Assembly: GCF_900112045.1 (NCBI RefSeq)
Contig: NZ_FOJW01000008.1
Coordinates: forward strand, 62,001 to 126,000
Direction: 5' to 3'
Source: Lentibacillus halodurans
Lineage (GTDB): Bacteria; Bacillota; Bacilli; Bacillales; Amphibacillaceae
Length of the DNA: 64,000 bases
Shown here: in pieces, positions 1 through 64,000 of the stretch
Layout of the letters: each line of letters starts with the position of its first letter
Position numbering within the stretch: position 1 is the stretch's first letter
Position numbers and translations under genes: made by a program
Notes under the pieces: generated by a model
The model's input: the letters and a program-made list of their open reading frames with translations, nothing else
What the model was told of the DNA's origin: nothing
Databases searched by the model: none

Positions 1-1423
1 TGCCTGGCCATTGGTGGTTGAGAAGTGCTTGCATGACAACTTGAGATATACCATGCAGTGGCCGATTGTACTTGATGGAAATCTCATGCAGAAAATAATG
101 AGTCAGTTCAATGATATCTTCTGGTCTTTCTCGTAACGGTGGAATTTTTACACTGACTACATTCAGCCGATAGTAGAGGTCTTCACGGAATTTGCCCTCT
201 TGGATCAGTTCTTTCAGATCACGGTTTGTGGCAGCAACTACCCGAAAGTCGACTTCGATTTCTTTCGTTCCGCCAACTGGATAAAATTTCTTTTCCTGCA
301 GTAATCTTAAAATCTTCACTTGCATATCTAAAGGCATTTCACCAATCTCGTCTAGAAACAAGGTGCCACTTTTTGCAAGTTCTACTTTACCCTTTTTCCC
401 TTTTTGGTCAGCACCGGAAAATGCACCCTTTTCATAACCGAAGATTTCACTCTCAAATAAGGCATAAGGAATAGCGCTGCAGTTGATTGCGACAAATGGT
501 GCGTTTTTCCCTTCTCGAATATGGTGTACGGCTTTTGCAAATAATTCCTTGCCAACACCACTATCGCCTTGTATTAAGATGTTTGTATCAGTGGATGCTG
601 CCTTGGTTATTTTTTTCTTTGTTTTTTCCAGTACACTACTATTGCCTCGGATCGAGCCGAATGGGTTCTCTGTCTCCATGAATCTTTTCACTTCTTTTTC
701 CAAATGAAACAGTCGCTCGGATGTGTTATACAATTCTTTATTCAGTTTTATCTGACTTGTGATATCTGTTTCGGACACAACTGCTCCAATTATTTGGTTA
801 TCGTGTTGAACTGGGTTCGAATTAATCAAAACAACCTGGTTTTCACGTGCAGTATGTTGATTATGGTAGACAGAAGTTTCGTTTTGCAGCGTTTTTAAGA
901 TTTCCAGACGTTCAGGATTGAAAAAATCAGTTATTGGCTTACCGATAATATCGTCGCTTTTAACGGAAAAGAGTTTTTCTGCTCCTTTTGACCAAACTAA
1001 TACGCGTTTTGTGGCATCGATCACTGTGCAGGATTCATCGATGGTGGTTAATATAGCCGAAGTGTAAGCATGTAAATGGTTGTATTGTGTTACCAACTTT
1101 TTGCAAAACGATTCAGAATCAATAAATCCAGCCATTTTTCGGTTTTGTTTAATGATAACGGTTTCATATTTTTGTAATAAATAAAAGCTATCCTGAATGG
1201 TGTCTCGATTGGAAAGTTCCCCGCAACGGATGCAGCGGACTTTATTTGTCTCAGTTTCTGTCTTTGCCCGATAAAAGGATTCCCCTTTAGTGACAAAAAC
1301 ATTTAAGGAGGAGTCCGATCCCAGAAGTGTTCGCAGTTGATTTTCTGTATTATTTTCTTCTCGTACAAGCTTAAACTGATCGTTCATTATGTCACTTACC
1401 GTAGTTGGTTTGATAGACATCAT
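1..1423 (-). CDS. Sigma-54-dependent transcriptional activator (PrdR-like), 3' end cut off by window
   Basis: Enhancer-binding protein expected to drive sigma-54 promoters, most likely the divergent hydroxyproline operon. About 474 codons are visible. Residues 8-110 resemble a degenerate CBS pair. Residues 115-220 look like a PAS sensor. The AAA+ domain starts near 240 with Walker A GDSGVGKE, the sigma-54-contacting loop GAFSGA (usual form GAFTGA) and Walker B TLFLDEIGEM. The C-terminal Fis-type HTH lies outside the window. The start is the first codon of an ATGATG pair behind GGGTGA. CBS-PAS-AAA+ order is that of the proline-reductase activator PrdR, so the ligand is probably an imino acid; that is inference. 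Family assignment is firm. Confidence 0.9.
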   Translation of the reverse strand, partial: MMSIKPTTVSDIMNDQFKLVREENNTENQLRTLLGSDSSLNVFVTKGESFYRAKTETETNKVRCIRCGELSNRDTIQDSFYLLQKYETVIIKQNRKMAGFIDSESFCKKLVTQYNHLHAYTSAILTTIDESCTVIDATKRVLVWSKGAEKLFSVKSDDIIGKPITDFFNPERLEILKTLQNETSVYHNQHTARENQVVLINSNPVQHDNQIIGAVVSETDITSQIKLNKELYNTSERLFHLEKEVKRFMETENPFGSIRGNSSVLEKTKKKITKAASTDTNILIQGDSGVGKELFAKAVHHIREGKNAPFVAINCSAIPYALFESEIFGYEKGAFSGADQKGKKGKVELAKSGTLFLDEIGEMPLDMQVKILRLLQEKKFYPVGGTKEIEVDFRVVAATNRDLKELIQEGKFREDLYYRLNVVSVKIPPLRERPEDIIELTHYFLHEISIKYNRPLHGISQVVMQALLNHQWPG

Positions 1424-1437
1424 ATTCACCCTTTTTA

Positions 1438-1476
1438 GTGTATAAATTTATTTACACGTTATAAATATTTTTACAC
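1438..1476. promoter_or_regulatory. Tandem candidate upstream activating sites for the sigma-54 activator
   Basis: Two 19-20-bp imperfect inverted repeats are adjacent: GTGTA-N10-TACAC at 1438-1457 and GTTAT-N9-TACAC at 1458-1476. Each ends in the half-site TTTACAC, and the two copies are 19 bp apart, about two helical turns. They lie 50-90 bp upstream of the -24/-12 promoter and just in front of the activator's own start. This is the usual place for an enhancer of an AAA+ activator. Binding is inferred, not shown. Confidence 0.55.
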
Positions 1477-1525
1477 AATTATTTTGGAAAAGCAATACTT
1501 TTTCGAATAATCTAGCCTGTTGAAG

Positions 1526-1543
1526 TTGGCATAAAAATTGCAT
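1526..1543 (+). promoter_or_regulatory. Sigma-54 (-24/-12) promoter of the hydroxyproline operon
   Basis: The sequence TTGGCAT-N5-TTGCAT has GG at 1528-1529 and GC at 1540-1541 with exactly ten bases between, matching the invariant -24/-12 geometry. Transcription should begin near 1553, about 24 nt before the first gene. No good -35/-10 pair is seen in the same gap. Confidence 0.88.
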
Positions 1544-1576
1544 AAAAATAGACAGACAGCATAAGAGGAGGATTGG

Positions 1577-2758
1577 ATGACGAATTCAATACATGGTGAT
1601 GTGGTTGTCATTGGCGGGGGCATTATGGGAGCGGCGGTTGCTTATTATTGTTCAAAGGCTGGCATTGATATAACCGTTCTTGAAAAGAAGGAAATAGCAA
1701 GTGGCACCTCATCCAGATGCGATGGGAACATTTTAGCGATAGATAAGGACCCAGGATTTGACAGCCAAATGTCCTTAAAGAGCCAGCAATTGGTGCATGA
1801 ATTAGGTAAAAAACTGGATATTCCATTCGAGTACCGAAATCCCGGAAGTATATTGGTTTGTGAGAATGATATGGAAATGGAAGCCGCACAAAAATGGGTA
1901 AATCAACAACAAGAAGCAGGGCTTGATTTCAGCATGCTGGACCGTGAAGATTTGCGTAACGAATCCGACTATTTTGCGGATGATTTGTACGGAGGGTTAG
2001 CGTGTAAAACAGACGCGACGGTGAACCCTTATATGTTTACATATGCCATGTTTGACAGTGCAAATAAATTGGGAGCGAAAATACATACGAATACCGAAGT
2101 GATCAATTTATCCAAAGATGCATCGGGACAATTTGTGATTGAAACGAATAATGGTTCCTTTACAGCCCATAAAGTGGTCAATGCATGTGGGATCTGGGCG
2201 CCTTATATCGGGGAAATGGTTGATGTTGACATTCCGATACAGCCGCGAAAAGGGCAGCTGATTGTTGCATCCAGGCAACATCCAGTCGGGTTGCGCAAGG
2301 TAATGGAGTTTGGTTATTTAATATCAAAATTCGGTGGCAAACGCCAGGTGGATGCGATAACCGAGAAATACGGTGTTGCGTTGGTTTTTGAACCTACTGA
2401 AAGCCAAAACTTTCTTATTGGAAGCAGTCGGGAATTTGTCGGGTTTGACGTAAAAGTGAACCATGAAATTACCAAGAATATTGCTAAACGTGCAGTTCGC
2501 TTTTTTCCAAAGATGGCCGAGATGACTGTGATCCGAACTTATGCGGGACTGCGGCCGTGGACAGAAGATCATCTGCCAATCGTTTCACATGTAGAAGAAG
2601 TTCCGGGGTTCTATGTTGCAGCAGGGCATGAAGGGGATGGCATCAGCTTGGCAGCAGTCACTGGAAAAGTTATCGAGGAAATGATCTCCGAGCAGGAAAC
2701 ATCGATTCCAATCGACCCGCTTCGTATCGACCGTTTTAAGGAGAGGGTGAGTAGTTAA
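1577..2758 (+). CDS. FAD-dependent D-amino-acid oxidoreductase, probable D-hydroxyproline dehydrogenase
   Basis: 393-residue DadA/glycine-oxidase-type flavoprotein. The dinucleotide-binding motif GGGIMG is at residues 13-18, followed by the beta-strand end VLEKKE, and the typical C-terminal GLRPWTEDHLPIV is at about 335-350, where the flavin ring is held. In this context it should oxidise cis-4-hydroxy-D-proline to 1-pyrroline-4-hydroxy-2-carboxylate, feeding the deaminase encoded downstream. It is the first gene of the operon, preceded by AGAGGAGG, and ends two bases before the epimerase start. The fold is certain. The substrate is inferred from the neighbours; a D-proline or other D-amino-acid preference remains possible. 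Confidence 0.82.
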   Translation: MTNSIHGDVVVIGGGIMGAAVAYYCSKAGIDITVLEKKEIASGTSSRCDGNILAIDKDPGFDSQMSLKSQQLVHELGKKLDIPFEYRNPGSILVCENDMEMEAAQKWVNQQQEAGLDFSMLDREDLRNESDYFADDLYGGLACKTDATVNPYMFTYAMFDSANKLGAKIHTNTEVINLSKDASGQFVIETNNGSFTAHKVVNACGIWAPYIGEMVDVDIPIQPRKGQLIVASRQHPVGLRKVMEFGYLISKFGGKRQVDAITEKYGVALVFEPTESQNFLIGSSREFVGFDVKVNHEITKNIAKRAVRFFPKMAEMTVIRTYAGLRPWTEDHLPIVSHVEEVPGFYVAAGHEGDGISLAAVTGKVIEEMISEQETSIPIDPLRIDRFKERVSS

Positions 2759-2759
2759 T

Positions 2760-3782
2760 ATGAATTTTCAACGGCTATTTTCAACGATTGATACCCATAC
2801 AGGCGGCAATCCGACTAGAACAGTTATCAGTGGGTTACCAACCTTAAAGGGGAATACCATGTCGGAAAAAATGCTGTACATGAAAGAACATTATGATTGG
2901 ATCCGTCAGTTTTTAATGAATGAACCACGTGGTCATGATGTCATGTCAGGTGCACTATTAGTTGATCCATGTCATCCTGATGCAGATGTGGGTGTTATAT
3001 ATATTGAAACGGGTGGCTACTTGCCAATGTGTGGCCACGACACGATTGGTTGTTGTACAGCACTCGTAGAGGCGGGAATGATTGAAATACAAGAACCTTA
3101 TACGACGTTAACACTGGATACGCCTGCAGGATTAGTGGAAGTGAAAATTAAGGTCGCGCATGGAAAAGCAATGGAAGTGTCTTTTTCCAATGTTCCAGCA
3201 TTTTTATTAAAGTCTATTGAAGTGGAAGTGGAAGGAATAGGAAGTGTGGCATGTGATATCGCCTATGGTGGTAATTTTTATGGCATTATTGATGCGCGTC
3301 CATTAAACCTTGATCTAACGACAGATAATGCTGCCACCATTATTGATAAAGCAATTACCATTCGGGATAAAATTAATGAACTTGAAGAAGTGGTTCACCC
3401 AGAACACCCTTTTATTAACGGGTTAACCCATATTGAATTCTTTACCGATCCAGTTCACTCAGAGGCAACAGTGAAAAATACAGTAGTTGTTCCTCCTGGA
3501 GGTATTGATCGATCTCCTTGTGGTACTGGTACATCAGCCAAATTAGCGACGATGTTTACCAACAATGAAATTGGCGTCAGCGAATTGTTTGTCCATGAAA
3601 GTATTGTTGGCTCGCTATTTAAAGCAAAGGTACTGGAAACATTAATTGTCAAAGATCATCAAGCTGTTATTGCGGAGGTCACGGGGGCAGCATGGATCAT
3701 GGGGATGCATCGTTTTTTCTACAATGAAAAAGATCCGTTAAAAGAAGGGTTCCTGCTAATCCCGCCAATGGAAGGCCATTAA
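2760..3782 (+). CDS. 4-hydroxyproline 2-epimerase (proline racemase family)
   Basis: 340-residue proline racemase superfamily enzyme. Both catalytic cysteines are present: Cys91 in LPMCGHDTIG and Cys254 in DRSPCGTGTSA. This two-thiol pair deprotonates and reprotonates C-alpha, so the expected reaction is trans-4-hydroxy-L-proline to cis-4-hydroxy-D-proline, the entry step of the pathway. The Cys/Cys pattern argues against the related trans-3-hydroxyproline dehydratases, which carry Ser or Thr at one position. It is tightly coupled to the upstream dehydrogenase (stop and start one base apart) and followed by a divergent paralogue. Plain proline racemase activity cannot be excluded from sequence alone. 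Confidence 0.88.
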   Translation: MNFQRLFSTIDTHTGGNPTRTVISGLPTLKGNTMSEKMLYMKEHYDWIRQFLMNEPRGHDVMSGALLVDPCHPDADVGVIYIETGGYLPMCGHDTIGCCTALVEAGMIEIQEPYTTLTLDTPAGLVEVKIKVAHGKAMEVSFSNVPAFLLKSIEVEVEGIGSVACDIAYGGNFYGIIDARPLNLDLTTDNAATIIDKAITIRDKINELEEVVHPEHPFINGLTHIEFFTDPVHSEATVKNTVVVPPGGIDRSPCGTGTSAKLATMFTNNEIGVSELFVHESIVGSLFKAKVLETLIVKDHQAVIAEVTGAAWIMGMHRFFYNEKDPLKEGFLLIPPMEGH

Positions 3783-3796
3783 AGGAGGTGCTTTCA

Positions 3797-4717
3797 ATGG
3801 ATATAGGAAAAATGTTTACGACAATCGATACCCATGTGGCTGGGGAGGCATTTCGAATTGTTGTGCAATCCCCGATAGTGTTAAATGAAAAGGATATCTT
3901 ACAGAACCAAGCATTGTTGCAAAACAGGTTTCAACGTGAAAAGGCATTTCTATTAAATGAGCCGCGCGGGCATCGGGGTATGAATGGATGTATCGTTACG
4001 CCATCAGACAAAGCAGATATTGCTGTATTGTTTTTCCATCATGATTCTGATATTCATTTTAAATATGGTGGGTTAGTGACAACGATAACCGCATTAACCG
4101 AAACAGGTAATCTAGTCAAAAACGCTAATAATACGTATGAAGTTGAAACAATACAAGGGATCTATACGATTCATATATCAATGGATGGCAATAGAGTGGA
4201 GACAGTTTCGTTTGAATGTGATGCATGCCACCTCCAAGAACAAAATGAGGAATATAGTTTGGTGAAAGTCGATGGATTGCGAAACTATTATATCTATCCA
4301 TTGGCTGATGTCATTCCTGGTTTACAATTGGATCATTTAGCATCTGTTAAGCGTTATGGCAAAAAATTGACCCAAAAGCTACAAGCCAGTCATCGAGAAT
4401 TTTCTGGGGTCGTCCTTGTTGAAGCAGTTTCTGATACAACAGCGCATGCAGTTCGTTCTGTGACATTTGAGCGGGACGGCAGTATAGTACGATCACCGGG
4501 AATGGATAGTACATTTGCCATCCACGCGGATAGATTAGGCAGGAAGACGATTGGGGAGTTGACCAATCACAGTATATTCAATAGTCAATTGACATCGAAA
4601 GTAATACTGCAATCAAGTAATCGATTTTCAATGGTTGCACAAGGATTTGTTACCGGGGTGAAGCAATTTATATATGACATTGATGATCCGTTACCAGATG
4701 GATTTTTACTAAAGTAA
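3797..4717 (+). CDS. Proline racemase family paralogue lacking both catalytic cysteines
   Basis: 306 residues. N-terminal sequence TTIDTHVAGEAFRIVV and the internal LLNEPRGHRGMNG block clearly place it in the proline racemase family beside the epimerase. Yet the first catalytic position is Tyr90 (FKYGGLVTT) and the second is Gly235 (VRSPGMDST), so neither acid/base thiol exists. It cannot work by the known racemase mechanism. It may be a dehydratase-like enzyme with other chemistry, a partner subunit of the epimerase, or a binding protein. I chose ATG 3797, spaced 8 nt from AAAGGAGG; an in-frame GTG at 3788 overlaps that site. The frame is intact and conserved in style, so it is not a pseudogene. 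Confidence 0.85.
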   Translation: MDIGKMFTTIDTHVAGEAFRIVVQSPIVLNEKDILQNQALLQNRFQREKAFLLNEPRGHRGMNGCIVTPSDKADIAVLFFHHDSDIHFKYGGLVTTITALTETGNLVKNANNTYEVETIQGIYTIHISMDGNRVETVSFECDACHLQEQNEEYSLVKVDGLRNYYIYPLADVIPGLQLDHLASVKRYGKKLTQKLQASHREFSGVVLVEAVSDTTAHAVRSVTFERDGSIVRSPGMDSTFAIHADRLGRKTIGELTNHSIFNSQLTSKVILQSSNRFSMVAQGFVTGVKQFIYDIDDPLPDGFLLK

Positions 4718-4728
4718 AGGAGGGATTC

Positions 4729-4746
4729 ATGTTTATAATAATGTAA
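4729..4746 (+). other. Five-codon mini-ORF with strong ribosome binding site
   Basis: AAAGGAGGGATTC precedes ATG-TTT-ATA-ATA-ATG-TAA in the gap before the transporter gene. The site is as good as any in the operon but the frame is only five codons. It could be a translation-loading leader or the scar of a deleted gene. Nothing shows it is functional. Confidence 0.3.
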
Positions 4747-4801
4747 TCGTTTTCGCCCATTTGGAATGCTAACCTTAATTTGGAGAAAAGGAGGGTGACG
4801 T

Positions 4802-6223
4802 ATGAGTAACGAAAGGCGATTACCAACATTACCTGAAGTATTATTCGTGTTAATGTCGTTCGTATTGATTATGTTTTTGTTTATCGTCCAGTTTGAACTT
4901 CCGATTCAGCTGGCGTTGTTGACGACTTGGTTTGTCATCATGACAGTTGGTTTAAGAATTGGCTATTCCTATTTTGAAATGCAAAGGGGAATCTTAAAAG
5001 GGATTTACGATGGTTTAGAAGCGGTTCTGATCTTGATTTCAGTTGGCGCATTAATTGGAACGTGGATTGCAGGTGGTATTGTCCCTAGCATTATTTATTA
5101 TGGTTTAACCATCATTGATCCAAGTATTTTTCTGTTGGCTGCTTTTATTACATGTGCCATAACATCCTTGGCAACGGGAACCTCGTTTGGTTCAGCAGGC
5201 ACAGCTGGGATAGCGATGATGGGGATTGGAATAAGCTTTGGTTTTCCAGTAGCTTTAGTCGCTGGTGCTGTTATTTCAGGTTGTTATGTTGGGGATAAAT
5301 TGTCTCCATTATCTGATACAACTGTGATGACGGCATCACTATCGAAAGTCAATGTGATCGAGCATATTAAATCCATGTTATATGTAAGTATACCGGCATT
5401 TGTCATTGCTGGAATCCTATTTCTAACAACTGGATTCTTTTTTAACAGTGGTGGTGGTGATTTAAGTCAGGCGGAAGATACGATGGCTTCTTTAACGGCG
5501 TTTTTTAACATTTCATGGGTAATGGTCGTTCCTGCTGCAGTGGTGATCATCTTACTGGCATTCAAGAAACCGTCCATACCAGTCATTTTATTTGGTGCTT
5601 TACTTGGTTCTTTTTGGGCGTTTTTCTTCCAGGATGTGGCATTCTTAGATGCCATTAAGACATTGTATACAGGTAGTTCCATTTCATCTGGCGTTGCGTT
5701 TATTGATGAATTGTTAAACCGTGGTGGTATTACATTCATGTTGGAAGTAATTGCCTTAATTATTTTTGCGCTCGGTGTTGGGGGATTAATGGAACAAATT
5801 GGTATTTTGCGGGTGATTTGTGTCAAATTGTTGGCATGGGCAGATAATGCAGGAAAAACAACGCTATCCACTATAATTTCTGGATTCTTTGGCAACTTCT
5901 TTGGTGGTGCAGCCTATGTATCGGTTATTACGGCAAGTAAGATTACGGAGGAAAACTATGATGATTTAGGAATTGATCGTCGGGTGTTATCTCGGAATAC
6001 AGAAGCAGGTGGAACAGTAACCACGCCAATGGTTCCATGGTCTGATGGCGGTGTGTTTATGGCAGCAACACTTGGGGTTTCCACGTTAGGCTATTTGCCA
6101 TTCTTATGGTTTAACTTTTTAGTGGTCATCATTACAGCACTATATGGATTAACCAATAGGTTTATCTGGTACACGAATACAAACGAAACCGATTCACCTG
6201 GAATAAAAGAGAATGTGAATTAA
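4802..6223 (+). CDS. NhaC-type sodium/proton antiporter family permease
   Basis: 473-residue integral membrane protein with about 11-12 hydrophobic segments and the NhaC-family signatures TSLATGTSFGSAGTAG (about 121-136), GDKLSPLSDTTVMTA (about 164-178) and NTEAGGTVTTPMVPWSDGG near 400. Classical members exchange Na+ for H+; others carry organic acids with Na+ or H+. Because it lies inside a hydroxyproline operon that has no other permease, it is a good candidate for hydroxyproline or product transport. This is inference. The ATG is preceded by AAAGGAGGGTGACGT with normal spacing. Confidence 0.85.
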   Translation: MSNERRLPTLPEVLFVLMSFVLIMFLFIVQFELPIQLALLTTWFVIMTVGLRIGYSYFEMQRGILKGIYDGLEAVLILISVGALIGTWIAGGIVPSIIYYGLTIIDPSIFLLAAFITCAITSLATGTSFGSAGTAGIAMMGIGISFGFPVALVAGAVISGCYVGDKLSPLSDTTVMTASLSKVNVIEHIKSMLYVSIPAFVIAGILFLTTGFFFNSGGGDLSQAEDTMASLTAFFNISWVMVVPAAVVIILLAFKKPSIPVILFGALLGSFWAFFFQDVAFLDAIKTLYTGSSISSGVAFIDELLNRGGITFMLEVIALIIFALGVGGLMEQIGILRVICVKLLAWADNAGKTTLSTIISGFFGNFFGGAAYVSVITASKITEENYDDLGIDRRVLSRNTEAGGTVTTPMVPWSDGGVFMAATLGVSTLGYLPFLWFNFLVVIITALYGLTNRFIWYTNTNETDSPGIKENVN

Positions 6224-6250
6224 TGAACCTTTGTAGATTAGAAGGAGGAG

Positions 6251-7150
6251 ATGATGTTGTTACAACTAGAAGGCGCATTCCCAGTTTTGATTACCCCAAT
6301 GACACAGGATGGAGAAGTAGATTATGGCGGATTGAAAGGGAACATTGATCATTTTGTTGACGAAAAAGTGGCAGGTATTGTCGTCAATGGGAGTACAGGA
6401 GAATTTGTAAGTTTAACGAAGGAAGAACGGTTTAAGATAGCACAAGTTGCAATTGAACAAGTGAATGAAAGAATTCCACTTGTTGTTGGGACAGCTGCTG
6501 AAACAACAAAAGATGCGATAGAGTATACGCAACAGGCTGAGGCAGTTGGCGCTGATGCTGCATTACTAATTAATTCATATTATGCACATCCAAAAGATCC
6601 AGAGATCTATGAACATTTTAAAGCGGCTGCTGAATCTGTTTCCTTTCCGGTCATGGTTTATAATAACCCTTTTACATCTGGTGTAAATATTGGAACAGAA
6701 ACGATTTTACAAGTTGCCAAAGACGTAGAAAACATCACCCATATTAAAGAATCTAGTGGGGATATCGGCAAAGTCCGTGACATCACAAGACAGGGAAAGG
6801 GATTGATTGAAACATTTTGCGGATCAGATGATTTGGCACTTGAGTCTCTTCTAGTCGGTGCAACTGGATGGATATCGGTAGCTGGTAATATTGCGCCGCG
6901 TCTTGTGACTGATTTGTATAACAGTGTTGCTGCAAACGATCTTAAACGTGCATGGGAGCTCTATGATCAAATTTTACCGCTATGCAATTTCATTGAAGGC
7001 TCAGGTAAATATGTACAGATTGTAAAGCGTGCGATGGATTTACAAGGGTTAGCAGGTGGCCCGCCACGTAGACCGAGACTGCCATTAAGTGAAACTGAAG
7101 ATAAAACGTTGAAGAAACAATTAAATAAATTGCAAGGTGTTTCTCAATAA
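6251..7150 (+). CDS. Dihydrodipicolinate synthase family protein, probable pyrroline-4-hydroxy-2-carboxylate deaminase
   Basis: 299-residue class I aldolase-fold (TIM barrel) enzyme. The Schiff-base lysine is Lys166 in HIKESSGD. Tyr137 in MVYNNPFTSG is the usual catalytic tyrosine, and GSTGEF at about 47-52 is the carboxylate-binding loop. In a hydroxyproline operon the expected reaction is deamination of 1-pyrroline-4-hydroxy-2-carboxylate to 2,5-dioxopentanoate (alpha-ketoglutarate semialdehyde), the substrate of the next gene's product. A housekeeping lysine-biosynthesis DapA is unlikely in this setting. Start is the first of an ATGATG pair behind AAGGAGG; the second ATG is equally possible. 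Confidence 0.85.
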   Translation: MMLLQLEGAFPVLITPMTQDGEVDYGGLKGNIDHFVDEKVAGIVVNGSTGEFVSLTKEERFKIAQVAIEQVNERIPLVVGTAAETTKDAIEYTQQAEAVGADAALLINSYYAHPKDPEIYEHFKAAAESVSFPVMVYNNPFTSGVNIGTETILQVAKDVENITHIKESSGDIGKVRDITRQGKGLIETFCGSDDLALESLLVGATGWISVAGNIAPRLVTDLYNSVAANDLKRAWELYDQILPLCNFIEGSGKYVQIVKRAMDLQGLAGGPPRRPRLPLSETEDKTLKKQLNKLQGVSQ

Positions 7151-7211
7151 AACAGAACAGTCGTGAATCGTTTCGTTTATAAAAAAATCAATGACCAGGA
7201 GGTTTATGGAC

Positions 7212-8699
7212 ATGGAAACTACAGAGGTTGTTTTAAAGCCTAAAGTTGAAGAGTTCTTGCATGGTGTTAAAGGCCTTTATATCAATGGTGAATATACTCT
7301 ATCCCATCATAACAGTACATTTAACGTGTTAAATCCTGCCACTGAAGAAATTATTGCAGAAGTGAGCCAAGCACAAACAGAAGATATTGATAAAGCTGTT
7401 GCATCTGCAAAGAAAGCCTTTGATAAAGGTGAATGGACTCAGATGGAAGCCGCGGAAAGATCACATTTGATCTATCAATTTGCTGATTTGCTGGAAGAAA
7501 ACCGAGAGGAACTCGCACAACTTGAATCACTTGATAACGGGAAGCCTTATCAAGTTGCTCTTGAAGATGATGTGGACGGTACCGTTCAGCATTTCCGTTA
7601 TTATGCGGGATGGGCAACAAAAATAACAGGGAAAACAGTAAATGTTTCCCCGGATTATTTGAATTATATTGTTCACGAACCGGTGGGTGTTGTTGGACAG
7701 ATCATACCATGGAATTTTCCATTAGCAATGGCAGGTTGGAAACTGGGATCAGCGCTTGCTGTTGGTTGCACAGTCGTTATAAAACCAGCACCTGAAACAC
7801 CTTTATCGCTGCTTTATGCTGCTCAATTGTTTAAGGAAGCCGGATTTCCAGATGGTGTTGTTAATGTTGTACCAGGATCCGGCAGTGTGGCGGGCGAAGC
7901 AATTATTACGCATGAAGATGTTGCGAAAGTAGCTTTTACAGGATCAACTGCAGTTGGAAAGAATGTCATGCAAAAAGCCGCCGATGATATTAAAAGCATT
8001 ACGTTAGAACTCGGTGGCAAATCTCCAAGCATCGTTTTTGAAGACGCAAATATTGAAGAAGCTATTGAAGGTGCATTTAATGGTACCATGTATAATCACG
8101 GACAAAATTGCAGTGCATGCACACGCGTTTATGTGCAGCGCAGCCTTTATGACCAGGTTGTTGACGCGTTGGCAGATCGGGCAAAAGCAATGAAGCTGGG
8201 TCCCGGATTGGACGAAAATACAGAAATGGGACCATTGATTTCATCGAAACAGCAACAAACCGTACTCAATTATATTGATACAGGCAAAACGGAAGGAGCC
8301 CGGTTAGTTGCAGGTGGCAGAAAGGCTTTTGATAAGGGGTATTTTGTGGAACCCACAGTATTTGCTGATGTTGAAGATGATATGACCATTGCCAGAGAAG
8401 AAATTTTCGGACCAGTTATCGCAGTATTACCATTTGATTCAGAAGAAGAAGTTATCAAACGGGCTAATGATAGCGAATATGGATTGGCTGCCAGTGTATG
8501 GACGGAAAACATTCGAAAAGGACATCGGGTTTCTGGAAAACTTCAAGCTGGTACGGTTTGGGTAAATGACTTTGGACTAGAATTGGAAACAATGCCGTTT
8601 GGTGGATATAAGAAATCGGGTATTGGACGTGAAATGGGAGGAGAATATGGTTTGGCCAATTACACAGAAGTCAAAAGTGTATTGGTTAAGGTTACTTGA
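7212..8699 (+). CDS. Aldehyde dehydrogenase, probable 2,5-dioxovalerate dehydrogenase
   Basis: 495-residue NAD(P)+-dependent aldehyde dehydrogenase. It shows PWNFPLAMAGWKLGSAL (about 160-176), the general-base motif LELGGKSP near 265 and the catalytic cysteine in GQNCSACTR near 298. As last enzyme of the operon it should oxidise alpha-ketoglutarate semialdehyde to alpha-ketoglutarate, delivering hydroxyproline carbon to the TCA cycle. I selected ATG 7212, nine bases after AGGAGG; an ATG at 7191 lies upstream of that site and is not credible, while 7206 is slightly too close. The enzyme resembles betaine-aldehyde/retinal-type ALDHs in its C-terminus (EYGLANYTEVKSV), so the substrate rests on context. 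Confidence 0.85.
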   Translation: METTEVVLKPKVEEFLHGVKGLYINGEYTLSHHNSTFNVLNPATEEIIAEVSQAQTEDIDKAVASAKKAFDKGEWTQMEAAERSHLIYQFADLLEENREELAQLESLDNGKPYQVALEDDVDGTVQHFRYYAGWATKITGKTVNVSPDYLNYIVHEPVGVVGQIIPWNFPLAMAGWKLGSALAVGCTVVIKPAPETPLSLLYAAQLFKEAGFPDGVVNVVPGSGSVAGEAIITHEDVAKVAFTGSTAVGKNVMQKAADDIKSITLELGGKSPSIVFEDANIEEAIEGAFNGTMYNHGQNCSACTRVYVQRSLYDQVVDALADRAKAMKLGPGLDENTEMGPLISSKQQQTVLNYIDTGKTEGARLVAGGRKAFDKGYFVEPTVFADVEDDMTIAREEIFGPVIAVLPFDSEEEVIKRANDSEYGLAASVWTENIRKGHRVSGKLQAGTVWVNDFGLELETMPFGGYKKSGIGREMGGEYGLANYTEVKSVLVKVT

Positions 8700-8759
8700 T
8701 GGTTGAAATTTTTTTGATTTATCAGGAGTAGGATAGTTTTTTGGATAGGAAAGGTAATT

Positions 8760-8804
8760 AAACTGTGGAAGCGAGAGAAATGTAAGTCTCTTGCTTCCCA
8801 GTTT
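8760..8804 (+). terminator. Terminator of the hydroxyproline operon
   Basis: Long inverted repeat: AAACTGtGGAAGCgAGAGA pairs with TCTCTtGCTTCCcAGTTT around an 8-nt loop, with a few mismatches, followed by TAGTTTT. The T tract is modest on both strands, so it could work in either direction. Confidence 0.7.
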
Positions 8805-8904
8805 AGTTTTGATCGGAAGAATACATGCTAATCATTTGCGAGCTGATGCCTATCTTCAATAGCAATATAATGTATGTAAATTATAATTATATTTAAAATA
8901 GTGT

Positions 8905-8910
8905 TATAAT
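8905..8910 (+). promoter_or_regulatory. Candidate -10 element of rpoN
   Basis: A perfect TATAAT lies in a very AT-rich stretch 75 bp before rpoN, but no convincing -35 is seen 16-18 bp upstream. Weak evidence only. Confidence 0.3.
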
Positions 8911-8984
8911 TACATCGACTAGCTCATGAATTCATATTATAATGATTTATAAACGGTTCATTATGGGTTAGGAGGTGGACAAAA

Positions 8985-10298
8985 ATGGACTTAATGCTCC
9001 AACAAGAACAATCACTCAACATCGTAATGACCACACAACTAAGGCATGCCATTGAACTTTTACAATACTCGACATATGATTTATTTCAATTTATTCAAGA
9101 ACAAGAGTTAGAAAATCCCCTAATAGAACTCGAAGAAAAATCAATTGATATGGCATATCCAATAAAAAACAATTTTGTTCGCAAGGATGCAGTGTCCTCA
9201 CAAGATGCAATTGATTTTATCCCGGATAAATACGTAAATTCCAGAGATGATTTCAGTGAACAAATACTTTTGCTTGATATAACCGAAAGGGAAAGAGAAT
9301 TAGTTTATTACTTCATTCATAATTTGGATGATAATGGGTATTTACCTATGGATGGGAAAGAGATGGCAGCCTTTCCAGGATTGAGTAAGACAGAAGCGGA
9401 GAAAGGAATTCAGATATTACAACACTTAAAACCGGTAGGCGTTGGTGCAAGAAATTTACAGGAATGTTTAGCTATCCAAGCAAAACATTATTATCCCGAA
9501 CAGCATGACACATTAAAAATGATAGAAGCGTATCTTCCTTTACTGGCAAATAAAAAGTGGCATGACATTTCTAAAAGATTAAATATCCCTTTAAAAGAAG
9601 TAAAAAAATCTTATGAGTTAATTCAAACGCTGAATCCTAAACCCTGTGATTTTCAGTCAAATACAAGGTCAGATTATTTAATACCAGATATTCAGGTTGA
9701 GCAAGACAAAAGTAAATTTGTTGTGACATTAAACGATTCTTATTTACCAACAATTCGTTTAAACCATGATTATACTTCTTTGTTTAAACGCAAAGGGAAT
9801 ATCAATCACTATATGCATGATTGCTATCGCCAATATCAATGGTTGTTAAACAGTTTAGATAAACGCCGGGAAACCATTCTAAAAATTACAAAAGCCATGA
9901 TTCGAAGGCAAGAAGATTTTCTAATAAAAGGTTTCACTTATTTGAAACCAATGACATTAAAAGAAATAGCTAATGATGCAGAAGTACATGAATCTACTGT
10001 TAGCCGTGCAACGATGAATAAGGTAATTCAAACACCAGCAGGGATTTTTGATTATCAGGATTTATTCACATCAAAAATAGCTACTGATTACGGTGTCCCG
10101 TTGTCACAAATTAATGTAAAGTCTTTACTGAAGCGTTTTGTAGATAAAGAAGATAAGCAGAAACCTTTGTCTGATCAAAAGATTTCAGACCTTTTTAAAA
10201 CAAAAAAAGGCATAACGGTTTCACGCCGTACAGTAGCAAAATACCGTGAGGCGTTAAAAATTCCCTCTTCCAGTAAACGAAAGGAGGTTTATTTTTAG
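8985..10298 (+). CDS. rpoN: RNA polymerase sigma-54 factor
   Basis: 437-residue sigma-54. Region I at the N-terminus is the glutamine/leucine-rich LQQEQSLNIVMTTQLRHA, which contacts enhancer-binding activators. The central core-binding region follows. The C-terminal RpoN box SRRTVAKYRE, near residues 413-422, recognises the -24 element and matches the canonical A/S-RRTVAKYRE. It directs RNA polymerase to promoters such as the one at 1526-1543. ATG follows GGAGGTGGACAAAA. It is in the same orientation as the hydroxyproline genes but separated by a terminator. B. subtilis calls its equivalent sigL and keeps it elsewhere, so the linkage to a target operon is notable. Confidence 0.95.
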   Translation: MDLMLQQEQSLNIVMTTQLRHAIELLQYSTYDLFQFIQEQELENPLIELEEKSIDMAYPIKNNFVRKDAVSSQDAIDFIPDKYVNSRDDFSEQILLLDITERERELVYYFIHNLDDNGYLPMDGKEMAAFPGLSKTEAEKGIQILQHLKPVGVGARNLQECLAIQAKHYYPEQHDTLKMIEAYLPLLANKKWHDISKRLNIPLKEVKKSYELIQTLNPKPCDFQSNTRSDYLIPDIQVEQDKSKFVVTLNDSYLPTIRLNHDYTSLFKRKGNINHYMHDCYRQYQWLLNSLDKRRETILKITKAMIRRQEDFLIKGFTYLKPMTLKEIANDAEVHESTVSRATMNKVIQTPAGIFDYQDLFTSKIATDYGVPLSQINVKSLLKRFVDKEDKQKPLSDQKISDLFKTKKGITVSRRTVAKYREALKIPSSSKRKEVYF

Positions 10299-10433
10299 TA
10301 TTTTTTGTCCTTATCGCGTTGTATGATACTGAGCATACATAGGGCCAGAATAGTTCCATTCATGGGTGCCGATTAGTTATTTTTTAGCCCTCGACAGCAG
10401 AGTAATTGTAAAATGAGATAAGCAATGGCGTTT

Positions 10434-10478
10434 AAAATCGAACAATTAAGCGTCATTTATGATCAATCGTTCGATTTT
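10434..10478. promoter_or_regulatory. Pair of inverted PurR boxes
   Basis: AAAATCGAACAATT (10434-10447) and its inverted partner AATCGTTCGATTTT (10465-10478) match the PurBox consensus around CGAAC, with a 17-nt spacer as in known Bacillus PurR operators. They lie just upstream of the -35 element, so PurR should repress the operon when purines are plentiful and PRPP is low. Confidence 0.82.
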
Positions 10479-10480
10479 TA

Positions 10481-10510
10481 TTGACATGTCGAATATTCTT
10501 CTGCTATGCT
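10481..10510 (+). promoter_or_regulatory. Sigma-A promoter of the purine operon
   Basis: TTGACA (10481-10486) and TATGCT (10505-10510) are separated by 18 bp, and a TG at 10502-10503 adds an extended -10. Start of transcription should be near 10517, just before the riboswitch aptamer. Confidence 0.82.
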
Positions 10511-10532
10511 AAAATCAGCAATTAAATACGAT

Positions 10533-10603
10533 AACCTCATATATTTTCGGGGATATGGCCTGAAAGTTTCTACCTGGCACCGTAAATGCCGGACTATGAG
10601 GGA
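10533..10603 (+). ncRNA. Guanine-type purine riboswitch aptamer
   Basis: P1 is CCTCATA (10535-10541) with TATGAGG (10595-10601). The conserved core includes GATATGG (10552-10558), AAGTTTCTACC and CACCGTAAATGCCGGACTA. The base before the 3' strand of P1 is C (10594), the position that pairs with the ligand, so guanine or hypoxanthine should bind rather than adenine. It controls the purine operon through the leader terminator about 180 nt downstream. Confidence 0.95.
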
Positions 10604-10780
10604 GGATGGAACGGTGTGGCAATACGTCTGATTACTGGACTTCCATGTATCAGCGTCAAGCTTCATCTTCAATATTGTCACACGTTTGTTTTGGTTTTAC
10701 CAGACGGAAATGGATCATACTTCGCTGTGCTGCAATGCTTTTGTTATGAGGCATGGCGATAAGTTTTCTGGTTGTGCTAA

Positions 10781-10834
10781 GTCTATTCATCTTCTCTCAT
10801 GGACATGAGGAAGTTGAATAGACTTATTTATTTT
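10781..10834 (+). terminator. Leader terminator of the purine operon
   Basis: Strong hairpin: AAGTCTATTCA pairs with TGAATAGACTT, with inner pairs CTTC/GAAG and CATG/CATG, followed by ATTTATTTT. It lies between aptamer and purE, so ligand-bound RNA should terminate here. The distance from the aptamer is long (about 180 nt); an antiterminator arm could not be drawn with confidence. Confidence 0.8.
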
Positions 10835-10891
10835 GGTACAAAAACATGATATGTTCAAATTTTTATGATAAAGAAGGGAAAGAGGGGTTTG

Positions 10892-11383
10892 ATGGCGCAG
10901 GTCGGTGTCATAATGGGAAGTATATCCGATTGGGAAACGATGAAACATACGTGCAGCATACTGGAAGAATTGCAGATTCCGTACGAGAAAGATGTGATTT
11001 CCGCACATCGTACACCTGATGAGATGTTTACATATGCCAGGACAGCACGTGACCGGGGATTAAAAGTGATCATTGCCGGAGCCGGGGGATCTGCACATTT
11101 GCCTGGAATGGTCGCGGCACAGACAACACTGCCGGTCATCGGGGTACCGGTTCAGTCAAAAGCACTTAACGGACTGGACTCGCTGCTTTCGATCGTGCAA
11201 ATGCCTGGTGGCGTGCCTGCTGCAACGGTTGCAATCGGCAAGTCAGGTGCGAAAAATGCCGGTATCTTGTCTGCGCAGATGATTGGGGCATTTGACCGTC
11301 AAGTGGCCGATCGATTACAGGCACACAGAGAAAACATGCATAAATCGGTTACAGAAATGAGGGATGAAATTGCCAAACAATAA
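10892..11383 (+). CDS. purE: N5-carboxyaminoimidazole ribonucleotide mutase
   Basis: 163 residues. Class I PurE converts N5-CAIR to 4-carboxy-AIR in IMP synthesis and works with PurK. Visible motifs are [14 protein letters not shown] at the N-terminus, [10 protein letters not shown] near 44 with the catalytic histidine, and [15 protein letters not shown] near 70. It is the first gene of a twelve-gene operon. I use ATG 10892, six bases after GAGGGG; an ATG at 10865 is in frame but would place that ribosome binding site inside the gene. The 3' end overlaps purK by 20 bp. Confidence 0.96.
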
Positions 11384-12497
11384 TGCGATTCTTCCGCCTA
11401 AAACAATCGGGATTATCGGCGGCGGACAGCTTGGACGCATGATGGCCATTGCTGCAAAGGATATGGGCTATCATATTGCTGTTCTTGACCCGACACCTGA
11501 TTGCCCGACAGCGCAGGTTGCCGATGAGCAAATCACAGCAGCCTACGATGACATGGATGGCATTCAAAAACTGACAGCAATCAGTGATATCGTGACATAT
11601 GAATTTGAGAATGTCGATCTCGATGCCGCTGCATTTATTGCGGGAAAAGGGAAATTGCCACAAGGTGCATATGCATTGGAAATTACCCAGAACCGTGAGA
11701 AGGAAAAAACAGTTATGCGCAATGCCGGATTACCAGTACCGGAATTTTCAATCGTCCAGGACAGTGAATCATGCAGCAGAATCCTGGAAAACATGCCACT
11801 TCCGGCAGTCATGAAGACAGTGAGCGGCGGATATGATGGCAAGGGTCAGCTAAAAATAACCATAGAAGATGATATTACGAAAGCCCGTGAATTTGCCGAA
11901 CAGCACAGTACCTGCATTATTGAGCAATGGATTCCGTTCGACAGGGAAATATCAGTTGTGTTCACACGCGGAAAATCAGGTGACATCATCTTTTTTCCAA
12001 TTGCGGAGAATGAGCACAGTGATCATATATTGTATAAGACAACTGTACCGGCGGCCATTAGTGACACGGTACATCAAAAAGCGTTGGAAGCGGCCTGGAT
12101 ACTTGCAGAAAAAATGAATATCACCGGAACATTTGCGATTGAAATGTTCGTCAAAGGCGATGATATTTTCCTGAACGAAATGGCGCCGCGGCCACACAAT
12201 TCCGGTCACTACACCATTGAGGCATGTAATGTATCACAGTTTCAGCAGCATATCCGGGCCATTTGTGGCCTGCCGCTGATGCCGGTGAGATTCATGCGTC
12301 CTGCCGTCATGGTGAACATTCTTGGTAACGATATGGAAGCAGTACTGAACGTCATGCCCGCAATGCAAGATGGTTTTATCCATTTGTATGGGAAAGAGAG
12401 GATCAAACCAAAACGGAAAATGGGGCATATGACGTTTCTCGGAGATTCATTGGATCAAGCAAAGCAGCGTCTTGCAGCATATGAGGAGGATAAATGA
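11364..12497 (+). CDS. purK: N5-carboxyaminoimidazole ribonucleotide synthase
   Basis: 377-residue ATP-grasp enzyme that makes N5-CAIR from AIR, bicarbonate and ATP. It has the N-terminal nucleotide fold [13 protein letters not shown], the ATP-grasp segment [16 protein letters not shown] near 155, and [18 protein letters not shown] near 270, where metal and substrate are bound. It overlaps the end of purE by 20 bp and the purB start by 4 bp (ATGA), consistent with translational coupling. Length matches B. subtilis PurK. Confidence 0.96.
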
Positions 12498-13798
12498 TGA
12501 TTGAACGCTATACACGGGAAGAAATGGGTGCCATTTGGGCAGAGGAAAACAAATACAGGGCATGGCTGGAGGTGGAGATTCTCGCATGTGAAGCGTGGCG
12601 TGAACTGGGCATTATCCCGGCTGATGATGTGGAAAAAATCCGCCGAAACGCTTCTTTTCAGATTGATCGGATTCACGAAATCGAGCAGGAAACACGGCAT
12701 GATGTGGTTGCCTTTACACGTGCGGTATCCGAATCTTTAGGAGAAGAGAGGAAATGGGTGCATTACGGGCTCACTTCTACGGATGTTGTAGACACGGCGC
12801 AATCATACTTACTAAAGCAGGCAAATGATATCATCCGTAAAGATCTGTACAGGTTTACCGACATTCTGAAAAATAAAGCGCTGGAACATAAACATACGGT
12901 CATGATGGGGCGGACACATGGTGTTCATGCTGAACCGACTACGTTCGGGCTGAAGATGGCGCTGTGGTATGAAGAAATGAAACGCCAACTGGAGCGATTT
13001 GAATTAGCGGCCAAACAGATCGAATTCGGTAAGCTTTCCGGTGCTGTCGGGACATACGCTAACATCGATCCGTTCGTTGAGCAGTATGTGTGTGAGAACC
13101 TTGGATTGACAGCTGCACCGGTATCAACACAAACATTGCAGCGTGACCGTCATGCCAACTATATCTCCACGCTGGCACTGGTTGCCACATCAATAGAAAA
13201 ATTTGCAACTGAAATCCGCAGCCTGCAAAAAACAGAAACACGTGAGGTGGAGGAGTTTTTTGCTAAAGGACAGAAAGGGTCATCAGCCATGCCGCACAAA
13301 CGCAACCCGATCGGTTCAGAAAACATGACCGGCATCGCACGTGTCCTGAGGGGGCATATGGTATCGGCTTATGAAAATGTATCGCTTTGGCATGAACGGG
13401 ACATCTCTCATTCATCGGCAGAGCGGATTATTTTGCCGGATGCTACGATTGCACTGAATTATATGCTGAATCGTTTTTCCGGTATTGTCCGGAAGCTGAC
13501 TGTGTTTCCGGAAAACATGAAACGTAACATGGACAAAACACACGGCGTTATTTTTTCACAACGTGTATTGCTTGCCCTGGTTGATAAAGGCATGACGCGC
13601 GAAGAGGCGTACGATCTGGTACAGCCTAAGGCGATGCAGGCATGGGAAACGGGGACACATTTCAAACAGCTTGTAGAGGCCGATGATCAGATCAGCGCAA
13701 AGCTTACACAGGATGAAATTGAGGATTGCTTTGATTATACGTACCATTTAAAAAATGTGGATGCGATATTTCATCGGATCGGACTTGAGGTGGAATGA
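12494..13798 (+). CDS. purB: Adenylosuccinate lyase
   Basis: 434-residue fumarase/aspartase-superfamily homotetramer. It cleaves fumarate from SAICAR and from adenylosuccinate, so it serves both the main IMP line and the AMP branch. Signature loop [15 protein letters not shown] is near 262-276, and [15 protein letters not shown] near 138-152 carries the catalytic histidine region. It starts at ATGATG overlapping the purK stop (second ATG at 12497 is equally placed behind GAGGAGG) and overlaps purC by 4 bp. Confidence 0.96.
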
Positions 13799-14511
13799 TG
13801 GTGGCTGATCTGCTGTACGAGGGAAAAGCAAAGCGTGTTTATCAGGCACAGGGTAAGCCGAATCAGGTTGTTCTCGCGTATAAAAATGATGCCACGGCGT
13901 TTAACGGGGAGAAAAAAGCAGTCTTCAGCGGAAAGGGTCGTCTGAACAATGACATTTCCGCCCATATTTTTGGCGTTTTAAATGAACAGGGCATTCAGAC
14001 ACATTTTATTGAAAAATTGTCAGAAACTGAACAGCTTGTCCGACAGACTAAGATCATCCCGCTTGAAGTCGTTGTCCGGAATGTGGCTGCGGGCAGTATT
14101 ACCAAGCGGCTTGGGATAGAGGCGGAAACAACTTTCGATCCCCCGATGATCGAGCTGTTTTATAAGGATGACGATTTAGGAGATCCGCTGATTAATGATG
14201 AACATGCATTGTTTTTGAGTGATGTGACCGAATCTGAACTTACGGAAATAAAAGCGGAAGCACTGGCAATCAACCGGCATCTTTCTAAACTGTTCGCGGC
14301 AGTCAATATTAAAATAGTAGATTTTAAACTGGAATTCGGACGGCTGGCAGACAGATCAATCGTACTTTCCGATGAGATTTCCCCCGATACGTGCAGGCTT
14401 TGGGATATGAAGACATATGAAAATCTGGATAAGGATGTATTTCGCCAGGGGACCGGTGATTTACTGGAAGTCTATCAGAAACTATTGGAACGACTGGAGG
14501 CCAGATCATGA
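13795..14511 (+). CDS. purC: SAICAR synthetase (phosphoribosylaminoimidazole-succinocarboxamide synthase)
   Basis: 238 residues. It joins aspartate to CAIR with ATP. Motifs: [11 protein letters not shown] at the N-terminus (nucleotide-binding loop), [14 protein letters not shown] near 84-97, DFKLEFGRL near 175, and [13 protein letters not shown] near 191-203, typical of PurC. The start is within ATGATG overlapping the purB stop. The end overlaps purS by 4 bp. Confidence 0.96.
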
Positions 14512-14759
14512 AAAAAGTGACTATCCACATTACATTGAAGCAAGGTGTGCTCGATCCGCAAGGCCAAGCTATCCAGACATCCCTCAATAACTTGGGCTTT
14601 GCTGAAGTGGAAGAAGTGCGCACAGGTAAATCAATTGAACTGTTATTGGAAAATCGTGAGAATATGGACAGCCGCATTACCGAAATGTGCGATAAACTTT
14701 TGGCTAATCCGGTTATAGAGGACTATCGTTTTGAAGTGGAGGAGGCTGTCCGTACATGA
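14508..14759 (+). CDS. purS: FGAM synthase subunit PurS
   Basis: 83-residue small subunit of the three-part formylglycinamidine synthase found in Gram-positive bacteria, where it bridges PurL and PurQ. It begins [18 protein letters not shown], the family hallmark, and includes [16 protein letters not shown] near 34-49. Coupled by ATGA overlaps on both sides. Its presence fits the short PurL encoded two genes downstream. Confidence 0.95.
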
Positions 14760-15439
14760 AATTTGCTGTCGTTGTATTCCCGGGGTCGAACTGTGACCGT
14801 GATATGTATCATGCCGTGAGTCAACTCGCTGGGACGGAAGCTGAGTTGGTCTGGTATGAACATACGAATCTCGAAAGCTATGACGCGATTCTATTGCCGG
14901 GCGGGTTTTCATACGGTGATTATCTGCGTTCGGGAGCGATTGCGTCCACCTCAAATGTCATACAACAGGTAAAAGCACACGCTGAACAAGGCAAACCAGT
15001 GCTGGGGGTCTGCAACGGTTTCCAAATTTTACTGGAAGCCCGGTTACTGCCTGGAGCCATGCTTTCCAACTATAACCTGTCCTTTATGTGTCACCAGGAA
15101 GCACTCGTCGTTCACCATAACGGAACACCATTCACCACAGACTATAAAAAAGGTGAGGTTATCCATATGCCGATTGCTCACGGAGAAGGCAATTATGTCT
15201 GTGATGATGCGACATTGGCTGCATTAAAAACGAATAATCAAATTGTTTTCACCTACAACAACAATCCGAACGGATCTGTCGGGGACATCGCCGGGGTCAT
15301 CAATCGCGAAGGAAATGTACTCGGCATGATGCCCCATCCAGAACGTGCGATGGAGAATTTGCTCGGCAGTGACGATGGACGCAGGCTTTTCCAGTCGCTG
15401 ATTGAAAATTGGAGGGACGTCTATGCTCTCAACAGCTGA
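14756..15439 (+). CDS. purQ: FGAM synthase subunit PurQ (glutaminase)
   Basis: 227-residue class I glutamine amidotransferase that hydrolyses glutamine and channels ammonia to PurL. The nucleophile is the cysteine in [10 protein letters not shown] near residue 86, with the partner His/Glu in [10 protein letters not shown] near 196-200. [13 protein letters not shown] near the N-terminus is typical of PurQ. The end overlaps the purL start by 17 bp. Confidence 0.96.
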
Positions 15440-17642
15440 TATCAGCCCGAAAAAAATTGAACAGGACCAATTATATCGCGATATGGGCTTAAGTGACGAG
15501 GAATATGACAAGGTGAAAAATATTCTGAAGCGGCGTCCAAATTTTACTGAGACAGGTATTTTCTCGGTTATGTGGTCGGAACATTGCAGCTATAAAACAT
15601 CGAAACCCCTGCTGAAACAATTCCCTTCGGCTGCACGGCATGTATTGCAGGGTCCCGGTGAAGGCGCCGGTGTCATTGATATTGGCGATAATCAGGCGGT
15701 TGTTTTCAAAGTGGAAAGCCATAATCATCCATCTGCAGTAGAACCGTATCAGGGTGCGGCAACCGGTGTCGGCGGTATTATTCGGGATGTTTTTTCGATG
15801 GGCGCTCATCCGGTTGCGCTGATGAATTCACTCAGGTTCGGAAATCTGACAACAGATCGGGTGAAATATCTGTTTCAGGAAGTTGTTCACGGGATTGCCG
15901 GCTATGGGAATTGTGTCGGCGTTCCGACTGTTGGCGGCGAGGTGCAGTTTGATGATTGTTATGAAGGCAATCCGCTCGTCAATGCGATGTGTGTTGGGCT
16001 GATTGATCATGATGATATTCAAATAGGTGTCGCTGCGGGAATTGGTAACACGATCATCTATGCCGGTGCACCGACAGGACGTGACGGGATTCATGGCGCG
16101 ACCTTCGCATCGGATGATTTGACTGACGATTTGGATCAGGACCGGCCGTCCGTTCAGGTAGGTGATCCATTTATGGAAAAACTGCTGATTGAGGCCTGCC
16201 TGGAAGTGATTCAAACGGATGCGGTTGTAGGTATGCAAGATATGGGAGCAGCTGGACTCACCTCATCAGCAAGTGAAATGGCGAGCAAAGCCGGTACAGG
16301 GATTGACATGGATTTGGATCGCGTTCCACAGCGTGAGCAGAACATGAATGCCTACGAACTGATGCTGTCTGAGTCGCAGGAGCGGATGTTGCTCGTCGTG
16401 AAACAAGGGCGTGAACAGGAAATCATTGATGTGTTTACAAAGTATGGCTTACAGGCGGTGGCAGTCGGTGAAGTTACCGGTGAGAAGACATTTCTGCTCA
16501 GGCAGCATGCTGAAATCGTCGCGGATATCCCGGTTGACGCACTTGCAGAAGAGGCACCTGTTTATCATATGCCGTCCAAAGAGGCAGCCTATGTGAAGAC
16601 TTTTCAGCAAATGGACATGACGATTCCTCAAGTGGATCACCATGGCGGCATGCTGAAACAGCTTCTGCAGCAGCCGACCATTGCCAGCAAGGAATATGTC
16701 TATGATCAGTATGATTCAATGGTCCAGACGAATACAGTCGTTAGGCCGGGTTCAGATGCTGCTGTCATCCGGATTAAAGGAACAAATAAGGCACTTGCAA
16801 TCACAACAGACTGTAATTCGCGCTATATTTACCTGGATCCGGAAACCGGCGGCCAAATTGCAGTAGCTGAAGCAGCAAGGAACATCGTGTGCTCAGGAGC
16901 GCGGCCGCTTGGGCTGACGGATGGATTGAATTTTGGCAATCCGACCAATCCGGAAGTTTTCTGGCAGATGGAAAAAAGTGTAGAAGGCATGAGTGAAGCA
17001 GCCCGAACACTAGAAACACCGGTCATTAGCGGGAATGTGTCATTATATAACCAAGCAAATGGCCAATCGATTTTTCCGACACCGATCGTTGGCATGGTTG
17101 GCTTGCTCGAATCGCTCGAGCACTTGACACCGAACCTTTTTCAGGAGCCTGGTGATCTCATCTATATAATCGGTGAAACCCAAGCGGAATTTGGCGGTAG
17201 TGAACTGCAAAATATTGTTCGTGGAAAATATGAAGGAAAAGCACCATGGATTGATTTGCAGGTCGAGGCCAAGCGACAGAAACAGCTGCTGGCGGCAATA
17301 CAGCAGGGACTAGTCCGGTCAGCTCATGATTTGGCTGAGGGAGGATTGGGTGTTGCACTTGCCGAGAGTGTCTTTAATGGTAAAGGGATTGGCTTGAACG
17401 TGGAGATTTTCGGTGATCCGACAGTCGCATTGTTCAGTGAATCACAGTCACGGTTTCTTGTTTCGATCAATCCGGGACATAAGGAACGATTTGAAGCGGC
17501 AGTTAAGGACGCCCGGCAGATCGGGACAGTGAACGGTACTGGGGAGTTCATCGTAAGGGCAAATGACAAGTTGTTAATTGAGGAAGATGTCCAAACACTT
17601 CATGATTTATGGAAAGGGGCTATCCCATGTTTGCTGAAATGA
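15423..17642 (+). CDS. purL: FGAM synthase large subunit PurL
   Basis: 739 residues, the short Gram-positive form that needs PurS and PurQ. It converts FGAR to FGAM with ATP and ammonia. Seen are [16 protein letters not shown] near 44-59 (active-site His), [20 protein letters not shown] near 92-111, [11 protein letters not shown] near 274, and the second-half repeat beginning VTDG-like [10 protein letters not shown] near 497. The start ATG 15423 has GGAGGG upstream; the in-frame ATG at 15402 lacks one. Confidence 0.96.
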
Positions 17643-19072
17643 AAGGCATCAATGAAGAATGCGGCGTTTTTGGGATTTGGGGTCATGAAAAAGCAGCAGA
17701 ATTGACATATTACGGTCTTCATTCAATGCAGCATCGTGGCCAGGAAGGTGCAGGCGTTGTTGTCAGTGACGGGCAGGAGCTGAAGACTCATAAAGGCTTG
17801 GGACTTGTTAATGATGTTTTTAAACAGACGAGGTTCAATGCGCTTTCAGGTGAACGGGCAATTGGTCATGTCCGTTATTCAACACAAGGCGGAAAGACGT
17901 ACGAAAACGTCCAGCCATTGCTGTTCCGGTCCCAAACAGAAGATATGGCACTGGCACATAATGGCAATATCATGAATACCGACAAACTTCGGGGTGAGCT
18001 TGAAAATCAGGGCAGCATTTTGCAGACCTCATCAGATACGGAAGTGCTCGCTCATTTGATTAAACGCGGCGGTATGGGTATCAATGAGACGTCGATTGCC
18101 GATGCACTTAACCGGATTACCGGTGCTTATGCTTATTTAATTTTAACAGAGGAAAAAATGTATGCAGCCCTTGATCCGAGTGGTATCCGTCCATTGTCAA
18201 TCGGCAGGCTTGGCGCTAGTTATGTCATAGCATCTGAAACGTGTGCTTTTGACCAGATCGGGGCAGTATTTGAACGGGAGGTATTGCCTGGTGAACTGGT
18301 AACGTTCAGTGATGGGGGAATAACGTCAATCCGTTTTGCGATGAGAGGTCAGCGGAAAATGTGTGCGATGGAATATGTGTATTTGTCGCGGCCTGACAGT
18401 GATGTCAATCAAGTGAATATCCATGCGTCACGAAAACGAATGGGAATAGAGCTGGCAAAAGAATCTCCCGCAGACGCTGATATCGTCATCGGGGTTCCGG
18501 ATTCCAGTATTTCGGCAGCTATCGGATATGCCGAAGCGACCGGGCTGCCTTATGAAATGGGGATCATTAAAAACCGCTATGTCGGCAGAACATTTATCCA
18601 GCCTTCCCAGGAATTGCGTGAACAAGGGGTTAAATTGAAGCTCGCACCGGTTCGGGGAATTGTCTCCGGAAAGCGGATCATCATGATTGATGATTCAATT
18701 GTCCGGGGTACGACGTGCAAGCGAATCGTTCACATGCTGAAACAGGCAGGAGCAGCGGAAGTTCATGTCCGGATTGCCTCCCCTTCGATTCAGCATCCGT
18801 GCTATTACGGGATTGACATGTCAACACGGGAAGAATTGATTGCCGCCAATTATTCGCTTGATGAAATAGGCGAGCTTATTGGAGCGGAGAGTGTAGCCTA
18901 TTTGTCAGAAGCCGGACTGGAAAAGGCAATTGTCAGGGAGAAAACAATCCATCAGGGCATTTGCACAGCTTGCATGACTGGTCACTATCCAGTGACAGAA
19001 AACAGACAGCAGGTTATGGCACATGAAGTCCAACTTCCATCAGTGGGAGATTCGGCACACAGGAAAAGCTAG
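17627..19072 (+). CDS. purF: Amidophosphoribosyltransferase
   Basis: 481 residues. First committed step of purine synthesis: PRPP plus glutamine gives phosphoribosylamine. An 11-residue propeptide ([11 protein letters not shown]) precedes Cys12 in CGVFGIWG, which becomes the N-terminal nucleophile after self-processing. The PRPP loop [13 protein letters not shown] is near 344-356. Cysteines in RKMCAME, QHPCYYG and GICTACMTG match the ligands of the oxygen-sensitive 4Fe-4S cluster in B. subtilis PurF. ATG 17627 has AAAGGGG upstream and overlaps the end of purL by 16 bp. Confidence 0.96.
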
Positions 19073-19242
19073 TTGTCACGGGACACGACGTACTGAGCCT
19101 GCCATCATATCCTGATGATGGTTAGTTGGGTGTTAGCGCCCGTTAACTTCAGCCAATACTTACTTCGTTCAATTACGTTCCTGAGGCGGGAATTTTACGG
19201 ACAATGCATTGGGATAAAGGCAGAAACAAGAGGTGAGTTAAA

Positions 19243-20265
19243 TTGACAAATGTATATCAAGCGGCCGGTGTGGATGTTGAAAAAGGCTATGATGCCGTTC
19301 AGCGAATGAAAAAACATATCACCAAGACCTCACGAAAAGAAGTGCTGGGTGAAATCGGAGGGTTTGGCGGACTTTTTGAGTTAACGTCATTCAACTATGA
19401 GGAACCGGTTTTAGTTTCTGGAACAGACGGTGTTGGGACAAAATTAAAGCTAGCTTTTGAACTGGGAAAACACGATACAGTTGGCATTGATTTGGTGGCC
19501 ATGTGTGTGAATGATATCGTCGCTCAAGGTGCTCGTCCATTATTTTTCCTTGACTATATCGCATGCGGCAAAAATAACCCGGACGTGATTGAGCAAATCG
19601 TAACCGGTATTTCGGATGGCTGTGTGGATGCAGGCGCCTCGCTGATTGGCGGTGAAACAGCAGAAATGCCTGGTATGTATCATGATGATGAATATGATCT
19701 GGCAGGGTTTACAGTTGGAATAGCCGAAAAATCCCGCTTAATAACCGGGAAGCATATTGGTGAGGGTGATGCTGTAATTGGTCTGACATCAAGCGGTATT
19801 CACTCAAACGGGTACTCATTGATAAGGAAACTGGTTGAAGGGTTTGATTTATCGAAGTCATTTGAGAATCTGGCAAGACAGCCGCTGGGGGACATATTGC
19901 TAACGCCGACGAGAATTTATGCCAAATCGGTTGGTGCAATTATGGATGAAGTGGAAGTTAAAGGAATCTCCCATATAACGGGCGGCGGATTTCACGAGAA
20001 TTTGCCACGGATACTGCCTGAAGGGCTTGGTGTCGAAATCAATTCATCCAGCTGGGAGCGGCCTCCGTTATTTCCGTTTTTGCAGCAGCTGGCTGATATT
20101 GAGGATGACGAAATGTACGGTATTTTTAATATGGGGATCGGAATGGCTGTTGTTGTCGCACAAAAGGATATAGAAGCTGTGCTGAAAATCTTAAAAAAAC
20201 AAGGCGAGACAGCATCGGTAATTGGAAAAATTGTGCCAAATGAAGGAGTGCAAATTGCGCCATGA
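19243..20265 (+). CDS. purM: Phosphoribosylformylglycinamidine cyclo-ligase (AIR synthetase)
   Basis: 340 residues, closing the imidazole ring of FGAM to give AIR. GTDGVGTKLKLA near 61-72, CVNDIVAQGARPLFFLDYI near 88-106 and GGETAEMPGMY near 140-150 are PurM signatures. Translation starts with TTG behind AGAGGTGAG; the residues after it (TNVYQAAGVDVEKGY) align with PurM N-termini and no better ATG exists. A 170-bp gap before it contains an inverted repeat CCATCAT/ATGATGG but no terminator-like T tract, so the operon probably continues through. Overlaps purN by 4 bp. Confidence 0.95.
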   Translation: MTNVYQAAGVDVEKGYDAVQRMKKHITKTSRKEVLGEIGGFGGLFELTSFNYEEPVLVSGTDGVGTKLKLAFELGKHDTVGIDLVAMCVNDIVAQGARPLFFLDYIACGKNNPDVIEQIVTGISDGCVDAGASLIGGETAEMPGMYHDDEYDLAGFTVGIAEKSRLITGKHIGEGDAVIGLTSSGIHSNGYSLIRKLVEGFDLSKSFENLARQPLGDILLTPTRIYAKSVGAIMDEVEVKGISHITGGGFHENLPRILPEGLGVEINSSSWERPPLFPFLQQLADIEDDEMYGIFNMGIGMAVVVAQKDIEAVLKILKKQGETASVIGKIVPNEGVQIAP

Positions 20266-20828
20266 AAAAAGTAAGGGCAGCCGTTTTTGCATCTGGTACT
20301 GGCAGTAACTTTCAAGCCATTATGGAGGCGGGTCTTCATGATGACGTTGCACTGCTTGTTTGCGACAAGCCTGGTGCTGCGGTGATTGATTTAGCGCAAG
20401 ACTTTGCTGTTCCAACGTTTGTTTTTGATCCCAAGCATTATGATTCAAAAGCTGATTATGAGTCTGCCGTGTTGGAGCATCTGCGCGGCAAAAACATAAC
20501 CTGGGTGTTTTTGGCCGGTTATATGCGGATAATCGGACCAACGCTATTAAATGCTTATCCGGATAAGATGATTAACATCCATCCGTCACTGCTTCCGGAC
20601 TTTCCAGGCAAGGATGCCATCGGACAGGCATATGAAGCGGGTGTCAGTACAACGGGTGTAACCGTTCATTATATCGATGATGGTGTCGATACAGGCCCGA
20701 TTATTACACAGCAAAAAGTATCGGTTTTTCCTGATGATACGAAAGAGATATTGACAAATCGGATTCAGCAGATGGAACACAAGTTGTATCCGCAGGTGAT
20801 ACAGCAACTGATGAAATCCGAGCAATGA
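20262..20828 (+). CDS. purN: Phosphoribosylglycinamide formyltransferase
   Basis: 188 residues. It transfers formyl from 10-formyl-tetrahydrofolate to GAR. FASGTGSNFQAI at the N-terminus binds phosphate, MINIHPSLLPDFPGKDAI near 104-121 holds the catalytic His and substrate loop, and TGVTVHYIDDGVDTGPI near 130-146 includes the active-site Asp. Coupled to purM by ATGA. Confidence 0.95.
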   Translation: MKKVRAAVFASGTGSNFQAIMEAGLHDDVALLVCDKPGAAVIDLAQDFAVPTFVFDPKHYDSKADYESAVLEHLRGKNITWVFLAGYMRIIGPTLLNAYPDKMINIHPSLLPDFPGKDAIGQAYEAGVSTTGVTVHYIDDGVDTGPIITQQKVSVFPDDTKEILTNRIQQMEHKLYPQVIQQLMKSEQ

Positions 20829-20944
20829 ATGAGGCGAGCATTTATGCACTGAGTTTACGAAAGTGCATAAATCATGCGAGAGGATTACATACAATTGGTG
20901 CTGATATAAAAGCAGTCAAAAATATAATAACAAGGAGTTTTTCC

Positions 20945-22468
20945 ATGAAAAAGCAAGCACTAATCAGTGTGTCTGACAAAAGCGGTATCACTGATTTTGC
21001 AAAAGGGCTGTCAGAACTGAATTATGAAATTATTTCTACAGGCGGCACATTGCGAACATTACAAGAGGCGGGTATTGAAGCTAAAGCTGTGGCGGATATT
21101 ACCGGTTTTCCGGAAATCCTTGATGGCCGAGTTAAGACGCTTCATCCGGTGATTCATGCAGGGCTTCTGGCCAAACGGGATCATGATGTCCACCAAAACC
21201 AGCTTGCCGAAAAAGGTATCAGGCCAATTGATTTCGTTGTTGCAAACCTTTATCCGTTTAAACAAACATTGGAACAACCGAATGTCACAGAAGCAGACAT
21301 CATCGAAAACATTGATATCGGCGGTCCGACGATGCTGCGTGCTGCGGCTAAGAGCTTTCATGATGTAACGGTGGTTGTCGACCCCAATGATTATGATCAT
21401 ATTTTACAGGCGATCCAGCACGATGATATGGATGTGGAAAAGCGGAAAAGGTTGGCTGCGAAAGTTTTCCGGCATACGGCACATTACGATGCGATGGTTG
21501 CCGATTATTTTACCGACGAGCCATTTCCTGAAAACTATACGATTACATATGAAAAGGTCAAAACATTACGATACGGGGAAAACCCGCATCAGCAAGCTGC
21601 ATTTTATAAATCCCCTTCTACACAGGCGATGAGTCTTGCATCAGCTAACCAACTACATGGCAAAGCATTATCTTATAACAATATCCAGGATGCGAACGCT
21701 GCGCTTGAGATCATTGCTGATTATGACAAACCTGCAACTGCCGCTGTAAAACATATGAATCCATGCGGTATCGGGGTCGCGGAAGATCTGAGTACCGCAT
21801 TTTCCAAAGCGTACCATGGAGATCCGATTTCGATTTTTGGCGGTATTGTTGCCTGTAACCGAACGGTCGATGCAGAGACAGCTGAAAAGTTAAGTGGCAT
21901 CTTTCTGGAAATCGTCATCGCTCCGAATTTTACAGATGATGCTTTTGCAATTTTAACGAACAAGAAAAATATCCGGCTGCTGGAATTGAAAATGGATGAC
22001 GCTAAAGCTGATTTCCATAAGTTAACGACCGTAAAAGGCGGCGTGCTGATCCAAAACAATGATAACGCTGCAGTTTCACAGGACGACCTGAAATACCCGA
22101 CAGAAAAGAAACCGGAAGAATCGGAAATGGCCGATTTACTGTTTGCCTGGAATGCAGTCAAACACGTTAAATCCAATGCGATTGTGCTGGCGAAGGATCG
22201 GCAAACACTTGGCGTGGGAGCAGGGCAGATGAATCGCGTAGGTGCTGCCAAAATCGCACTGGAACAGGCGGATGATAAGGCAAAAGGTGCTGTTCTTGCA
22301 TCAGACGCATTTTTTCCGATGCCTGATACGGTCGAAGAGGCAGCAAAGGCAGGAATTACAGCCATTATTCAGCCTGGCGGATCTAAGCGTGATCAGGACT
22401 CGATTGATATGTGCAACAAATATGGCATCGCAATGATTTTTACAGGAAGAAGGCATTTCAAACATTAG
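20945..22468 (+). CDS. purH: Bifunctional AICAR transformylase/IMP cyclohydrolase
   Basis: 507 residues, last two steps to IMP. The N-terminal cyclohydrolase begins KKQALISVSDKSGI and has STGGTLRTL near 36. The C-terminal transformylase carries LRYGENPHQQAA near 205 and KHMNPCG near 264, with catalytic Lys-His in KHMNPC. I use ATG 20945 with AAGGAG upstream; an in-frame ATG at 20825 overlapping purN would add 40 residues unlike PurH. The resulting 116-bp gap after purN is the longest but one in the operon. Confidence 0.95.
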   Translation: MKKQALISVSDKSGITDFAKGLSELNYEIISTGGTLRTLQEAGIEAKAVADITGFPEILDGRVKTLHPVIHAGLLAKRDHDVHQNQLAEKGIRPIDFVVANLYPFKQTLEQPNVTEADIIENIDIGGPTMLRAAAKSFHDVTVVVDPNDYDHILQAIQHDDMDVEKRKRLAAKVFRHTAHYDAMVADYFTDEPFPENYTITYEKVKTLRYGENPHQQAAFYKSPSTQAMSLASANQLHGKALSYNNIQDANAALEIIADYDKPATAAVKHMNPCGIGVAEDLSTAFSKAYHGDPISIFGGIVACNRTVDAETAEKLSGIFLEIVIAPNFTDDAFAILTNKKNIRLLELKMDDAKADFHKLTTVKGGVLIQNNDNAAVSQDDLKYPTEKKPEESEMADLLFAWNAVKHVKSNAIVLAKDRQTLGVGAGQMNRVGAAKIALEQADDKAKGAVLASDAFFPMPDTVEEAAKAGITAIIQPGGSKRDQDSIDMCNKYGIAMIFTGRRHFKH

Positions 22469-22485
22469 GATGGAGGGCGTTTCCT

Positions 22486-23736
22486 ATGAATCTATTAGTT
22501 GTCGGACGAGGCGGGCGTGAGCACAGTATTGTCTTAAAATTGGCTGAGAGCGAAAAGGCTGACAGGATATATGCGGCACCTGGAAATGGCGGGATTAGTG
22601 AGATCGCATCATGTGTGAACATCGATGAGCAGAATATCGACCGATTAGTTGACTTTGCCGTTGAAAAACAGATTGATTTGACGATTGTCGGACCGGAAAA
22701 TCCGCTGCTTGACGGGATTGCTGATCGATTCCATGAAGCAGGGCTTGCTATTTTTGCCCCGACAAAGCAGGCTGCTTTCATAGAAGGAAGCAAACAATAT
22801 GCAAAAGATTTTATGAAGCAATATGATATTCCGACGGCAGCGTATGCCAGTTTTACAGATGCCGAAGAAGCTAAAACTTATATAGAAGAAAAAGAAGCCC
22901 CCGTTGTAGTCAAAGCTGATGGCCTTGCTGCCGGCAAAGGTGTGGTGGTCGCACAAACAACTGAAGAAGCGATGAGAACAGTTGATGAAATACTTGTTAA
23001 TAAAGCTTTTGCTGAAGCAGGTAAGTCGGTTGTGATTGAAGAATGCCTGAGCGGACGGGAGTTTTCCCTGATGGCTTTTGTCCACGGACGCAGCGTTACC
23101 CCGATGATCCCTGCCCGTGATCATAAACGCGCATATGATCATGATCGTGGGCCGAACACCGGCGGAATGGGGGCATTTGCGCCGGTGACAGATATCTCGG
23201 AGGCTACGCTGAAGTTCGCAGTGGAGCATATTCTGCAACGGGCTGCTGACGGACTTGCCGAGTCAGGGTGTCCATTTACTGGCATTTTGTATGCAGGGCT
23301 AATGATGACAGGAGACGGACCAAAAGTAATCGAGTTTAATGCCCGCTTTGGTGATCCGGAAACACAAGTCGTGCTGCCGCTCCTAAAAAATGACTTGGTG
23401 GAGGTTTTTCTCGATGTGCTCAATGGCAGAGCCCCGGAGCTCAGGTGGGAACATCAAACTTGTGCAGGTGTGGTATTGGCCTCAAAGGGGTACCCGGGAT
23501 CCTATGAAAAGGGGGCGCTTCTGCCGGAAATGCATCCGGGTGTGAATACGTTTATCGTCCATGCCGGAACGCGGAAAACGACGGCAGGACTTGTTTCTGA
23601 CGGCGGCAGGGTGTTGCTGGCGGGAGCAAAGGGCCAACATTTGGCTGACGCTGTCGATACTACTTACCAATGGCTGGAACGAAATGTCGGATCAGAAGAT
23701 TTTTTTTATCGAAACGATATTGGGAAATATCAATAA
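22486..23736 (+). CDS. purD: Phosphoribosylamine-glycine ligase
   Basis: 416-residue ATP-grasp enzyme that makes GAR from phosphoribosylamine, glycine and ATP. It has VVGRGGREHSIV at the N-terminus, VVKADGLAAGKGVVVA near 139-154, DHKRAYDHDRGPNTGGMGAF near 215-234 and EFNARFGDPETQ near 285-296. ATG 22486 follows GGAGGGCGTTTCCT. It is the last gene of the operon and is followed by a hairpin. Confidence 0.96.
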   Translation: MNLLVVGRGGREHSIVLKLAESEKADRIYAAPGNGGISEIASCVNIDEQNIDRLVDFAVEKQIDLTIVGPENPLLDGIADRFHEAGLAIFAPTKQAAFIEGSKQYAKDFMKQYDIPTAAYASFTDAEEAKTYIEEKEAPVVVKADGLAAGKGVVVAQTTEEAMRTVDEILVNKAFAEAGKSVVIEECLSGREFSLMAFVHGRSVTPMIPARDHKRAYDHDRGPNTGGMGAFAPVTDISEATLKFAVEHILQRAADGLAESGCPFTGILYAGLMMTGDGPKVIEFNARFGDPETQVVLPLLKNDLVEVFLDVLNGRAPELRWEHQTCAGVVLASKGYPGSYEKGALLPEMHPGVNTFIVHAGTRKTTAGLVSDGGRVLLAGAKGQHLADAVDTTYQWLERNVGSEDFFYRNDIGKYQ

Positions 23737-23783
23737 GTGTGCGGTTTTAACAAGGATAAGCCGCTTTGAACCACCCAACAACA

Positions 23784-23816
23784 AACCCGCATTCTGTCAG
23801 GGAGGGAGTGCGGGTT
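23784..23816. terminator. Terminator after purD
   Basis: AACCCGCA and TGCGGGTT form an 8-bp stem with a 17-nt loop between the convergent purD and flavoprotein genes. The T tract is weak on both strands. Confidence 0.55.
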
Positions 23817-23828
23817 GCGTTATCATAT

Positions 23829-24878
23829 TTAATTGACCATTTGCCGTTTTAGCTCTTTATTACGTTTCGTAAATACATCATTATGTGAAGAGACCATGGC
23901 CGCTTTATCAGCATCAGGCTGGATAAACTGTTTGGCTTGATTGACCGCATTGGCTGCGTCCTGGAAAGCACCTGCAATTAAGTTTAGCTTTCCATCATGC
24001 ATCAGAATATCGCCGACAGCATATAATCCATCCAGCGAAGATTCACTGTTGGCAGTCCCCGAAATGAAATAATTATCCTCAATGGCAATGTCCAATTCAC
24101 TGTTATCAAGTAATGTTGTATCACGTTCATAACCATGGTTGACAATGACGTCATCAACAGGCAAATAATTGACCGCACCTGTTTCGCGGTTGCTTAGTTC
24201 AACTTCTTTGATCGTTTCATGGTCATCATCTACAATCAGATCTGTGATGGCTGTATGGAAGAAACAAACGACCGAGCTGTTCTGTAATTGCGTTGCAAGC
24301 GATTCATGGCAGTCAAAATTATTTTTTCGGCATGCAATAAAGACACGTTTGGCAATAGATTCCAGTTCATTTGCCCAGTCTGTTGCCGAACTTCCTCCGC
24401 CTGAAATCATCACCGTTTTATCTTTGAAACGCTGCAGAGACTTCACGGAATAATGCAGATTCGAATCCTCAAACCGCTCTGCACCTTCTATATTCAGCCT
24501 TTTTGGATTTAATATACCACTGCCAACCGCAACAATGACAGTTTTGGAAAAATGTACTTTCCCTGAAGCAGCGTGCATTTCATAAATTCCTTCGTGATTA
24601 CGTGTGATCGATTCTATTTTCTCGTTCAGCACTACTTCAGGATTGAATGTTAATCCTTGCTCAACAATCTGCTCTATAAATTTTGCTCCTGTGAGTGGTG
24701 GTAGTCCGCCAACATCCCAAATCATTTTCTCTGGGTATACGTGAACTTTGCCGCCTAAATGAGGCTGGTATTCGATTATTTTTGTTTTCATTTCCCTGAG
24801 ACCGCTGTAAAAGGCTGAAAAGAGCCCGGCAGGTCCGCCGCCTATAATGGTCACATCAAACAGTTCATCTCTGGTCAA
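23829..24878 (-). CDS. Ferredoxin/flavodoxin-NADP+ reductase, thioredoxin-reductase-like (YumC/YcgT type)
   Basis: 349-residue two-dinucleotide-binding flavoprotein. FAD motif GGGPAGLFSAF is at about 13-23, the NADP motif SGGGSSATDWA is near 160, and the C-terminal YAVGDILMHDGKLNLIAGAF near 286 is the FAD-pyrophosphate segment. It lacks the CxxC redox pair of thioredoxin reductase, as in bacterial FNRs. It should pass electrons from NADPH to ferredoxin or flavodoxin, for example for heme breakdown or iron release. The start is TTG behind GGAG; no nearby ATG fits. A Fur box upstream and the divergent siderophore-binding gene suggest induction under iron starvation, as known for B. subtilis ycgT. 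Confidence 0.88.
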   Translation of the reverse strand: MTRDELFDVTIIGGGPAGLFSAFYSGLREMKTKIIEYQPHLGGKVHVYPEKMIWDVGGLPPLTGAKFIEQIVEQGLTFNPEVVLNEKIESITRNHEGIYEMHAASGKVHFSKTVIVAVGSGILNPKRLNIEGAERFEDSNLHYSVKSLQRFKDKTVMISGGGSSATDWANELESIAKRVFIACRKNNFDCHESLATQLQNSSVVCFFHTAITDLIVDDDHETIKEVELSNRETGAVNYLPVDDVIVNHGYERDTTLLDNSELDIAIEDNYFISGTANSESSLDGLYAVGDILMHDGKLNLIAGAFQDAANAVNQAKQFIQPDADKAAMVSSHNDVFTKRNKELKRQMVN

Positions 24879-24906
24879 GTCAGTTCACTCCTCAGCATCT
24901 ATGTAA

Positions 24907-24925
24907 CTGATTATCATTCTCATTT
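24907..24925 (-). promoter_or_regulatory. Fur box of the flavoprotein gene
   Basis: CTGATTATCATTCTCATTT resembles the Fur 19-mer (ATTATCATTCTCATT), about 30 bp upstream of the TTG start. Confidence 0.7.
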
Positions 24926-24998
24926 AATTATACATGAATTCATCACAAATGAAAAGGTTGACAAAAATAAAAAAGAAGGGTAAATTTTACGTGTTATC

Positions 24999-25018
24999 GA
25001 AAATGATAATCATTATCA
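24999..25018. promoter_or_regulatory. Fur box of the siderophore-binding lipoprotein gene
   Basis: It contains TGATAAT-C-ATTATCA at 25004-25018, a perfect 7-1-7 inverted repeat identical in form to the Bacillus Fur consensus. It sits about 90 bp upstream of the lipoprotein start, in the shared divergent promoter region. Confidence 0.9.
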
Positions 25019-25104
25019 GCATAAGGTCGGAAATATAGATTACATAATAGATTAAGATGGAATTCCCAGTGTTTTATAATGAATAACCTCGAGGAGTGGT
25101 TCAT

Positions 25105-26100
25105 ATGCGGAACTGGCTGCTGTTAATTAGTATTTTGGTATTGACCATGTTAGCGGCATGCGGATCAAATGGCGGTGAAACGGATTCAGACAGTAACGAT
25201 GCTGAACATACGGATGCGCACACCGTTACGATAGAAGATGCAACGGGTGAAAAGACAATCGAGGGCATTCCTGAAGATATCGTTGCCCTGGAGTGGTATA
25301 ATGCGGAACAGTTACTTTCGCTGGGTATCCAGCCTGCCGGGATACCGAATGTAGAAGGATTCAATGATTGGATGAACATTGAGGAAGAACTGGCTGAAAG
25401 TGTTGAAGATGTCGGTACACGTGAAGAGCCGAATCTGGAAGCTATTAAACGAATGGAACCAGATCTGATTATAGCAGCGCAGTTCAGACATGAGCAAATA
25501 TTAGACAGATTGGAGGACATTGCACCGGTCGTGACGTTTGCTCCATACAGCGAAGAGGGATCTGCCGACTTGTATGAGTCGTTAATGAGTGAATATGAAA
25601 CCATAGCGGAAATCACCGATAAGGAACAAGAAGCTGACCAGGCTATTGCTGATCTGAATGATTTTTATGACGAGCAAAGACAGCGCTTAGCTGATGCAGG
25701 GCTGGAAGGCACGAAATATATCGCAACGATGGCTTTTTCTTCTCAAAATTCGCCTGTACTCAGGCTTTATTCCGATAATTCATACCCGGCCGCGGTCATG
25801 GAAAACCTGGGTTTTGAGAATGCCTATCAAACAGATGATGCCGAGCAGTACGGGTTTACTGAAGTTGGTATCGAAACACTGCAATATTTCCAGGAAGACG
25901 ATCTTCAATTCTTCTCCATTGTTCAAGAGAATGATCATATTTTTGAAGATCAGCTGGCAGGAAACGCTGTTTGGGAAAATTTAAGTTTTGTTAAAGAAGG
26001 AAATACGCATTATTTGCCTGGTGATACCCCGGTAATTGGCGGTGTTTCATCGGCAAAAGCATTAACTGAGCAGATCGTTGATACGATGCTGGACGAGTGA
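25105..26100 (+). CDS. Iron-siderophore ABC transporter substrate-binding lipoprotein
   Basis: 331-residue TroA/FecB-fold binding protein. The signal peptide (RNWLLLISILVLTMLAAC) ends in the lipobox LAAC, so Cys is lipidated and the protein is anchored outside the membrane. The two-lobed fold shows DATGEKTIEGIPEDIVALEW near 50 and EPNLEAIKRMEPDLIIA near 115, usual for siderophore or heme binding. No permease or ATPase gene is adjacent, so it must use a transporter encoded elsewhere. ATG 25105 follows GAGGAG; an upstream GTG overlaps that site. Iron repression is expected from the Fur box. Confidence 0.88.
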   Translation: MRNWLLLISILVLTMLAACGSNGGETDSDSNDAEHTDAHTVTIEDATGEKTIEGIPEDIVALEWYNAEQLLSLGIQPAGIPNVEGFNDWMNIEEELAESVEDVGTREEPNLEAIKRMEPDLIIAAQFRHEQILDRLEDIAPVVTFAPYSEEGSADLYESLMSEYETIAEITDKEQEADQAIADLNDFYDEQRQRLADAGLEGTKYIATMAFSSQNSPVLRLYSDNSYPAAVMENLGFENAYQTDDAEQYGFTEVGIETLQYFQEDDLQFFSIVQENDHIFEDQLAGNAVWENLSFVKEGNTHYLPGDTPVIGGVSSAKALTEQIVDTMLDE

Positions 26101-26105
26101 CTTGT

Positions 26106-26140
26106 CTGAGGGGGGATTGATTTTTCCTCTCAGTTTTTTT
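26106..26140 (+). terminator. Terminator after siderophore-binding lipoprotein
   Basis: CTGAGGGGGGA pairs with TTTCCTCTCAG, followed by seven T residues. A clear Rho-independent terminator. Confidence 0.88.
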
Positions 26141-26455
26141 GTTTTTGTGGTTGATGTCATCTCTAGACAATCGCTTCCCGATTACATGAAGCAAAACCAT
26201 CTTGCTGTTTCAGGCTAATACAATATGTTTGCCACAAGACATGGCGTTCTTAGCCTTTGTTACTTAATATGGCCTGTGGGGTATGGGGCTGCTTTGCTTT
26301 CGTGAGAGATTTTGAGTCGTTCACTTCAATCAATCTCTATTAAGAAATTTTAATACTACTGTCACAAAAAATTAAATTTCATTAGCTGAAACAGTACCGT
26401 ACGAAAGTGCAATATATGTTACGATAGAAAAAACTGTATATTGGAGCGTTGTGGT
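26141..26455. other. Intergenic stretch before yerA
   Basis: No convincing coding frame, RNA or repeat was seen. The last 60 bp are AT-rich and probably hold the yerA promoter, but no clear -35/-10 pair could be assigned. Confidence 0.4.
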
Positions 26456-28195
26456 ATGGCAGAAAGTTTATATTGGAGAAACCGTGAGTTGCGAAAGCAC
26501 GTTGCTGTCATCGATGGGGTGGATGAACCGACCATTGTATTAAAAAACAGTACCTATTTAAATACTTATACGAAGCAATGGCTGCGTGCAAATATCTGGA
26601 TTTTTAAAGACCGGATTGTCTATGTCGGGGATAAACTGCCGGAAAACAGTTCGTCCGCAGAAATAGTCGATTGTGACGGTCTTAGCCTGGTTCCCGGATA
26701 TATAGAACCTCATGCACATCCATTCCAGTTATATAACCCTGAGTTGCTTGCTATGCACGGAGCAAGATTTGGAACAACGGCTTTTATTAATGATAATTTA
26801 ATGTGGAATTTTTTATTGGACAGAAAGAAAGCGTTTACTTTATTGGAGGCGTTTAATCAGCTGCCTGTTTCAATGTATTGGTGGGCACGGTTTGATTCCC
26901 AGACGGCGTTACAGCAGCGGGAGGAATTTTTCACGACGGATAAAGTGTTATCATGGCTAGAGCATCCATCGGTCATTCAAGGCGGGGAGCTGACAGCCTG
27001 GCCAAGGCTCCTTGACGGTGATGATCGTCTGCTATATTGGATTCAGGAGGCCAATCGCCTGGGTAAACCAGTAGAAGGTCACTTACCCGGTGCGTCGGAA
27101 AAAACATTAACCAAGATGAAACTGCTGGGTGTGACAGCGGAGCATGAAGCCATGACCGGACAAGAAGTCATAAAACGGCTGCAGCTTGGCTATCAGACAG
27201 GGCTGCGCTACTCATCGATTCGTCCTGATCTTCCTGTATTGCTGGAGGAATTGATGGCGGAGGGTTTGCAGGCTTTTGATCATGTCACGATGACGACGGA
27301 TGGGTCAACGCCTGCTTTCTATGAAAACGGCATTATGAATATCTGTATCGAAATGGCGATTGAAAAAGGTGTTCCACTGGCGGATGCTTACCGAATGGCT
27401 ACCCACAATGCGGCCAAACACTATGGACTGATTGATGAGCTTGGTTGTATTGCACCGGGCCGGATTGCGAATATTAATATATTACAGAAAAAGGAAAATC
27501 CGCATCCGATCAGCGTCTTGGCAAAAGGTGAATGGATCATAAAAAATCACCAGGAGCAGAACATCCCACCCCAAATCAATTGGGGAAAATATGATATTGA
27601 GCCTTTGACATTTGATTGGGATCTGGATTTAGAAGATTTACAATTTTCTGTTCCGATTGGGCTGCACATGATCAATGATGTTATTATACAGCCCTATGCG
27701 ATCAAAACGGATGTGACGCTTAATGTGATCCCGCCTGATACGGATGACGCATTTCTTATGTTAATGGATCGCCAAGGGAAATGGCGCGTCAACACAGCCA
27801 TTAAAGGGTTTACGAACCAGCTGGGCGCACTGGCAAGTTCTTATTCGACGACAGGTGATCTCGTTTTTATCGGCAAAAGCAAACAGGATATCATGCTTGC
27901 CTGGAAACGCCTGAAAGAACTGGGCGGCGGAATTGTACTTGTTAATGAAGGAGACATTTTATTTGAACTCCCGCTGAAACTGGGCGGAAGTATGTTTGCC
28001 GGCAGCATGGCTGAGTTAATGGAAAGTGAACGTTATTTGAAAAAGCTGCTGCAGGATTTTGGCTATCCATTTAATGATCCGATTTACTCGATCTTATTTT
28101 TGTCTTCAACCCATTTGCCATATATCCGAATTACACAGCAGGGCATTGTAGATGTCAAGAAACGTGAAGTACTCTTCCCAGCAACGATGCGATAA
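26456..28195 (+). CDS. yerA: Adenine deaminase-family amidohydrolase (YerA)
   Basis: 579-residue amidohydrolase in the adenine deaminase family. The metal-binding HxH is in EPHAHPFQLYNP near 84-95, further candidate ligands are in QGGELTAW, EGHLPGAS and TAEHEAM, and the acidic residue is in MTTDGSTP near 285. The C-terminal third matches the adenine deaminase C-terminal domain (IGLHMINDVIIQPYAI, VLVNEGDILFELPL). B. subtilis YerA holds the same position before yerB, yet its substrate is not settled, so adenine deamination is a family guess. ATG 26456 is nine bases after GGAG; an in-frame TTG at 26441 precedes that site. Confidence 0.85.
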   Translation: MAESLYWRNRELRKHVAVIDGVDEPTIVLKNSTYLNTYTKQWLRANIWIFKDRIVYVGDKLPENSSSAEIVDCDGLSLVPGYIEPHAHPFQLYNPELLAMHGARFGTTAFINDNLMWNFLLDRKKAFTLLEAFNQLPVSMYWWARFDSQTALQQREEFFTTDKVLSWLEHPSVIQGGELTAWPRLLDGDDRLLYWIQEANRLGKPVEGHLPGASEKTLTKMKLLGVTAEHEAMTGQEVIKRLQLGYQTGLRYSSIRPDLPVLLEELMAEGLQAFDHVTMTTDGSTPAFYENGIMNICIEMAIEKGVPLADAYRMATHNAAKHYGLIDELGCIAPGRIANINILQKKENPHPISVLAKGEWIIKNHQEQNIPPQINWGKYDIEPLTFDWDLDLEDLQFSVPIGLHMINDVIIQPYAIKTDVTLNVIPPDTDDAFLMLMDRQGKWRVNTAIKGFTNQLGALASSYSTTGDLVFIGKSKQDIMLAWKRLKELGGGIVLVNEGDILFELPLKLGGSMFAGSMAELMESERYLKKLLQDFGYPFNDPIYSILFLSSTHLPYIRITQQGIVDVKKREVLFPATMR

Positions 28196-28219
28196 CGTAT
28201 AATAGGACAAAGACATGTG

Positions 28220-28243
28220 AAATCGGCTGATTCACCGATTTCT
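28220..28243 (+). terminator. Inverted repeat after yerA
   Basis: GAAATCGG and CCGATTTC form an 8-bp stem with an 8-nt loop. There is no T tract, so it may be a weak terminator or an RNA-stability element. Confidence 0.4.
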
Positions 28244-28317
28244 GCAAATCCAACTTGTGGCATTGGACTTCGGGAAGACGAAGCCAGGCCTGAGTTTTGT
28301 AAAAAAGGAGTGAAATC

Positions 28318-29379
28318 TTGAGAAAGTTTCTTGTTTGCTTGTTTTTGTTTATGCCGGTCCTCCTTGTTGCCTGTTCAGATGATGAAGAGCCAGGTGCCCA
28401 AGATAGTGAGTCAAAAGAACATGCAGTGGATGAGAAAGAGCAAGCTCCCGAGCCGCCGGATGACATGAACACATACCCTTTGACAGGGGTGAAAACCGAT
28501 CAGCCGGTCAACAATCGAATCGTCAGCGTGATGGTCAATAATCATCCAAAAGCACGGCCGCAAACAGGTCTCAGTAAAGCAGATATTATTTTTGAAATGT
28601 TAGCAGAAGGACGAATCACACGTTTATTGGCTATGTATCAAAGTGAACAGCCAGATGTTGCCGGTCCTGTCCGGAGTGCGAGAGAATATTATTTTGAAAT
28701 AGCAAATGGCTATGATGCGCTTTATATTCACCATGGAGCTGCTAATTTTGTAAAAGATATGATTCAAAACCGCGCGATTGATCATTTGGACGGGGCCATT
28801 TATGATAATGACGGCAACCTGTTCAAACGTGAATCGTTCCGGTCTGCACCACACAATTCCTATTTGCAGTTTGATGCAGTGTATGATACAGCAGAGCAAA
28901 AGGGATATGGCGTGTCAGAGACATACGATCCGCTGCCGTTTACAACGGAGGAAGAGGCGGCAGATATCTCCGGTGATCCCGCGGTAAGTGTTGAAATTGA
29001 CTATTCCAGCAGGCTGAAGTATATAGTTGAATATAAATATGATGAGAAAAATGGGGTGTACACTCGTTACAGTGACGGGGAGCAGACCGTCGAACGGAAT
29101 TCCGGCGAGCCGATTACAACAGACAATATTTTGATTGTGGAAACATCTCATCGCGTAATCGATGATGCAGGAAGAAGAGAAATCGACATAACATCAGGCG
29201 GAAATGCTTATCTGATTCAAAAGGGAAAAGTCCGCGAAGTCCAGTGGGAAAACCGTAACGGCAGAATTATTCCGGTACAGGATGGCGATCCGGTGAAGTT
29301 TGTTCAGGGTAAGACATGGATAAACGTCATACCTGCAGATCCAGGGATTTCACAATCAGTTACGATATCAAATGAGTAA
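28318..29379 (+). CDS. yerB: DUF3048 lipoprotein YerB
   Basis: 353 residues. The signal peptide ends in lipobox LLVAC, so this is an extracellular membrane-anchored lipoprotein, followed by a low-complexity acidic linker. The body is the YerB domain pair: NNHPKARPQTGLSKADIIFE near 75-94, MLAEGRITRLLAMYQS, and the C-terminal GKTWINVIPADP. Function is unknown in the family. Translation starts with TTG eight bases after AAGGAG. The gene sits in the conserved yerA-yerB-yerC order and probably shares a transcript with yerC 20 bp downstream. Confidence 0.88.
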   Translation: MRKFLVCLFLFMPVLLVACSDDEEPGAQDSESKEHAVDEKEQAPEPPDDMNTYPLTGVKTDQPVNNRIVSVMVNNHPKARPQTGLSKADIIFEMLAEGRITRLLAMYQSEQPDVAGPVRSAREYYFEIANGYDALYIHHGAANFVKDMIQNRAIDHLDGAIYDNDGNLFKRESFRSAPHNSYLQFDAVYDTAEQKGYGVSETYDPLPFTTEEEAADISGDPAVSVEIDYSSRLKYIVEYKYDEKNGVYTRYSDGEQTVERNSGEPITTDNILIVETSHRVIDDAGRREIDITSGGNAYLIQKGKVREVQWENRNGRIIPVQDGDPVKFVQGKTWINVIPADPGISQSVTISNE

Positions 29380-29399
29380 AAAAGGCAGGTGATGTCATC

Positions 29400-29699
29400 A
29401 TGCAGATTGATAAACTACGTGGCAAACAATTGGATCAACTGTTTGATGCGATTCTTTCGTTAAAAGATCGTGAGGAATGCTATAAATTTTTTGATGATAT
29501 TGCAACCATGTCTGAAGTTCACGCAATCGCTCAGCGGCTTCAGGTAGCCAAAATGCTGACAGAAGGGCACACTTACACCTTCATAGAAGATGAAACAAAT
29601 GCATCGACTGCAACGATTTCCCGTGTGCGCCGCTGTATTAACTATGGCAGTGACGGGTATAAGATCGTACTGGATCGCATGCTGGATAACGATGAATGA
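29400..29699 (+). CDS. yerC: TrpR-family DNA-binding protein YerC
   Basis: 99 residues with a TrpR-like helix-turn-helix: AQRLQVAKMLTEGHTYTFIE near 43-62 and NASTATISRVRRCINYG near 66-82. The family (YerC/YecD) binds DNA, but its targets and ligand are not known to me. ATG 29400 follows AGGCAGGTGATGTCATC. The small gene closes the yerAB-C group; a hairpin follows immediately. Confidence 0.88.
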   Translation: MQIDKLRGKQLDQLFDAILSLKDREECYKFFDDIATMSEVHAIAQRLQVAKMLTEGHTYTFIEDETNASTATISRVRRCINYGSDGYKIVLDRMLDNDE

Positions 29700-29707
29700 T
29701 AAAAGCA

Positions 29708-29730
29708 GCTATCTCCGGTTTGGGGATAGC
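29708..29730 (+). terminator. Terminator-like hairpin after yerC
   Basis: GCTATCtCC and GGgGATAGC pair around GGTTT. The downstream T run is poor. Confidence 0.5.
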
Positions 29731-30098
29731 GCGCTTTAGTTGGTCGAAACGTCACGAATTTTACAATTCATATTCAGAAAAAAAACTATCCGAATGTAAC
29801 GGGAAATAGTACATATGATACGTTGCAGCACCTCGCTGAATGAAGTTTTATTTCACCTGCACGAAATGCCACAAAAATCACCACACAAAATCCTAAATTC
29901 ATAGCGCAATTTTTGGTATACTTTTAGAATGAAAGGAAGTATTATGTTTTTATAAAAACTTGGTTTATCGCCGAGTTAGCAAAAGCCATCTTTTTACTTA
30001 TAAGATTAACCATTCATTTAAACGTTTTGACGTTGTAAAAAAGTTCGATATGAATCGTTATCTTTGTGAATCTAATTTTTTAAATGGAGGATTTATAC
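29731..30098. other. Gap between yerC and pcrB
   Basis: B. subtilis has yerD (glutamate synthase-like) at this place; no trace of it was seen here. An extended -10 candidate, TGGTATACT, ends at 29922 and could start pcrB transcription about 170 bp upstream. The -35 is weak. No other structure found. Confidence 0.4.
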
Positions 30099-30791
30099 GT
30101 GAATTATTCATTGGATAATTGGAATCATTTGTTTAAACTGGATCCTGCCAAAGAAATATCGGATGAAGATCTTGATGCCATTTGTGAGTCAGGAACCGAT
30201 GCTGTGATTGTGGGCGGAACGGATGATGTGACGCTGGATGATGTACTGGATTTGCTTTCGCGCATCCGCCGGCATACAGTCCCATGCATTTTGGAAATTT
30301 CCAATATGGAATCCATTACACCTGGATTTGATTATTATTTTATTCCGATGGTAATGAACAGTACGGAGAAAGAATGGATGATGGATATCCAGCATCAGGC
30401 GATTAAGGAATATCGGGATTCAATGAACTGGGACGAAATTATTGTCGAAGGCTACTGTATATTAAATGAGGAAGCCAAGGCATTTAAACAGACAAAATGC
30501 AGCATGCCGGACGATGATGATGTGGTGGCCTATGCGTATATGGCGGAACACATTTTTCAATTGCCGATTTTTTACATGGAATACAGCGGCACGTATGGCC
30601 ATACGGAGCTTGTCAGACAGGTGAAAGAACAGCTTCACAATACGAAGCTTGTTTACGGCGGCGGTATTGAAAATAATTTTCAGGCACGTGAAATGAAGGA
30701 ACATGCTGATACTGTTGTTGTCGGCGACCTGATTTATACGGATATGAATAAGGCACTGAAAACAGTCAAAGCAGTTCAGGAAATGCAGTAA
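30099..30791 (+). CDS. pcrB: Heptaprenylglyceryl phosphate synthase
   Basis: 230-residue TIM-barrel prenyltransferase that joins heptaprenyl diphosphate to sn-glycerol-1-phosphate, giving an archaeal-type ether lipid precursor known in Bacillus. Seen are HLFKLDPAKEISDEDLDAIC near 9-28, the phosphate-binding TDAVIVGGTDDVT near 32-44, and YMEYSGTYG and LVYGGGIEN in the C-terminal half. Start is GTG 30099, nine bases after TGGAGG; an in-frame ATG at 30084 overlaps that site. It lies upstream of pcrA as in B. subtilis. Confidence 0.92.
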   Translation: MNYSLDNWNHLFKLDPAKEISDEDLDAICESGTDAVIVGGTDDVTLDDVLDLLSRIRRHTVPCILEISNMESITPGFDYYFIPMVMNSTEKEWMMDIQHQAIKEYRDSMNWDEIIVEGYCILNEEAKAFKQTKCSMPDDDDVVAYAYMAEHIFQLPIFYMEYSGTYGHTELVRQVKEQLHNTKLVYGGGIENNFQAREMKEHADTVVVGDLIYTDMNKALKTVKAVQEMQ

Positions 30792-30802
30792 GAAATAAGT
30801 AT

Positions 30803-30850
30803 AAAAAGTCGGCAAAAGTGGGTTACCAGTTTTCCATTTCCTGACTTTTT
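30803..30850 (+). terminator. Terminator or attenuator between pcrB and pcrA
   Basis: AAAAAGTC pairs with GACTTTTT, with inner GG/CC and AAA/TTT pairs. The 3' arm itself supplies the T tract. Being inside a conserved gene pair, it may reduce rather than stop transcription into pcrA. Confidence 0.6.
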
Positions 30851-30876
30851 GAACAACATCTGAAGGTGGTGTCATC

Positions 30877-33093
30877 GTGAGTCAGACAATGCATGACTTA
30901 CTAAACGGATTAAATAAAGAGCAGCAGCAGGCTGTACAGCATACAGACGGGCCATTGCTGATCATGGCGGGAGCAGGAAGCGGTAAAACCCGGGTGCTGA
31001 CACACCGGATTGCTTATCTGCTCGGTGAAAAGGATGTTTCCCCGAGAAATGTGCTAGCTATTACATTTACCAATAAGGCTGCCCGTGAAATGAAGGGGCG
31101 TGTACACAAACTGGTAGGAGCAGGCGGTGAACAGATTTGGGTTTCCACCTTCCACTCAATGTGTGTGCGTATTTTGCGCCGTGACATTGACCGGATTGGC
31201 TATAATCAAAACTTCTCGATCCTGGACAGCGGTGATCAGCTGTCGGTCATCAAGCAAATTTTGAAAGACCTGAATATCGACCCGAAAAAATTCGATCCGC
31301 GCGCAATGCTGGGACAGATCAGCGGGGCAAAAAATGAACTGATCACCCCGGAGGAATACAGCCAGAAAGTCGGGGACTTTTTCCAGCGCCAGGTTGCGCA
31401 AGTTTACGAACGCTATCAGAAAACATTGCAAAAAAACCAGGCACTCGACTTTGACGACCTGATTATGCAGACAATTCATTTATTCAAACGTGTCCCGGAA
31501 GTGCTGGAATATTATCAGCGCCGGTTCCAGTATATCCATGTGGACGAGTATCAGGATACGAACCATGCCCAATACTATTTGGTAAAGCAGCTGGCAAACC
31601 GGTATCAGAACCTTTGTGTTGTCGGGGATTCAGATCAGTCGATATACCGCTGGCGGGGTGCGGATATTGCGAACATCCTGTCATTTGAAGAAGATTATCC
31701 GTCCACACGGGTCATTTACCTTGAGCAAAATTATCGTTCGACCAAATCGATTCTAGATGCAGCGAATAAAGTCATCCAAAACAATTCCGGCCGAAAACCG
31801 AAAAATCTTTGGACAGAAAATGACGACGGGAAAAAGATTCATTATTTTCAGGGAGCAACTGAGCAGGAAGAAGCACTCTATGTAACGGACAAAATTCAGG
31901 AGTTGACGCGTGAGGAAGGATTTTCCCGAAATGATATCGCGATTCTGTATCGGACGAATGCACAATCCCGGGCAGTTGAGGATACCTTCGTCAAATCGGA
32001 TATTGCCTATCAGATGGTCGGCGGCACCAAGTTCTATGACCGAAAAGAAATAAAAGATCTGACATCGTATTTACGCCTGATTACCAATCCGGATGATGAT
32101 ATAAGCTTCGAGCGTGTGGTCAACGTTCCCAAACGCGGAATCGGGAAAACATCAGTAGACAAACTGCGTGCATATGCAGGAGAACATGGCATCTCGTTTT
32201 TCCAGGCCGTAAAAGAGGTTGATTTCATCGGTGTCACGAAAAAAGCTGCCAATGCACTGTCGGAATTCGGTAACTTAATACAAACTCTATCGCAGCAGCA
32301 GGAGTTTTTGACCGCTACGGATATGGTTGAAGCGGTATTGGAGCGTACTGGCTACGAACGAATGCTGAAAAATGAGCGGTCACTCGAGTCACAAAGCCGG
32401 CTGGAAAACCTGGAAGAGTTCATGACGGTCACCCAGGATTTTGAGAAAGAAGCCGAGGACAAAACGCTTGTTGCATTCTTGACAGACCTAGCGCTGATAG
32501 CCGATATTGACCGTGTTGATGAAGAGGAAGCAGAAAACGAACCAAAAGTTACACTGATGACACTGCATGCCGCAAAAGGGCTGGAATTTCCGGTCGTCTT
32601 TTTGGTTGGAATGGAAGAAAACGTCTTTCCCCACAGCAGATCGATGTTTGATCAGGAAGAGATGGAGGAAGAACGACGCCTGGCCTATGTAGGGATAACC
32701 CGTGCTGAGCAGGAGCTTTATCTGACCCATGCGAAAATGCGGACCCTTTACGGCCGGACGAACATGAATCCGATCAGCAGATTCATTAACGAAATTCCGG
32801 AAGATCTGGTTGATGGTATTGAACAGGTACGGCAGACGATGTATGGCTCATTTGAAAAGCAGAATAACCAGCCATCTGCTGCAAAACGCCGTGCCGGGAA
32901 AATGCAGCAAACAAGCGGAGCGGAGTCACAAACCTGGAATCCAGGTGATAAAGCGGAACATAAGAAGTGGGGCGTTGGAACAGTCGTCAAAGTTCAGGGA
33001 GAAGGCGAATCGATGGAGCTTGATATTGCATTTCCTGCACCGACAGGTATCAAACGGCTGCTAGCCAAATTCGCACCTATCACGAAACAATAG
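30877..33093 (+). CDS. pcrA: ATP-dependent DNA helicase PcrA
   Basis: 738-residue UvrD/Rep-family 3'-5' helicase for rolling-circle replication, repair and removal of RecA or RNA polymerase from DNA. Motif I is [10 protein letters not shown] near 32-41, motif Ia [12 protein letters not shown], motif [14 protein letters not shown] near 223-234, motif [17 protein letters not shown], and motif [18 protein letters not shown] near 606. The C-terminus has the KWGVGTV Tudor-like segment that contacts RNA polymerase. Start is GTG after GAAGGTGGTGTCATC. Length agrees with B. subtilis PcrA. Confidence 0.97.
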
Positions 33094-33107
33094 GAGGTGC
33101 TTGCTGA

Positions 33108-35111
<2,004 letters not shown>

Positions 35112-35123
35112 GGAGTGGAGCAA

Positions 35124-36335
35124 ATGAAAAAAATAGTCATCTGGCTGCTGACCACCATTCTGATCCTGACAAGCTGTACACCGTCTATCAACAATGAAGA
35201 TGAAGTTGTTCAAAATGAAGATGAGACACAACAGCAGCAGAACTCGATTGTTTCTAGCCACCAACTATCAGATGAAAATTACCGGACGATTCTGCCCTAT
35301 CGCCCCAGTGCATCCAGGGGCGTTACGACCAATCAGCTTGGAAACAGGGTCGATATTGATGAATTGGAGACAGGCTTAAGAAGGCTTTCTAAAGAATACT
35401 TTGATCCCGAGCAATATTTTTTTGAAGAAGGCCAGTATTTGACGTCTGATATGCTGTATAATTGGCTTGATACGTATCCGACGGACGAACAGCTTAAAAC
35501 ACTCGAGCAAAGAGTGGAAGATGATACTGATTCGTTTAGTGAAGCTGATTTAAATGCGCGCAAGCAGGCCTTAAACCCGCCGCTTGATGAAGACGAAGCA
35601 ACAAAGGAAGATTACGAGAACAATCCGAAATATGTATCCCACATTCTGGAGCAAAATTTTTTAAAGCGGAATGAAGATGATACGGTGGAACTGGTGGGTG
35701 CTTCTATCGGGATAGCGTTAAAGTCAACCTTCACCTATGAGGTTGATGGCAATACCTACCATCGAGATATTTCGCAATCGGAAATGCTGGAAAAAGGAAA
35801 GGAAATTGCCCAAACGGTTCTGGAACGTGTCCGGAACATTGAGGAGCTGAGTGATGTTCCGATTATGATTGCGCTGTACCGGGAAGAAGACCAAAACTCT
35901 CCTGTTCCCGGGAATTATGTAGCTAAAACGGGTGTTGAAGGCGGACAGGCGTCAATAGGCGAATGGGAAACAGTTGACGAGGAAAATGTACTATTCCCAT
36001 CTGATGAAGGCGAAGAAAAATATTACGATACCCAGCAATTAGTCCAAAACTTTGGTTCACGGATTGAAGAGTATTTTCCAAACTATGTGGGTGTAATTGG
36101 CAAAGGCTTTTACAAGGATGAAGAATTGCAAAAATTAACGCTGGAAATCCCGCTGGAGTTTTATGGTAAAGGCGAGGTGATCGGTTTTACACAATATACG
36201 TATGGTCTGGTGGAGGAAATGTTCCAAGATTACTATGACCTGGAAGTCAGAATTACCTCGAACGAAAAAATGGAAAGCTTCATCTATTGGGGAGCAGGTG
36301 ATAATGAAGGGACTGTCCATATTTATGATTCGTAA
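35124..36335 (+). CDS. camS: CamS-family sex-pheromone precursor lipoprotein (YerH)
   Basis: 403 residues. Signal peptide KKIVIWLLTTILILTSC ends in a lipobox. In enterococci and staphylococci the cleaved signal peptide of CamS is the source of a conjugation pheromone; in bacilli no such role is established. The mature part includes VSHILEQNFLKRNEDD and GASIGIALKSTFTY near 187-200 and VGVIGKGFYKDEE near 330. ATG 35124 is eight bases after AGGAG; an upstream in-frame GTG sits inside that site. Last gene of the pcrA-ligA group, followed by a strong terminator. Confidence 0.88.
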   Translation: MKKIVIWLLTTILILTSCTPSINNEDEVVQNEDETQQQQNSIVSSHQLSDENYRTILPYRPSASRGVTTNQLGNRVDIDELETGLRRLSKEYFDPEQYFFEEGQYLTSDMLYNWLDTYPTDEQLKTLEQRVEDDTDSFSEADLNARKQALNPPLDEDEATKEDYENNPKYVSHILEQNFLKRNEDDTVELVGASIGIALKSTFTYEVDGNTYHRDISQSEMLEKGKEIAQTVLERVRNIEELSDVPIMIALYREEDQNSPVPGNYVAKTGVEGGQASIGEWETVDEENVLFPSDEGEEKYYDTQQLVQNFGSRIEEYFPNYVGVIGKGFYKDEELQKLTLEIPLEFYGKGEVIGFTQYTYGLVEEMFQDYYDLEVRITSNEKMESFIYWGAGDNEGTVHIYDS

Positions 36336-36381
36336 ACCTGAAAAAACAATTTAAGTCGATAGACTCAGCACAAAGAAAAAT

Positions 36382-36421
36382 GCCCTTTTTTCACGAAAAA
36401 CAGTGAAAAAAGGGCCATTTT
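36382..36421 (+). terminator. Terminator after camS
   Basis: GCCCTTTTTTCAC and GTGAAAAAAGGGC form a perfect 13-bp stem with an 8-nt loop, followed by CATTTTT. Confidence 0.92.
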
Positions 36422-36587
36422 TAACCGGATTTCCTCATTTCAGGAAAGTTGGCAAGTTTTGGAGGGGTTTATTGCCAATTTTACCCCTCAACTTTCCCAA
36501 TATGAATTTTTGGAATTTATGTTATCATATAAATATAGCATTATTACCAAATCATTCTAAATTTCAGCTAGCGGGGTGGGTAAAAAG

Positions 36588-37856
36588 ATGGAAATCGGAC
36601 CCTATATTAAACTGCACCGCATTCAACAGGAAATGACCCAGGCAGAACTGGCTGAGGGGATTGTCTCCAGCGCTTATTTGTCCAAAATCGAAAATGAGAA
36701 AACCGAAGCAAGCCCAAACGTTATAAGTTTATTATGCACCAGACTTGGTATCCAGCTGGATAATGGAACCGACGAAATGATCAGAGAAAAGCTGCAGGAA
36801 TGGTTTGGCATGCTATCTACAGAAAATGATGAGGAAGAAATCACCCGAACCTATCAGGAATTAAATCAGGTGATGTACAACAATCATTCTGCTGACAGTC
36901 TCGTCATGTTTGAGATTCACAAGATCAAGTATTTTTTAGTCATAAGTGAAATGGACAGCGCATTAAGTCAAATTAATAAACTAGCCGAAATGTCCGGCAC
37001 TTTTGATAGTCTGCATCAGTTTTACTGGTATAAATTTAAAGGAAATTATAATTCGCTTAATTCCGAATTTAATCAGGCGATGCGCATGTATAAAGTTGCT
37101 GAGGAAAAACTGAATCAGGTGGATCTTTCAGAAGAGGAAATTGCTGATTTGCAATATGTAATAGCTGTGACACACAGTAAGCTGCGGAACACGCTTGAGG
37201 CGATTGAATATGCAGAAAAGGCAATCGCCACTTTTCGGACAATATATAATTTTATTCGATGTGCTGAATGTCATATTTTATTGGGCATTTCCTACCGCAG
37301 GATCAGGATGTATGATAAGGCGATAAAAAACTATAACCTTGCCAAACATTTAGGGGAATTGAAACAGCATAAGCATATTATTCAATTGACTAATCAAAAT
37401 TTAGGATATCTATATTCAACGATAGGAGAAACCGAAAAAGCTATTTTTCATTATGAAGAGATCATGAAAGAGGAGAGAATATTATTATTTGAACGGATCC
37501 TTGCAGCTACCTCGCTAATTAAAGAATACCATAGTATTTATAATTTTGATAAGGCTAAAGAAATGGTTGAAATGAGTCAAAGTCTATTGGAAGAAGTCCA
37601 TGACGAAGAAAGGTTTCAGCTATTCTATTACATTACCTATACGTATGATTATGCAATCAATCAGAAAGCCGAAAAGTTTGAATCATTCGTGATTGACGAG
37701 TTTATACCTTACTTAAGGAAACATAAGGATTATGCCAACTTGGTGATTTATGCCAATATGCTGGCACAACATTTTGAAGGGAATAACAGATATAAAGAAT
37801 CTGTTAAATATTACAAAATGGCTAATAGTACTTTTGAAGAACTAGTTAGCCTGTAA
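36588..37856 (+). CDS. HTH-TPR regulator of the RNPP (NprR/PlcR-like) peptide-sensing type
   Basis: 422 residues. Residues 4-60 are an XRE helix-turn-helix (LHRIQQEMTQAELAEGI then SSAYLSKIENEK). From about 85 to the end there are tandem TPR-like helix pairs, for example IEYAEKAIATFRTIYNFIRC and SYRRIRMYDKAIKNYNLAKH, with a final KYYKMANSTFEELV. Size and layout match NprR of the Bacillus cereus group. Such proteins bind a re-imported signal peptide in the TPR groove and then bind DNA. A propeptide gene lies 14 bp downstream. ATG 36588 follows GGGGTGGG; an in-frame GTG at 36576 overlaps it. Target genes are unknown. Confidence 0.85.
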   Translation: MEIGPYIKLHRIQQEMTQAELAEGIVSSAYLSKIENEKTEASPNVISLLCTRLGIQLDNGTDEMIREKLQEWFGMLSTENDEEEITRTYQELNQVMYNNHSADSLVMFEIHKIKYFLVISEMDSALSQINKLAEMSGTFDSLHQFYWYKFKGNYNSLNSEFNQAMRMYKVAEEKLNQVDLSEEEIADLQYVIAVTHSKLRNTLEAIEYAEKAIATFRTIYNFIRCAECHILLGISYRRIRMYDKAIKNYNLAKHLGELKQHKHIIQLTNQNLGYLYSTIGETEKAIFHYEEIMKEERILLFERILAATSLIKEYHSIYNFDKAKEMVEMSQSLLEEVHDEERFQLFYYITYTYDYAINQKAEKFESFVIDEFIPYLRKHKDYANLVIYANMLAQHFEGNNRYKESVKYYKMANSTFEELVSL

Positions 37857-37870
37857 AGGAGGGGGAGAAT

Positions 37871-38011
37871 TTGAAAAAGATAATGGTAACTTTAGCATTT
37901 GGAGCACTTCTTGTAGTGGGATTTGCGGCAGCGCAAGATGCGCCGACGGATTCTGCGATGGAGTGGGAGCCTAAAATCCTTTCAGTAGGTCAGGACGTTA
38001 GTCACTTTTAA
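37871..38011 (+). CDS. Exported signalling propeptide paired with the upstream TPR regulator
   Basis: 46 codons, TTG start, with a very strong AAAGGAGGGGGAGAAT site that begins in the regulator's stop codon. The product opens with KKIMVTLAFGALLVVGFAAA, a Sec signal peptide, then QDAPTDSAMEWEPKILSVGQ and a short DVSHF tail. Size, charged start, hydrophobic core and location directly after an HTH-TPR gene match NprX, PapR and Phr propeptides. The segment PKILSVG loosely resembles the NprX core KPDIVG. The mature peptide is inferred to come from the C-terminal 10-20 residues. Too short and non-ATG, so automatic callers probably miss it. Confidence 0.8.
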   Translation: MKKIMVTLAFGALLVVGFAAAQDAPTDSAMEWEPKILSVGQDVSHF

Positions 38012-38067
38012 TCTAGTTTGAAGCGAAAGATCAGTATTTTTTACCCTATTACTATATGATGTGATTT

Positions 38068-38104
38068 GCCTGAAATAGTGTGGAAAGCTATTTCAGGCTT
38101 TTTT
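38068..38104 (+). terminator. Terminator of the regulator-propeptide unit
   Basis: GCCTGAAATAG and CTATTTCAGGC form a perfect 11-bp stem, followed by six T residues. Confidence 0.93.
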
Positions 38105-38120
38105 CGTTTTCCGGAATTTA

Positions 38121-38136
38121 CATGCAAATTTGCATG
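38121..38136. promoter_or_regulatory. Perfect 16-bp palindrome upstream of the symporter operon
   Basis: CATGCAAATTTGCATG is fully self-complementary, about 50 bp before a TGGTATAAT extended -10 (38181-38189). It may be an operator of a dimeric regulator. No known consensus was matched. Confidence 0.45.
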
Positions 38137-38180
38137 CAGTAAATGTAACAACTTATAATGAACTCAATCAGTGGTACATA

Positions 38181-38189
38181 TGGTATAAT
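38181..38189 (+). promoter_or_regulatory. Extended -10 promoter of the symporter operon
   Basis: TGGTATAAT, a perfect -10 with the TGN extension, 35 bp before the small peptide gene. The -35 region is weak, as often with extended -10 promoters. Confidence 0.6.
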
Positions 38190-38223
38190 AAATGTACAAA
38201 TATTCTGAAAGGAGTGGGTGCAA

Positions 38224-38331
38224 GTGGAGTATGCCATTTCTGGAGCAACATGGCTGTGGATGTTCATTCCGATGCCTGTTGTGATGCTGCTTTCAATTAT
38301 TACATTATTTACGGAAGGGAGGGGAAAGTAA
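38224..38331 (+). CDS. Small membrane peptide abutting the symporter (symporter accessory type)
   Basis: 35 codons starting with GTG, nine bases after AAAGGAG. The product is EYAISGATWLWMFIPMPV then VMLLSIITLFTEGRGK: one hydrophobic segment, probably a single membrane helix. Its TAA ends exactly at the base before the symporter ATG, and its 3' end supplies the symporter's ribosome binding site (GGAGGGGAAAG), so the two are translationally linked. Short one-helix proteins next to SSS-family symporters are known as accessory proteins; direct equivalence here is inferred. It could alternatively be a leader peptide. Confidence 0.7.
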   Translation: MEYAISGATWLWMFIPMPVVMLLSIITLFTEGRGK

Positions 38332-39855
38332 ATGGATCAGGCAACATTGATAACGTTTATTTTGTACGTGATTGGTATACTTGTAATCGGTATCATGATG
38401 TACCGGATGACCAACAATCTATCCGATTATGTTCTAGGCGGCCGTAAATTGCGTCCGGGGGTTGCCGCGTTAAGTGCCGGTGCATCGGATATGAGCGGAT
38501 GGCTGTTGCTGGGGCTTCCGGGGGCTGTTTATGCTGCGGGTCTTGCAGAGGCTTGGATGGCAATAGGTCTGTCTATCGGGGCATATTTGAATTGGCAGAT
38601 TGTCGCAAAACGTCTGCGGGTTTATACAGAGGTTTCCAACAACTCTATTACGATTCCGGACTTTCTTGAAAATCGTTTCAAGGATAACGCTCATATACTC
38701 CGGGTTATTTCGGCACTTGTTATTCTATTGTTTTTTACATTCTATACGTCATCTGGAATGGTGGCTGGAGCAAAATTGTTTGAGGCATCTTTTGGTCTGG
38801 AGTATCAAACAGCATTATGGATTGGAACCATTGTTGTTGTGTCGTATACCTTATTAGGCGGATTTTTAGCGGTAGCCTGGACTGATTTTCTTCAGGGCTC
38901 TTTAATGTTTCTCGCACTAATTGTCGTCCCGATTATTGCGATGAATCAAATTGGCGGCTGGGACGCTGCTGTTCAAGCTGTCGGGGATATCAATCCGGGT
39001 CATTTAGATATGATTGAGGGTGTCGGAATCCTGGCCATCATTTCATCTTTGGCGTGGGGGCTTGGTTATTTCGGACAGCCGCATATTATCGTCAGATTTA
39101 TGGCGTTAAGATCACCGAAAGATGTTCCGAAAGCCCGGTTTATTGGAACGACCTGGATGGTTCTGGGATTATATGGTGCCATATTTACCGGTTTTGTTGG
39201 GTTAGCATTCATCAGTTCGCAGGATGTCAGTGTTCTAGATGAATATGGGATTGCCGTTGTGATGGATAACGGTGTGCAGATGCTGAATGATCCGGAAAAG
39301 ATTTTTATTGCTTTTTCCCAGCTGTTATTCCATCCGGTCATTGCCGGTATACTACTGGCCGCTATTCTTTCAGCGATTATGAGCACAATTGACTCGCAGC
39401 TGCTCGTGTCTTCATCAGCGGTTGCAGAAGACTTTTATAAAGCAATTTTCAGACGAGCGGCAACAGACAAAGAACTCGTATGGGTCGGTCGGATAGCCAC
39501 GCTTATCATCGCATTGATTGCTGCGATTATCGCCATGAATCCGGAGAGCACCGTGCTTGAACTGGTGAGCTATGCCTGGGCAGGATTTGGGGCGGCATTT
39601 GGTCCGACCATTTTACTTGCACTATTTTGGAAAAGATTCACCCGAAATGGCGCGTTTGCAGGTATTTTAGCAGGTGCACTTACTGTCATTGTCTGGGGTG
39701 GATTCCTGTCAGGTGGCATTTTTGACTTGTATGAAATTGCCCCGGGATTCCTGCTTAATCTGATTGTCGCTGTTGCAGTCAGTTTAACAGGCAAGCCTTC
39801 TGCGGGGGTTGAGTCTGAATATGATGAAGCAATTGCAAAGGTGAATGATGTGTGA
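38332..39855 (+). CDS. putP: Sodium/proline symporter (SSS family, PutP/OpuE)
   Basis: 507-residue, about 13-helix sodium:solute symporter. Motifs: YVLGGRKLRPGVAALSAGAS near 33-52 with DMSGWLLLGLPGA, GYFGQPHIIVRFMALRS near 244-260, and LSAIMSTIDSQLLVSSSA near 345-362, the Na+-binding core. These are PutP hallmarks and indicate Na+-coupled proline uptake, for nutrition or as compatible solute. B. subtilis has opuE before gatCAB at the equivalent position, so an osmoprotective role is plausible. Hydroxyproline uptake is also possible. ATG follows GGAGGGGAAAGTAA. Confidence 0.9.
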   Translation: MDQATLITFILYVIGILVIGIMMYRMTNNLSDYVLGGRKLRPGVAALSAGASDMSGWLLLGLPGAVYAAGLAEAWMAIGLSIGAYLNWQIVAKRLRVYTEVSNNSITIPDFLENRFKDNAHILRVISALVILLFFTFYTSSGMVAGAKLFEASFGLEYQTALWIGTIVVVSYTLLGGFLAVAWTDFLQGSLMFLALIVVPIIAMNQIGGWDAAVQAVGDINPGHLDMIEGVGILAIISSLAWGLGYFGQPHIIVRFMALRSPKDVPKARFIGTTWMVLGLYGAIFTGFVGLAFISSQDVSVLDEYGIAVVMDNGVQMLNDPEKIFIAFSQLLFHPVIAGILLAAILSAIMSTIDSQLLVSSSAVAEDFYKAIFRRAATDKELVWVGRIATLIIALIAAIIAMNPESTVLELVSYAWAGFGAAFGPTILLALFWKRFTRNGAFAGILAGALTVIVWGGFLSGGIFDLYEIAPGFLLNLIVAVAVSLTGKPSAGVESEYDEAIAKVNDV

Positions 39856-39868
39856 GGTAAAATAACAA

Positions 39869-39902
39869 ATCCGCTTTCCTTGCTGTTTCGGGGGAAGCGG
39901 AT
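39869..39902 (+). terminator. Terminator after the proline symporter
   Basis: ATCCGCTTTCC and GGGAAGCGGAT give an 11-bp stem with one G-T pair. The following GTTTCT is a weak T tract. Confidence 0.7.
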
Positions 39903-40015
39903 GTTTCTATTCATTTGCTTATTGAAGGCGAATTTTGCTATGATCATTAGTGTGTTTTAATAAATATCATTATAATGTAAAGTAGGATAAAATCATTTGT
40001 ATGGAGGTGTCCAGC

Positions 40016-40306
40016 ATGGCGGATATTTCAAAGGATCAGGTTAAGCATGTTGCCGGTTTAGCAAGGCTTGCCATCACTGAAGATGAAGCTGATATGTTTG
40101 CAGATCACTTGAGCTCAATCATAGAATATGCTGAACAATTAAACGAACTGGGTACAGAAAACGTAGAACCGACGACACATGTTCTCGATCTGAAAAATGT
40201 TTTACGCAAAGACGACCCGAAAGAATGGATTTCAAAAGAAGAAGCACTGAAAAATGCGCCGGACAAGCAGGATGGTTATTTTCGCGTGCCTTCGATACTG
40301 GAATAA
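40016..40306 (+). CDS. gatC: Aspartyl/glutamyl-tRNA amidotransferase subunit C
   Basis: 96 residues. GatC stabilises the GatCAB complex, which turns Glu-tRNA(Gln) and Asp-tRNA(Asn) into the amidated forms. [20 protein letters not shown] near 9-28 and [10 protein letters not shown] at the C-terminus are family signatures. ATG 40016 lies after GGAGGTGTCCAGC; the in-frame ATG at 40001 overlaps that site. First gene of the gatCAB operon. Confidence 0.95.
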
Positions 40307-40318
40307 GGAGGGAAAAAT

Positions 40319-41785
40319 ATGTCACTATTTGACCATAGCATTAAACAATTGGAAGAAATGTTACATAAAAAAGAGATTTCCGCTGAAGACTTGGTTGATG
40401 CTTCATACGATCGTATCCATGAAGTTGATGATCAGGTAAAGGCATTTTTGACACTGGATGAAGAGCATGCCCGCAGTCAGGCGAAACAGCTGGACGCTGC
40501 ACCGGATGAAGATGCGCGTTTATTCGGCATCCCGGCCGGCATTAAAGATAATATTGTCACGAAAAGCTTGCGTACCACGTGCGGGAGTCAATTTTTAAAG
40601 AACTTTGACGATCCACTATATAATGCAACAGTTATGGAAAAATTGAACACGGATAAAGCGGTCACAGTTGGCAAATTGAATATGGATGAATTTGCGATGG
40701 GCTCCTCAAATGAAAACTCCAGCTTCACACCTGTCCGCAATCCGTGGAATACAGACTATGTGCCAGGCGGTTCCAGCGGTGGGGCAGCAGCTTCTGTTGC
40801 AGCAGGTGAGGTATTATTTTCCCTCGGTTCCGATACAGGCGGTTCGATCCGTCAGCCGGCGTCATTTTCCGGTGTTGTCGGGATGAAGCCGACATATGGA
40901 CGTGTGTCACGCTTTGGCCTTGTCGCGTTTGCATCATCTCTCGATCAAATCGGCCCAATTACCCGTAACGTAGAAGATAATGCACGTGTTCTTGAGATTA
41001 TTTCCGGGCATGACAAAATGGATTCAACCAGTGCTGATGTTGATGTCCCTTCCTATGCGGATGCTTTGACTGGCGATATGAAAGGAATGAAGATTGCAGT
41101 ACCGAAAGAATACCTGTCAGAAGGTGTCGCCCCTGAAGTGAAGAAGGCTGTTCAGAATGCATTGAAAGTATATGAATTGCTTGGTGCTGAGTGGGAGGAG
41201 GTTTCCTTGCCACATTCCAAATATGCCGTGGCAACGTATTATTTGCTGGCATCATCCGAAGCATCCGCCAACCTGGCCCGTTTTGATGGCGTTCGTTATG
41301 GAGTACGTTCTGAAAAGGCGGATAATATGGCGGACATGTTCACGTATTCCCGCAGTGAGGGTTTTGGCGATGAAGTTAAGCGTCGGATTATGCTCGGGAC
41401 ATTTGCTTTAAGTTCCGGTTACTATGATGCCTACTATAAAAAAGCACAAAAGGTACGCACATTGATTAAACAAGACTTCGATAGCATTTTTGGAAACTAT
41501 GATGTGGTCATCGGGCCGACTGCGCCAACACCTGCGTTCAAAATTGGCGAAAAGATTGACGATCCGCTGACCATGTATGCCAACGATATCTTAACGATTC
41601 CAGTCAACTTGGCGGGGATTCCGGGGATTTCTGTACCATGCGGATTTTCAGAAGAAGGACTGCCGATCGGTCTGCAAATCATTGGAAAACCTTTTGATGA
41701 AGGTACGGTTTATCGTACAGCACATGCGTTTGAACAAGCAACTGATCATCATACAAAACGGCCTCAATTGGGAGGTGCTAAATAA
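40319..41785 (+). CDS. gatA: Aspartyl/glutamyl-tRNA amidotransferase subunit A
   Basis: 488-residue amidase-signature glutaminase that releases ammonia for GatB. The Ser-cis-Ser-Lys triad is visible: Lys in [11 protein letters not shown] near 75-85, the serines in [15 protein letters not shown] near 149-163 and [14 protein letters not shown] near 169-182. ATG follows AAGGAGGGAAAAAT. Its TAA overlaps the gatB ATG by one base. Confidence 0.97.
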
Positions 41786-43215
41786 TGAATTTTGAAACGA
41801 TTATCGGACTTGAAGTACACGTAGAGCTAAAAACGGGATCGAAAATTTTCAGCCCGAGTCCAAATGCATTTGGAGATGAGCCAAACTCGAACGTTAACCC
41901 GATTGATCTCGGCTATCCTGGTGTTTTGCCGGTATTGAATGAAGAAGCGGTTAATTTTGCGATGAAAGCGGCATTGGCACTGAATTGTGAAATCGCAGCA
42001 GATACAAAATTCGACCGAAAAAACTACTTTTATCCGGATAATCCGAAAGCCTATCAGATCTCCCAGTTTGATCAGCCGATCGGCGAAAACGGCTGGATCG
42101 AGATCGATGTGAACGGGGAGAAAAAGCGGATCGGCATTACACGTCTGCATCTGGAGGAAGATGCTGGTAAGCTGACCCACCAGGATGACGGCCATTCTCT
42201 GGTTGACTTTAACCGTCAGGGCACACCACTAATTGAAATCGTGTCTGAGCCGGACATGCGTTCACCGGAAGAAGCATATGCCTATCTAGAAAAATTGAAA
42301 AACATCATTCAATACACAGGTGTTTCTGATTGTAAAATGGAAGAAGGCTCGCTCCGTTGTGACGCCAACTTATCCATTCGTCCAATCGGGCAGAAAGAAT
42401 TCGGTGTTAAAACGGAATTGAAAAACTTGAATTCTTTCTCATTCGTGCAAAAAGGACTGGAATTTGAAGAAAAGCGTCAGGAAAAAGAACTGCTGTCAGG
42501 CGGCGAAATTTTGCAGGAAACACGCCGTTACGATGAAAAAACGAAGGAGACGATCCTTATGCGCGTCAAAGAAGGATCTGATGATTATCGCTATTTTCCG
42601 GAGCCGGATCTTGTGCCACTGTATATTGATGACGAGTGGAAAGCGCGCATCCGCCGGGAAATTCCAGAACTGCCTGACGCCCGCAAGCACCGCTATATCG
42701 ATGAATTGGAGCTGCCGGAATACGATGCAGCTGTTTTGACCAACTCCAAGGAAATGTCCGATTTCTTTGAGGAAACGATTAAGAACGGCGCGGATATCAA
42801 GCAAGCTTCCAACTGGCTGATGGGTGACGTTTCCGGCTATATGAACAAGCATTACAAAGAATTGAACGAACTGTCTCTGACACCGGAAGCGTTAGCTAAA
42901 ATGATCAAGCTGATTGACGACGGTACGATTTCCTCCAAAATCGCCAAGAAAGTGTTTGCCGAACTGGTGGAAAATGGCGGTGAACCGGAAAAAATCGTCA
43001 AAGAAAAGGGACTTGTGCAAATTTCCGATGAAGGACAGCTGACTGAAATCATTACAAAAGTGCTTGATGAAAATGAACAATCGATCATCGACTATAAAAA
43101 CGGGAAAGACCGTGCCATCAAGTATCTTGTCGGGCAGGTTATGAAAGCGACAAAAGGTCAGGCAAACCCGCCAATGGTCAATAAGATTTTACAAGCGGAG
43201 ATTGATAAACGTTAA
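41785..43215 (+). CDS. gatB: Aspartyl/glutamyl-tRNA amidotransferase subunit B
   Basis: 476-residue kinase/transamidase subunit that phosphorylates and amidates the misacylated t[17 protein letters not shown] at the N-terminus, [20 protein letters not shown] near 75-94, [14 protein letters not shown] near 189-202 and a C-terminal YqeY-like helical tail ([14 protein letters not shown]) are characteristic. Coupled to gatA by TAATG. Confidence 0.97.
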
Positions 43216-43419
43216 GCTGCTGAAAACGCCAGATTCCGGATTCAAAAACGCCAAATTAAGGGCCCCACACAGCTACAAAGACGATTGATTTACCGGGACT
43301 ACTGCCAATTCATGACATTAGTCCATCCTTATCGCATAATGACTTTTCAAATAGGTTGAAAAGCGCTATTATAGACGTTAGGTGTAAAAACTGATTTGCG
43401 TGTTGGGAGGGGGAGTGGC

Positions 43420-44331
43420 ATGAAAAAAGCCCGCATTATTTATAACCCGACATCCGGACGGGAAGCATTTAAACGGGAATTGCCAACTGTCATGGAGCGA
43501 TTTGAAAAGGTCGGATACGAAACATCAACACATGCTACGACAGGTGAAGGTGATGCAACCAATGCTGCTGCAACAGCTGCAGAAAGACACTTTGATTTGG
43601 TAGTCGTTGCAGGTGGTGATGGTACCATTAATGAGGTAATCAATGGATTGGCAGAACAGGAGCACCTCCCGAAGCTTGGCATTATCCCGACCGGAACAAC
43701 GAATGATTTTGCCAGGGCATTGTGCATCCCCCGTGGTATCGAGAAAGCTGTTGATGTTATTTTAGCAGGACAATCGATGCTGCTTGATATTGGCCGTGTA
43801 AACGATCACTATTTTGTGAACATTGCGGGGGGCGGCAAATTGACCGAACTGACGTATGATGTGCCGAGCAAGCTGAAAACAATGCTTGGACATTTGGCCT
43901 ATTACGTGAAGGGAATCGAAATGCTTCCATCCTTAAAGCCGATACGGACAAAAATTGAATATGATGGAACGATTATTGATGAGGATATTATGCTGTTCCT
44001 TGTGTCCAACACGAATTCAGTAGGCGGATTTGAAAAATTAGCACCAGATGCGCGCCTTGATGATGGATATTTTGACTTGCTGATTTTAAAGAAAATGAAT
44101 TTAGCCGAATTTGTCCGCATCGCCACTCTGGCAGTAAGAGGTGCTCATCTTGAAGACAAACGGATCATCTATGCACAGGCCAAGCATGTTAATGTGACGA
44201 CCGATGAAAAAATGCAATTGAATATAGACGGTGAATACGGCGGACTGCTGCCCGGGGAATTCAGGAATTTGCCGCAGCATATCGAATTCCTTGTGCCGGA
44301 TAAGTTTGTTGAGAAAGAGGAAGAGGCATAA
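43420..44331 (+). CDS. dgkB: Diacylglycerol kinase DgkB
   Basis: 303-residue soluble lipid kinase that phosphorylates diacylglycerol to phosphatidic acid, recycling it from lipoteichoic acid synthesis. ARIIYNPTSGREAFKREL at the N-terminus, the nucleotide loop VVAGGDGTINEVINGL near 66-81, and IIPTGTTNDFARAL near 95-108 are family motifs. ATG 43420 follows GGAGGGGGAGTGGC; an ATG at 43396 is upstream of the site. It sits between gatB and rlmCD as in B. subtilis (yerQ). Confidence 0.94.
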   Translation: MKKARIIYNPTSGREAFKRELPTVMERFEKVGYETSTHATTGEGDATNAAATAAERHFDLVVVAGGDGTINEVINGLAEQEHLPKLGIIPTGTTNDFARALCIPRGIEKAVDVILAGQSMLLDIGRVNDHYFVNIAGGGKLTELTYDVPSKLKTMLGHLAYYVKGIEMLPSLKPIRTKIEYDGTIIDEDIMLFLVSNTNSVGGFEKLAPDARLDDGYFDLLILKKMNLAEFVRIATLAVRGAHLEDKRIIYAQAKHVNVTTDEKMQLNIDGEYGGLLPGEFRNLPQHIEFLVPDKFVEKEEEA

Positions 44332-44339
44332 ATATGAAG

Positions 44340-44364
44340 AGACTGCTTACGTGGCAGTCTTTTT
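44340..44364 (+). terminator. Terminator after dgkB
   Basis: AGACTGC and GCAGTCT form a 7-bp stem around TTACGTG, followed by TTTTT. Confidence 0.85.
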
Positions 44365-44425
44365 AATTGGCGAAAAGGGTATGATAAGATAAGAATTACA
44401 TTCAATGCGCAAAAGGAAGATACAA

Positions 44426-45808
44426 ATGGCTAAACAATCTGCACCAGTGAAAAAGAATCAGACCGTCACACTTCAATTTGAAGATTTGACCCATGAGGGA
44501 AGCGGAGTAGGAAAAATAAACGGTTATCCTTTATTTGTCCCATATGCTTTGCCGGGGGAAGTAGGCGAAGTGAAGGTCATTAAAGTGAAGAAAAACTTCG
44601 GGTTCGGGAAATTGCTCAAGGTTACAGAGTCCAGCCCGGAGCGTGTCGAACCGCCGTGTGACGTTTTTTATACGTGCGGCGGATGCCAGCTGCAGCATAT
44701 GAGCTATGATATGCAACTTGAGATGAAACAAAATCAGGTTAAAAATGCGATGCGGAAAATTGCTCGTCTCGAACATGTACCCGTCCACCCGATCATTCGG
44801 ATGGAGGATCCATGGCGGTATCGCAACAAAGTGCAAATGCCTGTCGGGGAAAAAGACGACGGTGAACTGATAACCGGCTTTTATCAAAAACGCAGTCACC
44901 GAATTATAGAAGGAATGGAAACATGCAATATTCAGGACGAAGTGAATGACCGTATGGTGGAAGCAGTAAGAAGAATTGCTGACCGACTCGGCATTCCAGC
45001 TTATGATGAACAGAATGACACTGGCGTACTGAGGCATATTGTCGTCCGCACAGGTGAGGTGACCAAGGATACGATGATTGTCATCATCACACGGACACCG
45101 GATTTGCTTCATCAGGAAGAGCTAATCAAGGAACTGATTCAGACATATCCGCATATCAAGTCGATTGTCCACAATATCAACGACCGGAAGACGAATTCTA
45201 TTTGGGGCAAAAAATCTAAAACCATCTGGGGAGAAGACTATATTTACGATCAAATTGGTGATATCAAATTTGCGATATCTGCCAAATCCTTTTATCAGGT
45301 CAATCCACCCCAAACGAAAAAACTGTATGACAAAGCATTAGCGTATGCCAAGATTAGCAGCTATGATACAGTGGTCGATGCTTATTGCGGAATTGGCACC
45401 ATTTCACTGTTTATGGCGCAAGAAGCCAGAAAAGTTTACGGTGTGGAGGTCGTCCCGGAGGCTGTTGATGATGCCAAGAAAAATGCCAAACTGAATCGTA
45501 TCACGAACGCTGAATTTTATGTGGGTGAAGCCGAAAAAGTGATGCCATGGTGGACAGCCCAAGGCCTGCGTCCGGACGTGATTGTGGTGGACCCGCCGCG
45601 AAAAGGCTGTGATGAAGAACTGCTGAAGGCGATGATTGACATGGAGCCAAAGCGAATTGTTTATGTGTCCTGCAATCCATCAACGCTAGCCCGTGACTTG
45701 GGCATACTGGAAGATGGCGGCTATGCCACACAGGAGGTGCAGCCGGTTGATATGTTTCCGCAGACGCATCACGTTGAGTGCGTTGCACAGATACAGTCAA
45801 AATTGTAG
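44426..45808 (+). CDS. rlmCD: 23S rRNA (uracil-C5)-methyltransferase RlmCD
   Basis: 460-residue TrmA/RumA-family enzyme that uses SAM to methylate U747 and U1939 of 23S rRNA. A TRAM domain occupies about 12-70 (VTLQFEDLTHEGSGVGKING). Cysteines in CDVFYTCGGCQLQH near 77-90 fit an iron-sulfur cluster. SAM motif VVDAYCGIGTISLFMA is near 313, and the catalytic cysteine is in YVSCNPSTLARD near 412. ATG 44426 is five bases after AAAGGAAGA; the upstream ATG at 44405 precedes that site. Terminates the B. subtilis-like block. Confidence 0.93.
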   Translation: MAKQSAPVKKNQTVTLQFEDLTHEGSGVGKINGYPLFVPYALPGEVGEVKVIKVKKNFGFGKLLKVTESSPERVEPPCDVFYTCGGCQLQHMSYDMQLEMKQNQVKNAMRKIARLEHVPVHPIIRMEDPWRYRNKVQMPVGEKDDGELITGFYQKRSHRIIEGMETCNIQDEVNDRMVEAVRRIADRLGIPAYDEQNDTGVLRHIVVRTGEVTKDTMIVIITRTPDLLHQEELIKELIQTYPHIKSIVHNINDRKTNSIWGKKSKTIWGEDYIYDQIGDIKFAISAKSFYQVNPPQTKKLYDKALAYAKISSYDTVVDAYCGIGTISLFMAQEARKVYGVEVVPEAVDDAKKNAKLNRITNAEFYVGEAEKVMPWWTAQGLRPDVIVVDPPRKGCDEELLKAMIDMEPKRIVYVSCNPSTLARDLGILEDGGYATQEVQPVDMFPQTHHVECVAQIQSKL

Positions 45809-45814
45809 CCCAAC

Positions 45815-46086
45815 AATAAAGTCTTGTAAGAATAATAATGTTTTGTGAAATCACACGAAATAATGAGAATAAAGTTTTGTAAGAGCGTGTGGAGAAAAAT
45901 GGGAAATTCTTTTATAACAGGGGTTTCCCTTGTTTTTTCTACAAGAGTTTATTATGGTATTAATAAAGTTTTGTGAAATATGTGATGAAAGAAATCGAGA
46001 AAAACAACGGTTTGATCCAAGACTTTTTTAACAAAAGAACGGGCGAATGCGGGTTTAAAGGGTGAATTTTTACAAGAGTTTTTTGT
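45815..46086. repeat. Cluster of short AATAAAGTTTTGTRAG-type repeats
   Basis: At least four direct copies were found: 45815-45830 (AATAAAGTCTTGTAAG), 45834-45850 (AATAATGTTTTGTGAAA), 45868-45883 (AATAAAGTTTTGTAAG) and 45962-45978 (AATAAAGTTTTGTGAAA). Two related inverted copies carry ACAAGAG: 45939-45953 and about 46070-46086. A GGGAAA/TTTCCC inverted repeat lies at about 45901-45929. No coding frame was found. The spacing is irregular, which argues against CRISPR. They may be protein-binding sites or debris of a small mobile element. Confidence 0.6.
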
Positions 46087-46125
46087 TAAGGTACAAAAAT
46101 TGTATAGTTAAACATAAATCTCTCG

Positions 46126-46192
46126 GTTAAAATAAACACTTCAGATTCAGACCCCGATTTCGTGAAAATAAACATTTCCGATTTCCGGGTCT
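46126..46192. repeat. Intergenic repeat copy 1 (GTTAAAATA ... GATTTCGT type)
   Basis: GTTAAAATAA then TCAGACCCCGATTTCGT followed by AAAATAAACATTT. A similar 37-38-nt unit is found at 48388. The two copies flank the tetR-MFS pair. A CGATTT/ GGGTC inner pairing is possible but not strong. Confidence 0.45.
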
Positions 46193-46456
46193 TTTTCATG
46201 CCTAACCCTTTGCTCGGTTTTCTCTTCTTTCCGTTACGCAACATTTTGAGAAAACTTTATTTTAACTTCGAAAAAAAGGTGAAAAAACAGGTGAAAAAGA
46301 TACGGAAAAACGGCCACTTTTGATCTGTAAATTCTTCGAAATGGGGTTCTGTAGCAAAACTTCATTTTAACTGAAACGGTGGAATGCGACCTGAAGAGAT
46401 GTGTTTTAATTACTATAGTTTCTTGCAATAAGGAACATGACATGTTAAAGTTATAA

Positions 46457-46466
46457 TGAACGTTCA
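46457..46466. promoter_or_regulatory. Operator of the TetR regulator
   Basis: Perfect palindrome TGAACGTTCA within TATAATGAACGTTCAATATA, overlapping a TATAAT -10 and about 20 bp before the tetR start. The same half appears before the MFS gene. Autoregulation is the natural reading. Confidence 0.7.
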
Positions 46467-46485
46467 ATATAAAAGGAGTTGTCAT

Positions 46486-47040
46486 ATGAAAAAGTCACAA
46501 AAAAAAGAATCCATTTTGAATACGGCAGAAAAACTATTTTATCAGTACGGTTTTCATGCAATTGGTGTGAAATCTATATTGGAACAAGCAGGAGTGGCAC
46601 CAATGACTATGTACTACCATTTCAACTCAAAAGAAGATCTAATCAAAGAAATATTAGTGCGAAGAGAAGATCAATATCTTCAATTGATAGAAGATAATGT
46701 TAAAAGGGAAGACGGAATGAATTCATATATAAAGTCTCTAATAAAGATACACTTGGATTGGATAGAAACGGATAGTTTTAATGGATGCTTATTCCTAAGA
46801 GCAAAGCAGGAGTACGAAGGTGTAAATGAGGAAGTTGCTTCGCTAAGTAGGGAACATAAAAAAACACTGCTAAACAGGATTGAAAATGATTTAGAGCTAT
46901 TTCATGTTCCCAGATCACTTGGTGTCCAATTACTTATTATACTAGAGGGATTAACATCAATAGCCCAAATCCAGACAATAGATGAAGTAAAAGAAGCTGC
47001 GAATGGTTTAATAAAAGATATATATGTTGCTGAAAAATGA
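46486..47040 (+). CDS. TetR/AcrR family transcriptional repressor
   Basis: 184 residues. The N-terminal HTH spans about 8-52: ILNTAEKLFYQYGFHAIGVK then ILEQAGVAPMTMYYHFNSKE, a typical TetR DNA-binding domain. The C-terminal ligand domain is not assigned to a drug class. ATG 46486 follows AAAAGGAG; the in-frame ATG at 46456 lies within the operator. It probably represses itself and the transporter downstream, whose promoter carries the same operator half. The gene is more AT-rich than the block before it, suggesting acquisition. Confidence 0.88.
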   Translation: MKKSQKKESILNTAEKLFYQYGFHAIGVKSILEQAGVAPMTMYYHFNSKEDLIKEILVRREDQYLQLIEDNVKREDGMNSYIKSLIKIHLDWIETDSFNGCLFLRAKQEYEGVNEEVASLSREHKKTLLNRIENDLELFHVPRSLGVQLLIILEGLTSIAQIQTIDEVKEAANGLIKDIYVAEK

Positions 47041-47049
47041 AATAGTAAG

Positions 47050-47086
47050 AGGGAAACTAATGCCGTACATTATTCCCTATTTTTTT
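47050..47086 (+). terminator. Terminator after tetR
   Basis: AGGGAA and TTCCCT pair, with inner AATG/CATT, followed by ATTTTTTT. This separates tetR from the transporter, which has its own promoter. Confidence 0.8.
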
Positions 47087-47096
47087 ATTTATTTAT

Positions 47097-47116
47097 TATA
47101 ATGAACGTTATATATA
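47097..47116. promoter_or_regulatory. Second TetR operator, before the MFS gene
   Basis: TATAATGAACGTTATATATA shares its first 13 bases with the tetR operator and overlaps the probable -10 TATAAT, 16 bp before the MFS start. Confidence 0.65.
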
Positions 47117-47131
47117 AATAGGAGTGGTCTA

Positions 47132-48265
47132 ATGTTTGAAAAGAAATTGATTGTTGTTGGTTTACCAATGATCGCTGTGACGTATGGTTTATCTCGGTTT
47201 AGTTATGGTTTAATGCTTCCATATATTAATGAAACGATGAATATGGCACAGTCCACTAGCGGTGTCATTTCGTCTTTGTCATACATCGCTTACTGTATTG
47301 CAATCGTATTATCAATGGTATTTTCTAATAGGGTTTCCTCAAAGTCTATACTTGTCATAGCTGGCTTATCATCAATAATGGGTTTGGGGATTATCTCAAT
47401 CTCGTTTAATCCGGCCGTACTAGGTCTAGGTATATTTTTGGCAGGACTAAGTACAGGTTTCTCATCCCCACCATACGCTAACATTGTTGAATTAAATGTA
47501 GAAACAAGATTACAGAATCAAACTAATTCCTGGATTAACTCTGGTACGAGTGTTGGCACAGCTTTTACTGGGGCAGTTGCCATCCTAATGACAGATAGTT
47601 GGAGAGAAACGTATTTTATATTTATGGTTATTGCTATATTTGTATTAATCGCTAATTACAAAGTACTGCCAAAGAATCAACCTTTAAAAGAAAAGGTAAT
47701 AGTTGGTTTCTCAAGAGAAGAGTGGAGAAGAGCCACACCATTAATTCTGGCTTCTTTATTGTTAGGAATATCCTGTTCAGCCTATTGGACATTTTCAAGA
47801 GACTTTATGTTTCAGATAGAGAATGTTCCATTATACCTCGGAGAATGGCTCTGGGTGATTATTGGAATAGCAGGGTTATTAGGGGGAACTGCTGGTGTAT
47901 TTGTAAATAAATATGGTTTAATGCCTGCATACAGGATTTCTGTATTAGCACTTTCAACCTCGTCTCTCCTATTAGGGACATTTGCAGATTATATTATAGT
48001 AGGGTGGCTATCACCAGCCCTTTTTGGTAGTTCGTATATTTTTATGACAGGTGTTTTAATCGTGTGGGGAATTTCCGTGTTTAAATCAAACCCATCATTT
48101 GGCCTAGGTATACCTTTCTTAATACTAGCACTTGGTCAAGCAATAGGGTCCATTGTCTCCGGGGTAATCGCAGATATATCGGGGTATCATGATCTTTTTA
48201 CAGGAGCTTCTATAATAGGTTATGTAGCTTTAGTATTTAAACAAAAAAACACAAAGATATCTTAA
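47132..48265 (+). CDS. Major facilitator superfamily transporter
   Basis: 377 residues with about 12 hydrophobic helices. The opening IVVGLPMIAVTYGLSRFSYG and the later GLGIFLAGLSTGFSSPPYAN near 90-109 are typical of YbfB/CynX-like MFS permeases. Substrate is unknown. Control by the adjacent TetR protein, through the shared operator, suggests drug or metabolite efflux. ATG 47132 follows AGGAG with a normal 8-nt spacer. AT-rich like tetR. Confidence 0.85.
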   Translation: MFEKKLIVVGLPMIAVTYGLSRFSYGLMLPYINETMNMAQSTSGVISSLSYIAYCIAIVLSMVFSNRVSSKSILVIAGLSSIMGLGIISISFNPAVLGLGIFLAGLSTGFSSPPYANIVELNVETRLQNQTNSWINSGTSVGTAFTGAVAILMTDSWRETYFIFMVIAIFVLIANYKVLPKNQPLKEKVIVGFSREEWRRATPLILASLLLGISCSAYWTFSRDFMFQIENVPLYLGEWLWVIIGIAGLLGGTAGVFVNKYGLMPAYRISVLALSTSSLLLGTFADYIIVGWLSPALFGSSYIFMTGVLIVWGISVFKSNPSFGLGIPFLILALGQAIGSIVSGVIADISGYHDLFTGASIIGYVALVFKQKNTKIS

Positions 48266-48387
48266 TTTCGCACTTTCTATTATAGGTGTGTCTGTTAATA
48301 GTGAATAAATTTTTACTGTTTCATGTGGAGTTAGTTTTCCATTTAAATCTTCTTTCTACTATGTCTAATTAATAAATAAACCTGCTA

Positions 48388-48434
48388 GTTAAAATATAAA
48401 TTTGCTAGTCCGACCTGATTTCGTTAAAAAATAC
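48388..48434. repeat. Intergenic repeat copy 2
   Basis: GTTAAAATAT then GTCCGACCTGATTTCGTTAA, about two-thirds identical to the copy at 46126 and in the same orientation. A short GCTAG-containing duplication lies just before it. Confidence 0.4.
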
Positions 48435-48495
48435 TTGATGATCCAATCATGGGTTCAGTCATTTTTTCGGCCAATAAATGATACTTTCTTAAAAA

Positions 48496-48536
48496 CTTAA
48501 GGTTTTCTTAAGGACTGTATTAAGTTCTTCTTATGT
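48496..48536. promoter_or_regulatory. 11-bp-phased direct repeats before the hydrolase gene (response-regulator box A)
   Basis: CTTAAGG begins at 48496 and again at 48507, 11 bp apart. A second pair, ATTAAGT at 48519 and CTTATGT at 48530, is again 11 bp apart. The last pair with its TTTTTCG tail matches the site before the ABC genes (49940). OmpR-family regulators usually bind 10-11-bp-phased direct repeats, so the regulator encoded downstream is the obvious candidate. Confidence 0.65.
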
Positions 48537-48595
48537 TTTTCGAAGTATATTGATTGTAGAATATGTTTCTTGGATAACAGAAGAGGAGAATGGCT

Positions 48596-49177
48596 ATGAC
48601 AGAAAAAAAGGTATATATTCTTTTAACAGATACGGGTTCATTATTTACAAAGATGATCAAACTATATACAAAAAAAACATATAATCATGCGTCAATATCC
48701 CTCGACTCTGAACTAGCAGAGGTATATAGTTTTGGAAGGAAAAAGGTTGAAAACCCGTTTAATGGGGGATTTGTAAAAGAAGATTTGAAAAAAGGATTAT
48801 TTAAACAGGCAGATTGTGCCATCTATTCTTTTACAGTAACAGAAGCTCAAATGCAACAAATAAGTAGCTATATAAAGGAAATCGAAGGACAAAAAGAATA
48901 TTATCGCTATAATTTCTTAGGATTATTCGGATTTATATTTAATAAGCCAATCATAAGAGAACGAGCATTTTTCTGTTCCCAGTTTGTTGCTGCAGTACTA
49001 AAGGAATGTAACATCATAGATTTTGAAAAGCCGCTATCACTCATAGCACCAAATGACTTGCTGAAAGCGTCTAATTTTCAATTCGTATATGAAGGGAAGC
49101 TTAAGAATTATCATCATAAAGATGGAAATGAAGAATTGGGTGTTCCTCTCCATTACATCCCAGTTGAAATGTCATAA
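48596..49177 (+). CDS. Permuted papain-like (YiiX/NlpC-P60 type) hydrolase
   Basis: 193 residues. A conserved histidine, His31 in YNHASISLD, precedes the cysteine, Cys127 in RAFFCSQFVA. This is the permuted NlpC/P60 order (His before Cys) of YiiX/YebB/lecithin-retinol-acyltransferase-like proteins. They act as amidases, peptidases or acyltransferases, often at membranes or cell wall. No signal peptide is seen, so it is probably cytosolic. ATG 48596 lies seven bases after GAGGAG; the ATG at 48590 is too close. Its promoter carries the same box as the ABC operon, and it precedes the response regulator by 54 bp, so they are likely co-transcribed. Confidence 0.75.
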   Translation: MTEKKVYILLTDTGSLFTKMIKLYTKKTYNHASISLDSELAEVYSFGRKKVENPFNGGFVKEDLKKGLFKQADCAIYSFTVTEAQMQQISSYIKEIEGQKEYYRYNFLGLFGFIFNKPIIRERAFFCSQFVAAVLKECNIIDFEKPLSLIAPNDLLKASNFQFVYEGKLKNYHHKDGNEELGVPLHYIPVEMS

Positions 49178-49231
49178 ACATTTCTTTATCCTCTTACCAT
49201 AATATCTTGCACGAAAAAGGGAGAATGTAAA

Positions 49232-49921
49232 GTGGATCAGACGATTAACATTTTAGTTGTTGAAGATGACAATGATATTAACCAATTGTTATGTAAAATA
49301 ATAAGAAAAAGCCAGTATCATCCGCAACCTGCCTATTCTGGTACAGAAGCACTGATTTATTTAGATGAACAGAAGTGGGACTTAGTTTTACTTGATTTAA
49401 TGCTTCCGGGTAAGGTCGGAGAGGAAATTCTCGCAAAAATAACGGAAAAAGGTTCTATTCCAGTTATTATTATTTCAGCAAAAAATGAACAGCAAACAAA
49501 AATTAAAAGTTTGCGATCAGGTGCAGATGACTTTATTTCCAAACCCTTTGATGTTGAAGAAGTATCTGCTCGTATTGATTCTCTGCTGCGTAGATACAAA
49601 CATACGAATGAAACGCCTAGACAAGTGTTAACCCATAAAGATATTCACCTTGATTTGGAAACAAAAACCGTTTATGTAAATGGTAGAGAGATTACATTGA
49701 CAGTTCGGGAATACAAGATTCTTGTGCTGCTTATGACTTCTCCCAAAAAAGTCTTCTCCAAATCAAATTTATTCGAAAGTGTTTGGAATGAACATTTTCA
49801 CGGAGATGACAACACGGTTAATGTTCACATGAGTAACTTAAGAAATAAGCTTTCCAATGCGAACCCTGATGAAGAATATATTGAAACGATTTGGGGAATG
49901 GGCTACCGTATGAAATCTTAA
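49232..49921 (+). CDS. OmpR-family response regulator
   Basis: 229 residues. The receiver domain is at 7-120, with acidic pocket EDD at 11-13, phospho-acceptor Asp55 in LVLLDLMLPG and Lys in FISKPF near 105. The C-terminal winged helix (about 130-229) shows LTVREYKILVLLMTSPKKVF and DNTVNVHMSNLRNKL. Start is GTG after AAGGGAG. The histidine kinase lies after the ABC genes. Layout resembles the peptide/lantibiotic-responsive YcbLMNO-type modules of bacilli. The predicted targets are the two phased-repeat boxes. Confidence 0.92.
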   Translation: MDQTINILVVEDDNDINQLLCKIIRKSQYHPQPAYSGTEALIYLDEQKWDLVLLDLMLPGKVGEEILAKITEKGSIPVIIISAKNEQQTKIKSLRSGADDFISKPFDVEEVSARIDSLLRRYKHTNETPRQVLTHKDIHLDLETKTVYVNGREITLTVREYKILVLLMTSPKKVFSKSNLFESVWNEHFHGDDNTVNVHMSNLRNKLSNANPDEEYIETIWGMGYRMKS

Positions 49922-49939
49922 TGTTTTTTTTAGATTTAT

Positions 49940-49963
49940 CTTAAGTCTTTCTTATGTTTTACG
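49940..49963. promoter_or_regulatory. 11-bp-phased direct repeat before the ABC operon (response-regulator box B)
   Basis: CTTAAGT at 49940 and CTTATGT at 49951, 11 bp apart, followed by TTTACG. It closely matches the second pair of box A before the hydrolase gene, and is about 40 bp upstream of the ATPase start. Confidence 0.65.
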
Positions 49964-50000
49964 TTCCATACTGATTTATAGAGAAAAGGGGGTTACATGA

Positions 50001-50924
50001 ATGAATGATTACATCTTAAGAACAAGTCATTTAACAAAAAAATACAGAAATGATGTTGCCCTTGAAGATGTTAATATATCCATCAAAAAGGGAGAAATTT
50101 ATGGGTTCATTGGTCAAAATGGAGCTGGCAAGTCAACAATGTTACGTATAGTAACGGGACTATCCTTCCCATCAAATGGAACAATTGAGTTATTTGGAAA
50201 TGATCATGCAAATATGTTAACAGATGCACAAAAAAGAATAGGGGCCATCATTGAAAGTCCTGCACTTTTCCCAAATATGACAGCATATGAAAATTTAGAG
50301 GTTCATCGCTTGCAAAGAGGCATACCAGGAAAAGGATGCATCAACAAAACATTGGAGTTAGTTGAACTTAACGGTACAGGAAAAAAAAAAGCGAAAAACT
50401 TTTCACTAGGAATGAAGCAAAGACTTGGACTTGCTATTGCCCTATTGAGTGATCCAGAATTCTTACTTCTTGATGAACCGACAAATGGCTTGGATCCAAT
50501 GGGAATCGTTGAGCTTAGAGAATTACTTAAAAAATTGAATCGTGAACAAGGACTGACGATTTTAATATCAAGTCATATTTTAAGTGAACTGCATCAGCTG
50601 GCAAGCCGTTACGGTATTATCCATAAAGGGAGACTTTTAGAAGAAATCTCAGCTAAAGAATTGGATGAAAAATGCAGACAACATTTGCGAATTAAAGTGG
50701 ATCAACCGACGAAGGGAGCCACGGTGCTAGAATCAGCTCTATCCACTAGTGATTATGAGGTAATGCCAGATGGGACTATAAAACTATACAGCAATCTCGA
50801 TAATGTTCGGAAAGTTTCAATGGCTCTAACAGCCAATAACCTTGTGATTGAACATCTATCACAAAACGGGGACAGTCTCGAAAGTTATTTTGCAAGGGTT
50901 GTTGGAGGTGAGGAACATGCGTAA
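50001..50924 (+). CDS. ABC transporter ATP-binding protein (BcrA-like)
   Basis: 307-residue ATPase. Walker A is GQNGAGKST near 38-46, the signature NFSLGMKQRLGLAIALL near 133-149, Walker B FLLLDEPTNGLDPMG near 152-166, and the H-loop SSHILSEL near 190. The C-terminal extension is that of bacitracin/lantibiotic-immunity exporters. It pairs with the permease gene that overlaps its end. ATG follows AAAAGGGGGTTACATGA; the ribosome site is GGGGG. Confidence 0.92.
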   Translation: MNDYILRTSHLTKKYRNDVALEDVNISIKKGEIYGFIGQNGAGKSTMLRIVTGLSFPSNGTIELFGNDHANMLTDAQKRIGAIIESPALFPNMTAYENLEVHRLQRGIPGKGCINKTLELVELNGTGKKKAKNFSLGMKQRLGLAIALLSDPEFLLLDEPTNGLDPMGIVELRELLKKLNREQGLTILISSHILSELHQLASRYGIIHKGRLLEEISAKELDEKCRQHLRIKVDQPTKGATVLESALSTSDYEVMPDGTIKLYSNLDNVRKVSMALTANNLVIEHLSQNGDSLESYFARVVGGEEHA

Positions 50925-51684
50925 TCAACTTAGAGCAGAATGGTTTAAATTACAAAGAAATAAGACATTTTGGATGTTATTATTAATCATTACGGGCTTA
51001 AGTGCATTGCTGCATTATTTAGTGATTATTGAGTGGTGGCAAATGCAGGGTACTGATTTTGATCGTGCTGGTTTAAGTGAGCTTAATGCTACATCTGCAT
51101 TTACAATACCGTTACTATTTAATTTAATAGTCAGTACGTTGGCCGGCTTTTTTATCTCTCATGAATTTTCACAAAGCGGTGTAATCAAAAATCAAATAAT
51201 AAGTGGCAGCAAGAGAAGTCATATTTTCATATCAAAGTATCTCGTATTTACCCTGGGATCAATCGTTGTTACGATACTGATTCCGTTAACGACAGGTATT
51301 ATAGAAATTATATTATTGGGACACGGTGATATATTGACCGTTTCCAGTATGTTGTATTTAGGAAGAGCATCAAGCTTATTCGTGCTTCAATTTTTAGGCT
51401 ATACAGCGATCATAATTCTGATAGCTATTACTACTGAAGATAGTGGAAAAACCATAATTTTTTCGATACTATTAACAATCGTGATGTTTGCATTTGAAAA
51501 ACTTCCTAAGCCACCATTGATAAATATGATTTATGAGAATTCTATTTTTTACCAATTTCATGAAGTCTTTAAGTTTTCAATGACAAATGATGAAATGCTT
51601 AAGTCCATTCTAATTGGATTCGTAACATTCATTATCATAACCTTGGGTGGAATTTCTATTTTTAACAAAAAGGAAATGAAATAA
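50917..51684 (+). CDS. ABC-2 type permease
   Basis: 255 residues with six hydrophobic segments (about 18-38, 63-83, 108-135, 148-170, 178-195, 230-248), the ABC-2/BcrB layout. NQLRAEWFKLQRNKTFWMLL at the N-terminus is typical of peptide-immunity permeases. ATG 50917 lies after GGAGGTGAGGAAC and overlaps the ATPase stop by 8 bp, so the pair is translationally coupled. Upstream in-frame starts would lie deep in the ATPase gene and are not credible. Likely role is export of, or protection from, a membrane-active peptide; this is inference. Confidence 0.85.
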   Translation: MRNQLRAEWFKLQRNKTFWMLLLIITGLSALLHYLVIIEWWQMQGTDFDRAGLSELNATSAFTIPLLFNLIVSTLAGFFISHEFSQSGVIKNQIISGSKRSHIFISKYLVFTLGSIVVTILIPLTTGIIEIILLGHGDILTVSSMLYLGRASSLFVLQFLGYTAIIILIAITTEDSGKTIIFSILLTIVMFAFEKLPKPPLINMIYENSIFYQFHEVFKFSMTNDEMLKSILIGFVTFIIITLGGISIFNKKEMK

Positions 51685-51708
51685 CTTCTAAAAGAGCGGG
51701 TGAAGAAA

Positions 51709-52611
51709 ATGCTATGGTTGTATCTATTCATAATTGTGTTCCTTGCAGTTGTTTTTCTTTCCACTCGCTTATTTTCTTTAAAGAATGAAGTGAAAAAAAT
51801 AGGCAGGCAAGTGGAAGATTATAATCATCAACGAACAAACAAAAAAATAGATATGGCTCTTTTGGATCAAAATATTGAAGAATTGGGGGCCGAAATCAAT
51901 TATCTTATTGATTTGCATGTAAAAGAAAAAAGAGAAAGAATCCGCTTTGAAAATGAACTGAAACAGGCAGTTGCAAATATGTCACATGATCTGAGAACAC
52001 CATTAACTTCAATTTTAGGATATATTCAGATGGCTGAGTCAAATGAAGTTCCAGAGGTCGAACGAAAAGAATATATATCCATTGCAAAAAATCGAGCGAA
52101 AAGGCTTGAAACCTTATTAAATGATTTTTTTGAGCTGTCTGTTATTGAATCTGCAGATTATCAACTTCAGTCAGAGAAATTTAATATGAAGAACTTAACA
52201 ATAGATGTATTAATGCGTTTTTATGACCGCTTTAATGATAAAAATATGGAACCAATCATCAACATGCCGGAGCATGATGTGTTCATTACAACTGACAAAT
52301 CCGCAGCAACAAGAGTCATGGAAAACCTGATTTTAAATGCCATCAGCCATTCAAGTGGAAATGTAGCCGTAATGCTTGAGGAGAAAGAATCAGCAGTTAG
52401 ATTAATGGTCCAAAATGAAGCACATACGTTAACCGAAAAGGATGTAGAGCTGCTTTTCGATCGATTTTATATGGCAGATCAATCTCGATCCGGCAAAAAT
52501 ACAGGACTGGGCTTGTCCATTGTGAAGAGTTTAATGGAAAAAATGAACGGAACTATAACTGGTGAGTTAAAGGATGGGCAGTTGAAGATTATATGTGAAT
52601 GGAAAACATAA
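51709..52611 (+). CDS. Sensor histidine kinase
   Basis: 300 residues. One membrane helix at 2-20 with almost no extracellular part, then a long coiled linker (about 24-85). The DHp H-box is ANMSHDLRTPLTSILGYIQ with His93. The ATPase domain has NLILNAISHSSG near 205-216 and GLGLSIVKSLMEKM near 264-277. With so little outside the membrane, sensing is probably through the ABC permease or inside the membrane. ATG 51709 is preceded by GAGCGGG; GTG 51700 is the alternative. It is the last gene of the response regulator-ABC module. Confidence 0.88.
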   Translation: MLWLYLFIIVFLAVVFLSTRLFSLKNEVKKIGRQVEDYNHQRTNKKIDMALLDQNIEELGAEINYLIDLHVKEKRERIRFENELKQAVANMSHDLRTPLTSILGYIQMAESNEVPEVERKEYISIAKNRAKRLETLLNDFFELSVIESADYQLQSEKFNMKNLTIDVLMRFYDRFNDKNMEPIINMPEHDVFITTDKSAATRVMENLILNAISHSSGNVAVMLEEKESAVRLMVQNEAHTLTEKDVELLFDRFYMADQSRSGKNTGLGLSIVKSLMEKMNGTITGELKDGQLKIICEWKT

Positions 52612-52612
52612 G

Positions 52613-52637
52613 AAAACCATTTTTAAAAATGGGTTTG
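52613..52637. terminator. Hairpin after the histidine kinase
   Basis: AAAACCATTTTT and AAAAATGGGTTT form an almost continuous stem next to the IS256 end. It may stop transcription of the kinase operon. Confidence 0.5.
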
Positions 52638-53905
52638 TCAAATAAAGTGCGTAAGTTAAAATTTACACAAGGTATTTTAAAACCCTATTCTTAAGATTTT
52701 CATGGACGAGGAGCTGGTTTATAACTATTGCCCAGTTTTGGATATGGCCACCGTCCCATTTAGTCTCCAGCTCTTTGATCCGCAAATATAATACTTTCAA
52801 AAGGGCATTTTCGTTTGGAAATGCTCCTTTTTTAGTTACTTTTCTGAAGCTGGAATGGATACTTTCTACCGCGTTGGTTGTGTACATAACTTTACGAATA
52901 GCACTGCCGTAGTCGTAGAGCTGCTCGACGTGATGAAAGTTTCTTGTCCAAACATCAATCGCTCCTGGATAGGCAGACCACTGGTGTTTAAAGGAGTCGA
53001 ACGGACTATGACAAGCCTTAAGGCTTGGTGCCGCATATACTTTTCTTAATGCTTTGGTGAATGCCTTATAATCCTTGCTCGGAACATATTTAACGGAATT
53101 ACGAATTAAGTGAACCATACAACGTTGGACGATGACGTGGGGGAAAATAGAACGTGCACCTTCCTCTAAACCACTCACACCATCCATGGAGATAAAGAAA
53201 ATGTCTTCAACCCCTCTCGCTTTGATTTCATCAAAAATTTGCATCCATTTATGCTTGCTTTCTGTCTCATTCAGCCATAATCCGAGAATGTCCTTTGAGC
53301 CTTCCATCGTGTAGCCAAGAATGGTATAAACGGCATATTTCTTCGTTTCATATTGGTTTCGGATCGTTGTGTACATGCAGTCTACAAACACAAATGCATA
53401 ACAGTTACTCAGCGGTCTTGTCTGTCATTCTTCCAACTCAGGAAGTACACTGTCCGTAATGTCAGAGATCATTTCATGGGAAACCGAAAAACCGTAAATA
53501 TCCTCAATCGTTGAAGAAATATCGCGTTGTGACATCCCACGGGCGTACATGGCTATCACTTTATTTTCAATTGCCGAAACATCCTTCTGACGCTTTGGTA
53601 TGAGTTTTGGATCAAAGGAGCCATCACGGTCTCGTGGAACCTGAATAGCCACTTCGCCTGAACTGGTCTTTACCGTTTTATCGCCGTATCCATTCCTTCT
53701 GTTTTCTATTTCCTTTTCGGCTTTATCATTTGATTCATAACCTAGATGATGGTTCATTTCACCTTTTAACATGGATTCAAACATTGGCCCAAATATATCC
53801 TTCAGTGCATTCTGCATATCTTCTACAGACTCTGGGTACTTCCAATTTAACCATGATATACACCCCAAAAGTTGGTTTTACTCTAACTTTTGGGGCGGAC
53901 TTCAA
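52632..53905 (-). mobile_element. Degraded IS256-family insertion sequence
   Basis: The transposase-3' side has a plausible IS256 end (GGTTTGTCAAATAAAGTGCG at 52632, reading into the element). No matching inverted end was found on the other side. There, the coding region meets an unrelated hairpin CCCCAAAAGTT/AACTTTTGGGG (53863-53895), like the ends of IS3-family elements. The 5' end of the IS256 copy appears to have been lost by that event. Boundaries are approximate. Confidence 0.6.
52663..53868 (-). pseudogene. IS256-family transposase, truncated and with an in-frame stop
   Basis: Mutator-type transposase. The N-terminal half covers NALKDIFGPMFESMLKGEMN and HHLGYESNDKAE, then IQVPRDRDGSFDP; the C-terminal half includes FVDCMYTTI, RGVEDIFFISMDGVSGLEEG and TTNAVESIHSSFRK. 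They lie in one frame, separated only by a TGA at 53425-53427 in the sequence LPELEE-stop-QTRPL, where relatives have Trp (EEWQNRPL). A single TGG-to-TGA change therefore broke it. About 25 N-terminal residues usual in the family are also missing, the first codons coming from the neighbouring IS-end hairpin. Not functional unless the stop is read through. Confidence 0.85.
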
Positions 53906-53966
53906 TGTATAGTCATTTTTTTGCTGCGATGGATATCGAAGCCCGTTATCAGAAATGTCAACACTT

Positions 53967-55322
53967 TTATTCCAATTGTGAAATGGCTCCCGCAAAACCA
54001 TCAGCTAAAATCATCTTATCTTCTATTATTTCAAAAAATAAACCTTCTGCATTTTGGTTATTTAGCTCTTCGATGTAGTCTTTCTTCAATATTTCTCCTG
54101 TATCCATGTCTATTTTATACCAATCTGTTCCCCCCGGATCCTTGGTATGGTTCAGGACAGCTGTATACAAATAATTATCATTCACTGTTGCGGCAAAATC
54201 TTTATGTCTTCCATCAATAGCAACCGCCCAATTTGGTTCCAATGTGTCTTTATTTAAAGAAACAATGTATTCTTCTTCTTCCCTAGTGTTTTCGTGAACC
54301 ATATAAATATTTTCTTCTGTCGCATGCAGAAGATGACTCCTCACTCCAAATTCAGCAGCATTCAATAATTCCCCTGTATTTTTATCAATCTCCAGGTATG
54401 CTTTATTTTCTAAATGGATATGCATGGAGTCTCCTACAAATATCGGTTCCTTTTGATAGGTGCCCACCATGGTATACAGACTGTCTTCACCCAATTCCAG
54501 ATCCCAGGATAACTCTCCCGAAGTTACATCAAGGGCATATATAGAACTCGATAGTCCCTCAGCTCCTATGTATAATAATCCATCGTCGAAACCTATTGTG
54601 TTAAGATCTCTTCTCTCACCTAGAACTTCTTCCATATCAATCACTTCTTCTAATGAGTTTGTGGAGAGGTCAAATATATAAATATTTCCTACATATCCGG
54701 TTACACCAATGAGTTTATCTTCATACAAGTAGGTATTTGCAATATCATCCGTGTCTTTAGCTTTACTAAACTCGACCGTGTCAGCTATTTCTTCCGTATC
54801 TTTATTTAGATAATGCATATAGATTTGGTCATTATCACTATGTAAAAATAGTAATTCGCCATCATATTGGACGATTTGAACATCCGTACCTTCATCAATC
54901 TCATCTGCAAAAGAGTTATCCTTTAAATTTAATGGGTATGTATCCTGATTATTCGAAAAATAAGCCGTGTTGTCGACTACCGTAATGCTTTTATTAGCTA
55001 AGCTCATGAACTCAAAGGTGAACCAATCTAGATTGGCATTGTTCATCTCCAAAGTATCGTCATTTAAGAAATCATTTTGAACAATAGCTTCATAAACACT
55101 GTCAATATCCATGTCGGTTACGTTGCCAGCGGTATTTTGTGTTTCATCTTCTGTAACTGATTCCGCCTCATCATCGTTCTCTTTATTCGGAACTTCTTGC
55201 GTTTCTTTATCTGAGGCAGCCCCATTATTTTCCGCTGTATCGTTGTACGCCCCGTTAGATGGTTCTTCACCACACGCATAAAGAAAAACTAGCATCAAAA
55301 CTAGGATAACTATTTTTTTCAT
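53967..55322 (-). CDS. Beta-propeller-like lipoprotein of unknown function
   Basis: 451 residues. The signal peptide KKIVILVLMLVFLYAC ends in lipobox LYAC, then a 60-residue low-complexity acidic linker (Asp/Glu/Asn/Thr-rich). The rest has repeated strand patterns such as IYALDVTSGELSWDLELG and YKIDMDTGEILKKDY, typical of PQQ/quinoprotein-like propellers, though no bound cofactor can be claimed. Probably displayed on the outer face of the membrane. ATG has AGGAGTGAGTG upstream. It has no functional neighbours and lies next to the decayed IS element. Confidence 0.75.
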   Translation of the reverse strand: MKKIVILVLMLVFLYACGEEPSNGAYNDTAENNGAASDKETQEVPNKENDDEAESVTEDETQNTAGNVTDMDIDSVYEAIVQNDFLNDDTLEMNNANLDWFTFEFMSLANKSITVVDNTAYFSNNQDTYPLNLKDNSFADEIDEGTDVQIVQYDGELLFLHSDNDQIYMHYLNKDTEEIADTVEFSKAKDTDDIANTYLYEDKLIGVTGYVGNIYIFDLSTNSLEEVIDMEEVLGERRDLNTIGFDDGLLYIGAEGLSSSIYALDVTSGELSWDLELGEDSLYTMVGTYQKEPIFVGDSMHIHLENKAYLEIDKNTGELLNAAEFGVRSHLLHATEENIYMVHENTREEEEYIVSLNKDTLEPNWAVAIDGRHKDFAATVNDNYLYTAVLNHTKDPGGTDWYKIDMDTGEILKKDYIEELNNQNAEGLFFEIIEDKMILADGFAGAISQLE

Positions 55323-55571
55323 TCACTCACTCCTCAACTTATTAAACATTATCGTTTTTATACTACATTTTTAATTTGGTTAGTCAAGCACTCACGTTCA
55401 ATTAGATCTAAATATTTAGTGTTTAGTTACTAACGAATGAGGACTTTAGTCATGTTTTTACATACATTATGCTAAAATAGAAAAAAGTTAGACCAATCTA
55501 GCAAGAGTTATCACACGAGATCCAATAACTGCGGTCGTTTAGGGATATCAATTTATAAAGCGGTGATAGAC

Positions 55572-56015
55572 ATGAATAAAAATGAAAGATTAGCAGACGA
55601 AAAGGATGCCGAGGAGCTTTCCCGCCTTAATCAAAAGTTCAATGGGGGTGAGCGAGTACTGTTTCAGAAATTATCGATAGCTTAAATAAGAATGATGAGT
55701 TGGTCGCAGTGGGAATGCTAGATGAGGAATTTGTTGGCTTTGCTTGTGCACAAAGTTACAGGTCTTTTTGTTATTCGTCAGCCCAAGGAGAAATGACGGA
55801 ACTATATGTTGAAGAGAAAGCGAGACGACTGGGGTTCGCATCATCTTTGATTGCATTATTGGAAGTAAAAACTTATGTCTCGCGGTGTCAAAAGTATAAA
55901 GGTGCTAACGAATAAAAATAATTCGGCTGCCTTGAACACATATTCACAATGTCATTACATAATAGATGATATCATAGTGTTTCAAAAGAATTATAATCAG
56001 GAAAGAAATAATTGA
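55572..56015 (+). pseudogene. Decayed GNAT acetyltransferase
   Basis: Fragments of one acetyltransferase lie in different frames. They are NKNERLADEKDAEELSRLNQ, then ISEIIDSLNKNDELVAVGML with GFACAQSYRSFCY and MTELYVEEKARRLGFASSLI, then VKSIKVLTNKNNSAALNTYS ending at 56015. The middle piece includes the acetyl-CoA loop, here RLGFAS in place of R/Q-x-x-G-x-G/A. At least two frameshifts separate the pieces, so no full enzyme can be made. Confidence 0.75.
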
Positions 56016-56110
56016 TGAGAATCAAATAAATCGCTGTTTTTAATAAAGGGCCAGTTGTTAGAATGTCAATTTAGCGTCGGCATGTTTCCTGTTAATTGTA
56101 GGTGTATATC

Positions 56111-56130
56111 GTTTTTGGCATTCCAAAAAC
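56111..56130. terminator. Inverted repeat downstream of the SinI-like gene
   Basis: GTTTTTGG and CCAAAAAC pair around CATT, just beyond the SinI-like stop (minus strand). It may end that transcript, though the T tract is part of the stem. Confidence 0.45.
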
Positions 56131-56188
56131 ACATCACTGGTCAACATTTTTGTTCGTACCGGCTAATGTAGCTGACCCTTCATCTCGA

Positions 56189-56347
56189 TCAATCGGCTTT
56201 TTCGCCCTTTACCAGTCTTTCTTTGCTATATGTTACATGCTGCCTGTTATGCTGTAAATACAACCTGATTTCATCAATTGTCATGCCCATACGCTTGGCT
56301 TTCAGAATTAATGCGATCCACTCTTTATCTAATGGTTCCATATCCAT
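56189..56347 (-). CDS. SinI-like anti-repressor domain protein
   Basis: 52 residues. EPLDKEWIALILKAKRMGMT then IDEIRLYLQHN matches the Sin dimerisation domain: conserved Trp10, Leu/Ile, and the (S/T)xxEIRxYL helix. In B. subtilis, SinI binds the repressor SinR through this domain and frees biofilm genes. No sinR-like gene is adjacent, so the partner is elsewhere. ATG 56347 follows AGGGGGG; a longer frame to 56404 would place that site inside the gene. The C-terminal lysine-rich end is unlike B. subtilis SinI. Confidence 0.75.
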   Translation of the reverse strand: MDMEPLDKEWIALILKAKRMGMTIDEIRLYLQHNRQHVTYSKERLVKGEKAD

Positions 56348-56533
56348 ATCGTCCCCCCTAAAATGAATTTTGTTTATGAAATTTTGTTGTGTTGGCGGTT
56401 TCAAAACATTACTGTTTCATTTAAAAATATTATCAGACCTCTTCATGGAATCATACTTAACTTTTGGCTAAAATTTACGAAAATCAAAAATACCGGATCA
56501 AGATGTTGTTCAGTTTGATTCGGTACAATGGTT

Positions 56534-59092
56534 TCAATCAAGGATATGAAGTTCTCTTGCCTTTGCAACCGCCTTTGTGCGGTTATTGACCCCTAATTTA
56601 TCATATATTTGCGTTAAATAAACCTTGACTGATCCGAGGGAAATATATAACGCTGTCGCAATTTCTTTGTTTTTCATGCCGGTCCCAACAAGCTGCAGCA
56701 GTTCAATTTCACGATTTGTCAAAATATGCTGTTTGGATGAATCCTGTGTCTGGTTAAGGAAATCGATACCTTCTTCTTTAAACAATGATAGCAACGTTTT
56801 AACGTAATTCCTCGGTTTATGCCGTTGCAGGCTATACAATATCTCAGCTGCTTGTTTTCCCTCATCCAGGAATATACGGATATAATGTTCCGGTTCAGCT
56901 TTTTCAATAGCTTGTTCCATGGTCAGCATAGCTTTTTGCAGCTGGTTTTGATGATGAAACACCAAACTTTTTAAAATGAATACTTCAATCATATCTCCCA
57001 GACGTTCTTTCATTTCAAAGTGATGGGTCAATTGATTTAGGATTTTATTTGCTGTGTCATATTGCTGTTTCATCATCAATGCCCTTGCTTTTGTTATATC
57101 TTCAAACCCCAATAAAGGTTGATTTTCGTCGTATTTCGGGGATTGTTCTGCGTCTAGGGTTTCTCTAAGCCATTTCTCTACCATATCTTTCTTTCCTTCT
57201 TTGATATAAAGTCTCGTTTTAAACGTTTCGATCATCCGGAACCAATGCTTTGGAGGGTGTAACTCGTTTAATCTGGCTTCAAGTGTGGTGAACATTTTCC
57301 AGGTAGAATCAGTTTCTCCTCGAGCGATGTTGTATTTTATCTGTAAAAAATGAATAGGTACGAAAATGCCGACCATCTGATTTTTCCACCCTAATTCTTT
57401 TCCTCTGTTAATAAAATAACGGGCTTGTTCCCATTCACAGCGTTCATAATGAATTCCTGCAAGAATAATGGATCCGTATCCTACGACGGCCAGTCCCCTT
57501 TGACGCAATAATGGCCGTAAGCTTGTATATAATGCATGTGTTGTATGAAGCCTTCCCCCTCCGCTCAGAGGTCCCCTGATCGGATAAGCCTCGACCCCGT
57601 TAAAATCGACTCCGGCTTGAAAATATTTGCTGACGGTTGGTTGTATGGTTACCGCCTTTTTCAGTGAGTAGAGAGATTTATGAGGTTCATGGCGAATAAT
57701 GGCCATATAACCTCTCAGAGCAAAAAATTCCGCATATAGCTTTTTTTGCTGCGTCTTGTTTAATTGTTCTACTAAAGCATTTACTTCCAATAACTTTCCG
57801 TCTGCCTCATCTAAATATCCATTTAGCGCCAGCACCCAAGCGTGGATTATCATTAGATCGGCATCACGTTTACGTAGTTCTGCGGGAAAATCATTCAGCC
57901 AGTCGTTTAAATATGTAAGCTCTCTTTTCCTTAGCAAATAAGGAGCATAGTGGCTGAGCCATGTTGCTGCCTTTTGATATTGCCGTCCACTCAGTGCATG
58001 TTTGATTGCCTGATCATAATATTTATGTTCCCCGAACCAGTCTGCTGCTTTTTCATGCAAATGATATTCCGAAACATCCTCGTAATGCCGCAAATAGAAT
58101 TGCATCGCTTCGGCAAACAACGGATGAAAACGAAACCATTGTTGCGCGTTATCACAAACGTTAATAAAGATATTAGCTTTCTGCAGTTTTTCCAGCATTA
58201 ATTTGGCATCTGGATACCCTGTCACGGCTTCACATAATGGCGGCGAAAAGTGATCAAGCAGTGATAGCCGTAATACAAATGCCCGCAATGAATCAGGCAA
58301 ACGATTCAATACATCTTTTATCAAGTAATCTGAAATGACTTCATGTTTTCCATTAATAAAAGAGATGGCAGTGGATTCTGCTGTCTGTTTATCTTTCATT
58401 GTGAGAACTATAAAGTTAATACCGGTTATCCAGCCTTCTGTCCGCTTCTCTAAGTAGGTGATTGCATTTTCCGAAAGATGTAAATTCATATAGCTCAAAT
58501 AATCGAGTAATTCTCCACGATTCAGCCTTAATACATCTGTGTCCAGTTCATGAATTTGTCTGTCAAGCTGCAAACGGTGAAGCTCAAATGGAGGGTTCAT
58601 GCGACTAGACAGAATGAAGTGGAGTTTATCTGGGGTGTGTTTAATAAGATATTCCGTCGCCGCATGAATCCAATGATGATTAATTTCATGATAGTTATCA
58701 AAAACGAGAATCAATGGTGAAGATAAATATCTTAATGTGTTAATCAGTGATGCCATCGTTGCCTCAGCAGAATGGAGATGCAGTTCCAGCGACTGAACGC
58801 TTAACTCTGGTATGGTGTGGTGAATGGAATATGTGAGATAACGCCAAAATTCCACTGGATCATTTGCTTGTTCATTTAAGAAAATCCAAGCTGAACGGAG
58901 ACCCCTGTTATGAAGCCATTGGGCAATAGTAGTTGTTTTTCCGAAACCGGCAGCTGTGCAAACCAGTGTCATTTTACCGTTCAAGCATTTGTCCAGGTCA
59001 TTTGATATGCGTTCTCTGTGTATACTGTCGGAATTTAGTTTGGGTGCCTGAATTTGATGGTTGGATGGGGTAAAACCTTCATAAAAAATCAT
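56534..59092 (-). CDS. MalT/LuxR-type ATP-dependent transcriptional regulator
   Basis: 852-residue signal-transduction ATPase (STAND class). Walker A TAAGFGKTTT is at about 46-55 and the following PLILVFDNYHEINHHW near 146 is Walker B. A winged-helix/TPR-rich region occupies about 330-760, and the C-terminal LuxR HTH about 785-845 (LTNREIELLQLVGTGMKNKE, ISLGSVKVYLTQIYDKLGVN). Such proteins are activated by a small ligand and ATP. The ligand is unknown here. ATG 59092 follows GGAGGTGTTAAAA; 20 extra in-frame residues upstream lack a site. No obvious adjacent target operon; the divergent side holds a small PLA2-like gene on the same strand. Confidence 0.88.
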   Translation of the reverse strand: MIFYEGFTPSNHQIQAPKLNSDSIHRERISNDLDKCLNGKMTLVCTAAGFGKTTTIAQWLHNRGLRSAWIFLNEQANDPVEFWRYLTYSIHHTIPELSVQSLELHLHSAEATMASLINTLRYLSSPLILVFDNYHEINHHWIHAATEYLIKHTPDKLHFILSSRMNPPFELHRLQLDRQIHELDTDVLRLNRGELLDYLSYMNLHLSENAITYLEKRTEGWITGINFIVLTMKDKQTAESTAISFINGKHEVISDYLIKDVLNRLPDSLRAFVLRLSLLDHFSPPLCEAVTGYPDAKLMLEKLQKANIFINVCDNAQQWFRFHPLFAEAMQFYLRHYEDVSEYHLHEKAADWFGEHKYYDQAIKHALSGRQYQKAATWLSHYAPYLLRKRELTYLNDWLNDFPAELRKRDADLMIIHAWVLALNGYLDEADGKLLEVNALVEQLNKTQQKKLYAEFFALRGYMAIIRHEPHKSLYSLKKAVTIQPTVSKYFQAGVDFNGVEAYPIRGPLSGGGRLHTTHALYTSLRPLLRQRGLAVVGYGSIILAGIHYERCEWEQARYFINRGKELGWKNQMVGIFVPIHFLQIKYNIARGETDSTWKMFTTLEARLNELHPPKHWFRMIETFKTRLYIKEGKKDMVEKWLRETLDAEQSPKYDENQPLLGFEDITKARALMMKQQYDTANKILNQLTHHFEMKERLGDMIEVFILKSLVFHHQNQLQKAMLTMEQAIEKAEPEHYIRIFLDEGKQAAEILYSLQRHKPRNYVKTLLSLFKEEGIDFLNQTQDSSKQHILTNREIELLQLVGTGMKNKEIATALYISLGSVKVYLTQIYDKLGVNNRTKAVAKARELHILD

Positions 59093-59322
59093 TTTTAACA
59101 CCTCCAAACAGAAAGTAGTCACGATGCTAAATGCTATTGTTGCAGTTCGCAAAAATACGAGGGTTGCTTTTCATTTGTATATAGGTCTTTTAATCTATTA
59201 TGAAGGAATTATACAAAAAAACCAAACATTAATAAATTTCAAATATAAAAAAGTGCGAAAACATTCCGTTTTTGAGAAAAGGAAAGCAAATAACCAGGGA
59301 TGAATCGCCTCGGAAATCCAGA

Positions 59323-59598
59323 TTAACACCTGAATCGTGCCGCAACCCGCATCGCGTTATAAGTCATCCTCGCATGTCTGCCTTCTTGTGTATATGGGTT
59401 GACTAACGGGCGGAGACGCTGAAGGAATTGCTGATCGCAAACACACGGTGATCCACCTCTTTGCAAACATACATCATGCGCTCTGCAGGCAGCATCGACT
59501 GCGTTAACTGGTGCGCCTGGTCCGCTGCATCTGGGTCCGCAATACCGGTATCCGGGAAAAATGCAAGTGCCAGGGTGGATCTGAATGTGGCGTGGCAT
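59323..59598 (-). CDS. Small phospholipase A2-like protein
   Basis: 91 residues. FPGYRYCGPRCSGPGAP (14-30) resembles the calcium-binding loop YxxCGxGCxG, and VDAACRAHDVCLQRG (34-48) has the PLA2 catalytic His41-Asp42 in the pattern DAACRxHDxC. Cysteines are frequent, as in disulfide-bonded PLA2 and the parvovirus VP1 PLA2 domain. It has no signal peptide, so it may be a spore or coat protein, or act intracellularly. Start ATG follows AAAGGGGGGATATAG. Enzymatic activity is unproven. Confidence 0.7.
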   Translation of the reverse strand: MPRHIQIHPGTCIFPGYRYCGPRCSGPGAPVNAVDAACRAHDVCLQRGGSPCVCDQQFLQRLRPLVNPYTQEGRHARMTYNAMRVAARFRC

Positions 59599-59765
59599 CT
59601 ATATCCCCCCTTTCATTGTTTCAATATCTTATGCCAGAAGTGTTTAGCAGACTGTTTGAACACCTAATCAAAAAATGCTTCATAAAAACTTTTTGACACG
59701 AAAACAATCAGCCGTTATGATAATGAAGTAATTCTGACTAAAATGATATGAAAAGGGTGAATAAA

Positions 59766-61022
59766 ATGAGTGAAACGACAAGCGTTCAACCGATAGATGA
59801 AGTAAAAGATCCGGTGCAGAAAAAAAGCACTGAACTAAATAAGCCGCAAATGCCGCTAATTATTGGCGGGCTCACCGTCGGGGCAATTCTGATGATTTAT
59901 CTGATGTTTTCACAAAATATCGTGCAGCCGTTATTGCTCGTCATTGGTCTATTACTTGGATATACATTATTCCATGCCCGCTTTGGTTTCACATCGGCAT
60001 TTCGCAGACTAATGTCCGTTGGAAACGGGCAAGCATTACGTTCACACTTGTTAATGCTTGCAGTTGCTGTAACCTTATTTGCACCAATTCTGGCCATTGG
60101 CTACTCATTCTTTGGAAGTGGCGTTTCCGGCTATGTATCTCCGGTTGGCGTCAGTCTCTTAATTGGTGCCTTTATGTTTGGCATCGGGATGCAACTTGGC
60201 GGAGGATGTGCTTCCGGTACACTTTATGCAGTTGGCGGAGGTCGCTCTGTTATGTTTGTCACGCTATTATTCTTTATCATTGGTTCAACAGTCGGCGCCT
60301 ATCATCTGCCATTTTGGACAGAGGGTTTGCCGGCATTTGAGCCTGTCTCTCTGGCAACATCAACAGGACTCGGCTATGGTGGTGCGTGGATATTATCGAT
60401 TGCATTGTTTGGCCTTATCGCCTGGATTACATTGGTTGTGGAAAGAAAGAAAAAACCGCCGAAAATGGCTCCTAAACCATCAACGACAGGATGGAAACGA
60501 ATTTTTCGCGGGTCATGGCCGTTGTTTGCGGCAGCCATTGTATTAGCCGTTCTGAATGCCTTGACGCTAATGGTTCGAGGTGCGCCCTGGGGAATCACCT
60601 CAGCGTTTGCTTTATGGGGTTCCAAAGTCGCACGATTCTTTGGGGTTGATGTGGCCAGCTGGGGATATTGGCAAGGTAACGCAGCGGCATTGGAGACATC
60701 GATCTTTGCCGATTCAACAACAGTCCTTAACCTTGGTGTCATTCTTGGGGCATTTCTTGCTTCAGCAGCAGGGGGACTTTTCAAATTTTCCAAGATAAAT
60801 GGGAAAAATGTCACGGCATCTGTTATCGGCGGATTGCTCATGGGCTACGGTGCCCGTCTGGCATTTGGCTGTAATATTGGCGCATACTTTGGTGGTATCG
60901 CATCATTTAGTCTGCATGGCTATATCTGGGGCATCATGGCTCTGGCAGGAACATTTATCGCATTATATCTGAGGCCGCTCTTTGGACTATCGGTACCAAA
61001 ACCTAAAGACTCGTTTTGTTAA
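59766..61022 (+). CDS. YeeE/YedE family sulfur transporter
   Basis: 418 residues with about ten membrane helices and a soluble N-terminal tail. Two family repeats hold the conserved cysteines: GIGMQLGGGCASGTLYAVGG near 140-160 and ARLAFGCNIGAYFGGIASFS near 364-385. These Cys/Gly motifs are those of YeeE (TsuA), which moves thiosulfate. Thiosulfate or a related sulfur compound is the likely cargo. No TusA-like or rhodanese gene is adjacent. ATG 59766 lies five bases after AAAAGGGTGA; an upstream in-frame ATG contains that site. Confidence 0.87.
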   Translation: MSETTSVQPIDEVKDPVQKKSTELNKPQMPLIIGGLTVGAILMIYLMFSQNIVQPLLLVIGLLLGYTLFHARFGFTSAFRRLMSVGNGQALRSHLLMLAVAVTLFAPILAIGYSFFGSGVSGYVSPVGVSLLIGAFMFGIGMQLGGGCASGTLYAVGGGRSVMFVTLLFFIIGSTVGAYHLPFWTEGLPAFEPVSLATSTGLGYGGAWILSIALFGLIAWITLVVERKKKPPKMAPKPSTTGWKRIFRGSWPLFAAAIVLAVLNALTLMVRGAPWGITSAFALWGSKVARFFGVDVASWGYWQGNAAALETSIFADSTTVLNLGVILGAFLASAAGGLFKFSKINGKNVTASVIGGLLMGYGARLAFGCNIGAYFGGIASFSLHGYIWGIMALAGTFIALYLRPLFGLSVPKPKDSFC

Positions 61023-61036
61023 AAATGCTTATCTTA

Positions 61037-61072
61037 AAAGGGACATTTCATCAGGATTTGTCCCTTTTTCTG
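61037..61072 (+). terminator. Terminator after the sulfur transporter
   Basis: AAAAGGGACA and TGTCCCTTTT form a 10-bp stem followed by T residues. Confidence 0.9.
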
Positions 61073-61084
61073 TGTGTGCCCGGC

Positions 61085-61278
61085 ATGGGCTATAATTTAG
61101 TGGTGAAAGTCCACTACAGGCTTGGCATTAGGAACTGTTAGCCAATGGCAAGGGTGTCCACCGCGAGATGGAATCTGAAGGAAGCCGGAGGCAAAATCCC
61201 GAACTGACGAACAGAAACTGTATATAAGGCTGAATTGGGATGGATGAGTTTGCACAACAAAACGAAGTCCAATACTGC
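61085..61278 (+). mobile_element. Group II intron 5' remnant (domain I)
   Basis: The stretch contains GTGAAAGTCCACTACAGG, then GGAACTGTTAGCCAATGGCA, AGGGTGTCCACCGCGAG, TGGAATCTGAAGGAAGCCGG and a final AAGTCCAATACTGC. These follow each other as in domain I of bacterial group II introns of Bacillota. No reverse transcriptase, domain V or 3' end follows; the sequence passes straight into an acetyltransferase fragment. It is the left over 5' part of an intron. The exact 5' boundary is uncertain. Confidence 0.75.
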
Positions 61279-61590
61279 TTATTATAAAGGAGAACTGGCT
61301 GGTTCGATGAATCTAATTCTTTCAGAAGAATTTGTGGAAATGGATGATTTGACTGTCCGGAAATCATTAAGGCGAAAAGGTATAGGCTCCCATATGCAGC
61401 AGTTTGTCATGGACAGTTTTCCTGAGCATATGGTGATCTTGGTTGCTGACGGGAGAGGACACACCGAGAGAGATGTATCAGCGCCAGCATTATCAGTATT
61501 TCGGATTTAAGTATGAAGTGCAAAGGATTGACTCAGACAGTGGTTATGGAAGTGAAGAATATATTACAGAATCATGGTATAATAATGTGT
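61276..61590 (+). pseudogene. GNAT acetyltransferase fragment, 5'-truncated and frameshifted
   Basis: YYKGELAGSMNLILSEEFVE then MDDLTVRKSLRRKGIGSHMQ gives the GNAT acetyl-CoA motif RRKGIGS. A frameshift near 61452 (GCTGACGGGAGAGG) moves to another frame continuing EDTPREMYQRQHYQYFGFKY and ending in ESWYNNV. The N-terminus is missing, replaced by group II intron sequence. It cannot make a complete enzyme. Confidence 0.7.
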
Positions 61591-61884
61591 AAATAGTCAT
61601 GGTGTCATTATACACTGAAGATCGAAAGTTCAAGCATAGCTCGCATAAAAAGAATCATAACTGCGTCAAAAGAATTTGCCGGCAGAAACTTTTTCTATGA
61701 CGAAGAAACGCTGAAGCCGGCATTGATTGTAAAGAAATCCGCGGCTTTATAGATCCTTTATATGGCCCAAGTAAATTCACGCCTGAATTTGACAGTTCAT
61801 TTTGCTTAAATAAATAACGATAAAGTTTTACAATATATTTGGTAGTATTTTTAATTGGTTATGTTCACTGAGAGGATGAATCAC
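61591..61884 (+). other. Intergenic stretch with a possible decayed coding fragment
   Basis: Part of it reads ITASKEFAGRNFFYDEETLK and, after a frameshift near 61735, RGFIDPLYGPSKFTPEFDSS. I do not recognise the family. The promoter of the next gene is probably near 61850, in AT-rich sequence. Confidence 0.3.
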
Positions 61885-62826
61885 ATGAGCAGACAAATTG
61901 TCACCTCATCAGATATAGATAAAGCCGGGATTGCATCAGACAGGGAAAGCCAAGCGTCATTCGTGTCAGATCTGAAGGCACTTCTTAAATTACCTGTGCT
62001 GATCGCCAATGCGGTACCGGTCTTTGCCGGATTTTGGCTGGCGGTATATTTTACTGAGTCAACGTTTGCCGCACATTTTGATACGTTTTCGCTGACGATT
62101 TTCGGCAGCACGCTGGTAATGGCAGGAGCCCTAGCCATCAATAATTGGTATGATGTTGATATTGATACGGTCATGGACAGGACCAAATCACGTCCGACGG
62201 TGACCGGGAACATTTCTCTGCGGACAGTTTTTTGGATTGGTATGTCAGCCAGCATCCTGGGTATCATGATGCTGGCCTTCACGACACTTGAGGCCGTCAT
62301 TTATGCGTTGATCGGCTGGTTTACCTATGTCGTCCTTTACACGATGTGGTCGAAACGCAGGTATACCCTGAATACGGTGATTGGCAGTATTTCTGGTGCG
62401 ATAACACCATTAATTGGCTGGGGAGCCCTGGATTCCGTATCCCATATTGTACCGATCGTTCTGGCATTGATTATTTTTATTTGGCAGATGCCGCATACAT
62501 TTGCGATTGCCATCCAGAAATATGATGAGTACAAGGCTGCAAATGTTGCTATGCTGCCGGTTGTGCATGGCATGGAAATCACGAAACGGCAGATGGTCGT
62601 GTATATTGCTTGTCTCCTGCCGCTTCCGCTTTATTTATCTTCGCTTGGCACCGCATTTGTTGTCATTGCCACGCTGCTTAATGTCGGATATCTGGGGCTT
62701 GCCATCAGCGGTCTGTTTTCCACGGATACCCGAAAATGGGCGGATAACATGTTCATGGTGTCAGTCAATTATTTAATGATTATTTTTGTAGCGGCGATTA
62801 TCGTTACGGCGCCGTGGTTCGGATAA
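61885..62826 (+). CDS. ctaB: Protoheme IX farnesyltransferase (heme O synthase)
   Basis: 313-residue UbiA-superfamily membrane prenyltransferase with about nine helices. It adds a farnesyl group to heme B to give heme O for terminal oxidases. The first Asp-rich motif NNWYDVDIDTVMDRTKSRP is at 86-104 (NxxxDxxxD), and a second region QKYDEYKAANVAML near 212 replaces the usual DYxxAGxPM-type motif. It stands alone, without ctaA or oxidase genes, so it may be a second copy. ATG 61885 follows GAGAGGATGAATCAC; the upstream in-frame start at 61855 has no site. Confidence 0.87.
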   Translation: MSRQIVTSSDIDKAGIASDRESQASFVSDLKALLKLPVLIANAVPVFAGFWLAVYFTESTFAAHFDTFSLTIFGSTLVMAGALAINNWYDVDIDTVMDRTKSRPTVTGNISLRTVFWIGMSASILGIMMLAFTTLEAVIYALIGWFTYVVLYTMWSKRRYTLNTVIGSISGAITPLIGWGALDSVSHIVPIVLALIIFIWQMPHTFAIAIQKYDEYKAANVAMLPVVHGMEITKRQMVVYIACLLPLPLYLSSLGTAFVVIATLLNVGYLGLAISGLFSTDTRKWADNMFMVSVNYLMIIFVAAIIVTAPWFG

Positions 62827-62893
62827 GGCCATTTGATTAGTTCCTGCGTTAAACGGGAAAGATAGAGTAAATCCGTTAAGGAGGGAAATCTTT

Positions 62894-63172
62894 ATGGCAG
62901 AAATAAAAAAAGGTGATCACAAGTTTTATATCGGTGATGATGAACAGAACCCAAAAGCGGAAATCACCTTTAAGGAATCCGGCGAGAATGAAGTGAATGT
63001 CGATCATACGTATGTGTCGGAAGAACTCCGTGGCGGGGGCATCGGAGGCAAGCTTGTCGAAAGGATGGTGGCCCACGCACGTGATGAAGGGAAGAAAATT
63101 GATCCGACCTGCCCTTATGCTAAACAAAAAATGGAAGAAACACCGGAATATCAGGATGTGCTCGCTGATTAG
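62894..63172 (+). CDS. Small GNAT-like N-acetyltransferase (NATD1/YjdJ type)
   Basis: 92 residues. VDHTYVSEELRGGGIGGKLV near 36-55 contains the acetyl-CoA loop RGGGIGG, and KIDPTCPYAKQKMEETPEYQ with DVL closes the protein, as in the short NATD1/YidJ-like family. It is a minimal GNAT fold whose substrate is unknown. ATG 62894 follows AAGGAGGGAAATCTTT. It may share a transcript with ctaB 67 bp upstream, and a terminator follows. Confidence 0.85.
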   Translation: MAEIKKGDHKFYIGDDEQNPKAEITFKESGENEVNVDHTYVSEELRGGGIGGKLVERMVAHARDEGKKIDPTCPYAKQKMEETPEYQDVLAD

Positions 63173-63242
63173 CGACCGCCATCAAATCATATCACTTATT
63201 TATAACGTGTATATAATGATGGTCAGCCTTATAAGAAAATTC

Positions 63243-63268
63243 GCCAGGGTTACGCTCCCCTGGCTTTT
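63243..63268 (+). terminator. Terminator after the small acetyltransferase
   Basis: GCCAGGG and CCCTGGC form a 7-bp GC-rich stem around TTACGCTC, followed by TTTT. Confidence 0.88.
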
Positions 63269-63310
63269 CCAATATAATAGGTAGTGCAAGGTAGTAGAAG
63301 AGGGATAACC

Positions 63311-63961
63311 ATGCAAAAAATTTTAAAAATGATGTATGAAAGCATTATGATCTTACTCGTGATGCTTACGATTATAACGATTTGGACGGATGAAACCTAT
63401 AACTCGGCGATCAGCTGGATTGTATGGGCGGTATTTTTTGCTGATTTTATCGTTCGTTTTATTATATCGAATGCGAAATGGGATTTTATCACACAAAATC
63501 CATTTCTTTTAATTGCCATCATCCCATTTGATCAGTTTTTTCAGGTTGCCAGAATTGTACGGATCATTTATTTATTCCGGATCAAAACGATTACCAAATA
63601 TTATGTTGTGCCATTTGTCGAAAAGCTGACAATCCAATCAAAGTCACTGATTCTGTCTATGGTTCTGCTTTTGCTGCTTGGTGAAGCTGTATTGATTCAG
63701 GTGATGGAAGACTCAGTTAATACTTATTTTGACGGATTATTTGTGGTGTTCGGCTATCTGCTCTTCTTTGGTCACCGGATGTTAGAAATTGAACAATCCA
63801 TTTCAGTTTGGACCCTGACCGCCGTATCTGTTCTAGGTATTGCCATTCAAGGACTGGCATTGCAATGGGTGTTTAATAAAATCGATGTTGTTTACAGACG
63901 GTTAAAAGATAAGTATAAATCCGGTTCAAAAGAGCAGGAGCTTAAATCCAATGGACAATAG
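63311..63961 (+). CDS. Voltage-gated-channel-like membrane protein without a K+ selectivity filter
   Basis: 216 residues with about five to six hydrophobic helices (8-24, 33-51, 64-85, 113-135, 143-160, 166-186), and arginine-bearing FQVARIVRIIYLFRIKTI near 80-97 like an S4 sensor. In ion channels of this shape a TVGYGD-type loop lies before the last helix. Here that place reads YFDGLFVVFGYLLFFGHRML, with no filter. It may be a degenerate channel, a subunit or a non-channel sensor. ATG 63311 follows GAGGGATAACC; the longer frame from 63284 lacks a better site. Confidence 0.65.
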   Translation: MQKILKMMYESIMILLVMLTIITIWTDETYNSAISWIVWAVFFADFIVRFIISNAKWDFITQNPFLLIAIIPFDQFFQVARIVRIIYLFRIKTITKYYVVPFVEKLTIQSKSLILSMVLLLLLGEAVLIQVMEDSVNTYFDGLFVVFGYLLFFGHRMLEIEQSISVWTLTAVSVLGIAIQGLALQWVFNKIDVVYRRLKDKYKSGSKEQELKSNGQ

Positions 63962-64000
63962 GCATCATATAATTAGGTATTTTAGGTAATGTGGACTTTT

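Follow-up and report, generated by a model that had tools for sequence, protein, structure and literature searches.

What is a very short reading frame doing directly behind the gene of an HTH and TPR regulator, and what might the two genes control together? The question is raised by the window analysed here, a stretch of 64,000 nucleotides from Lentibacillus halodurans, in which the two genes (Table 1) lie between a camS-like gene on one side and a putP-like gene on the other (names given from the open reading frames). A preliminary description made from the DNA letters had pointed to a 422-residue HTH-TPR frame, a TTG-start frame of 46 codons 14 nt behind it and a shared terminator, and had proposed a candidate RRNPP receptor-pheromone pair. 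Both frames are present as described, a terminator-like hairpin with a T run lies 3′ of the two of them, and the pairing itself is supported by conservation, purifying selection and covariation between the peptide and the receptor groove. Added to that description below are two operator blocks and an RNA element, likewise conserved, at the 3′ end of the transcript.

Table 1. Features of the operon, with positions counted from the first nucleotide of the window.
Feature	Position	Strand	Basis and remarks
Distal operator GATTTCCTCATTTCAGGAAAGT	36428..36449	.	Upstream of most orthologs
Proximal operator block CAACTTTCCCAATATGAATT	36489..36508	+	Immediately 5′ of the likely promoter
Likely −10 element TATCAT of the operon promoter	36523..36528	+	By-eye reading, inference only
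Receptor/regulator, HTH and TPR, NprR/Rap-like	36588..37856	+	ATG start, 422 aa; Pfam, PDB sequence match, AlphaFold model of a relative
Propeptide gene, Sec-type signal peptide	37871..38011	+	TTG start, 46 codons, product MKKIMVTLAFGALLVVGFAAAQDAPTDSAMEWEPKILSVGQDVSHF
Predicted mature signal EWEPKILS	37961..37984	+	Tandem repeats, NprX alignment, covariation, AlphaFold confidence, translation
Conserved unpaired 3′UTR segment TTTACCCTATTACTATATGAT	38040..38060	+	Predicted pairing with the degU leader
Intrinsic-terminator-like hairpin	38068..38104	+	Loop with GUGUGGAA in the window, then T run; RNAalifold

The receptor and the short gene behind it

The receptor combines an HTH_3 domain at residues 7-58 with TPR families (Pfam), and its best PDB sequence match is NprR (4gpk, E 3.4e-14, residues 61-412). 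In the Foldseek list obtained with the AlphaFold model of a relative, RapI, the best match, and apo NprR come at the top, the first PlcR chain following only in 36th place after Rap and NprR. Of the two layouts that the preliminary description had offered, NprR-NprX is the one that fits, whereas PlcR-PapR makes a poor model, PlcR being about 285 residues long and the receptor here 422, with the long TPR fold of NprR and Rap. In the excerpted text of PMC12700828, PlcR is a five-TPR receptor and NprR and Rap are placed in one clan. The TPR fold is common to this receptor and the Rap-Phr systems, but Rap is without an HTH domain (PMC9765709, as excerpted), whereas the window receptor has one and lacks three Spo0F contact residues.

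The likeness to NprR-NprX of the Bacillus cereus group extends from the receptor of about 420 residues with HTH and TPR parts, and the propeptide just downstream, to an octapeptide with a central proline (SSKPDIVG there, EWEPKILS here) and to the tetramer-interface residues Y223 and F225; by analogy, two-site DNA binding would be expected. When NprR numbering was transferred through the 4gpk alignment, with the offset fixed by the 5dbk chain (A at the presumed Y223 and F225), these two residues were found retained as Y220 and F222 in the window, and kept in 102/102 and 98/102 family loci, respectively. Unlike in NprR, three of the four Spo0F-binding residues are lost: D107, Y118 and E188 are replaced by S101, K112 and I185, with only Y223 kept as Y220, and across the 102 family loci D107 and Y118 are retained in none and E188 in four. 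Because three of the four Spo0F-contact residues are replaced, a phosphatase role is unlikely, and the sporulation-phosphatase function of the NprR type has probably been lost in the window receptor. The set of NprX-binding and stacking residues has changed as well, R126, Y165, W167, H201, N306, D309 and R343 corresponding to S120, S159, F161, K198, E302, L305 and R342, with one of the seven retained.

The short gene is preceded by AAAGGAGGGGG, and its product has the Sec-type start that had been proposed for it, called from charge and hydrophobicity. No family model reached its cut-off on this frame, the nearest NCBIfam models below cut-off being AimP (E 0.0015) and the Phr N-terminus (E 0.17). 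The receptor has matches at E <= 1e-3 in 47 of 60 relatives and at E <= 1e-80 in 99 of the 159 genomes of the family set. Among 120 distinct receptor loci, counted after 22 copies of other loci (L031-L052) had been left out, a short frame that begins like a signal peptide and contains a recognisable core lies downstream of the receptor in 104, at a spacing of 8-30 nt in 101 of them. One of the remaining loci (L107) has a truncated propeptide, and 15 have either none recognised or a broken receptor (L027, L030, L120, L128, L131, L132, L134-L136, L139-L144), a class within which three-frame reading covered only L120, L128, L131, L132, L134-L136, L139 and L141. Within the genus of the window the propeptide is present in 11/11 receptor-bearing genomes; the twelfth genome, G004, has no receptor match at 1e-80 and a single distant match at 1.9e-9. 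The preliminary description had staked the pair on conservation of the short frame in relatives, and these are the counts that bear it out.

Judged from its substitutions, the short frame is evolving as a translated gene under purifying selection. Among eight close relatives its variable sites per codon position number 26/15/41 of 45, and its summed pN/pS is 0.36; the receptor, compared in seven of these relatives, has 0.16. A TPR receptor, here with an N-terminal HTH, beside a propeptide with a Sec-type signal peptide is the arrangement by which RRNPPA systems are recognised, and it is the arrangement found here. NprR has been recorded in Virgibacillus (PMC9765709) and 21 new receptor-propeptide clusters have been obtained by computation (PMC10075063), according to excerpts of both papers; these clusters may include that of the present receptor. 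Given that such pairs have already been listed by computation, the pair in the window varies a known type.

Other receptor loci offer some observations of their own. A group of receptors about 40% identical (L135, L139-L144) has no recognised propeptide, and its members are possible listeners only; a two-block operator at 47-48 nt is kept in six of these seven propeptide-less receptors (L139-L144). Genomes G166-G169 and G172 (loci among L106-L138) carry 3-5 receptors each at E <= 1e-80, mostly with a distinct peptide of their own. The sequence NZ_QWLJ01000010.1 (L051) is titled Roseburia sp., and its propeptide and size (151360) are the same as those of contig C100 of G172, which belongs to this Bacillota family; the name looks wrong.

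The predicted signal and the receptor groove

The preliminary description had noted a short C-terminal tail, PKILSVGQ followed by DVSHF. As the mature peptide, the internal octamer EWEPKILS, within the tail, is likelier than the C-terminal end DVSHF, as judged from tandem repeats in relatives and from alignment with NprX. Cores repeated in tandem include DAEPSIFS (L020, L088), EAEPSIFS (L085, L086, L089), EHEPSIFS (L022) and NVEPSILS (L070), as well as DKHPGVL, present in ten copies in L100, and LDLQPGAF in L124. Such repetition of one core points to an octamer around xxEPSIFS, which is EWEPKILS in the window. This octamer aligns with the NprX octapeptide SSKPDIVG (PMC4970707), of which the heptapeptide SKPDIVG has been confirmed by mass spectrometry (PMC5641580), both statements being taken from excerpts. 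Repeats are on record for 17/17 large NprR propeptides, with up to six copies (PMC9765709), and for RRNPPA propeptides also in PMC11343458, again as excerpted. The window propeptide has a single copy, whereas relatives have 3-10; the latter comprise the loci just named together with L024, L093, L097, L099, L125 and L126, and come from various groups within the family, with one locus from a different family.

In NprR, H201 stacks on the lysine of NprX, and H201, D309 and N306 are named contacts of the peptide, according to the excerpted PMC4970707. The H201 site is K198 in the window receptor, and a glutamate takes the place of the peptide lysine. Peptide cores were assigned by pattern in 104 receptor-peptide pairs, the assignment of group g19 being uncertain, and in these column 201 is lysine in 66 of the 67 pairs whose peptide has glutamate before the proline, compared with 14/37 pairs with other pre-proline letters and 3/15 with histidine. 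The sole peptide with a lysine before the proline pairs with a receptor histidine, like NprX with NprR. On a tree of the 104 receptors, K198 (column 201) ranks first of 371 columns for co-change with the pre-proline residue, with 9 co-changes observed against 2.6 expected (p 2.3e-4, uncorrected for the scan over 371 columns), a result to be read with the knowledge that the column was picked from PMC4970707, yet the pair table had already been seen before the test. Similarly, L305 (NprR D309) ranks first for the peptide position two before the proline (p 7e-4) and E302 (NprR N306) for the position four after it (p 0.02), both again uncorrected, whereas the top columns for the other three peptide positions (N80, L157 and L157) are not named contacts.

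Covariation between the peptide and the TPR groove, which the preliminary description had put forward as a check, is in this way seen at three positions and not at three others, and its suggestion of a separate signal specificity finds support in a peptide code of the system's own. The covariation suggests that the peptide glutamate would face K198, and the two residues offer a testable charge pair. More broadly, the many receptor-peptide pairs with matched changes constitute a natural data set on the evolution of pheromone specificity.

An AlphaFold model is consistent with the same core. The input was the L032 receptor of a relative, read through into its propeptide (23 rows), and the model has a mean pLDDT of 82, with a tail below 50 except at residues 457-464, MEVEPRIF, where no stretch of three or more residues falls below 50 and block means are about 50. 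This local rise in confidence is a hint, not proof, of peptide docking in the groove, because confidence in the tail is about 50 and the model came without coordinates.

Operators upstream of the operon

The receptor gene is preceded by a palindrome and by another block that shares its half-site. The commonest form of the distal operator in the genus is ACTTTCCT-N6-AGGAAAGT, the left half being degenerate in the window. Both blocks occur in 104/119 loci, again with a degenerate left half in several. Of these 104, 80 have a separation of 48-49 nt, 20 one of 58-59 nt and 4 some other distance, so that the distances differ mostly by one helical turn. The variable base of the half-site (C/T) is the same in both blocks at 99/104 loci. 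Residue 28 of the HTH differs between the two half-site types, as do other residues of the HTH region, and shared ancestry therefore contributes to the agreement. The two blocks suggest autoregulation of the operon.

A 57-nt bipartite site is present at the receptor promoter in 11/11 receptor-bearing genomes of the genus. Away from that promoter, the genus scan gave 9 matches against 10 in the reversed control, which we take as chance; one off-promoter match, of 56 nt, is in G004, which is without the receptor. Beyond the receptor promoter our scans, by which weaker sites would be missed, recovered no shared operator site once the tenI sites had been rejected. These near-matches, before tenI-thiO in four species, were considered as receptor targets and rejected because a TPP riboswitch precedes them; they lie just 3′ of the riboswitches and are best read as expression platforms. 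At L150, L151, L153 and L156 an ACTTTCC/GGAAAGT-like palindrome just past the TPP riboswitch before tenI-thiO is probably an expression platform of this kind.

The 3′ element and the degU leader

In an RNAalifold alignment of 62 of 63 loci (L072 excluded), 9 of the 11 pairs of the terminator-like hairpin have changed on both sides. Directly 5′ of the hairpin, a near-invariant TTTACCCTATTAC...ATGAT is common to the 62 aligned loci, and this pre-hairpin stretch is no less conserved than the stem. With up to one mismatch, a search in which more diverged forms would be missed, the element was found in 3/397 genomes of the order, all three at this locus. Viral contigs contained no exact match to it, and Rfam over 36300-38400 gave a single sub-threshold scaRNA match, taken as chance.

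Complementarity to the core of the element recurs in front of degU. When the 12 genus genomes were scanned for the 11-mer complement of this core, 36 matches were obtained. Ten of them fall on the element and another five, from five genomes, sit immediately 5′ of degU; the total is below the 73 of the reversed control, and only the recurrence before degU stands out. We then compared degU leaders from 110 of the 156 genomes having degU by a local antisense score, which replaced RNAduplex on account of over-long duplexes and which rewards G-U pairs. Against the consensus element the median score is 35 in 63 element-bearing genomes, compared with 21 in 23 genomes that have the operon without the element, 26 in 11 with the receptor but no propeptide and 25 in 13 with no receptor at 1e-80. 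G109 was counted as element-less because N hide its propeptide end. The score of G004, 19, is the lowest of its control group; high scores among the control genomes are those of G027 and G168 (40), G155 (35), G033 (34), and G114 and G099 (31).

Cognate leaders fit best, with genus means of 34.65 against 31.41 for leaders of other genera, and none of 20,000 permutations over 18 genera did as well as the cognate pairing. Matched changes in element and leader are seen as ACAGTGATGAA with TTCATCACTGT, TTATGATAGAATC with GATTCTATCATAA and AAATGACAG with CTGTCATTT. The real degU score was reached by shuffled leaders in 179/2560 cases and by windows of the own locus in 142/3240, and the degU leader outscores every control window at 38 of 64 loci; for L015, L018, L094, L095 and L107 at least, all of them element-bearing, the match is at background. 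In the 47 genomes pairing at least 10 of 13 positions, the first of two complementary blocks ends a median of 37 nt upstream of the degU start. Folding of the degU leader with the site blocked left the predicted ribosome-site accessibility essentially unchanged (0.69 to 0.66) and indicated no direction of effect. Base-pairing RNAs derived from 3′UTRs typically have, ahead of the terminator, a conserved segment that stays unpaired and is complementary to the target, and such a segment is found here, with exceptions. Element and degU leader are cognate in their complementarity, the exceptions being those listed, and an effect on degU is what such pairing would predict.

We consider it likely that the locus is a quorum-sensing operon of the NprR kind and that its transcript acts, in addition, on the mRNA of degU. 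In such a system, a two-gene operon of the RRNPPA type with NprR-NprX as its nearest relative, the propeptide would leave the cell by the Sec pathway, be processed outside to a short peptide around EWEPKILS and then be taken up again. It is plausible that the peptide would then occupy the TPR groove with its glutamate towards K198, and that binding would lead to tetramer formation through the retained Y220 and F222. The tetramer may bind both operator blocks from one face of the helix, 5′ of the receptor gene, and control the operon. The segment left unpaired in the 3′ element would form base pairs with the degU leader some 37 nt before the start codon. Through this pairing, which might either raise or lower degU, cell density would pass to the DegU regulon. 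DegU is a regulator of exoenzymes, motility and biofilm.

The degU part of this reading has to be weighed against the possibility that the receptor-peptide pair is real but that one DNA-binding protein recognises both the 3′UTR segment and the degU leader, with no RNA pairing. A co-evolving protein site would likewise yield cognate-specific similarity, and the degU motif does persist in some operon-less genomes. The mispairs, placed in a way that rewards neither GU nor AC, and drawn from related sequences that are not independent, give a divided answer: block 1 has 3 GU, 6 AC and 44 others, with no GU excess, whereas block 2 has 26 GU against 5 AC and 14 others, as RNA pairing would favour. 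Moreover, the complementarity is split between two blocks whose linker differs in length between element and leader, and both segments are non-coding and antisense to each other, one of them directly 5′ of a covarying terminator. We regard two sites of a common protein as an unlikely explanation.

It could also be argued that the receptor is an ordinary NprR ortholog, both phosphatase and activator, with an NprX-like peptide and a 3′ end that is merely a terminator. The layout, the octapeptide register and the tetramer residues would all agree with this, as would the best PDB match, but the replacement of D107, Y118 and E188 throughout nearly all of the family loci would not, and the strong conservation ahead of the hairpin would be needless for a mere terminator; we find it an improbable account. 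Least credible of all, and very improbable, is that the short gene encodes a different sort of small peptide, secreted or in the membrane, and neighbours the receptor by chance. Such a gene might well leave every family model below cut-off, but several groups repeat one core in tandem, which speaks against it, and covariation with groove residues is what would suit a ligand of this receptor.

A second complementarity, to a stretch behind spo0F, would widen the reading of an operon that also acts through its transcript. In 4/11 operon-bearing genomes of the genus (L341, L343, L346, L352) this stretch is complementary to the cognate 3′ element, with scores of 36, 38, 36 and 48 and with 16 perfect pairs in G011; behind spo0F in the remaining seven there is nothing clear. 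All 25 windows taken from the own spo0F locus score lower, but stretches behind spo0F in other species reach these values in 2, 2, 3 and 0 of 10 cases, and cognate specificity is therefore weak. We lean, by a little over an even chance, towards a dual-output device, in which the pair controls its own transcription and the 3′ end, as an RNA acting in trans, has the degU leader as its pairing partner in much of the family and, in these four genomes, the spo0F-downstream stretch as well. If so, the sporulation link of NprR would have moved from protein to RNA.

RRNPPA receptors are known to act as transcription factors or through protein binding, and should a pheromone operon regulate degU by base pairing of its 3′ end, density sensing would gain an RNA output. 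The agr system of Staphylococcus aureus, with its RNAIII, is likewise a quorum-sensing locus that yields a regulatory RNA, here a predicted one; agr has a membrane kinase and a separate, divergent RNA, whereas the RNA proposed here would be the 3′ end of the receptor-pheromone transcript itself. The 3′ element with its degU complementarity also sets the operon apart from NprR-NprX, the excerpted portion of PMC4970707 making no mention of one, and a literature search by titles and the starts of abstracts found no report linking an RRNPP operon with a degU-acting RNA.

Pairing of the 3′UTR with the receptor's own ribosome-binding site was considered as well and rejected, as it follows clades and one motif-bearing clade is without it; GGGTAAA occurs in 9/66 motif-bearing loci against 0/53 motif-less ones, and the looser GGGTA in 39/66 against 3/53. 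One clade (L020, L085, L086, L088, L089), with no clear degU partner, has a conserved 3′UTR stretch of its own, ATTATACTACTACCTACTAAACC.
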